This document shows positions 1 to 64,000 of a stretch of 64,000 bases of DNA, one piece after another. The DNA is from a virus. Each line of letters opens with the position of its first letter. Within the stretch, counting starts at the first letter, position 1. Under the pieces are notes generated by a model, which saw only the letters and a list, made by a program, of their open reading frames with translations, was not told the origin of the DNA and made no database searches. The translations under genes were made by a program, and so were the position numbers. Location: the IMG/VR virus record IMGVR_UViG_3300028920_000060, positions 1 through 64,000 of that record. One strand, 5' to 3'.

Positions 1-775
1 CATATTGTAATGAACCAGGCAATCCTATACTACTTACAGTATTATCACCATCAGCAGACAATAATGTTATAAAATTACCAGACGCATTTATATTAGTTAA
101 TACTGTTGCTGGATCAGGGAACTGAGTCCAGTCCTGCATGTCACCATTTGGAAGTAATTGATATCCTAATATCCATCTTGGACCAGCATTTGACCGATCT
201 AAAATAAGAGGATTTACTTGAGTTAATGCAGCTACAATACCATACTTTCCAGATAATCTACCACCAAATTGACGATAAGATTGACGTACTAATTGTAATG
301 ATTCTCGATAAGCCTCAAGTCCTGCATTAAAATCGTTTGGATATTGTAATGGCACCCCATGTGCTAAGTTGATATCAGTAGCACCTGCTTCTGCAAGATA
401 AAATGAGTTTAATGTACTCTCTATAGAATCATCTATTCCTTCTAAACTTTCAGCAATAGAAGCATACCATACACCATATTGACGTGTGGTTACATAAGAA
501 ATCAATTTATCTGTACTAAATTCACGTTGAAATTCAAGTTCTATATCACCTAGAGGTAATTGAATTTCGAAAGTTGAATTACCACCTGAATCAGTAGTAA
601 TTATACCACTATGAACCCCATTAATCAGAATTAAATAATTAGTATTCGGTGTGTCAGTAATTAATCTTAATTCTGTGGGTCCACTTCTATATGGTAATAC
701 ATGACCAGCAGACGCATAAAACGGTCCACCAGGTATAATACTAAGTAAATCTCTATATCTAGTTTCAGTTGTCAT
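1..775 (-). CDS. Baseplate/fibre-region protein, cut by the left window edge
   Basis: The gene opens with ATG at 775, overlapping the TGA of the preceding gene (ATGA). I translated 258 codons without a stop before the window ends, so the C-terminus is missing. Residues about 25-85 are Gly/Thr/Asn rich and look beta-stranded. Residues about 110-170 are more helical and acidic. I recognise no family. Its place after baseplate J and a large fibre-like protein suggests a wedge, fibre or fibre-attachment protein; that is inference from position. The frame is certain because of the long open reading frame and the coupled start. Confidence 0.75.
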   Translation of the reverse strand, partial: MTTETRYRDLLSIIPGGPFYASAGHVLPYRSGPTELRLITDTPNTNYLILINGVHSGIITTDSGGNSTFEIQLPLGDIELEFQREFSTDKLISYVTTRQYGVWYASIAESLEGIDDSIESTLNSFYLAEAGATDINLAHGVPLQYPNDFNAGLEAYRESLQLVRQSYRQFGGRLSGKYGIVAALTQVNPLILDRSNAGPRWILGYQLLPNGDMQDWTQFPDPATVLTNINASGNFITLLSADGDNTVSSIGLPGSLQY

Positions 776-993
776 AATGGTGTCTTAATTATTGGGTCAG
801 TGACAAAAAGCTGACCAACAGTACCAGAACCAATTTGAGTTTCTTGTGGTGGTTGTGTATATGTAAACAATTGTGAAGAACTAGTACTAGTTCCATTACC
901 AACACTTAAAACTTTTACTTCTATCTCGCCAATAGTGTTTGTTTCAGGCACTATAGCTCTAACAGAAGAGACTAATTCTACCACATAAGCCAT
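772..993 (-). CDS. Small beta-rich virion-region protein (73 aa)
   Basis: A short gene whose ATG overlaps the stop of the 832-residue gene upstream by one base and whose stop overlaps the next start, so it is translationally coupled in the baseplate operon. The sequence is beta-strand and Thr/Ser rich. The stretch ending in LFTYTQPP resembles the last strand of an IPT/TIG-type immunoglobulin fold, but it is too short for a whole domain and I would not assign one. No signal peptide or membrane segment is seen. Function unknown; a small accessory of the neighbouring fibre-like protein is the likeliest role by context. Confidence 0.6.
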   Translation of the reverse strand: MAYVVELVSSVRAIVPETNTIGEIEVKVLSVGNGTSTSSSQLFTYTQPPQETQIGSGTVGQLFVTDPIIKTPL

Positions 994-3491
994 TAAAATG
1001 CCACCTTGTTACCAATCATTACCACAGGACTAACAGTAAAATTAGTAAAAGTTGTCGTGGTAGTTATAGCATTTATAGATTCAGCGTACAACCTAACTAT
1101 ACCAACACCAGTACGAAATTTAGCTTCATATACTTGAATACCATTCAATACCACGATTAATTGTGTGTCGGCACGAATAATACGTAAATTGTGATCTCCA
1201 GCAGTTACTCTTGATATTCTTGTAACACTACCACTAGAGTCTACTACTCTGAAAAAAGCACCAGCAGAAATATTGGATACTAATTCAAGAGCAACAGAAA
1301 ACCCGGTTGCTTTATATTCAAGCGCAGCCAATATTGCATCATTAGTAGTTCTAGGATTAGTAATTACACTACTATCAGCACTAACATCTACAGATATATC
1401 TGCACCACTAGGCATACCACCACTTAGAGCATTCATAAATCTAAGTGCAGCAGTACCTATACCTGTTAAATTTAAATCAGCCTGACCAGAACCTACACTA
1501 GTATTTGCTGAACCAATAGACTCATCGATTATAAAGTTGTCGTCATTAAAATCTTCACTTCCAGCATTTATATTTAATGTTGTATTATCTAGATTTACTA
1601 GAATAGTATCACCGCCGTTAATGTCGGAAGTAGGGGGTGTAAAATCGTTTATATTTATAAAAGGATAATAAGGATCAGGATCTCCCGGACTTAAAAATGC
1701 ATATATAATTATTAATACATCGTTATCACCAGTATCTATACTTCCAAATCGTACATAATCTTCTGTAGTACCAAGAGATACTGAAGGTCCCAATGTTTGT
1801 TGTAATAAAACAGGTGTATTAGACGATAATAAAGGACTACCTACAAACAATCGTGCTATTAAATCATCTCCAACACCTTTAATAGTTAATCTTAAAAAAG
1901 TGTCGCCAGGAGTTGATCCATCAGCAGTTCCAGGTCTAAATCCGGTACCTACTTCTCCTTTAACACTACTTAACCACACTTCTTGTGTATCAAAATTAAG
2001 ACCAACTGAAACAAGACCTTCACCACCTTTATAGGCTTCTAGAATTTTTAATTTCCCACCAGATACATTTACTCGTGGGATTAAATCAAATAAAAATCCA
2101 ATATCAAAATCTAGACCAAACCCAGTTTTCTCAATATAACTTGCACCATTACTACCAGGATTCGTTAACATACCAGCACCACTAAATGTTGGTGCAGAAC
2201 CTGTACCCGACGCTTGAGTTGTCCATCCAGACGGTAGTGTGGTTAGAAAATTTGATTCAGTGAAAGTTTCTGGACTACCAAAAGTATCTGTTTCAGTAGT
2301 AAATTTGAAACTTTCAGTTTCTAAGGTCTTCAAGCCTAAGTCAAACATGACTAGGCAATTTTCATTTACTATTTGATTAGTTCTTAATAGCTGTGGCTCA
2401 TAATTTAATGTGGTAGTTTTGGTACCAGTTAGGCTTGTGAGCTTTCTACTAGAAAACATTGCTACTGGTGAATATGTACCAAAAGTACCAGTACAAGTAT
2501 TGAAGCCTGACTCTGTAATTTCTACAGCGTCATAAAATAATCTAGTTATCCCCTTTTCATTATTACTAGTATTAACATCAAAAGCCGTTCTACCAAAAAT
2601 TAATGCCTCACCAAAGATTGCAGTATAATCTGCAGTTTGTAGTATATTATCTTGAACAGGAAAATTGGTACCTTTTATGTCTTGAGAAAAGACATGACTT
2701 TTGAAAGCATCTAGTCTAAGTATAAATAAGCAAGAAAATTTATGATCCCAAACATTACTACCAGTAAATCTAAGTGTTTCAGTTCTAGAAGTAGCGGGCG
2801 GTGAGTCTAAAACCCATAAAGCACTATGACCATATTCTTCAGCAGATCCAAAACCAAATACATTGTTATTTAAAACCTGTTCACATAGCTGACCATCAAT
2901 TGAATCATATAATTGCATTCCAGCAGTATCGAGATTGCTAGTACTTGCATTTGGTCCAAAATTTCCACCGCCTATTATTAGGTAATCACTAATTCCATCT
3001 GGTGTAAAGGTTATTGACGCTCCTAAATTATTACTATATACATTGTCCATATTAGACAACGTTGTACTATCTTCATTAATATTCCAATCAGACGAGCTAA
3101 AACCTACACTGTCTAAATCTATCGCTATTAAAGATACATCTAGTACTCTTGATTGGGGGTTACCTACTTTAAGTTTTTTGGCACAATACCAATCAATTCC
3201 TTGACCGGCAACTGCGGTCCAAAGCCCCATTGTAAAAGCGGTCTGTGAATATGAACCAGTTGCAGGTCCACGATATTGCATCGCATGTCTAGGATCAGAT
3301 ACGCCACCGAATCTCAATTCATGTTCTTGCGTAGAATCTGGACTTGTTACTGAGGCATGTGCAATAATTAAATACCGATTACCAGTAGTAAATAAACCAG
3401 AACCAAGACTTGCAATAATAGTACCAGTTGGAGCATCAGCAACCGAAAAGAATGGGCCAGTATGATCAACTAATACATCAATATTAGCCAT
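993..3491 (-). CDS. Large fibre-like or baseplate-associated structural protein (832 aa)
   Basis: Long Thr/Ser/Gly/Asn-rich beta protein with few charged runs, typical of phage fibres or baseplate appendages. Roughly, residues 1-290 form one globular section. Residues about 400-570 (with FGSPETFTESNF near the start) and about 640-820 look like two LamG/concanavalin-like jelly rolls, based on strand pattern and phrases such as IRADTQLIVVLNGIQVYEA near the end. It lies in the baseplate operon just after an Ig-like protein and baseplate J, so tail fibre or receptor-binding function is plausible. No catalytic motif is visible. The family call is inference; the reading frame is secure because both ends are coupled to neighbours. 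Confidence 0.65.
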   Translation of the reverse strand: MANIDVLVDHTGPFFSVADAPTGTIIASLGSGLFTTGNRYLIIAHASVTSPDSTQEHELRFGGVSDPRHAMQYRGPATGSYSQTAFTMGLWTAVAGQGIDWYCAKKLKVGNPQSRVLDVSLIAIDLDSVGFSSSDWNINEDSTTLSNMDNVYSNNLGASITFTPDGISDYLIIGGGNFGPNASTSNLDTAGMQLYDSIDGQLCEQVLNNNVFGFGSAEEYGHSALWVLDSPPATSRTETLRFTGSNVWDHKFSCLFILRLDAFKSHVFSQDIKGTNFPVQDNILQTADYTAIFGEALIFGRTAFDVNTSNNEKGITRLFYDAVEITESGFNTCTGTFGTYSPVAMFSSRKLTSLTGTKTTTLNYEPQLLRTNQIVNENCLVMFDLGLKTLETESFKFTTETDTFGSPETFTESNFLTTLPSGWTTQASGTGSAPTFSGAGMLTNPGSNGASYIEKTGFGLDFDIGFLFDLIPRVNVSGGKLKILEAYKGGEGLVSVGLNFDTQEVWLSSVKGEVGTGFRPGTADGSTPGDTFLRLTIKGVGDDLIARLFVGSPLLSSNTPVLLQQTLGPSVSLGTTEDYVRFGSIDTGDNDVLIIIYAFLSPGDPDPYYPFININDFTPPTSDINGGDTILVNLDNTTLNINAGSEDFNDDNFIIDESIGSANTSVGSGQADLNLTGIGTAALRFMNALSGGMPSGADISVDVSADSSVITNPRTTNDAILAALEYKATGFSVALELVSNISAGAFFRVVDSSGSVTRISRVTAGDHNLRIIRADTQLIVVLNGIQVYEAKFRTGVGIVRLYAESINAITTTTTFTNFTVSPVVMIGNKVAF

Positions 3492-3811
3492 TAGATCACC
3501 ACCTCGACATCAACATCTATCTGAAATCTATTTGAATAAATAGGTGAATTTACCGGTCTAATACAAACTACAATTAATTCTGACATATCTTGTGCTAAAG
3601 AGACATCATAGATCTCTCCAGTCCAATTATTAGAAAAAGTGCCATTTAATATAGCAACACTGGGAATAGTCTTTTCACCATTATCATCTATATCTACATT
3701 TAATGTATTTATATCAATAGTACCACCAGATACGATACTAATGACGACTTCAGTATCTTTGGGCACATCTATAGAATTATCTATCGGCTGTAGCATACTT
3801 ATGCCACTCAT
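3491..3811 (-). CDS. Small Ig-like domain protein of the baseplate operon (106 aa)
   Basis: The N-terminal pattern (P-x-D-N-S-x-x-V-P-K-D-T-x-V-V-x-S-I-V) matches the opening of bacterial Ig-like domains of the PxxGxxxVPxxTxI type, common in phage tail proteins and adhesins. The rest is beta-strand rich with no Cys and no catalytic motif. It begins one base after the baseplate J stop and overlaps the next start, so it is made with the baseplate proteins. Likely role: a small structural domain decorating or bridging baseplate and fibres. The domain call is from pattern only. Confidence 0.6.
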   Translation of the reverse strand: MSGISMLQPIDNSIDVPKDTEVVISIVSGGTIDINTLNVDIDDNGEKTIPSVAILNGTFSNNWTGEIYDVSLAQDMSELIVVCIRPVNSPIYSNRFQIDVDVEVVI

Positions 3812-3812
3812 T

Positions 3813-5222
3813 TTAAATCACCGTAATGTTGGTGGTTTCTACTCTAGCAAATTCATTCTTTGCTATCGTAATGTCAGCATTTCCAGTACTACCAAGCCTA
3901 TCAAATAAAGAAAATACAAAGTTATCAACACCAGTAATAGTTCTAACTACTAATTGTATATCACTACGTTCAACATCTTCACCAAGATTCAGTACATTCA
4001 CAAAAGATTCGATCGCACTAATCACCGCAGTTCTAATTGTATTGAATGAAAAACCACTCAATATTGTTAATGTTGCTGACATCTCAACATCTACTTGAAC
4101 ACCAGAACGTATTAATATATCTTGGCCACCAACTATGTTATCGGCATCAGAATCGAATACATTCTGTATATTTTCAACTAATATGTTTTGTTCATAATCA
4201 ACTGTTAAAGTATCACCAGGACTAGGTAACGTCGTAGCAGTCGCGAGAAATTGTATCCCATCCTGAGCTCGGACACTTTCAGAAACACCTGTGGTATCTT
4301 TAACTAAAATATAGTCTGTATTTAAGACATATCCGGATACATTAGTAATATTTAAGACTGGTTGATTTTCCAATACAATTGTCTGACCAATACCAACGAA
4401 TTCAGGAGTAGATTGTCTAGTAGTAGTTTGAGAACCAGTAATAAACACATCAACCGCATTACCAGTCTCACCACTTCTAGTAATTAGAGGATCTCCAGGA
4501 GTAATAACTAATATATCACCAGCATCAGCAAAATTACTCTCAATAAATAATTTCAAACCATTTTTGGTTGCTAATTGTGTTCCAATAATGGCAAGTTTAT
4601 ATCTTTCAATGAGTTCATCATTAGTTTCGATATCTACAACATTAGAAGTTCTATTTCTATTAAATACAGAATCAAAACCTACTAAAGGTCTAAGTGGTCG
4701 TGTTACACGATTAGGACCAACCTCACCAATTTTACCAGCAACTGTCGCCTGTATTGCTACTTCAAGTTCATACCTTTCGGTTTCTAAATTGAAAAATGAA
4801 GCTGCAGTAGCTGCAGGCATAGTCTTTGCTTCTGTAGTAATAAATACTACAGTTTCACCAGTAGATTGATCAGGTTGGGTAGCTACCGGGTATCCTCTCT
4901 GAACTGTAATATCAACCGTAGGAGCAAGTGATCGAGAAAATATTAACGTACCACTAGACCTACCACCAAGATTTCTAGTCTGATTTTCATTAAAAACAAA
5001 ATTATTCACATCTTCATCAGTAAATACAGCAGACTGATCTAATAAAATAAGCTGTGATACTAATCTTATGCGATCATTTTGTAGCTCTAATACCTGTGCA
5101 ACAGGTTGAGTTACAATATCCGCTACAGGTCCAATTTCTACATCATGGGCGTTATTCCTTGAAGTAATACCATCTTCTAACTGAGAAGTAAATTGGTCTG
5201 CAGTAATTTTGTTTACAGGCAT
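3813..5222 (-). CDS. Baseplate J-like protein (wedge)
   Basis: At 469 residues it has the organisation of the baseplate J family (T4 gp6 / P2 gpJ type). There is an N-terminal helical part with DIVTQPVAQVLELQNDRI, a central beta part with conserved GYPVATQPDQSTGETVVFIT and the GKIGEVGPNRV turn, and a C-terminal part starting near residue 380. In that last part, AVISAIESFVNVLNLGEDVERSDI followed by ITGVDNFVFS is the usual end of the family. It forms the ring of wedges around the hub that opens on contraction. It sits directly after the gp25-like gene, the standard order. Family call is firm. Confidence 0.88.
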   Translation of the reverse strand: MPVNKITADQFTSQLEDGITSRNNAHDVEIGPVADIVTQPVAQVLELQNDRIRLVSQLILLDQSAVFTDEDVNNFVFNENQTRNLGGRSSGTLIFSRSLAPTVDITVQRGYPVATQPDQSTGETVVFITTEAKTMPAATAASFFNLETERYELEVAIQATVAGKIGEVGPNRVTRPLRPLVGFDSVFNRNRTSNVVDIETNDELIERYKLAIIGTQLATKNGLKLFIESNFADAGDILVITPGDPLITRSGETGNAVDVFITGSQTTTRQSTPEFVGIGQTIVLENQPVLNITNVSGYVLNTDYILVKDTTGVSESVRAQDGIQFLATATTLPSPGDTLTVDYEQNILVENIQNVFDSDADNIVGGQDILIRSGVQVDVEMSATLTILSGFSFNTIRTAVISAIESFVNVLNLGEDVERSDIQLVVRTITGVDNFVFSLFDRLGSTGNADITIAKNEFARVETTNITVI

Positions 5223-5225
5223 GAA

Positions 5226-5678
5226 CTACCCCGTTATCGTTCCAGATTGGATGATGCTGCCTCTTCCTACAGTAACAACGTCCAATCTAAATTTATATGC
5301 AGTTTTAACACCTGTTGCGGGTTGTTCTATGATTCTAAATAAAGTAATACTGGAGAATCTTTCATTATCAGTACGTATATTAGGTCTTCTATTTTGTAGT
5401 CTTACTAATGATCTAAACATATTGTTTATTTGTCTTTGCAATAAAACTTTAGTAGATGCAAATCCAGTCTGTTTTACTAATCCAACTAATTCAGATATAC
5501 CAGCACCTGCACCACTATTAATTCTATCGATAGACAATGCGCCTTGTAAATCTTGTCTTGCTTTTTCTTTAGATTTTGATAATACGTTCTCACCAATTTC
5601 ATTACCAATAAGTTTAGGTCTACCTGTAGAGGTATTAAACTCTACATCACCATCAGAAATTTTAAAAGTCAAAGCCAT
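5226..5678 (-). CDS. gp25-like baseplate wedge protein
   Basis: I place the start at the second ATG (5678) because it overlaps the upstream stop by one base and has a GAGG Shine-Dalgarno five bases ahead; the longer reading from 5696 would overlap more and lacks that site. The 150-residue product shows the pattern of phage gp25/DUF2634-like wedge proteins: an initial strand with ISDGDVEF, then GRPKLIGN, a Lys-rich helix KSKEKARQDLQGAL, a conserved LVG turn, and a C-terminal beta part with RFRLDVVTVGRG-like strands. These proteins seed sheath assembly at the baseplate. The position just before baseplate J is as expected. Assigned by pattern and synteny. Confidence 0.7.
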   Translation of the reverse strand: MALTFKISDGDVEFNTSTGRPKLIGNEIGENVLSKSKEKARQDLQGALSIDRINSGAGAGISELVGLVKQTGFASTKVLLQRQINNMFRSLVRLQNRRPNIRTDNERFSSITLFRIIEQPATGVKTAYKFRLDVVTVGRGSIIQSGTITG

Positions 5679-6136
5679 TATGACCTCGCTAAACATTCAT
5701 CTATAACGCCTCTAATATCAGTAAACTGGTCAATCGCAGTGTTTAGCTCATTTACTAAACTATTTAGTTCATCTCTAAAACTCAACAATCTAGTAGCTTC
5801 GAAAGCAATATCATCTACAACCGCAGTAGCCACATCTAACGACTGGTAAAGATTTAAATTAAAGTCTCCAAGATCAACACAGTTACTAATTAAATTTAAT
5901 GGTACTAAAGCTACTGATTGTCTTACTGTGTCAATAATAGCCTGAGCAGCAGCCCTAGTAATTTCAACAGGTATGGCAAGTATATCATATTGAAGTATTT
6001 GAGTTTGTATAATAACAATTTGTGCTTGTAAAATTGCTACCTGACCATCTATAATGCCTTGTAGAGTACGCAACACTGCGTCTGATAATCCACAAAGGAT
6101 TTCTTTAACACAGGGATTTAAACTAGCATCAGCCAT
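5678..6136 (-). CDS. Helical baseplate-operon protein (152 aa)
   Basis: Almost wholly alpha-helical. Residues about 20-55 (GIIDGQVAILQAQIVIIQTQIL) and 100-145 form likely amphipathic or coiled helices. Three Cys occur (residues 9, 15, 86) plus one near the C-terminus. There is no signal peptide; the hydrophobic runs contain regular Gln and are better read as coiled coil than as membrane spans. It lies between a 158-residue protein and the gp25-like wedge with one-base overlaps on both sides. I do not recognise the family; a trimeric or bundle-forming baseplate component is a guess from composition and place. Confidence 0.6.
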   Translation of the reverse strand: MADASLNPCVKEILCGLSDAVLRTLQGIIDGQVAILQAQIVIIQTQILQYDILAIPVEITRAAAQAIIDTVRQSVALVPLNLISNCVDLGDFNLNLYQSLDVATAVVDDIAFEATRLLSFRDELNSLVNELNTAIDQFTDIRGVIDECLARS

Positions 6137-6612
6137 TATAAAATAGGTCCTGGTACAGGCGGTGTGCCTGGTAAAAGTACAATTCCACCAATTATTGCTT
6201 CACCATATAATAAGGTTGCCAATGCATCCATAGCTGCATCTTTTGAAAGACCACCACTAGCATTTGCTGCCATTAATGGAGCAAAAGACGCAGTAAGACT
6301 AGCATGAGGAGGAGGTGTAGCACCCGCAGAGCCAGGAAATGAAGTAGCAAAACCAGCACATAAAGCACCCCAAAATGCAATAACTGCAGTAGGAATGGCA
6401 GTCAAACCATTAGTAGACATTCCTGTTAAGGCACTTGCCATTGCGGTTTTACCTAGTTCTACACCTGCAGGAACAACAGGAATTCCATTTCCAACAGCAT
6501 CTAGCGCAAAATTGGCATATGCGGTAGCAAGATTACTGATAGCAGATGGTTCTGAATCAGTAGGATCTAAGGCTTTTAATTCATCAGCCAATTTTGCTTG
6601 AGTCATTGCCAT
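6136..6612 (-). CDS. Baseplate-operon protein, Ala/Gly/Pro-rich (158 aa)
   Basis: Small, Ala/Gly/Pro-rich, nearly uncharged after residue 30. It has a central hydrophobic stretch (AIPTAVIAFWGALCAGFATSFPG) followed by TPPPHASL and a Pro-rich C-terminus (LLPGTPPVPGPIL). The hydrophobic stretch is broken by Pro, Trp and Gly and is not a clean membrane helix. Start and stop overlap the neighbours (the spike protein upstream, a helical protein downstream). The AFWGAL..SFPG..ATPPPH pattern recurs in unassigned phage baseplate-region proteins as far as I remember, but I cannot give it a function. Structural role inferred from context. Confidence 0.6.
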   Translation of the reverse strand: MAMTQAKLADELKALDPTDSEPSAISNLATAYANFALDAVGNGIPVVPAGVELGKTAMASALTGMSTNGLTAIPTAVIAFWGALCAGFATSFPGSAGATPPPHASLTASFAPLMAANASGGLSKDAAMDALATLLYGEAIIGGIVLLPGTPPVPGPIL

Positions 6613-7805
6613 TATAGATCCGGAAATTTCAATTTAGTAGAAATAATTAGTGGATCCCATGGTGCTTGACCAGGAGTACTAGCTAAAGGTGGAATTGGTG
6701 GTCCACTAGGACCAACACCAGTAGAATGTGTATGAGCATCTAACCAACCAATTAGCGCATTATATAGTGTTTCGAAACGCTCAGCTATCATAGCAGATAC
6801 TTGTGGTCCAGTCCATCCAATATGGAAAGTACCATCAGTTGAAGCTACATTTATGGTAGTATTGCCTATTGCCATATTTAAGTTAGCTGCTGGATTTACT
6901 GCAACATTTTGATCCCAATCGATATTACCCAATGCATCAATTTCTAATGTAAAAGCGGCAAGAGCATTAGCAGCATCGCCTGCTTCCATACGTACTCTGT
7001 AAGGTGCGCCAGTAGATGGATTTATATCTGGAGTATTAGTAGGTTCAGGTAATAAAATATCACCTGCATGTAATTTAAATTTAGATTGTGGAGCAGCAAT
7101 TCCACTAATAGATTCATTAAGATCAATCAGTATTTCTTTGTAGGAACTACCACCCTTAGGTACAGCATTTTCATCTGGATCAGTAGGTAACAATTTACGA
7201 AAAACAGTACCTAATCTAAATTGTGAAGTATCAGAAGTAAAATGTAGCTCAGCAGATTTTGATTCTATACGATACTTTTGTTTATCTAATCTGATGAATG
7301 CTTGTCCACCTGCAATAAACATAGTACCGAAAGCAGACCCATGGATATATGCATCACCTACCGATTTAAAATCAAATTCGCCAGGCTTTAATTGTCTAAA
7401 ACCAGCAAACCCGACAACCCCATCTTCTTGTAGTGTTTTGAAATAATCATAACCTGCCCTATCTCTATTCCCAGTAGCAGTACAATTATATCCAAGCACA
7501 TATGGTGTATCATCATTTCTAAAACCAATTTCTACATATTCACTGCCAAGAGGCATATATCTACCCCAAGCAGTCTTAGCAGGGGCATCTTCATCATTTG
7601 GATTTGTCGATTTAGCAGAGAACCATAAAGGTGGAATAGTTACAGGGTGACTTCCTTGCTCTTTAAGAGTAATAACTTTTATTTTACCAACATTAGCAGT
7701 AACATCAGCAATTTGTCCTGAACATATGCGAGATAAATATCTCGCATGATCACGAGTACCTAAGTAAGGATCACCCTCACCAGGTATATAGTCTCTACCA
7801 CTCAT
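6612..7805 (-). CDS. Baseplate spike protein with N-terminal OB-fold (gpV/gp5-like)
   Basis: 397 residues. Residues about 25-115 read as the OB-fold of phage spike proteins: ADVTANVGKIKVITLKEQG, then AWGRYMPLGSEYVEIGFRNDDTPYVLGY, the strand pattern that ends with 'V.vgF..gd...P.vlG'. Residues 120-230 are a further beta section and residues about 240-397 a repetitive beta stretch, then the conserved C-terminal helix FETLYNALIGWLDAHTHSTGVGPSGPPIPPL. The HxH near residue 358 and the PP-rich end are typical of phage baseplate spike/assembly proteins. It would cap the hub and pierce the outer membrane or wall. The gene overlaps the hub gene by four bases. Confidence 0.75.
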   Translation of the reverse strand: MSGRDYIPGEGDPYLGTRDHARYLSRICSGQIADVTANVGKIKVITLKEQGSHPVTIPPLWFSAKSTNPNDEDAPAKTAWGRYMPLGSEYVEIGFRNDDTPYVLGYNCTATGNRDRAGYDYFKTLQEDGVVGFAGFRQLKPGEFDFKSVGDAYIHGSAFGTMFIAGGQAFIRLDKQKYRIESKSAELHFTSDTSQFRLGTVFRKLLPTDPDENAVPKGGSSYKEILIDLNESISGIAAPQSKFKLHAGDILLPEPTNTPDINPSTGAPYRVRMEAGDAANALAAFTLEIDALGNIDWDQNVAVNPAANLNMAIGNTTINVASTDGTFHIGWTGPQVSAMIAERFETLYNALIGWLDAHTHSTGVGPSGPPIPPLASTPGQAPWDPLIISTKLKFPDL

Positions 7806-9961
7806 CCCACACCTTCCGTCACGATAGAGCTTTCTATAGCTGGTAATTCAGATGCACCATCAACATCATCTTTTAATCTAAATAATAACTTATAATTTAA
7901 CGGTCTTCCTGGAAAACCTCCAATAGTTGTATAAACAGCATTACCTTGATCATCAAGTAAACCATCCCAACCACGAATATAATTAAGATTTAATCTTGTA
8001 TCCATAGTACCACCCATACCCCAAGTAATACTATGACTTACACTCATTAAAGTGCCAATGCAATTTCTAGGTTCAAAATAAAATGGACGATTTAGCCAAG
8101 CACCTAGGTTTGGAGCAGCATTAATACCTAAAGTTCTAGCATCAGCATTCATCTTATTTAAAGTTAAATGAGCATATAATTTTGCTGCTTCATTTGTTGC
8201 TATGTATGCTTTAGGTGGGACTTGCTCTAAACGATACCAATATAATGGTATTAGATGTTCTAAAGTTACTTCTTGTGGTGCAGCATATTCTCTAGAAGTT
8301 CCAGGTTTTTTATGTCCCTGCAGTGGATGATAATATGATGTAACTTGTGTTCTTACTTTCTCGTCTGTTATACCTTTACTAAAATTATAAGTATTTCTTT
8401 TAGTTGTTGTATATTTATTTCTGAAAGGCCCCCTTTGCACTTTTGTTTCCTGATCTAAAGTTAAACTATTACGTCCTTTCATAAATTTGTGTGGTACAGT
8501 AGCATCGCTACCAAAATCATCTGGATCAAAATCATATAGTGGGAATTCACATATCAAATCACCTTTAGGCGACTCATAAAATACAAATTCTATCCGTTCT
8601 ACAACATCAAGCATAATACCCAATCTAGACTTGAATTGGGTTGTATTGAGAGCAAAAGTATCTAAAAAGTCTTTTAATAATACCTCTCTATTGACATCTG
8701 CTTGAAAAGATCTAGGTACAAGCATTATAAGTCGGCCACCATCTATTGGATAGATATCAGTATTTTCACCAATAATATTTATTACATCTTCAGCAATAAT
8801 ATTATTGGTATTAGGATCTATTCTAGCTCGACCTTTTAGTGCTTCCTTCTTTGATTCTGCATCTGCAGGTATATTACCATCTGCATTTTCAGTTAACATA
8901 TCATCTAAATCAGTCTCTTTAACCTCATGATCGATAAGAGATTGGTATTCTGCTAAACTAGTAACGTTAGCAGTTGGAATATTACTTAATATTAAAGGAT
9001 CATTTCTATCAGGACCAAATTCGACAACTACAGAACCATTTATTCTAAATTTACCAACAGCATCAATATTCATGGTTCTAACTTGTGATGCATTTGGTGA
9101 TGTATCTGTTAAAGTGAATTTACCTTCTTCAGAAGGATCATTTCCAAAAATAATTGTAAAAAATAATTCTGGTAAAGTTAATCCAGAAAAACCTTCAGAC
9201 AAAGCTGCTCTAAAATCTAAATCCTTAGATTTAATAATTGCTGCTCTATCTAATACAGCAGGATTAGTAGTAACACGAGCATAACGTAATAGTTTAAAAG
9301 GTCCTTCTCCAGTTACTGTTAAAATACGTTGATTGTTTTCATCAACTGTATCATCAAAGTTACTCAAATATCCACTAAACTGATGATACCATTTACGTGG
9401 ATTATATGGGTCACGCATGAATATTCTAATAGGATCATTGGCATGAAAAATAGGGTCTTCAGCTTGAAATGGATATTTATATGCACGTGCTGAATATTGT
9501 CTTACATTTTCACCACCAAGTTTACCAGCTATATCTGGAATTTCTATAACTTCAGTTCTAATATTAAATTTTGATGCAAGTACTCTCTTTTTAATATCAT
9601 TATTTAATTGCTTAATTTTTTTAAGAATTAAATCATCTATATCACTAGTAGCAGCAGCACCAAGATCAGTTTCATCATTTTTATCTACTCCGGAATCCAA
9701 ATATTCTTTAATTCGTTTTTGTATTGCCTGTTTAACTAAAGATACATCACCAAATAATGTAGTAAATTCTGGTGTAGTTAATATATATTTATCTAATTCA
9801 TTAGCCAAAGTAATAGTACAAGTGTTAGGAGCTCTACCAACATTATAGCTGACCTCAACACTCAAAACATCTTCTGTAACATTTACTCCATATATAAATA
9901 CACGATACGCAGGAAATGCATGACGTGCCTGTAAATTACCTTTACTATCTCTGATGCTCAT
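7802..9961 (-). CDS. Tail hub protein (gp27/gpD-like)
   Basis: 719 residues. The N-terminus (residues 15-55: FPAYRVFIYGVNVTEDVLSV followed by EVSYNVGRAPNTCTITLANE) is the opening of phage hub proteins that form the gp27-like trimer under the tube. Around residue 185 NDPIRIFMRDPY and around residue 200 WYHQFSGYLSN continue the first tube domain. Residues about 95-130 are a charged helix and residues about 340-380 an acidic insert. The C-terminal part (SHSITWGMGGTMDTRLNLNY) is typical of the second hub domain. It is larger than T4 gp27 (391) mainly through the middle inserts. It is flanked by the spike gene and a hub-adaptor-like gene, as expected. Confidence 0.78.
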   Translation of the reverse strand: MSIRDSKGNLQARHAFPAYRVFIYGVNVTEDVLSVEVSYNVGRAPNTCTITLANELDKYILTTPEFTTLFGDVSLVKQAIQKRIKEYLDSGVDKNDETDLGAAATSDIDDLILKKIKQLNNDIKKRVLASKFNIRTEVIEIPDIAGKLGGENVRQYSARAYKYPFQAEDPIFHANDPIRIFMRDPYNPRKWYHQFSGYLSNFDDTVDENNQRILTVTGEGPFKLLRYARVTTNPAVLDRAAIIKSKDLDFRAALSEGFSGLTLPELFFTIIFGNDPSEEGKFTLTDTSPNASQVRTMNIDAVGKFRINGSVVVEFGPDRNDPLILSNIPTANVTSLAEYQSLIDHEVKETDLDDMLTENADGNIPADAESKKEALKGRARIDPNTNNIIAEDVINIIGENTDIYPIDGGRLIMLVPRSFQADVNREVLLKDFLDTFALNTTQFKSRLGIMLDVVERIEFVFYESPKGDLICEFPLYDFDPDDFGSDATVPHKFMKGRNSLTLDQETKVQRGPFRNKYTTTKRNTYNFSKGITDEKVRTQVTSYYHPLQGHKKPGTSREYAAPQEVTLEHLIPLYWYRLEQVPPKAYIATNEAAKLYAHLTLNKMNADARTLGINAAPNLGAWLNRPFYFEPRNCIGTLMSVSHSITWGMGGTMDTRLNLNYIRGWDGLLDDQGNAVYTTIGGFPGRPLNYKLLFRLKDDVDGASELPAIESSIVTEGVG

Positions 9962-10731
9962 GTGAAGTCCGAAGTAAAAGTACTAATATTCTTAACTAAA
10001 TCATCTATATCTGGTATAACTTCTTGTACAGTAAATGAAAAGGCATAATCTTTAGAATTTGGTTTATCTGCGTTATCTGACCATTCTAAAGTAGTACTAA
10101 AGAATCCTATTAACATTATTTCTAAAGGTATAGCTGCAGAACTGTAAGTAATCATAAATTCGTTAATAGTATTATCTTCAAGAATCATGGTTTCTCTAGT
10201 CAAATTCCATAAATTATGCCATATTATCAATTTCTTCATAGCGTCAGTATCGGAACCAGTTGCACCTAGTGCTCCAACACCGGATATCTCAGGAGCTGAA
10301 TCCCCTAATAAATTAATATTACCTGTATTGCCTTTAAAATCTAAGACTAAAATATCGTTATTTTGACCTCTAGCATTAGTAAAATGAAAGAATATACTAC
10401 CTTCTTGTGTATCCTTCTTTGTAATACGTTTTGGCTGTCTCCAGTTGATACTGTTTGGATTAACATTCATCTGAATAACAGGCAAATCAGACTGAACTGT
10501 TTCTGAAGTAAGGAGACCTTGAGATATGGTTGTATCTTGAACATCAAATTGAGCAAGGTCATTTAAACTTGCTCTATCAAAATCTTGATTTATAAGACGA
10601 AGCCTCCTTGTAGAAGTAAAATTCATAGGAATGCGAGAGGCTCTTAGAGAAACTCGTGATTGTCCAAATAATGTGGTGGCTAGCACATCTTGTACATTAA
10701 ATACTTCTGAACTTAAATCTATAATAGGCAT
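9958..10731 (-). CDS. Baseplate hub-adaptor/tail-end protein (257 aa)
   Basis: The centre (residues about 85-140) has VNPNSINWRQPKRITKKDTQ then GSIFFHFTNARGQ and LVLDFKGNTGNI. This resembles phage tail proteins that sit between tape measure and hub and begin a domain with 'NP..i.....kri...kTqgG....fwg..l..i...G.TG'. No LysM motif is clear at the C-terminus. It overlaps the tape measure stop by one base and the hub start by four bases, the place usually held by the distal tube/hub adaptor. The role is from synteny and partial pattern; no catalytic site is seen. Confidence 0.6.
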   Translation of the reverse strand: MPIIDLSSEVFNVQDVLATTLFGQSRVSLRASRIPMNFTSTRRLRLINQDFDRASLNDLAQFDVQDTTISQGLLTSETVQSDLPVIQMNVNPNSINWRQPKRITKKDTQEGSIFFHFTNARGQNNDILVLDFKGNTGNINLLGDSAPEISGVGALGATGSDTDAMKKLIIWHNLWNLTRETMILEDNTINEFMITYSSAAIPLEIMLIGFFSTTLEWSDNADKPNSKDYAFSFTVQEVIPDIDDLVKNISTFTSDFT

Positions 10732-12827
10732 CAGCCACCCTCTGCTGGAACTGCGCTACCACCAACTTGTCTAATTATGAATTCTAAATTTACTACTTCT
10801 CCCTTACTGGTTTTAACCTTTGTAATTTTACGTATATTAGACTCTACTCTTTTAGCTAATCCTACATCTTCTACACCAAGCTCTCGAGCTTTCTCTTCAA
10901 ATGCTACTTCGCCTGCCTCATTCTTTGTTTCTCCAGATCTGTATGCATTAACTAGTTGTGCAATCTTTTCTTCGTCTATTTTTCTACGCTCTAAGGTTTT
11001 ACCTACACTTAGAGCAGTTTTATCTCTTAACATTCGTTTAGCTTGTTCTGAGCTTGTAACTGTTTGATATTTACCTTCTTCTTCATCCCCTCCAAACATA
11101 GAGCCAACCCAATCGGTTATCCCTGCGCCTTTTTTTCTAGCTGCTTTGCCGCCGGCATATGTATTTAATATTGTACCAAGAGCATCTAAACCGCCCTTTT
11201 TCATTTGGATTGCGCCCTCAGCCATATAACCCATAGACGCTTGAGAGATTGATAGTGCTCTAGCCATTGCTTCTTGACTTTTATCTGCATCATATCCACC
11301 AAATAATCTAGAACCATAATACATACCTTTTAATAATTCAACACCAGCTAAAACAGCACCTAATATTCCAGCACCAATTTTAGCCAATCCATCTTGTATT
11401 TTTAATAATGAGCGTTGAAATTGACTAGTTTCTCTTGCTCTACCTCCGAGACCTCTTGCTAACATCTCTTGGCCTTCTTTTGATTCCACCATCTCAGTTA
11501 TAGTTTTACCTGAAATTTCAGCCTGCTTTTTTAATTCCATTAATACACGAGATCCTTCAAATCCCATTTTAGCAGGACCAACTTCTAAAAATCGCCTTTG
11601 TTCATATTCTGAACCACCAGATTCTTCTGCCATTTTAAGAAGTTCTGCAATAGTCTGTGAGAATACTTTTCTATCACCGCTCGGATCACCAGTAGCACCT
11701 TCTCTAAATTTATAATAGGCTTCAAGGTCATTGCCTAACCCCATTCGTCTACCTAATTCGGCAGACATACCAACACCCATACCAGCAATACCACCAGAGA
11801 TTTGTTGTGTGGCTTGTTCAGCATATTGCGCAGCAAATTGGTCACTAACCCCAGGCATTAATTCTTTAGCAATCTTAGTAAATCTAAGTTGCGCGTCAGT
11901 TACTTCTTTAATATCAACACGCATCATACGCATAGCAGAGGCATTACGCATCACAGAGGTAGTAAAAGCCTGCACGCTAGTACCAGAATCTCTAGCAGCC
12001 ATACCAATACCTGCTACAACTTTAGCAGATTCTGTAGCATCTAAATTAAAATCTCTAATTAATTGGCTCATATTACGTGCAGCTGTACCAGCACCCTGCT
12101 TAAACATACTATCTAATCTGACTGCGGTTTTTATTGCTGTTTCCTCTACACCTTTTAAAGGAGATTGAAATTTATTTATAAGTACATCTTCTACATCGAC
12201 GCCCGCTTGTGCAAGTTGTTGAGCAGATTGTTGAAACTCAACAAACATTCCACCCTTTTCCATACCGAATTGTACTGCAAGATCACGTGCCTCCTTACGA
12301 ACTGCACCTAAAGCACCTTTAGCAACTTCACCAGATTGCTGGAATGAACGCATGACACCGGTACTAAGAGCTCTAAATTGCTCTTCCTTCATAGAACCAT
12401 ACAACATGAGGCCTAACATACCACCAAATGGTAGTTCACTTATTATAGAGCTTTTTAATTTAGCCATGCCCCCTTGTAAACCAGACATATCTTTTTCTGT
12501 TGCAGGTAATAATTCACCAACAGCACCACGTATTCCACCTTTAGATCTTAGATCTGCAACAAATCTTTCATATGCACTTTTAATTTTCTTAATTTCTTTT
12601 TCTGTATCCTCTGCATTAATTATTTTTTGTTTTCTAGCTTCTTTTGATCCTCTTTTAAAACCAGTCATAAATTCAGAACTAGTTTTATCAGCAGTTTCTA
12701 TTTCTTTTTTAATATTTGAAATTAAACCTATAAATTCCTCTACAGGAATATTAAGCTTCTCAAAATTTCCAGTAAGTGAAGCTACCGCTTGCGATATTAC
12801 TTCAACTTCTTGTTTAGGATCAGCCAT
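10731..12827 (-). CDS. Tail tape measure protein
   Basis: 698 residues, mostly alpha-helical. The N-terminal coiled region (residues 1-100) is followed by glycine-rich hydrophobic helices (around residue 135 LPFGGMLGLMLYGSM; around residues 475-500 KIGAGILGAVLAGVELLKGMYYGS), the usual tape measure composition. Position confirms it: directly after the two tail-assembly chaperones and before the hub proteins. If about 1.5 angstrom per residue holds, the tail would be near 100 nm; that is an estimate from the rule of thumb. No peptidoglycan hydrolase motif is seen. The start overlaps the chaperone stop by eight bases. Confidence 0.85.
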   Translation of the reverse strand: MADPKQEVEVISQAVASLTGNFEKLNIPVEEFIGLISNIKKEIETADKTSSEFMTGFKRGSKEARKQKIINAEDTEKEIKKIKSAYERFVADLRSKGGIRGAVGELLPATEKDMSGLQGGMAKLKSSIISELPFGGMLGLMLYGSMKEEQFRALSTGVMRSFQQSGEVAKGALGAVRKEARDLAVQFGMEKGGMFVEFQQSAQQLAQAGVDVEDVLINKFQSPLKGVEETAIKTAVRLDSMFKQGAGTAARNMSQLIRDFNLDATESAKVVAGIGMAARDSGTSVQAFTTSVMRNASAMRMMRVDIKEVTDAQLRFTKIAKELMPGVSDQFAAQYAEQATQQISGGIAGMGVGMSAELGRRMGLGNDLEAYYKFREGATGDPSGDRKVFSQTIAELLKMAEESGGSEYEQRRFLEVGPAKMGFEGSRVLMELKKQAEISGKTITEMVESKEGQEMLARGLGGRARETSQFQRSLLKIQDGLAKIGAGILGAVLAGVELLKGMYYGSRLFGGYDADKSQEAMARALSISQASMGYMAEGAIQMKKGGLDALGTILNTYAGGKAARKKGAGITDWVGSMFGGDEEEGKYQTVTSSEQAKRMLRDKTALSVGKTLERRKIDEEKIAQLVNAYRSGETKNEAGEVAFEEKARELGVEDVGLAKRVESNIRKITKVKTSKGEVVNLEFIIRQVGGSAVPAEGG

Positions 12828-13371
12828 TGTTCACTTCATCGTCAAAAGTCATCTTAATAGACTTTTTAGTTATTTCTTCTACTTGTTTTTCATGTTCTAA
12901 TCTACTAGTTTTAACCTCATTAACTTTTTCTCGTAATTCTTCCATATTTAGACTAAAATGAGGAGCATTAGGAGACCCATCCACCATTTTGACTCCTAAC
13001 AACTTTAATTGTTTTTGTCTATCTACTTCCATAGATTTTTCAATAATTGGATCCATATCTCCAACATCATCAACAATTTCACCTCGAGCAAATGCTTCGG
13101 ACACAGCATCAAATTGTTCGTCATCTAAAGCCTGTTGAGCATCAGATGTTTGTTTAATCTTTTCAATCATCGTCTCAACAACTTCACGTCTACCCGTTAA
13201 CATACTCAAAGGTATAATTGTGTCTTCATCTTTTTCTTTTAATAGATCTAAACCAAGCAATTGCACTAACATTTTCTCTATAGCTTTTAGAGAATCAATT
13301 GCAAAGTTAGTACGTTCTTCCTCTTTCTTTTGTAGTGCCTGATACTCCCAAAGCCATTGGGCTTTGGTCAT
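12820..13371 (-). CDS. Tail assembly chaperone, downstream (T-like) part
   Basis: 183 residues, strongly helical and charged (EKMLVQLLGLDLLKEKDED, MEELREKVNEVKTSRLEHEK). The ATG at 13371 overlaps the TGA of the upstream gene, but the same frame is open for 29 codons further upstream, through a stretch that translates to GEDPWWEIKSYVLARKG and leads straight into TKAQWLWEYQ. Together with the slippery heptamer at 13458-13464, this indicates that the protein is mainly or also made as the C-terminal part of a -1 frameshift fusion, as lambda gpGT and many other phages do before the tape measure gene. The chaperone binds and shields the tape measure during tail assembly. Confidence 0.78.
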   Translation of the reverse strand: MTKAQWLWEYQALQKKEEERTNFAIDSLKAIEKMLVQLLGLDLLKEKDEDTIIPLSMLTGRREVVETMIEKIKQTSDAQQALDDEQFDAVSEAFARGEIVDDVGDMDPIIEKSMEVDRQKQLKLLGVKMVDGSPNAPHFSLNMEELREKVNEVKTSRLEHEKQVEEITKKSIKMTFDDEVNNG

Positions 13372-13940
13372 ACATCTGATGTCTGGGCTGCTGGCGAGGA
13401 CCCCTTTTCTTGCGAGGACGTAACTTTTGATTTCCCACCAGGGGTCCTCGCCGATGATTTTTTTAATTTATCCCAGGATTCATCTCTACGTTCGACTAAT
13501 TTAGTATAATTAGCCCAAAGTTCTTTAGTTAATTTACTTGAACGATCTCCAAGCCATAACATCAACTGATTCATAACCCAATATCGTTTACGATATTGAG
13601 ATGCACTATGATACTCGATATCGGCCTTTTCCATCTCATCAGAAAATTCAAAAAGTTCTTCAACGGGAGTACCATCAATAGCTTTAATAGATGCAGCTAA
13701 TCTAGGTACCCTTAAAGAAGAAAAGGCAGAGATTTCACTACTCATATTACAATAAGAGTCTGCCCATACTTCTTCATCAGAAGTTAAAGTACTCATACGA
13801 TATTTATTACCCGCAACTTCGAAGGTATCGTCAATTTCCATACCTCCGATCTGCGTGTCAATATCTTGTAATAATTTGTGGCGTTTTGCTACAGGAATTT
13901 TTACTGTTTCGTTCTCTTTTGCTTTGTCTTCTTCAGCCAT
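13368..13940 (-). CDS. Tail assembly chaperone, upstream (G-like) part
   Basis: 190 residues lying between the tail-tube genes and the tape measure, the standard chaperone position. It has a strong Shine-Dalgarno (AGGAGG, six bases before ATG). Residues 1-160 are a folded helical domain (DDTFEVAGNKYRMSTLTSDEE, ADIEYHSASQYRKRYWVMNQ). The zero-frame tail after residue 161 (Ser/Lys/Gly/Thr rich, 29 residues) looks like filler over the recoding signal. Ribosomes slipping -1 at residue 161 (LKK) would instead make a 373-residue fusion with the next gene. Both pieces are visible in the sequence; the efficiency of slippage is not. Confidence 0.8.
   Translation of the reverse strand: MAEEDKAKENETVKIPVAKRHKLLQDIDTQIGGMEIDDTFEVAGNKYRMSTLTSDEEVWADSYCNMSSEISAFSSLRVPRLAASIKAIDGTPVEELFEFSDEMEKADIEYHSASQYRKRYWVMNQLMLWLGDRSSKLTKELWANYTKLVERRDESWDKLKKSSARTPGGKSKVTSSQEKGSSPAAQTSDV
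13393..13464 (-). promoter_or_regulatory. -1 programmed ribosomal frameshift signal
   Basis: On the coding strand, the heptamer A-AAA-AAA (13464 to 13458) is in the correct zero frame (TTA AAA AAA). After five bases comes a perfect 12-bp stem: 13441-13452 pairs with 13393-13404 (GGCGAGGACCCC with GGGGTCCTCGCC) across a 36-base loop. A shorter competing partner (8 bases, 13412-13419) lies inside the loop and could form an alternative stem or pseudoknot. The -1 frame stays open from here to the stop at 12820 and joins the two chaperone genes into a 373-residue protein. Heptamer, spacing and stem are all as expected for bacterial -1 recoding. Confidence 0.88.
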
Positions 13941-13978
13941 TTTTGGCCTCCTTCAAATGAAGGGTAAGGGGAAACTAC

Positions 13979-14506
13979 TTATTGAATCCTAATTCTCCTA
14001 GTAAATTCAAGAGTTGCTCTAGCTTTAATAATACGATCATCATTGGCAGCTATAGTTCTACCAAGACTAGAGAACCAACAACCCACATAAGCATAGGCAC
14101 GTAAATCCCCAAAAGGATCACGCCACATCTCTCTAACGTGGAAAGGTTTTGCTTGTAGTGTTAGATTTATCAGATCAGTATCTGCACCTACTACTGGTGT
14201 ACCAAAAGCTTCACCTATATGGAAAGTGAAGAGCTCATAACGTTCTATTGCAATAGAATTAGTTGTTTGTACTTGAGGTACACGTTCTATAGGTTCACCT
14301 TGATTGGTTAAACTAACTTCATATATAGTATCTACAGTTCTTGTCATATTTAATGACCATGACTGTATGCGACCTATTTTAATACCTCTATCAGTCTTAA
14401 TAGATATAGAATGAGAAGATGCTGTCTGAGTTAAAGGTGGAGATACAGAAAACCCACCAGTATCAAACTGATTCTGAAAGTCACTTATGCCTTTAGGTAG
14501 ACTCAT
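13979..14506 (-). CDS. Tail-tube-like paralogue 3 (175 aa)
   Basis: Third of three tandem paralogues. It shares with the two genes upstream the ordered landmarks SHSxSI near residue 35, QSWSLNxTRT near 52, an EAFGT motif near 103, and the C-terminal GCWFSSLGRTIAANDDRIIKARATLEF. It has a longer N-terminal arm (first 30 residues, Gly/Pro/Ser rich) than the others. Tail-tube subunits form the hexameric inner tube inside the sheath. Extra copies may build the tube-initiation or termination ring or a distal tube segment. Its start overlaps the stop of paralogue 2 by four bases. Confidence 0.65.
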   Translation of the reverse strand: MSLPKGISDFQNQFDTGGFSVSPPLTQTASSHSISIKTDRGIKIGRIQSWSLNMTRTVDTIYEVSLTNQGEPIERVPQVQTTNSIAIERYELFTFHIGEAFGTPVVGADTDLINLTLQAKPFHVREMWRDPFGDLRAYAYVGCWFSSLGRTIAANDDRIIKARATLEFTRRIRIQ

Positions 14507-15057
14507 AATAGAATACCTAGAGCACCTTCTACTTTTATTTTCTTAGTATAAACTAATGTTGCATTTACATTGACGATACGATTATCATCAGAACTCAATG
14601 TTCTACCTAAAGAAGTAAACCAACATCCACTATAAACAAATCGTTCTTTATTAATAAAAGAAGTATCAACACTCTTTCCGATAGCATTACCTATCGAGGT
14701 CAAAACATTTGCAGCCCCTCTATCAAAGGCTGTAGGATCTCTAGTCGGAACAGTCCAAATTTCATATAGGTCAATTGGTTCTGATTGCCTAGTGAGCATA
14801 ACTAAGTCTCTAGTACCAAAAGCTTCTTCGAGACGTGCAGCATATGCATCAAATCTATTTACATTTATAGTAAGACCAGACATATTGCCTGGTACATATT
14901 CAATGGGATTGCCAGAATCGTCAACCGCTACTTCAAAAACAGGAGTTAACGTTCTAGATTGAGAAGGAGCCCAACTATTGATTAAACCTACTGTTTGGCC
15001 GTTAGCCCTGATGGATAGGGCATGAGATGTGCGTACCTGTGTAAGAGGTATCGCCAT
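14503..15057 (-). CDS. Tail-tube-like paralogue 2 (184 aa)
   Basis: Very similar in plan to the gene upstream: VRTSHALSIRANGQTVGLIN then SWAPSQSRTLTPVFEV, YVPGNMSG, EEAFGTRDLVMLT, and the ending GCWFTSLGRTLSSDDNRI. It differs by an insertion of roughly 25 residues (about 120-145, DRGAANVLTSIGNAIGKSVD) between the WTVP turn and the last strands. Two paralogues flank it. The likely place is the tail tube or a specialised ring of it. Which of the three is the main tube subunit cannot be told from sequence alone. Confidence 0.68.
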   Translation of the reverse strand: MAIPLTQVRTSHALSIRANGQTVGLINSWAPSQSRTLTPVFEVAVDDSGNPIEYVPGNMSGLTINVNRFDAYAARLEEAFGTRDLVMLTRQSEPIDLYEIWTVPTRDPTAFDRGAANVLTSIGNAIGKSVDTSFINKERFVYSGCWFTSLGRTLSSDDNRIVNVNATLVYTKKIKVEGALGILL

Positions 15058-15074
15058 TCACGACCAGAGCCTCG

Positions 15075-15551
15075 CTAGGCAGTAGCCTTAGTTCTCTTAA
15101 CGTACTCAAGCGTAGCGTTCGTATTAATAATACGGTCACCATCTGATCGATAATTTCTACCAATATTAGAGAACCAACAACCAGTATAAACCACCACTTC
15201 AGAACCACCACCATCTCTATCTGGGATAGTCCAAAGTTCTCTCACTTCAAAGGGACTATCCTGAAGTGAGAGCATCATAAGATCAGTGGTACCAAAAGCA
15301 GTTTCCATTCTGTCTACATAGATATCATATCTCTGGACAGCAATGGTTTGACCGGTGACATTGCCTGGCACCTTTTCAACAGGATCGCCAGAGAAAGTGC
15401 CACGATGATTCTCTGCAATTTGGTAAATAGGAGTAATGGTTCTACTAATAGTTGGGTTCCACCCGTTTACTAATCCGATAGTTACACCATTCGCTCTAAT
15501 AGTTAGAGAGTGAGAAGTGCGAACTAAAGTCTCTGGTACTGGGAAAGCCAT
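15075..15551 (-). CDS. Tail-tube protein, paralogue 1 (158 aa)
   Basis: First gene after the sheath, the usual site of the major tube gene, and the shortest of the three paralogues. Landmarks: VRTSHSLTIRANGVTIGLVN, NPTISRTITPIYQI, VEKVPGNVTGQTIAVQRYD, ETAFGTTDLMML, GCWFSNIGRNYRSDGDRIINTNATLEY. Length (158) and all-beta pattern agree with phage tube subunits of the gp19 type (163 residues in T4). I take it as the best candidate for the main tube because of position and compactness. It is separated by about 30 bases from the sheath gene and 17 from paralogue 2. Confidence 0.72.
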   Translation of the reverse strand: MAFPVPETLVRTSHSLTIRANGVTIGLVNGWNPTISRTITPIYQIAENHRGTFSGDPVEKVPGNVTGQTIAVQRYDIYVDRMETAFGTTDLMMLSLQDSPFEVRELWTIPDRDGGGSEVVVYTGCWFSNIGRNYRSDGDRIINTNATLEYVKRTKATA

Positions 15552-15581
15552 ATTTGACTCCTAGTGGCCTCTAACTAATTG

Positions 15582-18110
15582 TTAGGTACTAAAGAATGGA
15601 TTATCAACAGAGAATTCACCGAAGAATCTAAGTGCCGGATATCTCAGGAAGAAGAAATACCGGAAGAAGAACTTAGTAGGATCGGTAGTACTCTGTTCTG
15701 CCTGTACGTCTCTAGAAAGATCGATGTCTCTCGAAACGCCATTAGCATCCCTAAATGGACCAATTGCACCACTCTCAATAAGAGCAACTAACGTCTGACC
15801 AACAAACGTCTTAATATCAAAAATGAAGTCAGCTAAATCTTCTGGTACGATACCACGCAAGTTAGTATCAACCACTCTCGAAACCGACCGAGTAACATTG
15901 TCCTTTTGTGAGGTTACCGATCTATACGAGAACTGCGGCAGATTACCACCAGCAACTTCAGTAGTAACTGGATCAAGAATGTTAAGTCTGCCACCTTCCT
16001 GAGTAACAATTAATGTACCATTAGAGGCTAATTGAGCTCGTTCTGCTCTAACAAAGGTTGGGAAGGTATTAACATCAAAACCAATAATTCTCTTAGAAGC
16101 TAGTGAAGTGGCAGGAGAGGTAAAGCTAGTATGTCTAGCTGCAACAGCACAAGCAACTGCAGTAGAATCCAGATTTAACGTAGCCTCACTGCCATTTTCT
16201 AATGTGATTGTTCTATCAACACCAGTAGGTGCAACTAACAATGAACGACCACGTGCTGGGCTATCTGCAGCAACCTGTAAAGTCACTGCAGCACGATAAA
16301 CAAAGGTATCTGGTGTATCAGCATCACCAATGAGAGTACCAACTGGCATACCATACCAACCGGTACGATAGTTCTTCTCAGTAGGCGAGCTTTGATTCTC
16401 AATGTGAGAAAGCTGATAGGTCTGTACATTCAATCTAGTATCAACAGTCAAAACATCGGTAATGAGCGTAGACTGCTCAAGACCATCAATAGCATCCTTT
16501 GTCTCATTAACAGTAGGATTATTAGTAGAGGTAGCATCATCAATCTGACAAGTAAAAATAGAAGGTGCACCATTTTCAAATGCAATCTGACCATAAACAG
16601 ATAAAGTATTAGTAGTAGAAACAGGACCTAAGTCCTGAATCATAGCATCTTCAGAGAAGAATCTCTTAGGCGTCTCGTATTCAGCAGTTGGACGGTCATA
16701 CTCGTACGTAGCAAAATAGATAACACCAGTAGCTGGTGTAGAACCAGTACCAACTTCAGTGTAAGGTAACTGTCCAGCAGTCAAACCGAAAATAACAGTA
16801 GTAGCATCATTTGCAGTAGGAGCGGAAAATTCAATACTAGACGCAATACCCTCAACTGGACTAGTGATTTTTACTTTACCACTACCATCATCAGCAGCAA
16901 CACCAATATAATCAGGACCATAACCAGCAGCGACTGCTAGAACAGCATTAATATTATTTGCGATATTTGCGGCAGTAGAAGCATCACCAAGCGTGCCACC
17001 CATACCTGAATCAATAGTAAAACCAGGCACTGGCGCTACAGCTTGAATTAAATCAATTTCTACAGCTGCTTTACCATCTAATGCTATACTGATTGTATCG
17101 GTTTGCCCACCAGCCACGGATAAATCAAATGTTTCAGTTATAGAACCAGTAAAAGTAGCTGCAGTATCTGGTGACCAATCAATATCTCCACCATTGAGTA
17201 AATAATCTGTTGGAGAAGTGAAACTAGTTACATTAGCAAAAGAACCAATACGAGTAAGCGCAGTTGCAGTTTGAGTTAGTGTGTCAGTAGTAGTGTCCGG
17301 AGACACATAATCAATCTCATATGTGGCACTAGCATCATACTGAGTAGCATCTATCTCAACAACAGTAGGTGCTAACGCTGGTGTAGTAAAACCAATACTA
17401 GCAGTTACATCGTTAGCAAAAGGTTCTAGAATTTGTACATCAGAAAATGGAGTAGTAATAGGGCTGGTAAAAGTAAGAACATTGGTAGCTTCTGTTACAA
17501 CAGCAGCATAAACAGAACCATATCCAAGGGATAGACCCGCTGCGCTCGCTAAACCGGCATTAACAGCTGTGGCAACCTCATCTGCGGTTGCGGCTGCGCC
17601 AGCAGTAGAAAAACCATCCCATTTAATTTCGAGTAAAGTGCCAGTAGCAGTAGCAACTGGATTAGGCGTGGCAGCGGCATCATACTCAAGCTGAATAGTA
17701 ATCTTTTGCCCACTATCCATCTTAAAGCCGAATGCTTTAGGACTACCAGCACTAACATTGATAGTAGTCATTACAGTACCAGTGAGTACTGCTGCTGGAT
17801 AACTGATAAAGGTACTATCAATAACAGTTACTAATCCAGCGAGAGTGCGTCGAATTACAGTATTCGACACACGTCGATCACCACGATTTGGAGTCAGAGT
17901 GTAGACATGAGGAGAAGAACCAGCAAAAGTAGCAGCCTCTTCAAGAATCTGTCCACGCTTTATTGCCTCATTAGTTGCTCTCTTCTGACGATTACCTACA
18001 GCAACAATAGCCAGAATGTCAGGCACAGTGGCAATAGAAATAGCTGCTGGCGTTACAACTTCACCAATAATAACGCCTGGATCTACATAGCCGCTAATAG
18101 AGAGAGCCAT
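15582..18110 (-). CDS. Tail sheath protein
   Basis: 842 residues. It starts with the sheath-type N-terminus (SGYVDPGVIIGEV). The C-terminal 200 residues carry the conserved sheath core: FSYRSVTSQKDNVTRSVSRV, LRGIVPEDLADFIF, and a last part with RDVQAEQSTTDPTKFFFRYF and LRYPALRFFGEF. It polymerises around the tube and contracts to drive injection. It is longer than T4 gp18 (659). The extra length is largely two tandem copies of a roughly 112-residue beta domain (residues about 134-246 and 336-447), each with a GYG-x-x-Y turn followed by a TSP-containing strand and ANDxT. These should be surface-exposed. Family call is firm. Confidence 0.9.
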   Translation of the reverse strand: MALSISGYVDPGVIIGEVVTPAAISIATVPDILAIVAVGNRQKRATNEAIKRGQILEEAATFAGSSPHVYTLTPNRGDRRVSNTVIRRTLAGLVTVIDSTFISYPAAVLTGTVMTTINVSAGSPKAFGFKMDSGQKITIQLEYDAAATPNPVATATGTLLEIKWDGFSTAGAAATADEVATAVNAGLASAAGLSLGYGSVYAAVVTEATNVLTFTSPITTPFSDVQILEPFANDVTASIGFTTPALAPTVVEIDATQYDASATYEIDYVSPDTTTDTLTQTATALTRIGSFANVTSFTSPTDYLLNGGDIDWSPDTAATFTGSITETFDLSVAGGQTDTISIALDGKAAVEIDLIQAVAPVPGFTIDSGMGGTLGDASTAANIANNINAVLAVAAGYGPDYIGVAADDGSGKVKITSPVEGIASSIEFSAPTANDATTVIFGLTAGQLPYTEVGTGSTPATGVIYFATYEYDRPTAEYETPKRFFSEDAMIQDLGPVSTTNTLSVYGQIAFENGAPSIFTCQIDDATSTNNPTVNETKDAIDGLEQSTLITDVLTVDTRLNVQTYQLSHIENQSSPTEKNYRTGWYGMPVGTLIGDADTPDTFVYRAAVTLQVAADSPARGRSLLVAPTGVDRTITLENGSEATLNLDSTAVACAVAARHTSFTSPATSLASKRIIGFDVNTFPTFVRAERAQLASNGTLIVTQEGGRLNILDPVTTEVAGGNLPQFSYRSVTSQKDNVTRSVSRVVDTNLRGIVPEDLADFIFDIKTFVGQTLVALIESGAIGPFRDANGVSRDIDLSRDVQAEQSTTDPTKFFFRYFFFLRYPALRFFGEFSVDNPFFST

Positions 18111-18126
18111 TGTTTATTGCCTCCAA

Positions 18127-19233
18127 CTAATTCTTTTCGGGAATTGTATCGTCATATTCAAGTTTCGAGGAATCCAAATAAAGTGGGTCAGTTGTACCAG
18201 GAACTAAGACTGCTCTGTCAACGTATTGAATAGTAGTAACTGGTATGTTAATTCTGTTCACGAAGATTTTGTCTTTTTCATCATTCGGTCTTGGTACCTC
18301 TTGCTCTCCAGCCATAGATGGATCCGGTTTAATAATCACCTGATATATCTCGTTGGAAATAGTTTCATCAAATCCACCCCTACCCAAAAATGTATAGTCC
18401 CTACTATCCATATAAAATGTAAAAAACGACCACACTAGGTCTGTTAGTTCTGTTCGTATATTGTAATCCTCGGCTGCCACTTCAATTGCAATATCTATAT
18501 AAGTAGCTTGATGATATCTATTGTAAGGAGTACTGTTAACGTATTCAGCCTTTTGTCCGACAGTAAAACCAAGCGCAGTTAAAGCTGAGGCTGTGCCACC
18601 AATAATCTCAACATCACCAGTGACGCAGTGCGTTAAAGGACCACCATAAGAAATATCCAATTGGCCATTATTGTTATATCCTCTAATATATAATGCCTGA
18701 AATGTTATTTCCTGTATTATTTCATCTACAGTAGCCTGAGCGATATTTTGAAAACGACTACCCCTTAATAAAATTGTGCTTACCCTAGAAGTTTTATCTT
18801 TATCAGTAGTTCTAACCTGTATAGTATCTCCATCTGATAAAGCAAATGGTTCAGTATTGGCACCTGTCACAGAAGTAAATTTGGCAACAGAAGCCACATA
18901 TTGACCACTAATCCCCATTGGGAGATTTCTACCAGTAGATCCAAGCACAGCAATTAAGGGTAGATTTTCATCTAAATCTGGAAATTTTTGTATTAACTTC
19001 ACAGCTGTCTCTAAAGACCCATCATTAGGATTAGTAGAAACATCATACTTTCTAATTGTTGGAATTTCAACTAATCTACTAGAACTAATATTTGCTCTAT
19101 TAAAGAATTTTCTTAATTCAATAACGAAAGCATCTTTAGTAGTTTCTACAGGCTGTGCAAAACGTGGAGGATCATTAGTATCTTTAGGTTCAGTAGGTAC
19201 TAAAACCTTATCATAGTCATGAATGCTGGTCAT
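18127..19233 (-). CDS. Tail-completion/neck-region protein (368 aa)
   Basis: Lies directly upstream of the sheath, where tail terminators and neck proteins usually are. Residues 1-110 are helical to mixed, and residues about 115-240 form a beta domain with IQVRTTDKDKTSRVSTILLRG and a SYGGPLTHCVTGDVEI-like strand. The end (IYQVIIKPDPSMAGEQEV, then FVNRINIPVTTIQYVDRAVL) resembles the tail of proteins that dock on the last sheath or tube ring. No catalytic residues are evident. I do not recognise the family; the terminator or neck role is inference from order. Confidence 0.6.
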   Translation of the reverse strand: MTSIHDYDKVLVPTEPKDTNDPPRFAQPVETTKDAFVIELRKFFNRANISSSRLVEIPTIRKYDVSTNPNDGSLETAVKLIQKFPDLDENLPLIAVLGSTGRNLPMGISGQYVASVAKFTSVTGANTEPFALSDGDTIQVRTTDKDKTSRVSTILLRGSRFQNIAQATVDEIIQEITFQALYIRGYNNNGQLDISYGGPLTHCVTGDVEIIGGTASALTALGFTVGQKAEYVNSTPYNRYHQATYIDIAIEVAAEDYNIRTELTDLVWSFFTFYMDSRDYTFLGRGGFDETISNEIYQVIIKPDPSMAGEQEVPRPNDEKDKIFVNRINIPVTTIQYVDRAVLVPGTTDPLYLDSSKLEYDDTIPEKN

Positions 19234-19584
19234 CTATATACCCACCATTTCTTCATCCAAAGCTTCAGTAATTAGTTTATTTAAGACGTTCATAAATTCT
19301 TCTGGCAAATCACCACCATACCAATGACTGAGATCATCTTTATATTCAATTTCTAATCTAGCTGGTACTTGATCAGTAAAATTTACTTTAATACCCCTAA
19401 TTAAAATACGCATTACTTCAGCATCAGCTTGTTCACCAACATATGCTTTTAGTTCATTAGATCTTTCGATTTTACGAACGATAGTTTTACGTATCTTATC
19501 ACTAAGATCATTAAGTAAATCTCTATATAATCCACCAACATCCAAAAGAGGATTAGGTGGCGCTGATCTACTTAAACCAGACAT
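19234..19584 (-). CDS. Small neck-region protein (116 aa)
   Basis: Helical protein with a basic first half (LSDKIRKTIVRKIERSNELK) and an acidic C-terminus (EEFMNVLNKLITEALDEEMVGI). It starts at the stop of a 430-residue neck protein (one-base overlap) and ends one base before the next gene. Composition and size suit a head-tail joining or tail-completion protein, but no diagnostic motif is visible and I recognise no family. The single Trp-Tyr pair near residue 88 (HWYGGDLP) may mark a conserved loop. Confidence 0.6.
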   Translation of the reverse strand: MSGLSRSAPPNPLLDVGGLYRDLLNDLSDKIRKTIVRKIERSNELKAYVGEQADAEVMRILIRGIKVNFTDQVPARLEIEYKDDLSHWYGGDLPEEFMNVLNKLITEALDEEMVGI

Positions 19585-20876
19585 TAAAACACCAATCTTG
19601 CATACACCTCTTCTGGTTGTACGCGTCTTACTTCAAATGATTGTTCTGTGAAAGTACCAAATTCTTCATTATAGTTAAGCTTTGTAGTTACAAAACGATT
19701 ACCTACATTAATACCAGTAACTCTTTCATAAAATGAATTTTCTACAATCCTGGCTGCCGGAGTATCTGCTTGGATATTTTCATCAAAGAAATCAAGTGGC
19801 ATAGTCCAAAATCGTTCGCCAATAAATTCAGATCTACGACCATATTGCATAATTGAAGGAAATTCACTAACTTGTGGGCGTAGAATTTTAATAAATGGTT
19901 GCTCAGTATTAGCATGTCGTAAACGTATTATTTCAAATTCTGGACTTCTATCTTCAGCATTGGCTCGAGCCATTGTAATACGAAGATATATATTCCCTGT
20001 ACCAATAGGAATTTTACCAGAATCGTTTAATTCACTTATAGGATAGAAATCTATATTGTTGGTAGAAAATTCAACATTTATACTATTAGTATCTAAAATA
20101 TTGGCAGCATCAAGTCTATACCCCCAATTAGCACTAATTGCATTAGAATAAGGAATAGCACCTGATTCTATAGTACCAGTTAATTGAGTAGGACTCAATA
20201 AAATCCTATATGGTTTAATGTCCATATTAAGTTCAGTATTGGTCAATGTTAAACTAGATGAAGTAGAAGATGAGAATATCGTCTCATGTCCAAATTTAAT
20301 ATAACCAGGAATAAGCTTTACACCATAACAACTAGAACACGTGATGTCAGCTCTCTGTGTAGTATCTTTTACACAAGAACAGATTTCAACACCTGCAGTA
20401 GACTCTGTAACCTGTTGCCAAAGATAAACATCCTTGCCACGAGACAACAATTTATCACCCAATAAAGTTTTAATTTTACAGGGTATCTGTTCACCTTCTA
20501 TACGACATTGTAAATCTCTACCCCACCAACCAACAGCTAGATTACAATTAGTATCACGCTTAGGAGATGTTGTGATAGAAGGTGGGACTACATCAACAAT
20601 ATAACGCTGTGTCTTCGTTCCAATAGATGCTACTGCTTGCCAAGTCCACTCGTGATAATATCTACCAGCAACAACAGTATCTGGTATATCCCAAATTACT
20701 TTGTATTGACCGACATTCACAAGTTGTGGAGTAAGTGGTCCCGCTATAAGCGTTCCACCAGTTTCAGCATCATATATGTTTACATCTAGAATATCAAATG
20801 GATTAAAGAGAACACCATTTTCGTAAAATCTAACGAATAGTTCTCTTTCTTGACCTATAATGCCAACAACTGCCAT
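19584..20876 (-). CDS. Neck/virion protein with N-terminal Ig-like and Cys-rich segments (430 aa)
   Basis: Residues 1-100 read as an Ig-like domain (ERELFVRFYENGVLFNPFDI, then VGQYKVIWDIPDTVVAGRYYHEW), the same pattern as in the next gene and in the protein at 38.8-40.1 kb. Residues 110-185 hold eight Cys, including CSC at 166-168 and CxxC at 180-183, which could bind a metal. The rest is beta-rich, with a jelly-roll-like stretch at about 240-330 and a C-terminal domain (SEFIGERFWTMPLDFF). It is probably a structural protein at the neck or tail top; function not recognised. The stop overlaps the next start by one base. Confidence 0.6.
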   Translation of the reverse strand: MAVVGIIGQERELFVRFYENGVLFNPFDILDVNIYDAETGGTLIAGPLTPQLVNVGQYKVIWDIPDTVVAGRYYHEWTWQAVASIGTKTQRYIVDVVPPSITTSPKRDTNCNLAVGWWGRDLQCRIEGEQIPCKIKTLLGDKLLSRGKDVYLWQQVTESTAGVEICSCVKDTTQRADITCSSCYGVKLIPGYIKFGHETIFSSSTSSSLTLTNTELNMDIKPYRILLSPTQLTGTIESGAIPYSNAISANWGYRLDAANILDTNSINVEFSTNNIDFYPISELNDSGKIPIGTGNIYLRITMARANAEDRSPEFEIIRLRHANTEQPFIKILRPQVSEFPSIMQYGRRSEFIGERFWTMPLDFFDENIQADTPAARIVENSFYERVTGINVGNRFVTTKLNYNEEFGTFTEQSFEVRRVQPEEVYARLVF

Positions 20877-20878
20877 AA

Positions 20879-21349
20879 TTAGCGCCTATCTGGCTCACTC
20901 TCATAAACATTAACAGTCCCAGCAGCACCTTCCCAACTACCAGCACCATGTTGTGAGCTCAATTCAGCATCAATCACCTTTTCTACTGCTAAACGTATTT
21001 TTATTTCTGCAGGATTAGGTAGTCGTGCGTTTGTTCCTGGTGTTTGTAAAGCAGTAACAAAAACAGTTTCAATTGTAGCTAAATTAGTTAAACTGGTATC
21101 CCAACCGCCGGCCAATTCATATATGCCAGGAGCACCAGCAGAGTTAACTTCGGTGAGTAATCGTCTATTATTAGTTGGTGTAATAGTGATATATGATTTA
21201 AAAGTATTATCACTCCAATCTAAAAAGAAATTATCGCTCTCCCTATAAATGCGGATATAAATATCAGTCAATCCAGCTAAAGGTAATCCCTTACTGTCTC
21301 GTACATCAACTGCAATAGGCTCAACATCGCCAAGTACGATCTCAGTCAT
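20879..21349 (-). CDS. Ig-like (BppU/neck-type) domain protein (156 aa)
   Basis: A single beta domain, with VEPIAVDVRDSKGLPLAGLT then DIYIRIYRESDNFFLDWSDN and GIYELAGGWDTSL. This 'add a modifier to a described quantity, then A/G-x-Y-x-L/I' pattern is seen in Ig-like N-terminal domains of phage upper-baseplate and neck proteins. The C-terminus is Gly/Ala rich and polar (HGAGSWEGAAG). It overlaps the methyltransferase gene by eight bases and precedes another Ig-like protein. Likely a small virion component; the precise role is unknown. Confidence 0.6.
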   Translation of the reverse strand: MTEIVLGDVEPIAVDVRDSKGLPLAGLTDIYIRIYRESDNFFLDWSDNTFKSYITITPTNNRRLLTEVNSAGAPGIYELAGGWDTSLTNLATIETVFVTALQTPGTNARLPNPAEIKIRLAVEKVIDAELSSQHGAGSWEGAAGTVNVYESEPDRR

Positions 21350-21887
21350 GTTTACCTCTAATTAAGCAAATCACTGAACGACCATTAGGTATAAGAGTTG
21401 ACTCACCAAAACTATCTAATTCTTTGGGTGTCCATACTGACTTATGTGTCTCATGAACATTGCCAAAAGCAGCTCCTTGTGCTGATGGTTTATGTGGTGT
21501 TGCTACAATAACTGCATTGCTTCTATGTAATAGACTAGATAATAATTCATTACCTTTATCTTTATCAAAATGCTCAATTACATCTATTAATAAAGACAGG
21601 TCATACTTTCTAGCTAATGTAGGTACTATATCTAAAGCATCACCATAAAAAATGTTGTTATAAACCCAATCGTGTAATGGTGTTCTATATTCATCGTGAA
21701 TTTCTATACCATCTATTCTACATTTAAAATCTGAATATACATTTCTACCATCCCATAATTCTAAATATTCACGTACTAATACACCAAATTTACCAAAACC
21801 TATTCCAACATCAAGTATAGATTTGGGCCTTACTGACATAATCAGACCCATAATCTCGTTTAATTGCATCCAATGACTAGTAGGCAT
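21342..21887 (-). CDS. Class I SAM-dependent methyltransferase (181 aa)
   Basis: Residues 24-35 (ILDVGIGFGKFG) are motif I for S-adenosylmethionine binding, IDGIEIH at 57-62 is the acidic end of strand 2, and LLIDVIEHFDKDKG at 97-110 is the motif IV region of small-molecule/glycan methyltransferases. The C-terminal TPHKPSAQG and NVHETHKSVWTPKEL fit the Methyltransf_23-like group. Acceptor unknown. It follows a sulfotransferase and a glycosyltransferase with short overlaps, so methylation of a phage-made glycan or of a virion protein is the most likely role. DNA methylation is less likely because no NPPY or DPPY motif exists. Confidence 0.78.
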   Translation of the reverse strand: MPTSHWMQLNEIMGLIMSVRPKSILDVGIGFGKFGVLVREYLELWDGRNVYSDFKCRIDGIEIHDEYRTPLHDWVYNNIFYGDALDIVPTLARKYDLSLLIDVIEHFDKDKGNELLSSLLHRSNAVIVATPHKPSAQGAAFGNVHETHKSVWTPKELDSFGESTLIPNGRSVICLIRGKHD

Positions 21888-22497
21888 CTATGTCATATCC
21901 AAATAGTTCTTCAGTTGACAGTCCACTAAATCTATTTATAAAAGTAATAGGAGGTATCCTATCCTGTACTGGTTCTTTAATTGAATACCACCCCACTGAC
22001 TCCTCCACTCTTTCGAATTCAGATAATTTAGGAGTCAAATTAAATTTATCTGAAATTGTTTCTAAGATCTCATCATGTTTTTCATCAATTAAATCTTCAT
22101 ATCTGATCCAAAAACAATTCTGGGTAAATCCTTTCACATGTCTTTGCCAATACTCTATACGATCAGACCCAAGATAAAGATCAGGATCATTCTTTAATTC
22201 AGGATCCATTATACGCCATAAAGAAGTCAAAGTGGGTATTGGATGCCTAACTATATAGATGATATTTTGTGGTTCTTTATACCATGCTGGATTATAAAAA
22301 TTATGATTACTACACAATTTTCCCCATGGAATAGTAGCTCTTTGTTCCCATTCTTGATCACCAAATATGAATTTCATACCAGAACGAATTGTAGCATGAA
22401 TAGACATATCTGGTAACTCGAAATTTTTATAAATAGTGGCTGCTAACAAATGCGTACCACTACGCTTATGTGAACAGACTAATACTGGTGGATTCAT
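21877..22497 (-). CDS. Sulfotransferase
   Basis: The start at 22497 is one base after the stop of the glycosyltransferase and is preceded by a purine-rich GAGAGAG site; a longer reading from 22545 would overlap that gene. The 206-residue product has the PAPS-binding 5' loop near the N-terminus (SHKRSGTHLL, residues 9-18) and the 3'-phosphate motif IIYIVRHPIPTLTSLWR (79-95). WIRYEDL near residue 130 and a C-terminal GWY are also usual for the family. It transfers sulfate from PAPS to a hydroxyl, most likely of sugar residues. In a phage this is rare. Next to a two-domain glycosyltransferase and two methyltransferases, it points to sulfated glycan on virion or host surface. Confidence 0.82.
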   Translation of the reverse strand: MNPPVLVCSHKRSGTHLLAATIYKNFELPDMSIHATIRSGMKFIFGDQEWEQRATIPWGKLCSNHNFYNPAWYKEPQNIIYIVRHPIPTLTSLWRIMDPELKNDPDLYLGSDRIEYWQRHVKGFTQNCFWIRYEDLIDEKHDEILETISDKFNLTPKLSEFERVEESVGWYSIKEPVQDRIPPITFINRFSGLSTEELFGYDIDAY

Positions 22498-22498
22498 A

Positions 22499-24631
22499 TT
22501 AAACTCTCTCTTCTTTTTGTTGTGTTTTAGTATCGGTTTCTTCAAGTAATTTGGTAGACCAAATTTCTACATTATTTTTAATTCGCCTATCACCCGGCCG
22601 CTTTAATAACGCCTTCATAGCACAATTTATTGAAGCTTGCCAGTTTTCGAGATGTGAATATGCCATAGAGAGTTTATCATAACGTTCCCAATCATAAATA
22701 CTACGACGCACAAATAGCCGCGCATTGCTAGGAACTGGAATAGCACATCCAAGTTCATACCATACAACAGCATTAGTAAAATCACGACACGTATATGCTA
22801 TATCACCCATAAGTATGAATGCTTCTGCTCTATCTGCCTTTTCTTTTATAGCTTGATGTAGACTTTCCCGGGCTTCTGTCCAGCGTTTAAGATACATTTG
22901 ACAAGTAGCCATATCATAACATGCTTGCCAACGTTCTTCATCCCAACCACCAGTAGCAAGATATTGTTTATACCAGTTAATAGCCTCCCAATGTTGACCA
23001 CCCTCCCTATATGCTACTGCTAAATAAAACATAGACCTTGTATCATTAGCATTTTCACCGACTTTTTTACGAAATACTTCAATATTAGTATTGCGTTGTA
23101 TTGATCTGGCTGTACGACGATCGGTAGCTTTAATTGATTTATCATCTACTACAATAATATCACCATTCCAACGACTTTGTGTTTTTATCATGGCTGGATC
23201 TGGAATATTATGTCTAGCATTTTTCCAACGTACTTTTTGTCGCAGAATTCTAGCACTATTCCATGTATAACCAATATTACCATAACCATCGTCGCCCATA
23301 CCACAGGTGATTTCTACAGCATCATCCTTTTCATGAGCTTGAAGTACAGCACGAATTTCATCAGGTTTTAATACATATTCATCATCATCAAGTACAAATG
23401 ACCAGTCGCAGTCATTCATATTATGAGCTATATTACGAGCAAAACTAAAATCCCAGGGATCTGGCGGATCAAAACGCTCAGCTTTACCATTAAGTGAAAG
23501 CTCTGCTAATAAATCATTCACCCTTTTAAGTAAATCAGGTTCATTACGATCATCTACTGCCAAATAAGCAGCATCTATATATTCATGGCAGCTTTTGAGT
23601 GCTCGTTCGAGACCCTTATAGTGGCTGACCACCATACAAGCTGCGATGGTCGAGTCGGAGTCAGGCTTAAGCCTGGGCGGGGGATCAGACTTCTCCTTGT
23701 CGGAATCACCTGACTCCGACTCGTCAATTTGTTCTGAACCAAGTATTACTGCAGTCAGTTTATCTAATTGACGTTCAAAGTTATAATTTGTAAATATATA
23801 ATCAGAAGCTTCTTTAGCAGAAGTTTCCTTATCATCTACCATCTTTTTAAGATCATCGATTGAACGCCAAGTATTACCCCACAATTGTTTAGCACCAAAC
23901 CAGTCGTGTACTAATGGTTTAAGACCACACGCCATCCCCTCAGCAACAGCAAGATGAAAAGATTCACCTATACTAGTACTGAGTATAAATTCATACTGTG
24001 GATCTTTCATTACGTTACATATATCTTCTCTAAATTCATGGAATTTAATATTAGGTAAATTTAAATGTTCATAATATATTTGAGATCGTGAGCATTGTGG
24101 TTTTCCACCCCTTCCATATATGTGAACTTCACGATCTGGATATGCTAATGCTACTTGTGCTAATAATTGAGCTCCCTTCCAAATATTAACATTACCAACA
24201 TATAAGAAATTCTTACCTGTATGCTGAATAAAATTAAATTTATTATGATCTATACCATGCCAAACCACAACTGTTTCTTTAGGTATAGATTTAAGATCTA
24301 ATTTTTCAAAAATCTGTTTATAGTGATCACTTACAAAAATAACGGTATCAACACTATGCCAAGGTATCTTTTTAGCAAAACCATCATGGGCTTCATAAGC
24401 ATGTAATCGCACAGTAATTCTAGGGTTTCCAACAAAGGAAGCACTTTGAAATAAACCTTTCTCAGTAACTTCATCTGCCCAGTCAAAATGTAATATATCA
24501 AATTCATTAAAATGTGGTTTAAAAATAGGTGAATGCTCTACCTCATGACCTTTGAGTTGTAGATATTCCACCAAATTTTTAGAAAAGTTATAGTTAACAT
24601 TACAAAACTTGTCTACGATTGCAATTTTCAT
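22499..24631 (-). CDS. Bifunctional glycosyltransferase: GT4 + GT2 + TPR
   Basis: I choose the ATG at 24631 (710 residues) because AGGTGG lies seven bases before it; a longer reading starts at 24667 inside the upstream gene. Residues 1-298 are a GT-B, GT4-type transferase with the E-x7-E motif ESFHLAVAE at 223-231. Residues about 299-328 are an acidic Ser/Asp/Glu linker. Residues about 330-470 are a GT-A, GT2-type domain with DDDE at 415-418 for metal/NDP-sugar. From about 528 onward come TPR-like helices (YLAVAYREGGQHWEAINWYKQ and following repeats). It would build an oligosaccharide in the cytoplasm. The linker is encoded by an unusual GC-rich inverted repeat (23651-23723). The combination is typical of phage or prophage glycan cassettes. 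Confidence 0.85.
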   Translation of the reverse strand: MKIAIVDKFCNVNYNFSKNLVEYLQLKGHEVEHSPIFKPHFNEFDILHFDWADEVTEKGLFQSASFVGNPRITVRLHAYEAHDGFAKKIPWHSVDTVIFVSDHYKQIFEKLDLKSIPKETVVVWHGIDHNKFNFIQHTGKNFLYVGNVNIWKGAQLLAQVALAYPDREVHIYGRGGKPQCSRSQIYYEHLNLPNIKFHEFREDICNVMKDPQYEFILSTSIGESFHLAVAEGMACGLKPLVHDWFGAKQLWGNTWRSIDDLKKMVDDKETSAKEASDYIFTNYNFERQLDKLTAVILGSEQIDESESGDSDKEKSDPPPRLKPDSDSTIAACMVVSHYKGLERALKSCHEYIDAAYLAVDDRNEPDLLKRVNDLLAELSLNGKAERFDPPDPWDFSFARNIAHNMNDCDWSFVLDDDEYVLKPDEIRAVLQAHEKDDAVEITCGMGDDGYGNIGYTWNSARILRQKVRWKNARHNIPDPAMIKTQSRWNGDIIVVDDKSIKATDRRTARSIQRNTNIEVFRKKVGENANDTRSMFYLAVAYREGGQHWEAINWYKQYLATGGWDEERWQACYDMATCQMYLKRWTEARESLHQAIKEKADRAEAFILMGDIAYTCRDFTNAVVWYELGCAIPVPSNARLFVRRSIYDWERYDKLSMAYSHLENWQASINCAMKALLKRPGDRRIKNNVEIWSTKLLEETDTKTQQKEERV
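23651..23723. repeat. 15-bp perfect inverted repeat in the glycosyltransferase linker
   Basis: Positions 23651-23665 (CGAGTCGGAGTCAGG) and 23709-23723 are exact reverse complements with 43 bases between; the left arm runs into a 12-bp palindrome (23663-23674, AGGCTTAAGCCT). The segment is GC-richer than its surroundings and encodes the acidic linker between the two transferase domains. It could be a remnant of an inserted element that fused two genes, or an mRNA hairpin. Confidence 0.8.
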
Positions 24632-24641
24632 AGGTCCCCAC

Positions 24642-25181
24642 CTATCGTTCAAATTTATATAGCGCACCTACACGAGCAAACTCTAAAACCTCAACCAAAT
24701 TTAAAGGTTCCAATATACTTGTATACTCTAAGAATGGTCGATAACATTGATAATAGCCATCTGCAGTTTTACCATTAAAAGGATTTTTTCGCCAAGTATA
24801 GACATACAATTTGTCTCTTGTCCATTTTTCCAAATTTCTCAAAATATTTTCATATATAGAATCTTTTAATATATGGAATAACAAATCAAGACACAGCACT
24901 ACTTGACCATCTAGATCCTGTTCTGTACTAGCGTCAGCGCAAATAAAATTCCAATCAGGACGTTCTTCTTTATTTTTATCTATTATAATTTTGGATGAAT
25001 CAATGCCAGTATAGTTTAAACAATTACGCCCTTCCCAAAAAGAAAGATCACCACAACCAACATCAAGCACATTTTTATCAGACAAATTGCCTATTTGTAA
25101 CCATTTCCAATCGCGATGCTTACCGATAGAACCTCCACCACTACCTCTACCGCTAAGATATCTTCTGTCCCAATAGCTCAT
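24642..25181 (-). CDS. Class I SAM-dependent methyltransferase (179 aa)
   Basis: Motif I is NVLDVGCGDLSFW (residues 37-49), followed by YTGIDSSKIII (57-67) with the acidic Asp of motif II. NFICADASTEQD and VVLCLDLLFHILKD supply motifs III and IV. The opening MSYWDRRYLSGRGSGGGS with a W-D-x-R-Y start is seen in small methyltransferases of polysaccharide clusters. Acceptor unknown. It overlaps the DUF1353 gene by four bases and is followed by the glycosyltransferase, so glycan or lipid-linked sugar methylation is likely. Confidence 0.8.
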   Translation of the reverse strand: MSYWDRRYLSGRGSGGGSIGKHRDWKWLQIGNLSDKNVLDVGCGDLSFWEGRNCLNYTGIDSSKIIIDKNKEERPDWNFICADASTEQDLDGQVVLCLDLLFHILKDSIYENILRNLEKWTRDKLYVYTWRKNPFNGKTADGYYQCYRPFLEYTSILEPLNLVEVLEFARVGALYKFER

Positions 25182-25582
25182 AATAGATTCTCACTAACCC
25201 ACAATGTTACACCGCCAAACAATCGCACTGCAACATAGTAATAGAAGGCTCGAAATCGAAACATTTTATCTTCTAATAATAATTTGCGAAAAAGTTCATC
25301 TATTTCTTTTCTGTGTTTATGATCTAATCCGTAATGCATTAATTGATATAGACCATCATGAATTAACGATGCACGCATTGTATCGGGAGTATCAATAGTT
25401 GGACCACTTGGACCATCCCACGCATAATCTTTAGAAATTCTAACAATTCCATCCAAATCAATTGATACATATTTGTTTTGCACAGGATTAACTGGATAAA
25501 TATTGGTTTGAAGTTCATATGGTAATACAGTTACATACTTCCATTGAACTTTCAATATCTTATATGCGAATATATTATTCAT
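25178..25582 (-). CDS. DUF1353-like protein (134 aa)
   Basis: Residues 53-82 hold the DUF1353 signature: YAWDGPSGPTIDTPDTMRAS then LIHDGLYQL, with conserved D56/G57, R70, H75 and D76. A second conserved helix, RKEIDELFRKLL, is at about 91-102, and a hydrophobic C-terminal segment (112-130) could be membrane-associated. The His-Asp pair suggests a metal site and possibly hydrolase activity, but the family's function is unsettled. Genes of this family recur in tailed phages near lysis or tail genes. It overlaps both neighbours by four bases. Confidence 0.8.
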   Translation of the reverse strand: MNNIFAYKILKVQWKYVTVLPYELQTNIYPVNPVQNKYVSIDLDGIVRISKDYAWDGPSGPTIDTPDTMRASLIHDGLYQLMHYGLDHKHRKEIDELFRKLLLEDKMFRFRAFYYYVAVRLFGGVTLWVSENLL

Positions 25583-26022
25583 ACTTCATGTCTCATCCGA
25601 AATACTACATATACTTCACGAGTGTCTCCTGCGTCAATGGCATGATATTTTAATCGAAATTTAAATCCAGATGGAAAAGAAGCTGTGCTTTCAGATACTA
25701 TAGGATCAATTTTTCCACTGGGTGGAATATAAATTGTTTCTGCGAACTGTCCAACAACTGCTCCATTATATGGAGCACCATCAGGAGCTATAACTAATAA
25801 TTCTACGTAGTCACCTTTCTCTCGGTTAACGACTTCCACCGTGGCGCCCTGAAGCTCTCTCGTCTCTGTCAGCACCATATCTCCAGAAGTATCAGCATTC
25901 TTTGGAGCGTCAAATTGAAGTCCACCCAGAACAAGCAGACGACCGCTTTTGCCCGGAAGCTGGGTGACATATATGACGCCTTCATCGGTAACAGGCGGGT
26001 TACCCTTCAAACAGGTAGTCAC
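25579..26022 (-). CDS. Small beta-rich virion-surface-region protein (147 aa)
   Basis: No Cys pattern or catalytic motif. It is beta-rich, with YVTQLPGKSGRLLVLGGLQF, GATVEVVNREKGDYVELLVI and a final REVYVVFRMRHEV strand. The 5' half is GC-richer than the neighbouring glycan genes, like the gene upstream. It follows a CBM-like protein and a collagen-bearing protein with four-base overlaps, so a small surface or fibre-attachment protein is likely. Family not recognised. Confidence 0.6.
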   Translation of the reverse strand: MTTCLKGNPPVTDEGVIYVTQLPGKSGRLLVLGGLQFDAPKNADTSGDMVLTETRELQGATVEVVNREKGDYVELLVIAPDGAPYNGAVVGQFAETIYIPPSGKIDPIVSESTASFPSGFKFRLKYHAIDAGDTREVYVVFRMRHEV

Positions 26023-27293
26023 GAGATCACCTCCACACCAAAATGCAGGTATGCACGAAGTTGATTGATGTCGGTCAGGTCATCTCGAACGACCCACTCC
26101 AGCACCTTGGTCTCGGTCACCTCGACCGACGCTTTCACCCTCTTGTCTGGGCGCATCGCCAAGGTGAAGAGATGCTCCCCATTACCGAACACCACATCGT
26201 TCTGGATAATCATGCGACCAAACAAATCCACGTTGTCTTTGATGTTGATCGACCATAGAACGTTGTCCTCCACAAGCTCGGTGTCGACTTGACGAAGAAT
26301 CAATCCATTGGTCAAAGCTGAGAGACTGGCGAAACCATCGCCAGACCAGTTGGAGTTCTCCTCAACTAGGACCAGCATGATAGCGTCGGTGCGGTAGATT
26401 GTGCCCGACTCAGCCGCCACTCGGAACCTCTTCACACCACCACTACCTGCCGCAACCAACTCGATGTCGTCGATGTAATGCTGTTGACCATCCACAGCCA
26501 TGAACCGAAGTCGGAACTTCTGAACGTTGCCGGTCAGGTTGAAGTCCGAGATGGGGATCGTGACTTTCTGCCAGACACCCAAGTCCATGTTGGTAACATA
26601 GTCGTCTACCTTGACGTTGCTTCCCACAACAGCATCCGACCCGTCTAACCACACGGCCCGAATGACCGAGCTGGCTGGGTAAGCCTGCGGGTTGATCCAG
26701 AACGCGACGGCATCGTAGGTCCCGACTACATCCGTCATCGACCCATTGTCGAAGGTGGCGGTGTTGCCCGCCGTGGTGGACCCGGTGTCAAGACCGTTGG
26801 TACCACTATGCATGGCAGCGGTAGCCTCGGACCCCACTCCAGAACGAGTCCAATCCCCGCCAGTGTCCCCGGCTCCCGTTCCATTCCACAGTACGACGGG
26901 AGTACCTGCTGGCGTACCGTTGACGTTCATCAACTCAGAACCAGATACCGGTTGCTTGAACTTCGCTTGCCCGAGCTGAAGCGGCTGTGCAGCAAATTGC
27001 GGCGCCCCGCTCGGTGACAACGGGAGTGGCTCACCATCGATGTTGTGTGCGACCGTTTTCTGAACACGGACCGGAGGCTCACCAGTGTGAGCCGCCACGA
27101 CGCCATCAAGAAGTGTCTCATCCCCGGTGGAGAGGTCGGCCTTGAACCAGATGTCGCAGACATCGCCCGCCACGTCGATGTGGTCCAGGGCAGTGACAAT
27201 GGCTGATGCCTGGATCTCTTCAATCAAGCGAGCAGCGCTAACAACTTGATTCGGGAAATCGGTCGATACCGAATAGGTATATTTAGTTGCCAT
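26019..27293 (-). CDS. Virion-surface protein with CBM-like jelly roll, GC-rich (424 aa)
   Basis: Residues about 120-275 read as a galactose-binding/CBM-type jelly roll: DWTRSGVGSEATAAMHSGTN, then TYDAVAFWINPQAYPASSVI, LGVWQKVTIPISDFNLTGN and the closing QQHYIDDIELV. The C-terminal part (residues 290-424) is a second beta domain with LILRQVDTELVEDNVLW. The gene is clearly GC-richer than most of the genome, together with parts of its two neighbours, which suggests recent acquisition from a different source. It lies between two collagen-bearing proteins and the glycan cassette. Carbohydrate or receptor binding is inferred from the fold pattern. Confidence 0.65.
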   Translation of the reverse strand: MATKYTYSVSTDFPNQVVSAARLIEEIQASAIVTALDHIDVAGDVCDIWFKADLSTGDETLLDGVVAAHTGEPPVRVQKTVAHNIDGEPLPLSPSGAPQFAAQPLQLGQAKFKQPVSGSELMNVNGTPAGTPVVLWNGTGAGDTGGDWTRSGVGSEATAAMHSGTNGLDTGSTTAGNTATFDNGSMTDVVGTYDAVAFWINPQAYPASSVIRAVWLDGSDAVVGSNVKVDDYVTNMDLGVWQKVTIPISDFNLTGNVQKFRLRFMAVDGQQHYIDDIELVAAGSGGVKRFRVAAESGTIYRTDAIMLVLVEENSNWSGDGFASLSALTNGLILRQVDTELVEDNVLWSINIKDNVDLFGRMIIQNDVVFGNGEHLFTLAMRPDKRVKASVEVTETKVLEWVVRDDLTDINQLRAYLHFGVEVIS

Positions 27294-27296
27294 AGA

Positions 27297-28865
<1,569 letters not shown>

Positions 28866-28866
28866 A

Positions 28867-38819
<9,953 letters not shown>

Positions 38820-38822
38820 GTT

Positions 38823-40076
38823 TTACGCTCTAAAATATATATTTCTAAACAAGGCCCCACTAGGAGCGGCGGTAAGTAATGCGGCAAGTCTATAATTAGG
38901 ACCGGTCTCTATATGTAGACTACCGCTGCTAACAAAGTTAAGCTTGAGCTGTGGTATCATCTTATCTAATCTCTGTGATAGCCAATTAAGATAGGATACC
39001 AACTGTGGTTGATGTTGAATAACAAATGCATTTCCCTGATCATTCCAACTTGGAATATCAGTATCAATAGCAAATACTTGCTGACTCATAACGCCAGCCA
39101 TTAAAGCAGCTTCAATAAGCGTAAATTCAAAACATGAATATGGATAGTTATCAAAACTAAAACAACCAGAAGGCTGGTATGCATTAATAACTTGCAAACC
39201 ACCTTCAAGAAATGTGACCAGTTGTCCCTTACTATATCCTAAATAACAACTTTCATCCGGATTGCCAGAAGGTGTAACTAATTTTACAGCTTTATCAATT
39301 TGTAATCTTAATTTAGAAATTAAGGAACATACCTTATGTGATATAATTCTAACATTTACGCAAATAGTTTCCTCTTCTGTACCATCAGTACCACCAGTTA
39401 AAAGCGTCTCTGCGTACGCAGCAACAACACTAGTACCAGCGCTTGTTGGACCCAAAGCAACAGAAATAATCTCAGCTGCATCCTCACTTGCAGTAGCACT
39501 AAACTCTGTAATAATATCATTAGCGATTGTAGTTATAACAGAACTACTATTTGTTGCTAAATTTACTTGTATCTTGGCTTCATCTCTTACAATAGAAAGT
39601 GTTTGATCAGGTGCTCCTGGATCAATATACTCAATAGATATAAAATTACCAGGAGAACCCGCAGTTACAGCAGTCCATACCAATACTGAATTTAAACCAG
39701 TTCCAGGATCTACTGTTTCAGATGCTTTTACAGAAGCCACTGTCTTAGCACGCCAATTAAAGAGCAAGTCACGCCTCATTGTAGTCTTGTTCTTTTTATT
39801 GGCGTCAGAAGTAAATGCGTTATCTAAACCTAAAGGAAACTCATATCTGCCAATAGATGGATTTAATATTCTAGGTGGATTTGGAGTCCTATCATCTAAA
39901 GGTAAATAAACATCTTCTAAAATTTCTGAACCACATACATCAGTAATATGTAATGACAATTCTTCTGGATCGGCTAATACACCATTAGCATTTTTAAAAG
40001 ATATACCTATATTTTGTGTTGTTCCCATCAACACTACTTCAGCATCTTGAGAACCAACATCAGGAATCAAAGTCAT
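38823..40076 (-). CDS. Virion protein with N-terminal Ig-like domain (417 aa)
   Basis: The opening (EVVLMGTTQNIGISFKNANG, followed by ELSLHITD and PSIGRYEFPL) matches the Ig-like pattern seen in the proteins at 19.6-21.3 kb. Residues about 115-230 form a second domain with GLNSVLVWTAVTAGSPGNFI and a TIANDIITEF helix. That 'VxATxxGxxGN.I.V' motif is typical of repeats in phage sheath and fibre proteins. The C-terminal 170 residues are helical and contain five Cys (CYLGYSKGQL; CFSFDNYPYSCFEF). It overlaps a small coiled-coil gene by one base. Structural; exact role unknown. Confidence 0.62.
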   Translation of the reverse strand: MTLIPDVGSQDAEVVLMGTTQNIGISFKNANGVLADPEELSLHITDVCGSEILEDVYLPLDDRTPNPPRILNPSIGRYEFPLGLDNAFTSDANKKNKTTMRRDLLFNWRAKTVASVKASETVDPGTGLNSVLVWTAVTAGSPGNFISIEYIDPGAPDQTLSIVRDEAKIQVNLATNSSSVITTIANDIITEFSATASEDAAEIISVALGPTSAGTSVVAAYAETLLTGGTDGTEEETICVNVRIISHKVCSLISKLRLQIDKAVKLVTPSGNPDESCYLGYSKGQLVTFLEGGLQVINAYQPSGCFSFDNYPYSCFEFTLIEAALMAGVMSQQVFAIDTDIPSWNDQGNAFVIQHQPQLVSYLNWLSQRLDKMIPQLKLNFVSSGSLHIETGPNYRLAALLTAAPSGALFRNIYFRA

Positions 40077-40339
40077 TACGTCTGTTCCTCTATTGGAGTG
40101 ATCATTCCAGTTTCAGCATCAATTTGAACATTATTAATATCTAATCCCTTTTCATTCAGTTTGACATTATACTCGTGTTTCCACATCCCTATTTGGAATT
40201 TTAGTAATTCTGAATTTGCTTGAGCCTCGGATATCATTGCTTTGTGTTTATCAATTCTTTCTTGTTCCAAACTCAATTTCAGCATAAGATTTTGCAATCT
40301 AAGCTGGTCCAACTCTTCCATTTTTTGTTTTAAGGCCAT
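40076..40339 (-). CDS. Small coiled-coil protein (87 aa)
   Basis: Residues 1-60 form a highly charged heptad-type helix (MEELDQLRLQNLMLKLSLEQ), followed by a short beta end (LDINNVQIDAETGMITPI). The AGGA-type ribosome site is close to the ATG, and a stem-loop lies 15-34 bases upstream. It is a likely adaptor or oligomerisation protein, function unknown. The stop overlaps the next gene's start. Confidence 0.6.
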   Translation of the reverse strand: MALKQKMEELDQLRLQNLMLKLSLEQERIDKHKAMISEAQANSELLKFQIGMWKHEYNVKLNEKGLDINNVQIDAETGMITPIEEQT

Positions 40340-40353
40340 GGTTTTCCTGCCCT

Positions 40354-40373
40354 CCTAACACTAGTGTGTCAGG
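40354..40373 (-). terminator. Stem-loop in the 78-base gap before the coiled-coil gene
   Basis: On the coding strand CCTGACAC and GTGTTAGG pair (one G-U) around a four-base loop. It has no U-tract behind it and partly overlaps the AGGAGG-containing leader of the next gene, so control of translation or RNA processing is as likely as termination. Confidence 0.4.
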
Positions 40374-40417
40374 GTGTGTTAAAATAATCAACCTAGACAT
40401 TAATTTAGCTATTCTAT

Positions 40418-40888
40418 TCATTCTTGCGCTTTATCTAAAATCCAAGCCGACAGAGCTATAGTTCCTGCGGCAGTTATAATACCATAAATATACGTTGCAG
40501 TTCTATCCTCATACCAAGAATACTGAACAGGTTTTAATTTTGGAAAGGCTTGCAATACGTCATTCAAACCCTGCTGATAATATGTAGCGGTTTCTTTATA
40601 TGAATTAGTAGATATTTTGTATGCATTTACTGCATTTTTAAGAGCAGTAATCTGCATATCTTGAGAATCTATAAGATCAAGTGCTGAAGGTAATTTGTCT
40701 TCCAGTAGGCCAAGCACTATTTCAGCTTGGTCTTCAGAAAACCAAACACCATCCTTACCTTGAAATTTAACTTGGGTAGGTTTTAGGCTCTTTAGAGCTC
40801 TATTGATTTCGGTTCGATCAAGTTTCTCAGCATTTGCGGTTGTACTAAACGCCAAGATTCCCAAGACGGTCAGCAATCTCATCAGCAT
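40418..40888 (-). CDS. Exported protein with C-terminal membrane anchor; lysis candidate (156 aa)
   Basis: The N-terminus (MLMRLLTVLGILAFSTTANA, cleavage likely after ANA at about 20) is a signal peptide. The middle is helical and charged, and residues about 132-151 (YIYGIITAAGTIALSAWIL) are a membrane segment. The ATG at 40888 has GAGAGG six bases ahead and lies 44 bases inside the preceding gene. A periplasmic helical protein anchored at its C-terminus recalls unimolecular spanins, but those carry a lipobox, which is absent here. The function is therefore open. Confidence 0.65.
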   Translation of the reverse strand: MLMRLLTVLGILAFSTTANAEKLDRTEINRALKSLKPTQVKFQGKDGVWFSEDQAEIVLGLLEDKLPSALDLIDSQDMQITALKNAVNAYKISTNSYKETATYYQQGLNDVLQAFPKLKPVQYSWYEDRTATYIYGIITAAGTIALSAWILDKAQE

Positions 40889-41204
40889 TTAATCCTCTCT
40901 TCTCTAGGCCCTTTTGCAGAGCCTCTTTTTGCTTAGAGATTGCCTCCTCCGTTGCCTTAGCTTCCTTCTCTATTTCTACTGCACTAATTTCATTAGCCTC
41001 TGCCTTGGCCTTGGTAGCCGCCGCCTTTTCTTTAATATTAGCTACTTTGGTTTTTATTTGTAGTTCCAATAATAAAATTTCTAATTTCCTTCGTAGATTA
41101 CCATTAATTCCGACGAGTAACAGTAAGGCTATGATCCCTACTGCTACTACGCCGAAAATAATCCATCTACCGTACTTTTTCACTGAGGCTGGCCATTCTT
41201 CCAA
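40845..41204 (-). CDS. Membrane-anchored coiled-coil protein; Rz/spanin-like candidate (119 aa)
   Basis: A short basic N-terminus (KKYGR), a membrane helix (WIIFGVVAVGIIALLLLVGI, about residues 14-33), then one long Lys/Glu/Ala coiled coil to residue 105, giving N-in, C-out topology like an inner-membrane spanin. The 41204 start is TTG; a GTG at 41183 (GTGA overlap with the previous stop) would give a tighter 112-residue protein starting just before KKYGR. I cannot decide between them. The next gene begins inside its 3' end, a nested pair reminiscent of Rz/Rz1, though the partner lacks a lipobox. Confidence 0.62.
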   Translation of the reverse strand: MEEWPASVKKYGRWIIFGVVAVGIIALLLLVGINGNLRRKLEILLLELQIKTKVANIKEKAAATKAKAEANEISAVEIEKEAKATEEAISKQKEALQKGLEKRGLNADEIADRLGNLGV

Positions 41205-41596
41205 GCAGTGGCAAATCCCTGCACAGCATCCTTACCAAGTTTGATACCAGCATAACCAAGCAAAGCAAACAATACATAAAGTTCGCTTTGACTAATTTCA
41301 GCATACTTGACTACAATTTCAACAACCTGTATTACTTCTTCTTTTACACCACCAACAGCAATAGAATCGGCCGCAACAGTAGCCTCATTCTTGATTGGTT
41401 CTACAATTTCCCTGACGACATCACCCACCCTGTTCCAAATATACATACAGTGGGAAAACACAATCCAAAAAGAAACACGTCCAAGGGATAGTTCCCAACC
41501 ACCATCTTTCTTTTCGCAGATGAGGCCACGAAAGCTTTTAAGTATAGCAAGACTAACCTTCTTCCAAGTCGCTACAGCAATCTCCTTAGTGGACAC
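41180..41596 (-). CDS. Small membrane protein; holin-like candidate (138 aa)
   Basis: I prefer the GTG at 41596 (TAGTG junction with the upstream stop, AGGGGG about seven bases ahead) to a longer reading from 41632. Hydrophobic segments are at about residues 40-54 (RVSFWIVFSHCMYIW) and 105-122 (LYVLFALLGYAGIKLG), separated by an amphipathic helix (EEVIQVVEIVVKYAEI). Two membrane segments, small size and two coiled membrane proteins downstream suggest a lysis cassette, but there is no endolysin in the window and no motif proves it. Confidence 0.58.
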   Translation of the reverse strand: MSTKEIAVATWKKVSLAILKSFRGLICEKKDGGWELSLGRVSFWIVFSHCMYIWNRVGDVVREIVEPIKNEATVAADSIAVGGVKEEVIQVVEIVVKYAEISQSELYVLFALLGYAGIKLGKDAVQGFATAWKNGQPQ

Positions 41597-41991
41597 TACG
41601 CACCCCCTGGTGTTGCGGCTGCCATCATCCAAACATCTACAACTGCTGGAACTGCTGCGCTGTTGGTAATTACCAATTCACTTTTAAGAATAACTGGTAG
41701 AGATTCATCGTCAGGATGTTTTTTATTCAACCTAGTAGAAGGTCTCCATTCCTCAATAGGAACTTGAAATACTTTGTTAGGGGGTGCGGTATTCACAACT
41801 ACAGCAGCACCATCATTTTCACCACCAAATTTAGGCTGTACACTAACATTAATTGTAGTGGCATATACTTTAACCCAAGCACAGTAGTGTCGATATGGTG
41901 TACCAGACTCTAAAGTTAAAGTAGCACTATCAGCACCACCTGCAGCTTCTAACTTTATACGTCTGGCAAGCTCTAGATGTGTTACATTCAT
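41596..41991 (-). CDS. Small beta-rich head-region protein (131 aa)
   Basis: One beta sandwich-like domain: DSATLTLESGTPYRHYCAWV, TTINVSVQPKFGGEN, FQVPIEEWRPSTRLN, and a final strand ELVITNSAAVPAVVDVWMM. It starts two bases after the preceding stop. It resembles in composition small capsid decoration or head-completion proteins, and it is close to the capsid genes. Family not recognised. Confidence 0.6.
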   Translation of the reverse strand: MNVTHLELARRIKLEAAGGADSATLTLESGTPYRHYCAWVKVYATTINVSVQPKFGGENDGAAVVVNTAPPNKVFQVPIEEWRPSTRLNKKHPDDESLPVILKSELVITNSAAVPAVVDVWMMAAATPGGA

Positions 41992-41993
41992 TA

Positions 41994-42935
41994 TCAGACC
42001 TGTGCTACAGAATCATCCTCATCATCCAACTCATGAGAGGCTAAATCTGCTGCCTGTTTTTGAGCCCACTTCTTTACAGACTTGTAGTAGGAATGAGCTC
42101 GAATGTGCTCGTAGTCATCTAAGGTTAAATTGGGAATGTCCTGCAGTGATTCTAAGAGTTCAGCAGCGGGCATTCTTTCAGATTCTTCAATCTCAGCCTT
42201 GACCTGATTACAGAAATGTAGCACCCGAGGATTAATAACTTCATCCTCACCAACAACATCATTATGTGCTACACGATTACGCTCACCAAAACGAGCAGCA
42301 CCACCAGGACCGGTCCCCTTTTCTACTACTTCGTGAATCGGCTCTGGAGAGGAAGCTGCAACAGGCTCTCTATAGTTTCTATCAGAAGTACGTCGACGCT
42401 TTTCTTCAGATGCATCAATAGCAGCATCAACGTCTGGTTCACCGTCGTTATTAAGCATATTGCTGCGCTTTGCTTTACCAGCAAAGTAAGCTTTATACTC
42501 TTCTTCAGTCAAAAGTTGGAGAGCCGGTGGACGCCGGCTAAGCATCTTTCTAAAATCCATAGATGCTTTAATAGCGTCAAAAGGAATAAATTGTGTAAGA
42601 TTAACTGGATCTCTGTTGTTAGCAAACAGAAAACCTTCATTCCGATTTGGAGCTATCGGAAATTCGCACGAAACTTGTGCGTTTGCGAGATTCTGAACAT
42701 AAATATCTCGCTCTTCCTTGAAGAATTCAGTGAAGTTTCTAGGTACTGGCATAACTTTTCTTCTCCTGATTGAGGTAGCAGATACTGTTTTGAAGAGCAT
42801 AATAGCAAAAGGTCGCCTCGAGTAAATTTTGGCTTTCTTCTCTCTCAGCAGCCTTCTTGCTCTCCCAGGATGTATATACTCCAAAAATCTCTTTTCGGAA
42901 TCTACTACTAATACATCCTGAGTATGCTTGCTCAT
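41994..42935 (-). CDS. Head-region protein fused to an N-terminal RRXRR/PLMP-like peptide (313 aa)
   Basis: Residues 7-48 (DVLVVDSEKRFLEYIHPGRA then RRLLREKKAKIYSRRPFAIML) match the RRXRR domain, the N-terminal PLMP part of IscB/IsrB (Cas9-ancestor) nucleases. No RuvC or HNH motif follows. From residue 62 the sequence becomes a charged protein (MPVPRNFTEFFKEERDIYVQ, DPVNLTQFIPFDAIKASMDF, RRPPALQLLTEEEYKAYF) with an acidic C-terminus. The ATG at 42752 (residue 62) has AGGAG ten bases ahead and could be an independent start. Upstream, an 18-residue open frame in the same phase ends MVLEQN-M; joined to residue 62 it reads as a natural N-terminus. I infer that the native gene is split by an inserted 246-base element. 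Confidence 0.75.
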   Translation of the reverse strand: MSKHTQDVLVVDSEKRFLEYIHPGRARRLLREKKAKIYSRRPFAIMLFKTVSATSIRRRKVMPVPRNFTEFFKEERDIYVQNLANAQVSCEFPIAPNRNEGFLFANNRDPVNLTQFIPFDAIKASMDFRKMLSRRPPALQLLTEEEYKAYFAGKAKRSNMLNNDGEPDVDAAIDASEEKRRRTSDRNYREPVAASSPEPIHEVVEKGTGPGGAARFGERNRVAHNDVVGEDEVINPRVLHFCNQVKAEIEESERMPAAELLESLQDIPNLTLDDYEHIRAHSYYKSVKKWAQKQAADLASHELDDEDDSVAQV

Positions 42936-42998
42936 GCACAGAGCAGCCCCTCAATCCGTTTGTGCTCTTGCCAAGAGCACGGGAATTTAACCCACCAT
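42753..42998 (-). mobile_element. Candidate 246-base RRXRR/IscB-derived element inserted in a gene
   Basis: The segment lies between two ATG trinucleotides (42998-42996 and 42752-42750), is exactly 82 codons long, and carries two in-frame stops (42987, 42951 region), a perfect 8-bp hairpin and the RRXRR-coding stretch. Removing it would join an upstream 15-codon frame to the head-region gene in phase. IscB-family ORFs are normally preceded by a structured omega (HEARO) RNA, and the leader here is also structured. The element identity and its boundaries are inference. Confidence 0.4.
42962..42980 (-). ncRNA. Perfect hairpin in the leader of the RRXRR gene (omega-RNA-like candidate)
   Basis: GTGCTCTT and AAGAGCAC pair exactly around a three-base loop. 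It is followed on the coding strand by ACAAACGGATTGAGGGG and the RRXRR start codon. Two more stems lie upstream (TTCTAACA/TGTTAGAA at about 43003-43021 and GCTC/GAGC at about 43038-43050). IscB/HEARO RNAs occupy this position; the match to a specific family is unproved. Confidence 0.4.
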
Positions 42999-43043
42999 GT
43001 TCTGTTCTAACACCATGTTAGAAGGAACAGTGTATTTGCTCAT
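42987..43043 (-). CDS. 18-codon open frame, probable 5' fragment of the split head-region gene
   Basis: ATG at 43043 with a strong GGGAGAGG site six bases ahead. It encodes MSKYTVPSNMVLEQNMVG and then TAA. It is in phase with the long gene downstream (291 bases, 97 codons, to the ATG at 42752). The good ribosome site and the fit of its end (VLEQNM) to the downstream MPVPRNFTEF suggest it is the original N-terminus. It could instead be a leader peptide. Confidence 0.5.
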   Translation of the reverse strand: MSKYTVPSNMVLEQNMVG

Positions 43044-43068
43044 AACGAGCCTCTCCCTAAGGAGGTAA

Positions 43069-43106
43069 ATTCTAGTGGGTGGATGGTGGATTCCACCCAC
43101 TAGAAT
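43069..43106 (-). terminator. 14-bp perfect stem-loop after the small head protein gene
   Basis: 43069-43082 and 43093-43106 are exact reverse complements (ATTCTAGTGGGTGG) with a ten-base loop, starting six bases after the stop of the gene at 43112. On the coding strand only a short TTT follows, so a terminator or a transcript-stabilising structure are both possible. Confidence 0.6.
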
Positions 43107-43111
43107 AACAA

Positions 43112-43693
43112 CTACGAAGCCTTCAGAATCTTAATCCGAAGAGCAGAATCGACGATAGGGGTCGGACTACCACCAGCAGTATAGACTAACGCGATCGAAA
43201 TCTTGTCACCCTTAACTACAGTAGCTCCACCTTCATCGCCATAAAGAGTCTGACGCGCAGCAGTAACCGTGGTATCATCAGCAACCAGAGCCGAAGCCAG
43301 GATGGATGAACCATTTACCAGAACGTCAAACGTCATGTCCTCACCGGAAGCGGGAAGAGCACCAACCTGAGCTTCGACAGAAATGGTGCCTGCCATATCA
43401 GCAGTACCAATCATAATCTCAGCCTGATTTGCAGCAGTTTCCTGCACAAACTCCATCAACTGGGAATCGAGCAAAGACTCAATATCGCCAGCTTCCGCCA
43501 CGGTGGAGATGGTGATCGTACCAGCAGCTACCAGCGTACGAATTGAACCAACTCTGTTCAGATCGTCAATCGTTACCCGATCCCCGACATCGACATAGCC
43601 ACTACCTGGCACAGTCTCTCTGATGGTTTCTTCACCAACAGTAAAGTCAAGGGAAATAGGATCTGTCGTAGTATTGGTAATCAATACTTGCAT
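43112..43693 (-). CDS. Small head protein, decoration/head-fibre candidate (193 aa)
   Basis: Follows the major capsid gene, is GC-richer than the genome average like it, and is bracketed by stem-loops. Residues 1-75 are a beta domain (LITNTTTDPISLDFTVGEET, GSGYVDVGDRVTIDDLNRVG, IRTLVAAGTITI), a short helix follows (ESLLDSQLMEFVQETAANQA), and residues 90-193 form a second beta domain (FDVLVNGSSILASALVADDT, VKGDKISIALVYTAGG). Two-domain beta proteins at this place are often capsid decoration or head fibre proteins. Abundant expression is suggested by codon use and the isolated transcription layout; the role is inference. Confidence 0.65.
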   Translation of the reverse strand: MQVLITNTTTDPISLDFTVGEETIRETVPGSGYVDVGDRVTIDDLNRVGSIRTLVAAGTITISTVAEAGDIESLLDSQLMEFVQETAANQAEIMIGTADMAGTISVEAQVGALPASGEDMTFDVLVNGSSILASALVADDTTVTAARQTLYGDEGGATVVKGDKISIALVYTAGGSPTPIVDSALRIKILKAS

Positions 43694-43723
43694 TTCATTC
43701 CCTCACAAAACTTAATAGACAGC

Positions 43724-43747
43724 TGGGCGTCAGAAATCTGACGCCCA
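43724..43747 (-). terminator. Stem-loop after the major capsid gene
   Basis: TGGGCGTCAGA (43724-43734) pairs exactly with 43737-43747. On the coding strand the stem is followed within about 20 bases by TTAAGTTTTG. A strong GC-rich stem immediately after a highly expressed gene fits a terminator or a 3'-stabilising structure. Confidence 0.65.
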
Positions 43748-43765
43748 AGCTAGTCTACCAATGTT

Positions 43766-44974
43766 TTACTTCCGGCCCTTGGCTGCCGCTCTCGGGTTCG
43801 GGATACCGAAGCCGATGATCTCGCCAAACGCCCAACCCTTGACCAGACGACGATGGCTGAACATGTTGAAAGGCTCACTGAAGAGCTCAACACGAACACC
43901 CATCTCGCCGAGGTACTCACTGCCGGTGACGGCGTAGAAGGTACCCGCAGGCACGACTTCTTCAACACCGGTACCAGCTGCAGTGATGATCTGAGCATTG
44001 AGGATGTTGCCGATGTAACCGGCGAGGATTAACTCGCGCTCGGTCACCGGGTCAACAGCCGCACTCATCGTCTTCACAACGTCCGAAAGCTCAGCACGGT
44101 TGATGAAGTACTTCTCAACCATGAGGCGGTGACGCTCAACCTGATAGCGAACATCTTCAAACGCAGCAATACCGAGCGTAGTGAAGATGGTCTCGGAGTT
44201 TACGGTGACGGCAGCACGATCAAGCAGTGCCAGGCCGCGCTTATCCTCTTCGAGCTCAATCTCCTGCCGCGCAGTGTCCTGAGCACGATCGAGAACATCG
44301 TAATTCATCTGATAGATGTCTTCGATGTCCACGGTCGGGAAAGCGGTAACCTTGAACTCGGAAGGCTGAATGAATCGACCATGAAGTCGAGACTCAATGG
44401 ACTGACCATCCTGACCAACCACCCAAGCGGTAGCACGAACATCCTTCGCAATGCGGAAGAGTTCGCCCTGAGCTAACGGACGGACACGATAGAGCTTGCG
44501 AGCCCAGCCCTCGTAATCCACGATGTCCTTGATCGGAAGCAGAAGCTCCTGACCAACAATCGCGAAACCTTCACCAGTTGGATCAGTCATCGCCGCAGCG
44601 AGAACCTTACGCCGATCTTCGGCGTCCATTTGGTTAGAAGCTTCACGATAAAAAGTGCCCGGAGACGCTTTACGCGTAACGCTCTGAAGCAGGTATGCTA
44701 CCTGCTGAAGGGCATCTTTATCATCGTAGGCATTAACTTCACCAGACTTATCGAACATGCGGTTCGACAAATTGGTGTTACCAACAGCCTGACGAACGCC
44801 ATCACGAGTAACCTCACCAGCATACGCGGTGGGGTTAAACTTGCCAGTCTCATCAAAATGCTGCTCATCTTGCACACTGGCATGACGTTGGATGGTTGGG
44901 GTCTCTACACCCTTTGGCGGAGGCGTCGCCGCCCCAGCCGCAGCGAGGCGCTTATAAGGATTTACTACGCTCAT
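43766..44974 (-). CDS. Major capsid protein
   Basis: 402 residues; AGGAGAAAAAG before the ATG is a strong ribosome site. It follows the protease-scaffold and decoration-like genes and lies close to portal and terminase, as capsid genes do. The first 60-70 residues (Pro/Ala/Thr-rich, then HFDETGKFNPTAYAGEVTRDG) look like a flexible N-arm. The body has the mixed helix/strand pattern of HK97-fold capsids (FYREASNQMDAEDRRKVLAA; IAKDVRATAWVVGQDGQSIE; VTAFPTVDIEDIYQMNYDVL; a late VRVELFSEPFNMF). GC content and codon choice stand out from the surrounding AT-rich genes, consistent with very high expression. No motif is diagnostic alone; context makes the call strong. Confidence 0.87.
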   Translation of the reverse strand: MSVVNPYKRLAAAGAATPPPKGVETPTIQRHASVQDEQHFDETGKFNPTAYAGEVTRDGVRQAVGNTNLSNRMFDKSGEVNAYDDKDALQQVAYLLQSVTRKASPGTFYREASNQMDAEDRRKVLAAAMTDPTGEGFAIVGQELLLPIKDIVDYEGWARKLYRVRPLAQGELFRIAKDVRATAWVVGQDGQSIESRLHGRFIQPSEFKVTAFPTVDIEDIYQMNYDVLDRAQDTARQEIELEEDKRGLALLDRAAVTVNSETIFTTLGIAAFEDVRYQVERHRLMVEKYFINRAELSDVVKTMSAAVDPVTERELILAGYIGNILNAQIITAAGTGVEEVVPAGTFYAVTGSEYLGEMGVRVELFSEPFNMFSHRRLVKGWAFGEIIGFGIPNPRAAAKGRK

Positions 44975-45009
44975 CTTTTTCTCCTGTTAAATTGATTCAT
45001 AACCTTAAA

Positions 45010-45036
45010 GAGTGGGCGGGTTACCCCGCCCCACTC
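45010..45036 (-). terminator. GC-rich stem-loop between decoration-like gene and capsid gene
   Basis: On the coding strand GAGTGGGGCGGG pairs with CCCGCCCACTC (one bulge) around GTAA, followed by TTTAAGG. A partial terminator ahead of the capsid gene would let capsid mRNA be set apart from upstream message. Confidence 0.55.
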
Positions 45037-45050
45037 AGTACTGGGTTAGA

Positions 45051-45845
45051 TTATGGCTGAACCACAGGATCGCCACCAAGACGTACACCGAGGAAAGGAT
45101 CATCGGCGGTCGGCAGCTGCATCACGTGACCAACAAACTCACCTTCAGTACTGTCGGTGGTGAAATAACCAGCCAGTGCCGCAGTATTACCACCACAGTA
45201 CAGGTTTTTACCAGCACCAGTCAGTGCGTAGTCGTTGCGGGAGGTGTCATACATCGAAGTAAACAGAATCGAAGCATCGGTAATAACCGTGATTCTGTTG
45301 TCAGCGATGCTAACATCATCCGTGAAGTTGAAGAAGTTACGACCCTGGAAGTCCAGATCTCTGGTAGCCAGATCGTAAGTGTAAGTCACGTAGGTGGCAG
45401 CGCCAACTACGAGATTACCAGAGCCGGGGTTGATACGCGTAAGCGTGCCATTCGTTGCATTCAACGTGTAGTCAGTGGTTGCTACAAGAGCGGTACCACC
45501 CTGATCGGGAGCGGTGTTGGCCTTAACATTACTCACGTTCGGATGAGCAAGCTCCACAGTGGCGGTGATCGTGGGGAACGTCACAACCTCATCCACCACC
45601 GCAGCAGTGTAGACGTTAGTCTTGTTCCACTTAGCAACGCCAAGCACCGGGCGACTGACCGCCTTGATCAGGTTACCATCAGCATCCTGCGCCACCAGCA
45701 TGCCTTGCTCGAAATCGGCAGCGTTAGCTGCACGATAAACGCCGACATCCTGGAGAATGACGCAACGACCTAAATCCAGTCCTCTCGGAAATACATCCGA
45801 TTGGAACGCCCCAAGACGGGGGCTATCTAATCCTACAGAACCCAT
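45051..45845 (-). CDS. Capsid decoration/cement-like protein (264 aa)
   Basis: Directly upstream of the capsid gene, GC-rich like it. The section at residues 45-75 (EQGMLVAQDADGNLIKAVSR followed by PVLGVAKWNKTN) is the 'G.lV....DGn..ka...PvlGVA' pattern of small phage head proteins of the DUF2190/decoration type. The middle (residues 85-165) is an Ig-like insert (TTDYTLNATNGTLTRINPGS, TYVTYTYDLATR). The end has RITVITDASILFTSMYDTSR and FVGHVMQLPT. It probably binds the capsid lattice. GGAGGTAG lies three bases before the ATG. Family by pattern, not certain. Confidence 0.65.
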   Translation of the reverse strand: MGSVGLDSPRLGAFQSDVFPRGLDLGRCVILQDVGVYRAANAADFEQGMLVAQDADGNLIKAVSRPVLGVAKWNKTNVYTAAVVDEVVTFPTITATVELAHPNVSNVKANTAPDQGGTALVATTDYTLNATNGTLTRINPGSGNLVVGAATYVTYTYDLATRDLDFQGRNFFNFTDDVSIADNRITVITDASILFTSMYDTSRNDYALTGAGKNLYCGGNTAALAGYFTTDSTEGEFVGHVMQLPTADDPFLGVRLGGDPVVQP

Positions 45846-45874
45846 TTTCTACCTCCATTGGTAGTTAACGTTGT

Positions 45875-45896
45875 GGGGGGACGATGCCCCCGTCCC
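45875..45896 (-). terminator. GC-rich stem-loop at the end of the protease-scaffold gene
   Basis: GGGACG (45878-45883) can pair with CGTCCC (45891-45896), or alternatively five G with five C. It overlaps the stop codon. No U-tract; perhaps an RNA-processing or attenuating structure. Confidence 0.4.
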
Positions 45897-48589
45897 TATC
45901 GCCCAAGATTGGCTAAACCTGCCACCTTAGTTACACCAACAGCATCTCTAATAGCTGTACGTTTATTATCAGTTTGAGGCTGCTGAGTAGTCTCAGTTGG
46001 ATTCAACTGTAGATTTCCTTGCGTAGCAGCCTGCTTGAGTTGTACATCGCTAGCACTCGGTTGAAACGCAGCTTCATCAAGCGGAACAGCAGCAGTCTTG
46101 ATATTCTTCAAGTCTGCCTCTACTTGCATCAAAGTCTCATCATTCCAATTCATAACCGACGCGGCACGTTCAATAATGCCATCAATGAACGCTTCCCACG
46201 CTGGTTTATCAGTACCTTCAATAATAGGATCAGAAAATGCAGCTTCTACAATAGTAACTGCAGTTTTCTGATCCATAGGGGCGTATTCATACCCATCACC
46301 AAGCGGCATCGGGTTACAAAGTGCAATCCCCATTGCCGTCTTCAATGGCGAATACTCGAGGTTGAGAGCTTGTCGCTTAGCGACAAGTTTAAGAGCACGG
46401 GCAAATCTATCAGCCATGTTGGTGATAAATTGCTTCTTCTCTTCCTCTAGTTCCGCGATTTTCTTCTCTAATCTACCCTTATAAAGCGATTCAATTCTAG
46501 CAGCGTGTTGCTTGATATCATATGAAGCAACTTCTGCCTTCTTATCTTTGTCCTTCTTCTTCTTTTTATCAAGACATTCATCATCATCTGACATAGGACC
46601 AGTACCATCAGGCTTACCAGGGCCTTTAATCTTGCCAGCAGATTTCATATCAGTACTGACATCATCAACAGCGCTCTGACTCAAACTCCAGTCCTTACGC
46701 TTGTCTTTCATGTCAGAATCCTTCATCTCGTTCACCGACAACTGATCAGGATTCCTGTCGTGTTGTTCATCCTCAAGATCAGTTTCACGATCACTCAAGG
46801 AGTCATTACTAAGAGATACAGTTTCATCGTATTCATCAGCACGATCAGAATCAGCACCATCACCAGTAGCAGTATCTTTGGCAGAACCAGGCTTATCTGC
46901 TAAATCAGAATCGCCTTCAGCAGAAGTTGGAGCACTTGGTTCATTCCGATCAATACCAGTCATATCATCGTGATAATGCTGTAAAACCTGAGCAAGACGT
47001 GGACCAACAATGGCCTTCGTCATGTTAATAGCAGTTCCAATACCATACTGTGCGATGGTAGTAAGAACTTTCTTAGCTAAATCCTCAGGACCGACGCTAG
47101 CAACCTTGGTAGTATCTACCCTATCAGGTTTTACTACAAACAAGGTACCTTCTGCATCAAAGATACGGACATTACCAGCACTAGTAATCTCCGCCTTTAA
47201 ATGCTTGTATGACTCAGCAAAACGAAGCATAGGGGAACCTCCAGAGGTTTCTTTATTTCCACGTTTAGGCGGAGTAGCCTCAGGCCCTTCAATGCCCATG
47301 GCTGCCGGTGTTAACACACCACCGGGACCTGCCGGTGTTGCGCCTAATTCTTCTGGTTTCAATTCTTCAATAGGAGTTTTATTATCTAGTGAAGTTTCTT
47401 CTAATTCACTTGATTCAATTTCTACACCATCCGGTGTAGTATTAATGTTTATTGTAACGTCACCACCGCCCTTTTCTTCATCCATTGGTGGAGGTTCAAG
47501 ACCTGGAGGTGGCATATCAGGGCCAGGTTCTGCAGAACCAGGACCAGGGAGGCCAGGTGGTGGAGGAGGCATCGGAGGGCCAGCTTGTGCCGCCTTCTGG
47601 AGCTTCTCCTCCACCCGCCTTTCGAGATCAGCAACCTTTTGGCTTAATATAAGTATGTCAGATTCGTTTTGGAGCTGATCATCGTTTAGCCGTTCACTGA
47701 GCTTTAAAATCTCATATTGCTCAGCTTTGGTGTCAGCTGGGTCATGTACACGACTATACTCATCGTATATAACCCCCTCACACCACTCGAAAGCTCTGGC
47801 AGTTTTCTTAGTAATCTTAGCGGTTTTATCTTTACCGTATTCAATTACAAAGGCTACTGGATTAAATCCAGGTTCAGACTCATCATAAGTCTTACCTTTG
47901 TTTTTAATATGAGCACAAAACTCGCCTCTGCTATATGCAACGTTATTACAAACATTGCATCGAGTACGTAAACAAGAGCAGCCCATCGATCCATGTTTAA
48001 GGATGCCAGCTGTTACTGCTCGAGCGAAAGTGGGATCTTTTTTAGTATCAATAGCGACAAGAAGTTCTACAAATTCATCCTTGACTACATTACCGCATTT
48101 TCTACAGTGAATGCCAGTCTCAGGATCGCGACCTTCTTTTGATGCAGTTTTATTACCACAATTTGGACATTCATCAAGAGGTGGCGTAGCATCATTGTAA
48201 TGAGCGTCTACAATAAAACCTCTTGCATTTTTAGGATTTTCTGCTCTATGATTAATGTGATGCGGTTTATTTTCGTAAGTACGATAGACTTGTTTACCAA
48301 GACGCCCATCAAATCTTAAAAGTTCATGCTTATGAAAAGCATCCTTATTCTCATTAGGCACATTAGATGTATTGCCTCTAATAGCCTCAAATATATAATC
48401 AGCAGGATTATCTGAAATATCGTATTCAGACGCCACAATTGCAAGTGAGGCTTTAATATCTATGGGCTTACGTTTATTTAAAAATTCGCTAGTATTTTCA
48501 TCACCATAAGCTGCCGATTTTTGCAGCTTATCGTCTTCATACTCAGCGACAGATAAAGTCTGAACTTCAGCAGTTTTGATGAATGTCAT
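45896..48589 (-). CDS. Prohead protease fused to scaffold (897 aa)
   Basis: Residues about 85-235 look like a phage prohead protease. RTYENKPHHINHRAENPKNA (with probable catalytic His 114) leads into RGFIVDAHYND, then ELLVAIDTKKDPTFARAVTA and HGSMGC with probable Ser 201. Cys pairs at 141/144, 162/165, 204/206 and 211/214 plus C225 suggest bound zinc; the first two pairs sit between the His and the Ser. Residues 290-332 are a coiled coil, 334-400 Pro/Gly rich, about 540-690 very acidic and polar. Residues 690-770 are a long coil (ARIESLYKGRLEKKIAELEE), followed by a helical end, a scaffold-like design. It would shape the prohead and then digest scaffold. The start overlaps a 38-residue gene (ATGA). 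Confidence 0.75.
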   Translation of the reverse strand: MTFIKTAEVQTLSVAEYEDDKLQKSAAYGDENTSEFLNKRKPIDIKASLAIVASEYDISDNPADYIFEAIRGNTSNVPNENKDAFHKHELLRFDGRLGKQVYRTYENKPHHINHRAENPKNARGFIVDAHYNDATPPLDECPNCGNKTASKEGRDPETGIHCRKCGNVVKDEFVELLVAIDTKKDPTFARAVTAGILKHGSMGCSCLRTRCNVCNNVAYSRGEFCAHIKNKGKTYDESEPGFNPVAFVIEYGKDKTAKITKKTARAFEWCEGVIYDEYSRVHDPADTKAEQYEILKLSERLNDDQLQNESDILILSQKVADLERRVEEKLQKAAQAGPPMPPPPPGLPGPGSAEPGPDMPPPGLEPPPMDEEKGGGDVTININTTPDGVEIESSELEETSLDNKTPIEELKPEELGATPAGPGGVLTPAAMGIEGPEATPPKRGNKETSGGSPMLRFAESYKHLKAEITSAGNVRIFDAEGTLFVVKPDRVDTTKVASVGPEDLAKKVLTTIAQYGIGTAINMTKAIVGPRLAQVLQHYHDDMTGIDRNEPSAPTSAEGDSDLADKPGSAKDTATGDGADSDRADEYDETVSLSNDSLSDRETDLEDEQHDRNPDQLSVNEMKDSDMKDKRKDWSLSQSAVDDVSTDMKSAGKIKGPGKPDGTGPMSDDDECLDKKKKKDKDKKAEVASYDIKQHAARIESLYKGRLEKKIAELEEEKKQFITNMADRFARALKLVAKRQALNLEYSPLKTAMGIALCNPMPLGDGYEYAPMDQKTAVTIVEAAFSDPIIEGTDKPAWEAFIDGIIERAASVMNWNDETLMQVEADLKNIKTAAVPLDEAAFQPSASDVQLKQAATQGNLQLNPTETTQQPQTDNKRTAIRDAVGVTKVAGLANLGR

Positions 48590-48702
48590 TGCTTTTCTTG
48601 ATCTTTCTTATCTTTTTTATCTTGCTTTTCACTTTTATCTTTTTTATTTTTGTCTTTTTTTAATACCCCTAAGGTAGTTGTCTTACCTGTTTTCTTGAAC
48701 AT
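48586..48702 (-). CDS. 38-residue Lys/Asp-rich protein
   Basis: A short gene: ATG at 48702 with GAGG six bases ahead, TGA at 48588-48586 overlapping the ATG of the protease-scaffold gene (ATGA). The product starts MFKKTGKTTTLGVLKKDKNK and continues as Lys/Asp/Glu repeats. Coupled translation and a proper ribosome site make it a real gene in my view. A disordered basic peptide could be an internal head or DNA-associated protein, or its translation may simply deliver ribosomes to the next gene. Confidence 0.6.
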   Translation of the reverse strand: MFKKTGKTTTLGVLKKDKNKKDKSEKQDKKDKKDQEKQ

Positions 48703-48795
48703 TCACCGCCTCACATGCTTAAATACTCAGTATTAAGCTGTTTTCAGTAATAATTTAAGGTTAACAACGAACATTGTACTTTCTTACAGTATGTT

Positions 48796-51201
48796 CTATT
48801 CATCTAAAATACTACTAATATCCCCATTCCATGCACTTTCATGACTTTCATTACCATGACCAACCAAAAGCATATCTGGTCGACTAAGTGTTACTACGTC
48901 AGGTCGTCCACCATCTATATAAGAGGATAGTCTGTTCATCATAGCAGAATCATTAAGCATACCAGAATCTTCCGGTAGTTTATCTTCTAACTTCATTAAG
49001 TTAGTATCACCAACCGCTATTTGATTAAAAACACCTTCTTTTTCTAATACTTGTTCTAATTGCTTAATATCGGACAAAACATAACCATAGCTCATGGCAT
49101 GTTCTGATATTATCTCCATGATTTCAGCTTTATCGCCAGCAGCAATAGCGGAATTTAAATTATGTCCTTTAATTTGCTCCCAAAATGGTGATTTAGTATC
49201 ACCATCAAGTAGTAATTCCTTCAACTCTTCGATTTCAGATGCGCTCCAATTTCCAACTCTACCCTTATGATCATAGACATCAGAAGTAGCATCTTCCATA
49301 GCTGGATCTTTTTTACCAGATGGTCCAGTACCACCACCATCTGCGCCCTTATCAGATTCACCCATTGGTCCACCTGGTGAAGGTGGCGGTGTTCCCATAC
49401 CACCCGGGCCACCGGGGGTTGGTCCCGAGGAGCCAGGAGTAGTACCAGGCATACCACCGCCACCAGGCATACCAGCTGGCGGAGACCTAGGTGGCGTAGG
49501 CTTTACTCCCATACCACCAGCAGGTAATGCAGGTTTGCCACCAGGAGCAGCGCCTTCGGGAGGCTGCTCATCTTTTACATAATGCTTAATAGTGTTCTCT
49601 AATTCTTGCTCTTCAGCAATCTTATTAATCTCATCCTCAAATTTCTTACCAACGGCAGCATACTTAGAAGTCTTAGAAAATTTAATCCCCATTTGTTCAA
49701 GAGCTTGCATTGCGGTCACAAGTTCTGAATTAATGGTGTGATCTAATTGCTTCTCCCATTCTAATTTAGGTATAATCCAACGATTCTCAGCCTCGATCTG
49801 TCTCTGGGATCGTTTAATTCTATATCGATGATTGATTTCTCCCTTATCTCTTTTTACCCATCCATTAATTTGAGCGATCGGTTTAAAAAATTTAGGAAGT
49901 AACCAAGTGTTAACAAAAAAGTCACGCATCGCCCGCAATCTTTGTAAAAAGACTGACAGACCAGTGACAGAGGATGCATAAGTAACTTCGCCATGAAGGA
50001 ATGATTTACTAATTCCCATGGCAATAAGTTTAATACGTTCAATTACATCATGATGCTGAGCAATATTCATAATACGGTCAGTAGTACCGACCATTTCAAA
50101 GTTAATACCATAGTGGTAAACTAACCAGGCATTAACATCGAGCTCAGCCTGAGCGAGAAGCTGTAATAATCTACGCTCATGTTCTTGAGATGGAATCCAA
50201 CCAGTTTGCGGATTACCAAGTTTAGCTACCTTGATTGGGCCTGCATGGCGTCTAGCAGTAGCAATACTGGCATTATAGATACCATCCTCATACATCAAAA
50301 TACGCCACATACGACTGATAATTGACGTACCACGAGTATCATAGGGATGAAGCCTTCGCGGAATGAAGGTCATATTTATCGGACTAAGTGGAATATTTTG
50401 ACGTGCAACAAGCCTCGAGATTAATTCAGGCGGCATTTGCTCACGTACACGTCTTAATAATCTATTGTTAGAAGTTAATACTGATCGAAGTCTATCATCA
50501 GGAATAAATTCTACCACTGGATCCATTTTAATAAATGGAGCATCAATAACTTCTAACTGATCGGGATTATGAAGAGCTATATAAGACCAAATTCCCTTAG
50601 CGTCATCAAAGAAACAATGTGGAACTGCTTCACCAATAACTAAAAATTCACGCACCATATATTCAAGAATACGTAACACTTGCGTCTCTTGACACATAGT
50701 TTCAAACGATTCTTTGATTTCCCCAGATACACCTTCTCCTGTAAGCTGAAAGTTAGACCAAGGCATTGTGGCAAACATATCTACACAGTTACCAATTACC
50801 GGATCTAATTTATAGAATAATCGCCAATAGCGATTTGCAAGAATTCGATGTACAGGATACTGTTGCCTATCAGGCGACTCAAATTCAGGCTGATAGGGTC
50901 TTTGAGGGGTTAAAGAAACATTTTGATTGTTACTGAAACCCGGAAAAGTAGTACCAGAAGGACAATTAGCTACTTTAGTTATATTGGCGGTTCTTTGAGT
51001 TCTTGGATCTAATTCAGCACCGTCAGGAAGTAATCCATCAAAAAATTGATTAGATGCTTTACCCTCAGTACTAGATAGACCAGGAAGGAATTTCTCCATC
51101 CTGTCACCAAGAGCTTCAATCGTATTAGGCGTTAGACCATGAGGCGTGTCAGACGATGCCTGTTTACGCACATTGCCATATTTGCTACCAGGCACGATCA
51201 T
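48796..51201 (-). CDS. Portal protein
   Basis: 801 residues. The core (about 110-540) has portal landmarks: RILANRYWRLFYKLDPVIGN (start of the clip/wing region), MVREFLVIGEAVPHCFFDDA, YIALHNPDQLEVID, TFIPRRLHPYDTRGTSIISR, RILMYEDGIYNASIATARRH, and the KLEWEKQLDHTINSELVTAM helix. A Gly/Pro-rich linker at about 545-632 and an acidic C-terminal domain of about 170 residues (SASEIEELKELLLDGDTKS, ISEHAMSYGYVLSDIKQLEQ) extend it beyond most portals (T4 gp20 is 524). The dodecameric ring is the DNA gate at the unique vertex and the terminase dock. It lies between the terminase and protease genes as expected. Confidence 0.85.
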   Translation of the reverse strand: MIVPGSKYGNVRKQASSDTPHGLTPNTIEALGDRMEKFLPGLSSTEGKASNQFFDGLLPDGAELDPRTQRTANITKVANCPSGTTFPGFSNNQNVSLTPQRPYQPEFESPDRQQYPVHRILANRYWRLFYKLDPVIGNCVDMFATMPWSNFQLTGEGVSGEIKESFETMCQETQVLRILEYMVREFLVIGEAVPHCFFDDAKGIWSYIALHNPDQLEVIDAPFIKMDPVVEFIPDDRLRSVLTSNNRLLRRVREQMPPELISRLVARQNIPLSPINMTFIPRRLHPYDTRGTSIISRMWRILMYEDGIYNASIATARRHAGPIKVAKLGNPQTGWIPSQEHERRLLQLLAQAELDVNAWLVYHYGINFEMVGTTDRIMNIAQHHDVIERIKLIAMGISKSFLHGEVTYASSVTGLSVFLQRLRAMRDFFVNTWLLPKFFKPIAQINGWVKRDKGEINHRYRIKRSQRQIEAENRWIIPKLEWEKQLDHTINSELVTAMQALEQMGIKFSKTSKYAAVGKKFEDEINKIAEEQELENTIKHYVKDEQPPEGAAPGGKPALPAGGMGVKPTPPRSPPAGMPGGGGMPGTTPGSSGPTPGGPGGMGTPPPSPGGPMGESDKGADGGGTGPSGKKDPAMEDATSDVYDHKGRVGNWSASEIEELKELLLDGDTKSPFWEQIKGHNLNSAIAAGDKAEIMEIISEHAMSYGYVLSDIKQLEQVLEKEGVFNQIAVGDTNLMKLEDKLPEDSGMLNDSAMMNRLSSYIDGGRPDVVTLSRPDMLLVGHGNESHESAWNGDISSILDE

Positions 51202-51212
51202 TTGACCCCTCC

Positions 51213-51557
51213 TTAGCCTTCCTTCTTAATAACAAATTGAAAATCGCTTTCTTTTTCAGGTACTAAAGAAACTTGGGGGCGCGTCCATTGTGAAGTGATG
51301 TCTTTACTACCACATCTACAACAGTGATTTGCCTGATTGGAGGTAGCAAAAAATTCAAATTTACATTCAGTACACACATATTTAATTAGTCCATGTTCTA
51401 CCATTACTGTTTCATTACCATCTCCATCTCGCAATTTTAAATAATGGTGATTTTTTGCATATTCAAAAGCAGTTACGTCACCTGCGATGTTTGATTCTAT
51501 AACACGCACTGCTAAACTCCTTACTAAGTCAATTCCATCCAATATGGAAGTTACCAT
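51213..51557 (-). CDS. Zinc-ribbon protein (114 aa)
   Basis: Cys at 62/65 (CTEC) and 79/80/82 (CCRC) form a zinc ribbon (YVCTECKFEFFATSNQANHC). The N-terminal half (residues 1-60) is a small mixed domain (VRSLAVRVIESNIAGDVTAF). It starts one base before the 891-residue protein's stop region and ends 11 bases before the portal start. Possible roles: DNA or protein binding during packaging. Family unknown. Confidence 0.65.
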   Translation of the reverse strand: MVTSILDGIDLVRSLAVRVIESNIAGDVTAFEYAKNHHYLKLRDGDGNETVMVEHGLIKYVCTECKFEFFATSNQANHCCRCGSKDITSQWTRPQVSLVPEKESDFQFVIKKEG

Positions 51558-51558
51558 A

Positions 51559-54234
51559 TCAACTGTTCCTGTATTTCATTTTTTCTGTGTTTGGGGGTCT
51601 AGGTATATCTCTGTTTTCTCTATCTTCAGTACCATCAGTATATTCATTCTCCATAGGATCATCTTCTGGCCATGTTTGAGTAGCTTTAAAATACCATTTT
51701 TTAGAAGCTATTACTTCAATATCCTCATCATCTTCATCATCTTTATTTATTAAAATGTTGGGTAACTGTTGTTCCTGTTCACGTAATTCTCTGAGTCTTT
51801 TATTGCGCTCTTCTTCAGCAACTTCAAGCTGCTTCTCAGGATTTTTAGAATACCAATACATTTTATTTCGATATGGTATGCTTTCATGAAAACTAAGACC
51901 AGCTTCAAAGTCCTCTACTGTAAAACCTAATGCTTTTTCAATTTTCTGTTTAAATTCCGGATCAATTATTATACTTCGTGCAATAATGTCGCGATCACTA
52001 TTTTTAGGATCATATTTTTCTTTTAATCCCTTTAAAATATCTTTAATTTGTTCACTATAAACATTAGGCGGTGGAAGTTCAACCTGAGTCCCATCTGGAT
52101 TTGTTAATTTCCTTGATACAGGACTTTCTTCTTCTTTTTCTTCTTGTTTAATTTGTTCTTTAATTAATTTTACTCTATCTCCTAATAGACTACGTAGTTC
52201 TTGCATATCAGGATTTTGATGTGCGGTTGCTATCGCAAACTCTGCAAATTCTAGATTACCAGCTTCTTTATCAGCTTCTATATCTGCTGCTGGACCACCA
52301 ACTCCACCTATGCCACCACTTTGTGAACTTTGTGGTCCAACATAATCAGATTTAGTTTTAACAGTCTTCTTTTTCTTATGCTTTTTAGCTTTATCTTCAG
52401 CAGTTTTCTCTTCATTAGGAACTAGATCATCTTTCCCACGACGATCTTCAGGCTCACCATATAAAGCATTGTGTAAAGTCTCGATTGGAACAGCACGTAT
52501 TTCACCCAGCATATACGAAGGCATATGCTGTAAATACATCTCAATTGCATCTTCTTCAGACGCAAAACCAAGCATTACTTTATCTTCATCATACGAACCA
52601 TCTTCCTTCATTTGCTCAATAATAAAAGCGGTATCGGTATCATCTGGGCCAAGATAAATATCTAATTCTTCACCATCGCTACCTTCAACACCAGCAGCAT
52701 ATCCATAATCACATTTCATATGGGTGGCGTAGGTATCACTGCCTTTATATGACCGAATTGAACCTTTCGGCCATTCCACATCCATTTTTATACCATGATA
52801 ATCTTTAACTGCCTTAGTAGGGTCATTACTTAATTTTGGACCCAAATCTTCAGTTGGTCTTTCAGTTAAAATGCCGCCAGGAGGAGTAGTACGTCTGTAA
52901 TATTCCTGCCCCTCTTCTATTGGCCTTTTATATTCTTTTTGTACTGTTTCTTTTGTCTTCTTTTGTTCTATACTAGGCGTCTGTTGTTCTGTCGTTTCAG
53001 GATAATCTTCATATTCTGGGGATGTTAATACTTGCTCTTTTAAATTTTCTGGTAAGTTCTGTGTAAGAATCTTTTCTCTATATTCTTGTAATTGAAGGTC
53101 TATTTCATCTTCTGGAGGAAACTGTGAAGGAACCACACCAGAACTTTCTAGACCAGCCATATCAAATAATTTGACAGCAAATTCAGGTTCTGCAATCATC
53201 ATTTGCGAAATACTATCAATAATAGTTCTTTCACTCTCTAATACTTTATCCTCTACTCCATATTGACCAAGATAATTATATAATGTATTTCTCAATTCAT
53301 CATTAGTTAAACTTTGTTGATAAATCTTATAGGCATAATCTGAATACTGAGCTCTCTTAATATGTGCTGTTTTTTGTAATTGATCTCTGATAGCATCTAA
53401 TACTACATTCCAATCACCATTAAACGATATACCCTTATCGTCAATAAAATGATGAGCTGGTGGTTTTTTACCTACATAAACATCTGTAAATGGAATTTTA
53501 TTATCACCTAAAACTTTAGATACAGCCTCAATTAATTCATTTTCTTTATCTTCACCATCGGCAAAATATTGGCGAGCAGTATAGATTGATACTACTGCAC
53601 CATTATCAATCATCTCTTGCAGTGCTTCTTTAGCACCTTCAATTGGTTGACCAAATACATGTTCGCCAGTTTCCGATGCGTATTGATTGTCTGGCGGAGG
53701 TTCTAAAATCGTGCCATCAAGATCTACTGCGATCCAGATATAATCAGGTCCCTTGTTTGGGTCGATTTCTTCTTTTTCGGAAGCATGTAATGTAATGTTA
53801 AATCGTCCCTTGTCTGGGTCCTCGTATCTTGGGTTGGGCTGGCCGATTCCGTCAGTGTATGGTGGGTACACACTTTTTGATAGGGTACCATGATCTTCAT
53901 CTGATTCACCTAATTTTCCGTCTGCATCTTCGAATCGATTCTCATCTGTATAAGATTCATTCCATCGTGCAGGCTCAGTTAAATTCTGTTTTGGTTTACC
54001 ATGCTCACGTTCAGTTGTCAATTGGGTAAGTTCTTGTCCTAATTCTGCCTGTCTAGGACGTTTATACTGATCGAATTCTGGGCCAGTATTAGTTTCATCT
54101 TGAATTTCACCAGCAGGAAATTCTGATGGAAAAGTAACTTGTTCACGTCCATCAACATCACCATCGGTCTCTTTATCTACTATATTTATAGCTGCGTACT
54201 TAGGCAAACCATTAATCATATCAGACATTACCAT
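51559..54234 (-). CDS. HAD phosphatase-like and inorganic-pyrophosphatase-like fusion (891 aa)
   Basis: Residues about 165-285 are a HAD-type domain: IWIAVDLDGTILEPP with the DLDGT nucleophile at 171-175, VVSIYTARQYF (motif II Thr 219), K256/K257, and HHFIDDKGISF (263-270) for motif III acids. Residues about 480-590 match the phage InPase domain: VEWPKGSIRSYKGSD, CDYGYAAGVEGSDGEELDIY, EQMKEDGSYDEDKVMLGFAS. The rest is charged and coiled (ends EVAEEERNKRLRELREQEQQ). It resembles polyvalent-type phage proteins carried in virions. The second ATG (54228) has better spacing to GGAG than the first. Substrates unknown. Confidence 0.75.
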   Translation of the reverse strand: MVMSDMINGLPKYAAINIVDKETDGDVDGREQVTFPSEFPAGEIQDETNTGPEFDQYKRPRQAELGQELTQLTTEREHGKPKQNLTEPARWNESYTDENRFEDADGKLGESDEDHGTLSKSVYPPYTDGIGQPNPRYEDPDKGRFNITLHASEKEEIDPNKGPDYIWIAVDLDGTILEPPPDNQYASETGEHVFGQPIEGAKEALQEMIDNGAVVSIYTARQYFADGEDKENELIEAVSKVLGDNKIPFTDVYVGKKPPAHHFIDDKGISFNGDWNVVLDAIRDQLQKTAHIKRAQYSDYAYKIYQQSLTNDELRNTLYNYLGQYGVEDKVLESERTIIDSISQMMIAEPEFAVKLFDMAGLESSGVVPSQFPPEDEIDLQLQEYREKILTQNLPENLKEQVLTSPEYEDYPETTEQQTPSIEQKKTKETVQKEYKRPIEEGQEYYRRTTPPGGILTERPTEDLGPKLSNDPTKAVKDYHGIKMDVEWPKGSIRSYKGSDTYATHMKCDYGYAAGVEGSDGEELDIYLGPDDTDTAFIIEQMKEDGSYDEDKVMLGFASEEDAIEMYLQHMPSYMLGEIRAVPIETLHNALYGEPEDRRGKDDLVPNEEKTAEDKAKKHKKKKTVKTKSDYVGPQSSQSGGIGGVGGPAADIEADKEAGNLEFAEFAIATAHQNPDMQELRSLLGDRVKLIKEQIKQEEKEEESPVSRKLTNPDGTQVELPPPNVYSEQIKDILKGLKEKYDPKNSDRDIIARSIIIDPEFKQKIEKALGFTVEDFEAGLSFHESIPYRNKMYWYSKNPEKQLEVAEEERNKRLRELREQEQQLPNILINKDDEDDEDIEVIASKKWYFKATQTWPEDDPMENEYTDGTEDRENRDIPRPPNTEKMKYRNS

Positions 54235-54258
54235 TTTCTCCGATATTTACCAGAGTCT

Positions 54259-54831
54259 TTAATCAATGTCATAATTAATCTGATGTAAAACTTTTTCGTA
54301 TTCTTCTATCATCTCTTTATTTAATTTTTCTATATCAGCCCTCAAATGTTCAATTTGAATAATTTCTTTATTAATTCGATCAGCAAACTCTTGTGATCTT
54401 TGTTTTATTTGACCTATATTTGTTACACGATGTAGTTCTTTTTCATATTCATATGTACTTTCAATAAGTTGATCAATTGGATCTAATAAAATATAATATA
54501 AATCAGTATCAAAATCTTGAATCTCATCATAATCTTTACTCAATTTGTTTTGTAAAAATTGTTTTAACCCACTTGTATCTGGAAGATTAAAATAAGAATC
54601 AAACACACCTTTATCTTTTTGAATACCAGAATATATTTCCCATCCTGGATGACCACTAAATTCAACAGATATCTCTGAAAGATTCGTCCAATGTTTAAGT
54701 AGTTTATCAAATCTAGGTATATATTTATTTACCATATTAATAATGCCAGGACCTACAGCTTTCTTTTGTAGTCTAACTAATTTAGTTTTTGCTTCATGCA
54801 AAGCAAAATTTTGAAAGGCTTTTTTAAGCAT
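54259..54831 (-). CDS. Helical protein following the terminase (190 aa)
   Basis: I choose the ATG at 54831, which overlaps the terminase stop (TGATG) and has AGGAGA eight to nine bases ahead; an upstream TTG adds two residues. The product is helical. Its N-terminus (MLKKAFQNFALHEAKTKLVR) is basic, the middle has WTNLSEISVEFSGHPGWEIY, and the C-terminal 60 residues form a coiled coil (DRINKEIIQIEHLRADIEKL). A structural or packaging accessory is likely by place. Family not recognised. Confidence 0.62.
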   Translation of the reverse strand: MLKKAFQNFALHEAKTKLVRLQKKAVGPGIINMVNKYIPRFDKLLKHWTNLSEISVEFSGHPGWEIYSGIQKDKGVFDSYFNLPDTSGLKQFLQNKLSKDYDEIQDFDTDLYYILLDPIDQLIESTYEYEKELHRVTNIGQIKQRSQEFADRINKEIIQIEHLRADIEKLNKEMIEEYEKVLHQINYDID

Positions 54832-56864
54832 CACCAACGTCTCCTGCTGTTATTTCCGATCATACGATTAGGATTAAATAATCTACCCTGTCCACCCATT
54901 TGAAATTGTTGACCGCCCACTTCTTCACGTTTTAGTCTTGCTTCCCTCGAGCGCAGTTTAACACCAGTAGGCATGATTTGTGAATCTTGACACATTTTAT
55001 GTAAATGAACTAAGACAACTGCAACGTCGTCAGAGTTATAGCCTCGTCGCTTACCCTTTTGCGGATTATATACTTTCTTATCATCAATAGACCTCTCAAG
55101 GCGTTCTAATTCATATATACCCACACCTTGAGGAGATTTAAACGGCGGATCAAGTGCGTCATCTTCAATATCTTTAGGAAGTAATTGAATACGGCCCATA
55201 AGAGCATCGGCAACGAATTTGATATAATCTTCAGCTTTAATCGACTTCTGTTCAGCGCGTACTCCAAGATTACGAATTTGCTGAATTAATGTCACGCTGT
55301 TCCATCTATCAAATTCCACCTGTGCTATCTTTTGAAATCCCTTTTGAAAATCAACTATATCGACACAAGAATCAAACCATACATCCATATCTTTAGATGG
55401 TAGAATACGCATTACCCAATCAACTACAGTTACGTATTCAACCTTGTCATCTGGAAGCTGTCTAATCTCTAAATGACCACATGCGCCAGCAAACGAGTCG
55501 AAATTCTGACCAGCATCAAAACAGATATACCGTGACATATCACGTTTTAGTTGACACTCGACCATTTGAGCTCGATGATATCGCTGATTAGTCTTATCTA
55601 TAAATGGTATTATATCAATTTTAGCAGTGGGTTTAAGATTTTCTACTACTGCTATAGTCTCAAATCTTTGTGGGTCAATAACTAAAGGATTAGCTGCTAA
55701 TGGTGGTTTAGCACCAAAGTCACGTTCAGTACCTACTGGATCTTTTTCAAAAGCTTCATCATAATATTCACGCTTCTCCATAGGGTTGAATTCCCAAGTT
55801 GCATAATGGAAAGCGTACATACTTTTAATATTAGTAGAGGTATAAAGTAATTCCATCCCTTTATCATCAATTGATATAGGAGATGAAATTGATACCATTA
55901 AACCAAACCACTCGAGCAAGTCTCTATTTAGTACTGCTGAACGCACAGTACGTAAAGAATTCTCCATAACGCGGTAGGATTCTTCGGCACCTAATGAAGA
56001 TTCAGTTTGTTTAAATCGTGAAATCTCATCAACAAAAGAACCAATACGAGTACGGCCAGCAAGACCAGAAGAGTTGGAGTTCTTTGAATTAAACTTTACT
56101 CCCATATGACCATTTTCAATTTCTCTTATGGTCTCTTGATATTTCCATCTCTCCATACCAGCTGGAGTATCTTGATTTTTCTCTTCTTTTTTAACCCATG
56201 TTACATATCGTTTGAACCAAGGAGAATCTGATCTAAAATTACGATAATAAGCCCAAATAGTATCATTAGACTGAACTTCAGTAGAAGCAATGTATGTAAC
56301 TTCAAATGGCTGTTTAGGTAACAATCCAAAATAGGATGATAATTTACCATCCGATTCACTTAATGAGATATTTATAAGTCTATGTTCTAAATATGCACCA
56401 ATAAGACCAACCGTAGCGGTCTTACCAGAACGCATTCCTACAATACCGTGAAGCTGATTATATCTTTGAATTGCTCTATCAAGTAATAATTCTGTTCTAG
56501 TTAGACCACATTTAGGACAAACATCTTCTTTATATTTACTTGACCAAACCAATAATACTTCTGATTCTAAATAAGAACGTGGTTTATTCCAACAATCAAT
56601 TGCCTCTGGTGTTAATGGGTTGCAGATAGGACAACGATATTGAAAGAAATCTCTCAATACCTGATACTGTCTAGTGTATTCAAATAATGATGGAATATTC
56701 AGATATGCTGGACCAGAAACGAATTCAATAATATTAGGTGCTGGATTAGCTAAATAATCTTTATCAATATCACGTTCTTTTTTCTTATTTTTGCTAGTTA
56801 GCGGCTGGACCAGCGCTTCCATCGTATCTCTAAGGCTACCGGCCCCATTTATACCTAATATCAA
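54831..56864 (-). CDS. Terminase large subunit
   Basis: 677 residues with the two terminase halves. The ATPase has Walker A GMRSGKT (143-149) and Walker B IGSFVDE (274-280), followed by the coupling-type VMVSISSPIS-like strand near 323-332. The nuclease begins at YICFDAG (446-452, Asp 450), with further acids at VEFDRW (517-522, Asp 519) and DDVAV near 616. A zinc-binding pair, CPIC (78-81) and CPKC (116-119), is inserted before the ATPase. It cuts concatemeric DNA and pumps it through the portal. It overlaps the next and previous genes by one or four bases, so it is co-translated with them. Confidence 0.92.
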   Translation of the reverse strand: MILGINGAGSLRDTMEALVQPLTSKNKKKERDIDKDYLANPAPNIIEFVSGPAYLNIPSLFEYTRQYQVLRDFFQYRCPICNPLTPEAIDCWNKPRSYLESEVLLVWSSKYKEDVCPKCGLTRTELLLDRAIQRYNQLHGIVGMRSGKTATVGLIGAYLEHRLINISLSESDGKLSSYFGLLPKQPFEVTYIASTEVQSNDTIWAYYRNFRSDSPWFKRYVTWVKKEEKNQDTPAGMERWKYQETIREIENGHMGVKFNSKNSNSSGLAGRTRIGSFVDEISRFKQTESSLGAEESYRVMENSLRTVRSAVLNRDLLEWFGLMVSISSPISIDDKGMELLYTSTNIKSMYAFHYATWEFNPMEKREYYDEAFEKDPVGTERDFGAKPPLAANPLVIDPQRFETIAVVENLKPTAKIDIIPFIDKTNQRYHRAQMVECQLKRDMSRYICFDAGQNFDSFAGACGHLEIRQLPDDKVEYVTVVDWVMRILPSKDMDVWFDSCVDIVDFQKGFQKIAQVEFDRWNSVTLIQQIRNLGVRAEQKSIKAEDYIKFVADALMGRIQLLPKDIEDDALDPPFKSPQGVGIYELERLERSIDDKKVYNPQKGKRRGYNSDDVAVVLVHLHKMCQDSQIMPTGVKLRSREARLKREEVGGQQFQMGGQGRLFNPNRMIGNNSRRRW

Positions 56865-57205
56865 CCGCTTACCCTTGGAACAATGTTGGCAGGTACACTA
56901 CTAACAACTTCAATATTCGATCTTTTGGCTTTTATTCTTCTAACATACTCATCATAGCTATTTACTAGTGCCTGATCAGCGATAAACTTAGTAGTCCACT
57001 TAATCTCACTTTCAGGCACCTCAAAAGTATGAAAAATCGGAGAAATACTTAAATTTACAGCACGTTTATTTTGATCTACTACTTCTCGTATTATTAATGG
57101 ATCTTTTACTTTAATTACAGGTTTTTGACAATCAGATAGTGCTTCACCTATGATTTGACGACCAACATAGTCAACAAGTACAACGATAACTCTAGCTTTC
57201 TCCAT
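56861..57205 (-). CDS. Small protein upstream of terminase (114 aa)
   Basis: Residues 1-65 look like a five-strand beta barrel of Sm/SH3 kind (ARVIVVLVDYVGRQIIGEAL, KPVIKVKDPLIIREV, AVNLSISPIFHTFEV), followed by a helix (FIADQALVNSYDEYVRRIKA). It overlaps the terminase start by four bases, hinting at a packaging or RNA/DNA-binding role, but I do not recognise the family. Confidence 0.62.
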   Translation of the reverse strand: MEKARVIVVLVDYVGRQIIGEALSDCQKPVIKVKDPLIIREVVDQNKRAVNLSISPIFHTFEVPESEIKWTTKFIADQALVNSYDEYVRRIKAKRSNIEVVSSVPANIVPRVSG

Positions 57206-57222
57206 ATTAAGCCTCCAGGCCT

Positions 57223-57235
57223 CCTCATAATGAGG
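57223..57235. repeat. 13-bp palindrome before the small pre-terminase gene
   Basis: CCTCAT-A-ATGAGG. On the coding strand it overlaps the AGGAGG ribosome-site region of the gene starting at 57205, so it could hide that site. Confidence 0.45.
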
Positions 57236-57248
57236 GTATTAACTCTCG

Positions 57249-59222
57249 TTATAACTTCTTGAGAGCTGCTTCTGCGTGTTCTGGATAATGTGCTTGGATG
57301 GCAGCTTTAATATCTACAGACTGGTATCCTTCTCTAAGCATTTCCTGCACTAGATGGTCTACCTGATCTTGACTTACATCAGCCTTCTTTTTGGATTTCT
57401 TTCCAGGTTTCAAGAATTTCTTAGGAACTACATCCATCAACCCAAGAGCCGGAAATTCTACATAAAGACAAAGACCATCACCCTTGGTATCACGTACCAC
57501 ACATCCCTCTTCACCACTAGGAACAATTACTCTCATACCACCACGATCACGAATTTCGTAATCCTTAGTCAATTTAACTTTAGAACCAACACCAAAAGTA
57601 TCGCGTTCACGTTCTGCTGGATCTAAGAATTGCTGTGGCTCATCTTCCCAAACTTCAGGAAATTCAGTAGGAGTATCAATATTGGTACGTTTACGTTGTT
57701 CTTTGTTCTTTTTTGCTGCATGTCTAAGTATCTTAGCCATAAGCTCAAGAGGCTCTTCATCACCAGAAAGCTCTAATTCAGTCTCTTGCTGCGGTTTCAG
57801 AGCCTTCTCAATTGGGCGTCTACCTTCAGCCGGTAAAACAGTACCACACTGTCTACAATCCATTGCATTTTGATCATTTACAAATCCACACTGTGGACAA
57901 GTAGGAGCAGCATAAGGACTGAGACGTGCACTCTCTGTATCAGAAGATGCAATAGGAGTATCACCACCACCAGGTGGTACAGGACCTGCTTGAGCTGCTC
58001 TGCTCATCAATATTTGTCTACGTGGTCTAACTGGAGTAGACTGTTCAGGTTTCACTGGAGTAGTAGACTGTTCAGGTTCCATTAAAATCTGTCTACGTGG
58101 TTTAGAAGTTGTAGGAACAACTGTACCATGCGGGACTTGTTGTGGTTCAGGAGCTTGTTGTGGTTCAGGAGCTTGTTGTGGTTCAGGTGCTGGCATCTGT
58201 GTTTGTGGAATCTGTTGTTGTTTAGTATAATGAGATTGAGAAATTTGTTTGATTTGTTCAGGAGTCATTGCTGGTGTATTTACTGATTCCAGCTGTAGAT
58301 TTTGAAGTGCTTCCGGCGCACCTCCTGGTGGAGGAACGCGTCTGGTCATTACTGGTTGAGCTATTCTTACAGCCTGCTTCCACATAGTTTCTAAAGAGTC
58401 TACCAGACTGCTAAATCTTTCAGGTTTAAAAGCTGTCTGCTCAGCCTGTCTCATTAAAACCATGGCTGAATCAAGATCATCATTAACAGCATAATCAGCA
58501 GCGCGCTGTACTTTTTCCATTACACGCTGATCATATTCTGGATTTAATACTGATTTAATTTGCTCTATAGTATCCAAAAAGGGCTGAGATTCCCCAGTTT
58601 GTGCCTTTTTAGAATAACGTCTCATAGTCCAGGGATTACGTGGACCAATATTAAACATATTCTGCGTATTGCCAATTGGAACTCTAGGCAAACTACCACT
58701 AGATACCTTATCATCAACCGGTGGAGATAACATCTCACGTGGCTGCATGTCTTTCATAAGAGTGCCACGTTTAATGAGCTCATCAAGTGCTGGTCCACAC
58801 ATCACATAAGGTGCACCATCATAAAAGAACATTGATGGTTCCAATAAAGACTTTTTCTTAACAATTACTGGAATATCAATATTAGCCTTATGACCCATTA
58901 AAGTACGAAACTGAGCACCTACTTTAATGACACCATCAGCAAGTATACCATCTTTATCAGAAGCATTTTTAATAACACCATGATAAGATAATACAGGCTT
59001 AGATGGTAAAGTAAATCTTGAAAGAAGATTAGATACTAATTCCAATGCCTTAACAGTAGCATTCTTATTAATATCTAAATCTTTATCACTTTCCTTATTA
59101 CTTAAATCAAAACGAAGCTGAGCGGTCTTAGGACTAAGCCCTCCCATAGCTTCAGAAATTCTTTTATTTACTTCTTTACGCTCTGCAGTCCGAGCCTTCT
59201 TAAAGTTATCATAGGTGCTCAT
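57249..59222 (-). CDS. Low-complexity head/packaging protein with zinc ribbon and SH3-like segment (657 aa)
   Basis: Residues 1-200 are a mixed domain (ALELVSNLLSRFTLPSKPVL; DIPVIVKKKSLLEPSMFFYD). Residues 210-300 are helical, 300-440 Gln/Pro-rich with APEPQQ repeats and two PRRQILM copies. Cys 442/445/456/459 form a zinc ribbon (CPQCG...CRQCG). About 544-605 is an SH3/KOW-like beta barrel (VGSKVKLTKDYEIRDRGGMR). The end is a helical domain of CUE/UBA-like size (DQVDHLVQEMLREGYQSVDI). [K/R]-x-A-Q motifs occur at 32-35, 205-208 and 408-411. A virion or assembly protein is likely; function unknown. Confidence 0.65.
   Translation of the reverse strand: MSTYDNFKKARTAERKEVNKRISEAMGGLSPKTAQLRFDLSNKESDKDLDINKNATVKALELVSNLLSRFTLPSKPVLSYHGVIKNASDKDGILADGVIKVGAQFRTLMGHKANIDIPVIVKKKSLLEPSMFFYDGAPYVMCGPALDELIKRGTLMKDMQPREMLSPPVDDKVSSGSLPRVPIGNTQNMFNIGPRNPWTMRRYSKKAQTGESQPFLDTIEQIKSVLNPEYDQRVMEKVQRAADYAVNDDLDSAMVLMRQAEQTAFKPERFSSLVDSLETMWKQAVRIAQPVMTRRVPPPGGAPEALQNLQLESVNTPAMTPEQIKQISQSHYTKQQQIPQTQMPAPEPQQAPEPQQAPEPQQVPHGTVVPTTSKPRRQILMEPEQSTTPVKPEQSTPVRPRRQILMSRAAQAGPVPPGGGDTPIASSDTESARLSPYAAPTCPQCGFVNDQNAMDCRQCGTVLPAEGRRPIEKALKPQQETELELSGDEEPLELMAKILRHAAKKNKEQRKRTNIDTPTEFPEVWEDEPQQFLDPAERERDTFGVGSKVKLTKDYEIRDRGGMRVIVPSGEEGCVVRDTKGDGLCLYVEFPALGLMDVVPKKFLKPGKKSKKKADVSQDQVDHLVQEMLREGYQSVDIKAAIQAHYPEHAEAALKKL
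58137..58190 (-). repeat. Three tandem 18-bp units coding APEPQQ
   Basis: Units at 58137-58154, 58155-58172 and 58173-58190 are identical apart from one base in the third. They encode the Pro/Gln repeat in the low-complexity middle of the zinc-ribbon protein. Confidence 0.85.
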
Positions 59223-59231
59223 CTATGTCTC

Positions 59232-60701
59232 CTACCGATAGATCAAAAGGTCAGAATCAAATAATCTAAATTCTTTTATGAGGTTTTCATTTTGTAAAGC
59301 TTCTCCAAGCTGACTCTTATAACTATCGGTAAACATGATTTGCTGGAGAGCTTCTGCATTTCTTTCTTCAAAACCTAAAGTGTCAATCCAGTTTTGAATA
59401 GTCTCAGCTGTAATTACAGCCATCTCATCATGCTCTCCATCTTCTTCTTTAGTCCATTTAGGAGCATGATTTCTAAATAGTTCTAAAGATCCCTGTATTA
59501 AAATTTTAGGATCAATACTCATCTTAGTTTTAGCAGCAGAGGGTCTAATTGGTGCCTCTAGACCGTCTGATTTTGGATGAATAGGAGTAACGTGTTTTCT
59601 CTCAGAATCAGTTAACGCAGGATCAAATCCTCGAGTATAATTAAAATGTCTACCGCTAAAACCTTCACCTATATTACCTTCACCATTTGGATTCCCCATA
59701 CTTTTAAATGGATCAACATCAGCCTGATCACCATCACCAAATGGACTAAATTCATCAGGTAAGGTATGATGTTCAAATCTAGACATTGGACTAGTTTGAA
59801 CTGTCTGATCATTATCAGTACCGCCAGGTAGACGATTCTCTTTTGCTTGTCTTAAAAAAGGAAAAGTCTCTAACAACTCTTCTTCAAAATTATCTTCTGT
59901 GTTTGCCTCTGTTAAACCACGAAGTGTTTCATATGTGTTCTTATTAGCAGATTTAGATATTGGAGTCTCTATTGTATCCCCAACCATAATACCATTTTCT
60001 TGACACCAGCCAGCATTTACTTCAATAACATCAGTACAAATAGAAGACCAAGTACCGAAAGCACCAGGTGAAATATTAGCAATGATCTTATTAATCTTAC
60101 CTTCATTTGCAAAAATAATATCTATAGGAAATTTTACATTTCCCATATGAAATGCAGCCATGCGACTATTGTTCTGTGGAAACCATAAACCTCTATTTTT
60201 AGGCAAAACAGTATACGCCTGTAAACCACTGGCTTGTTGACGAGGAGTAATGGCTACATCACAAATTACAGCAGTTCTATCATTAAATAAGATTTCAGCA
60301 TTTGCTCTTTCAGATTTTACCCAGCGTGAACTTTGCATCGTCATCATCTGAGTAGTCATATTTTGTTGATTTTGTTGATTTTGTTGAAGCATCTTATTCA
60401 TTACATCGGTATCTTTTTGACGTGCTAGCTCCTCTTGTTCAGCCTCTTCCTGACGATTTAAATCATCAAATTGATCTTCATTTTGTTTAATGGGGGTAAG
60501 TTGTGCTTGTAATAGACGCAACCTATCTCTAAGTAAACGCATCTGTTGATTGATAACACGTTTTTCTTGTTCTTCAACTTGTTTTTGCTTAGTCTCTTTT
60601 TGCTGTAAATCCTCAGTAGTAGGTGTATCAGTAACATTAGGCTCTGGAGCCTGTGTATTCGATGGTGTAATTACACCATACTGCGCTGATTTCATCGGCA
60701 T
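59232..60701 (-). CDS. DUF192-domain protein with coiled coil (489 aa)
   Basis: Residues 30-115 are a Gln/Glu/Arg coiled coil. Residues about 136-245 are a DUF192 domain: VICDVAITPRQQASGLQAYT, LPKNRGLWFPQNNSRMAAFH, VKFPIDIIFANEGKINKIIA, VIEVNAGWCQENGIMVGD; the usual 'F-x-M-x-x-x-x-x-P-I/L-D-I' core is present. The rest (250-489) is acidic and ends in a helical domain (AETIQNWIDTLGFEERNAEA). DUF192 proteins have no settled function and are rare as parts of phage head-region proteins. A KSAQYG motif lies at residues 4-9. Confidence 0.72.
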   Translation of the reverse strand: MPMKSAQYGVITPSNTQAPEPNVTDTPTTEDLQQKETKQKQVEEQEKRVINQQMRLLRDRLRLLQAQLTPIKQNEDQFDDLNRQEEAEQEELARQKDTDVMNKMLQQNQQNQQNMTTQMMTMQSSRWVKSERANAEILFNDRTAVICDVAITPRQQASGLQAYTVLPKNRGLWFPQNNSRMAAFHMGNVKFPIDIIFANEGKINKIIANISPGAFGTWSSICTDVIEVNAGWCQENGIMVGDTIETPISKSANKNTYETLRGLTEANTEDNFEEELLETFPFLRQAKENRLPGGTDNDQTVQTSPMSRFEHHTLPDEFSPFGDGDQADVDPFKSMGNPNGEGNIGEGFSGRHFNYTRGFDPALTDSERKHVTPIHPKSDGLEAPIRPSAAKTKMSIDPKILIQGSLELFRNHAPKWTKEEDGEHDEMAVITAETIQNWIDTLGFEERNAEALQQIMFTDSYKSQLGEALQNENLIKEFRLFDSDLLIYR

Positions 60702-61504
60702 TAGTTTGGTAACCTGAATTCTTGCCTGGTTCTACCCATAGCAACTTCAGCCTCATTAACCAGAATACTGGCTAACTTCATACCAACAATATCTTCTACA
60801 GCCTCAATAATGTCACCGTCAACTTGCTGACGTTTCATTATTGTAACCAAAGAAGCAAACTCATCAGACAGCTTAGTAACAATACTCTTTGTAAACGTTT
60901 CAATAATATACTGAGTCGCTACAGTTATGAGCTTATTACCTTGACGCATCTTAGAAATTTCAGCTAAAATACCTTTTTGAGTGTTAATCATAGAAGTAAA
61001 TGTTTGAATCTTATTTTGTGACCATACATCACCATTAGCGGAATTTAACGCTTTTAATGAGTCAGCCATCTCATAGATTTGATCATGCACCTCTCTAAAT
61101 TTTACATATAATTTACAAAGTTCTTCATGCTCATCAAAATTACCATCTCTAAGAGATTTAATCTCCTCAAGAGCACTTTCTGAGATCAACTTTTTATTTG
61201 GATTACGTTTAAATTCATCTTTCGCACTTTGAATTTTAACGCCATCTTTTGTATTAGTATGTTTATTAAAATGATTCCAGATACTCTTTTTAGTAGGAGC
61301 TTTTAAATCTGGATACTTAGCAGCAACGTAATCAATCAACATTGTGGCTATCCGTCCAGGTGGATAACCATCTAATGCTTGCTTACACACCCAATTATAT
61401 AACTCTGGGTGTTCTCTTGACCAAATACAGAGTTTACACTGATACTGAAATTCAGGTTTCAGTAAAAGCTCGAATTTTTCTGCTGCCTTTTCTTCTTCAG
61501 ACAT
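60701..61504 (-). CDS. Candidate terminase small subunit (267 aa)
   Basis: The N-terminus has a CKLC pair (23-26 region), then a helix-turn-helix-like stretch (NWVCKQALDGYPPGRIATML) and a conserved SIWNHFNKHTN. The CxxC...HxxxH arrangement is typical of phage DNA-binding proteins annotated as small terminases. The rest is long helices (ELCKLYVKFREVHDQIYEMA). It lies three genes ahead of the large terminase. The assignment is tentative; another DNA-binding head-region protein is possible. Confidence 0.55.
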   Translation of the reverse strand: MSEEEKAAEKFELLLKPEFQYQCKLCIWSREHPELYNWVCKQALDGYPPGRIATMLIDYVAAKYPDLKAPTKKSIWNHFNKHTNTKDGVKIQSAKDEFKRNPNKKLISESALEEIKSLRDGNFDEHEELCKLYVKFREVHDQIYEMADSLKALNSANGDVWSQNKIQTFTSMINTQKGILAEISKMRQGNKLITVATQYIIETFTKSIVTKLSDEFASLVTIMKRQQVDGDIIEAVEDIVGMKLASILVNEAEVAMGRTRQEFRLPN

Positions 61505-62043
61505 TACTTCTTAGACTTCTTCTTTTTAGTGGTCTTTTTCTTATCTTCAGTCTCAGTCTCAAGTTCATCAGCCTCACCACGCATTTCAACTTCATGCTGG
61601 TCAACAGCTGCTAATATAGCACCCTCACCCATATCAGGTTTAGTAGCATCCTCATCAGATTTAGCACCACCTTCACCCTGGGGTTCATTCTTATGTGGCT
61701 TAGTAACCACAGACTCAGGTGCCTCTTCTTCCACTTCCTTAGGCTCACCAAGAAGAGCATCTATATCAATTTCTTTATTTTCATCATCACAAACAAATAT
61801 ATTTAACCTATCTGGACGCAGAGCACGAATGACATCTCGGCTATACTTCACACACTCGTGAGTCTTCTCAAGCGATCCATCAAAAATAGGCAGAATGTCA
61901 ACATTCGCACCCTTTTTGATATTTAAAGAAATCACAGGAGCTTCTCTATGAAGCTTCTGATTCTTCTTGAGAGTAGCTCTCTCTGGATCATGAAGATCTA
62001 CTTGTAAGTTACCTTGACTCATGTTAATAAGCAAATACTGCAT
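61504..62043 (-). CDS. Small protein with acidic/Lys-rich tail (179 aa)
   Basis: Residues 1-95 form a compact beta domain (MQYLLINMSQGNLQVDLHDP, VISLNIKKGANVDILPIFDG, RPDRLNIFVCDDENKEIDID). Residues 100-179 are a disordered, Glu/Asp-rich stretch ending in a Lys-rich KKKTTKKKKSKK tail. Overlaps the next gene by one base. The charged tail could bind DNA or a partner; the function is not known. Confidence 0.62.
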   Translation of the reverse strand: MQYLLINMSQGNLQVDLHDPERATLKKNQKLHREAPVISLNIKKGANVDILPIFDGSLEKTHECVKYSRDVIRALRPDRLNIFVCDDENKEIDIDALLGEPKEVEEEAPESVVTKPHKNEPQGEGGAKSDEDATKPDMGEGAILAAVDQHEVEMRGEADELETETEDKKKTTKKKKSKK

Positions 62044-62052
62044 CTTAGTCTC

Positions 62053-63969
62053 CTATCTAATACCTTTAAGTGGTAAAACGTCGTCTTTGAGTTCACCACC
62101 ATAGGTTAGAGTCATAATACCTCGAGATTCACTGCATCTAACTTTGACCTGAGCTACCCCAGCATCTTCATCAAATTCAATGATCTTCGGCTTACCCATG
62201 ATACCGAAATCATGGAAATACTTATCGCTCTCAAGCCCCTTAATAAAAGAAATGATCTGATGTTGGACATTCTGTGGGCTCATATTCTCAAATAATTCAG
62301 GATCCCAACCAATATCCATCATGACATAGCCATTGTCATCAGAAGATGTAGTTGAGAACATACGATTTATACAGAACTTATTATGACTACGAGCAGGTTG
62401 TTTATTCCTCTCCTTATAATCATAATCTTTCTTATCATCTTTACCAGAAGCATTATAAGCGTAAGGTCCTGGACCTGCATCACCTTCTCTTCTCATAACT
62501 GCTCCCTCAATCTTAGTAAGATTCTTCTTCATTTCTTTAAGAAGTTGTTCTTTCCTCTTTTGTAATTTTTCATTCTGTAATTGTTCTTTTCTCCTATTTA
62601 ATTCTTCAAGTTGTAGTTGCTTTTTCCTCTTTTGTAATTTTTCAAGTTGTATTTCTTCTTTAGTTCTTTGACGTTTTGGCTCAAAAGTAGTAACAGGTTG
62701 TTTACCAGGAACTGGAACTTCTTTCTTCTCTTTATCCTTCTTTTCTTTCTCAAGATTCATCCTAAGAAGTTCACGTTCCTTTTCTATCTTTTCACGATCT
62801 TTCTTTTCAATCTCAGTAGGTATATCTTCTCTACGTTGTGGTGGTTTTTCTTTCTGAGATTTCTGCCAATTACGATACTCTTTCCACTCAATTGGATAAT
62901 GACGCCTAATATAATTTACAAATTTATCTTGTTGTTCTGGCTCAAGAGACTTGACTTCATTAGCAGCTTCTTCTATAGTCTTATTAAACCAAGGATCTTC
63001 AATACTTCCCATCTGTAACTTGACTTCAGAAGGATGTTTCTTTTTAAGTTTTTCCTTCCGATATTCCTCAAGTTCTTTAGCTATTTCTGGTTTTTTTGAA
63101 TGTAAATAGGCTTGCGCTTCTTCATACTTACGCTGAGCTTCTTCACCCTTAGAATTCTTCAAATGCCATATAATATATTTAAGTACACCAGGTTCTTTAT
63201 CCTTATAATGTAAGCCCAGCTCAACCGCATCTTGTACAGTTAATGGTTGCTCGTCAGCATCAATACGATTAACAATCTCTTTACCACGCATATACTCTTG
63301 ATACTTAAGATCCTCACTTAAGAGATCTTCAACTTCAGTCTCATCAGCCATACTCTGAAGTTCATCAAGAAGCATCGCTTCTCTATCAGCAGCTACTGGA
63401 CCCTGAGTATGCTCAACAAAAGATAACCATACACCCTGAGCCTTTAAACGTAACATATTCTGAAGATCTAACTTCTCTTCTTCAGATGCGTCCTGTAAAG
63501 CTTCCCAGAGTTCTTTACCCTTATGTGGTCCACCAGGAATCTTATAAAACCAAAAAGAATCAATTTCTCCAGTTGGTGCTTCACTTGGTTCTTCTTCACG
63601 TTGTTTACGATGAATAGTTGGTCCTTCGTATGGTCTACCAGTAGGTTCTAATGGTTTTCGTTTTTTCTTGCCAGGAGCAAATGCGGGTTCAGACACAGGT
63701 TCTCTTAAAAACTTTTCACTCTGCCAAATTTCTTCTGGAGTCTTAGGAATATGTGGTTGTCTAAGCTTCCTTCTTTCTTTTCTTTGTTTTTGCTTAGAAA
63801 GCTCTGGAAGAACAGTGCCATGAGCTTTCATAGCAAACATTATTAATTTTGCTAAGCCAGGGTCGGATTCCCTAGCTAGAGAAGTAAGAAAACCAGGACC
63901 CCATTCTTCAACCAAAATAACTTTAATTGGAGTATCCCTGAATGATTTATATAAATGACTATCAGGCAT
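62053..63969 (-). CDS. Large Lys/Glu-rich coiled-coil protein (638 aa or longer)
   Basis: The ATG at 63969 has only a weak purine-rich site, and the frame stays open upstream to the window edge (at least ten codons), so the real start may lie outside. Residues 1-60 fold (IKVILVEEWGPGFLTSLARE). Residues 60-140 are basic, 140-380 helical (DPGLAKL; EYRKEKLKKKHPSEVKLQMG). Residues about 395-500 are a long charged coiled coil with near-repeats of LQKRKEQL. Residues 530-638 are a beta domain (NGYVMMDIGWDPELFENMSP; AQVKVRCSESRGIMTLTYGG). Family not recognised; a virion or packaging role is inferred. Confidence 0.65.
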   Translation of the reverse strand: MPDSHLYKSFRDTPIKVILVEEWGPGFLTSLARESDPGLAKLIMFAMKAHGTVLPELSKQKQRKERRKLRQPHIPKTPEEIWQSEKFLREPVSEPAFAPGKKKRKPLEPTGRPYEGPTIHRKQREEEPSEAPTGEIDSFWFYKIPGGPHKGKELWEALQDASEEEKLDLQNMLRLKAQGVWLSFVEHTQGPVAADREAMLLDELQSMADETEVEDLLSEDLKYQEYMRGKEIVNRIDADEQPLTVQDAVELGLHYKDKEPGVLKYIIWHLKNSKGEEAQRKYEEAQAYLHSKKPEIAKELEEYRKEKLKKKHPSEVKLQMGSIEDPWFNKTIEEAANEVKSLEPEQQDKFVNYIRRHYPIEWKEYRNWQKSQKEKPPQRREDIPTEIEKKDREKIEKERELLRMNLEKEKKDKEKKEVPVPGKQPVTTFEPKRQRTKEEIQLEKLQKRKKQLQLEELNRRKEQLQNEKLQKRKEQLLKEMKKNLTKIEGAVMRREGDAGPGPYAYNASGKDDKKDYDYKERNKQPARSHNKFCINRMFSTTSSDDNGYVMMDIGWDPELFENMSPQNVQHQIISFIKGLESDKYFHDFGIMGKPKIIEFDEDAGVAQVKVRCSESRGIMTLTYGGELKDDVLPLKGIR

Positions 63970-64000
63970 ACCTTTACTCTTTAAACCAGCAGATGTAACA

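What the first reader, a model, noticed from the sequence alone, without database searches (positions are those of the whole stretch)
42750..43050. Head-region gene apparently split by a 246-base RRXRR/IscB-type element
Seen: an 18-codon frame with a strong ribosome site ends VLEQN-M at an ATG (42998). 246 bases later, in the same phase, another ATG (42752) begins MPVPRNFTEFF. The bases between hold two stops, three stem-loops and an ORF whose first about 50 residues match RRXRR, the N-terminal part of IscB/IsrB nucleases. Joining both outer parts gives a natural N-terminus (MVLEQN + MPVPRN). Known: RRXRR/PLMP starts IscB-family proteins, and these are preceded by a structured omega RNA. Inference: a minimal, nuclease-less derivative has entered the gene and its ORF now reads into the host gene as a fusion, or the RNA or DNA removes it.
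Basis: partly seen in the sequence, partly recalled or inferred. Interest (0 to 1): 0.85.

Follow-up and report, generated by a model that had tools for sequence, protein, structure and literature searches.

The report
Phage gene keeping an IscB fragment
A family of large uncultured phages has joined the RNA-binding first domain of an RNA-guided nuclease (IscB), together with a folded RNA just in front of it, to a gene of unknown function usually near the head genes; it is an old, conserved fixture rather than a recent insertion, and probably lets the protein control its own production.

Summary
The sequence features are real: an in-frame RRXRR/PLMP domain (42935-42767, Pfam E=2e-8), a structured leader, and a second start at 42752, 246 bases after 42998. 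The [quoted passage not shown] reading is not supported. About 40 virus records (about 33 non-identical), down to roughly 30% identity, carry the PLMP domain fused in frame to the same protein; none lacks it. The 18-codon leader ORF is not conserved. The leader is instead a covarying RNA: 30 of 37 pairs show compensatory changes, 0/500 shuffles. It stays with the gene even where the gene lies about 50 kb from the major head gene. PLMP is under purifying selection (dN/dS 0.07), folds like IscB/IsrB PLMP, and forms one clade apart from IscB. RuvC, HNH and HEARO are absent. The junction ATG has a strong Shine-Dalgarno in 18 of 21 relatives, so long (PLMP-fused) and short isoforms are likely. Distant jumbo-phage relatives (Motura, PaBG) lack PLMP, so it was gained long ago. 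Best explanation: a domesticated, nuclease-free remnant of an OMEGA (IscB/IsrB) unit whose PLMP domain binds its own SD-bearing leader and tunes translation. In IsrB the PLMP contacts exactly such an SD hairpin. The mechanism is inferred; the anatomy is shown.

The parts
41994..42935 (-). Fusion ORF, 313 aa: PLMP/RRXRR domain + linker + C-terminal domain of unknown function
42767..42935 (-). PLMP (RRXRR) domain, residues 1-56; PLMP motif itself replaced by FLEY
   Evidence: Pfam PF14239 E 2.3e-8; AlphaFold b-b-a-b-b with pLDDT about 90 and Foldseek to IscB/IsrB; alignment with TbaIscB
42750..42767 (-). Internal start: Shine-Dalgarno AGGAGAAG and ATG 42752, giving a short isoform of 252 aa (MPVPRNFTEFF...)
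   Evidence: 18/21 relatives have SD energy <= -5.5 kcal/mol here against 17% of control ATGs, p=3e-9; lies at the low-confidence linker of the model, residues 58-63
41997..42752 (-). C-terminal domain; relatives match PHROG 17686 and PLMP-less jumbo-phage proteins
42936..43107 (-). Structured leader RNA (whole element)
   Evidence: covariation on 8 sequences; z -5.2; covariance model R1 of the last 125 nt finds the L020 leader independently
43070..43105 (-). Leader hairpin H1, 14 pairs, conserved loop with CCACC
   Evidence: 14/14 pairs with compensatory changes; present also in L008, whose gene is not next to the major head gene
43053..43064 (-). Leader hairpin H2 (its 3' arm is the apparent ribosome site of the leader ORF)
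42998..43029 (-). Leader hairpin H4; its 3' arm ends at the A of the ATG at 42998
   Evidence: 6/8 pairs compensatory
42962..42993 (-). Leader hairpins H5 (GGG/CCC, invariant) and H6 (7 pairs, covarying), followed by AAAC
42941..42952 (-). GAGG Shine-Dalgarno-like sequence of the PLMP start, in a small GAG/CTC hairpin
   Evidence: sequence; pairing probability 1.0 in the window; GAGG in 9/10 AT-rich leaders, expected 3.1
43766..44974 (-). Major head protein, upstream neighbour
   Evidence: phrog_2522 E 5e-56

Best explanation
This is an old, domesticated, nuclease-free remnant of an OMEGA (IscB/IsrB) unit: its first domain (PLMP) plus a structured leader RNA with the PLMP Shine-Dalgarno, fused in frame in front of a phage gene of unknown function that usually lies downstream of the major head gene. 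The gene has two in-frame starts. The upstream one, directly behind the structured leader, gives the PLMP-fused long protein; the internal ATG at 42752 gives the short one. The PLMP domain of the long form most likely binds the leader around its own Shine-Dalgarno, as IsrB PLMP does with the terminal omegaRNA hairpin, and so regulates translation and the ratio of the two isoforms. Shown: the fusion, its conservation, purifying selection, the covarying RNA, the internal RBS, the predicted PLMP fold. Inferred: descent from an IscB-type element, RNA binding, and feedback control.
For: RRXRR match; the nine best PDB fold matches are all IscB/IsrB-omegaRNA complexes, with IF3-N among the next, as reported for IsrB PLMP (PMC9581776). 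Fusion present in all of about 40 relatives; PF14239 marks one protein per genome, no IscB. Phage PLMPs form one group apart from IscB PLMPs, support 96/98 (few columns). dN/dS 0.07 and reduced dS in PLMP. Leader covariation 30/37 pairs, 0/500 shuffles. Leader and PLMP stay with the gene when it is unlinked from the head gene (L008). Junction RBS p=3e-9. IsrB PLMP contacts the terminal hairpin that carries the SD, and its authors suggest a role in IsrB expression (PMC9581776). Seven of 10 GC-rich leaders carry CGAGGC just before the PLMP start (expected 0.3), like the 3' end of HEARO.
Against: No binding or expression data. The leader does not match HEARO, nor does the leader model match IscB loci. 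GAGG/CGAGGC may simply be a Shine-Dalgarno. The three clades have different leaders; only one was shown by strong covariation. The four-residue PLMP motif is FLEY-like in most members. The PLMP tree rests on 66 columns.
Confidence: 0.5

Rival explanations
1. The PLMP domain binds the leader (or a processed form of it) in trans as a stable ribonucleoprotein that acts in particle assembly or is carried in the virion; control of translation is not its role.
For: Leader is large (about 170 nt), highly structured and conserved; the fused gene usually lies beside the head genes; PLMP in IscB/IsrB is part of a stable RNP (PMC9640706).
Against: The gene can lie about 50 kb from the major head gene (L008), and the PLMP-less relatives in PaBG and Motura are not beside theirs, so a head role is itself unproven. 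The structure abuts the start codon, as a cis-element would.
Confidence: 0.2
2. Plain protein-domain fusion: PLMP serves a protein-protein or other role, and the leader is an unrelated cis-regulatory structure (attenuator or thermosensor) of the same gene.
For: Leader has no HEARO match; three different leader types in three clades.
Against: PLMP has known RNA contacts to exactly the SD-bearing 3' hairpin in IsrB; each clade keeps a structured leader abutting the PLMP start.
Confidence: 0.25
3. One reading: a recent minimal IscB-type insertion interrupts the gene and is removed by splicing, excision or translational bypassing, joining MVLEQN to MPVPRN.
For: In-phase ATGs 246 bases apart; structured RNA; PLMP-less relatives exist at great distance.
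Against: No PLMP-free form among about 40 relatives; the leader frame is not conserved in any of the seven close relatives; no intron match; PLMP codons under purifying selection.
Confidence: 0.03

Closest known systems
IscB/IsrB OMEGA nucleases (RRXRR, PF14239) and their omegaRNA (HEARO, RF02033)
   Same: N-terminal PLMP domain by sequence and predicted fold; structured RNA directly upstream of the PLMP start, with a GAGG sequence near its 3' end
   Different: No RuvC, bridge helix, HNH or TI; different C-terminal domain; leader does not match HEARO; no evidence of a guide; internal start between PLMP and the rest
TldR, TnpB-derived RNA-guided transcription factors of phages (PMC13418256, abstract seen; rest from own knowledge)
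   Same: Phage domestication of a former OMEGA protein for regulation
   Different: TldR is an RNA-guided DNA-binding factor; here only the RNA-binding N-terminal domain is left and the proposed target is its own mRNA
Autogenous translational operators of phages and ribosomal proteins (own knowledge)
   Same: Protein proposed to bind a structured leader over its own RBS
   Different: Binding domain comes from an RNA-guided nuclease and is fused to an unrelated gene product
PHROG 17686 proteins of jumbo phages (PaBG gp154, Motura gp042)
   Same: Homologous C-terminal domain
   Different: No PLMP domain

Membership tests
IscB/IsrB/IshB OMEGA nuclease | N-terminal PLMP (RRXRR) domain | tested here: met
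   PF14239 34.6 bits over cut-off 25, profile positions 1-49 of 174 only; Foldseek
IscB/IsrB/IshB OMEGA nuclease | RuvC and/or HNH nuclease domain | tested here: not met
   no Pfam or PHROG nuclease match beyond residue 56
IscB/IsrB/IshB OMEGA nuclease | HEARO-type omegaRNA upstream | tested here: not met
   no HEARO match at gathering or E<=10, while 10/10 plasmid IscB loci match with 54-154 bits
IscB/IsrB/IshB OMEGA nuclease | Guide segment directing DNA targeting | not testable with these tools
   no free 5' guide is evident; the leader is hairpins nearly throughout
Group I/II intron | Catalytic core match | tested here: not met
   no match in window; a true group I intron was detected in L049 by the same kind of search
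Translational bypass (T4 gene 60 type) | Conserved upstream coding frame ending at a take-off codon | tested here: not met
   leader frame not conserved in relatives
PHROG 17686 | Profile match of the C-terminal domain | tested here: inconclusive
   16 of 20 family members match, best E 1.6e-8, but the window protein itself does not at E<=0.1; fold match to jumbo-phage proteins, prob 1.00

The most novel reading that the evidence does not exclude
The minimal PLMP domain with its leader RNA is a self-standing RNA-protein regulatory module, split off from an OMEGA nuclease (or surviving from before the nuclease was added), which large phages use as a self-binding translational switch making two isoforms of one protein.
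Probability: 0.35. Interest if true: 0.85.

Novelty: new variant of a known kind. Interest (0 to 1): 0.68.

Why it matters
Domesticated OMEGA proteins are known as RNA-guided regulators. Here only the PLMP domain and a structured RNA at its start are kept, which would make the suggestion that PLMP regulates its own gene through the SD hairpin (PMC9581776) directly testable outside a nuclease. It would show that the RNA-binding head of the Cas9 ancestor can live on as a gene-control module, and it offers a natural minimal RNA-PLMP pair for structure work. It also bears on annotation of a whole phage gene family, whose true products may be two isoforms.

Tried and rejected
Rfam scans of window and relatives for HEARO, introns or riboswitches: none in the window. 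A covariance model of the leader (R1) did not reach the IscB, GC-rich or third-clade leaders, so RNA homology across clades is unproven. Genome-contig scans found no cellular copy, so no host could be named. Leader ORF as exon rejected. Translational bypassing and splicing rejected as above. H1 as the major head gene's terminator rejected: it persists in L008 away from that gene and the scan lists no terminator there. Other genes carrying close PLMP copies: none found except a true IscB (L120). Diverse alignments could not be used for pattern scans. Literature searches for RRXRR, PLMP or HEARO gave no report of such a phage fusion.

Full report
What is there. On the minus strand, downstream of the major head gene (43766-44974, phrog_2522) and a small gene (43112-43693), a 313-aa ORF runs 42935-41994. 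Its residues 8-56 match Pfam RRXRR, profile positions 1-49 of 174.

It is not a recent insertion. Searches with the C-terminal part alone, with the major head protein and with the fusion brought in about 40 virus records, about 33 of them non-identical. Every one whose N-terminus can be read has a PLMP-like domain fused in frame, including Virus Rctr197k at 31% identity. PF14239 marks this one gene, and no IscB, in 16 of 19 virus records; in L043 and L044 it matches twice, as tandem copies. L050 and L035 are very divergent at this end. In L008 the gene lies about 50 kb from the major head gene, and in the record of L022 several kb from it, still with the domain, so domain and leader belong to this gene. 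PLMP codons evolve under purifying selection (window versus L001 dN/dS 0.07), and silent sites there change half as much as in the rest (dS 0.56 versus 1.14), hinting at constraint on the nucleic acid too. A 38-row tree puts all phage PLMPs on one side of a branch from all IscB PLMPs (96/98; only 66 columns).

A PLMP-less ancestor is likely. Members match PHROG 17686 only in the C-terminal domain, and the model's best viral fold matches are 203-246 aa proteins of Motura, PaBG and others. In Motura the matching gene is a 225-aa protein without PLMP. So the domain was gained, but before this phage group diversified. In PaBG and Motura the gene is not beside the major head gene, so calling it a head protein is only a guess from position.

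The leader is RNA, not exon. In L001 the leader frame has a stop and no in-frame start, while a 6-bp stem GTGCTC/GAGCAC is replaced by GCATCC/GGATGC. On eight leaders a structure of 37 pairs is 96.9% paired; 30 pairs have compensatory changes; no shuffle of 500 comes near and sliding destroys it. The alignment is MAFFT's and was not fitted to the structure; I chose the pairs by eye on it, so part of the excess of paired cells is selection, but the compensatory changes are not explained that way. A model built from the last about 125 nt finds the L020 leader independently (24 bits, E 6e-4). The window leader folds 5.2 sd better than shuffles. Other clades have other structured leaders directly before the PLMP start; 7 of 10 GC-rich ones hold CGAGGC (expected 0.3), resembling HEARO's 3' end gCGAgGcgaAc, but the same letters could serve as a Shine-Dalgarno.

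Two starts. At the domain junction, in a linker that AlphaFold leaves disordered (residues 58-63), an ATG follows a strong Shine-Dalgarno: 18 of 21 relatives at or below -5.5 kcal/mol against 17% of control ATGs (p 3e-9). The PLMP start is ATG in the window's clade but GTG or TTG in many relatives, and its GAGG tends to be paired.

Mechanism. In IsrB the PLMP domain contacts the 3' terminal hairpin of the omegaRNA, that hairpin contains the Shine-Dalgarno of isrB, and the authors propose a role in IsrB expression (PMC9581776). In OgeuIscB, too, PLMP recognises the terminal hairpins (PMC9640706). The phages kept these two parts: PLMP and an SD-bearing structured leader. The simplest account is self-binding translational control with two isoforms. 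Binding and control are inferred. Descent from an IscB-like element is well supported for the protein and only suggested for the RNA.

Verdict. Observation confirmed; interpretation partly supported; a new, conserved, nuclease-free use of an OMEGA part.

Noticed in passing
L049:4345-4602: A group I intron (75.6 bits) lies inside the major head protein gene region of a relative (IMGVR 3300042731_001429).
   Followed up: no
L043, L044 and L045, N-terminus of the fusion gene: Two tandem PLMP-like domains precede the same C-terminal domain.
   Followed up: partly
window 43058-43066 (-): Leader hairpin H2 contains ACCTCCTTA, identical to the 16S rRNA anti-Shine-Dalgarno; the minimum-energy fold pairs this region with the GAGGGG before the PLMP start, a possible switch, not conserved in all relatives.
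   Followed up: partly
window 43085-43089 with 42992-42996 (-): The invariant CCACC in the H1 loop is complementary to the invariant GGTGG before H5, a possible kissing interaction; no variation, so not testable by covariation.
   Followed up: no
window 43112-43693 (-): A small gene with weak head-type matches sits between the major head gene and the leader in the window but is absent in its 90% identical relative L001.
   Followed up: no
PaBG NC_022096.1 112347-113018: The PLMP-less relative of the C-terminal domain lies near a Holliday junction resolvase and a primase, so the domain may not be a virion protein at all.
   Followed up: no
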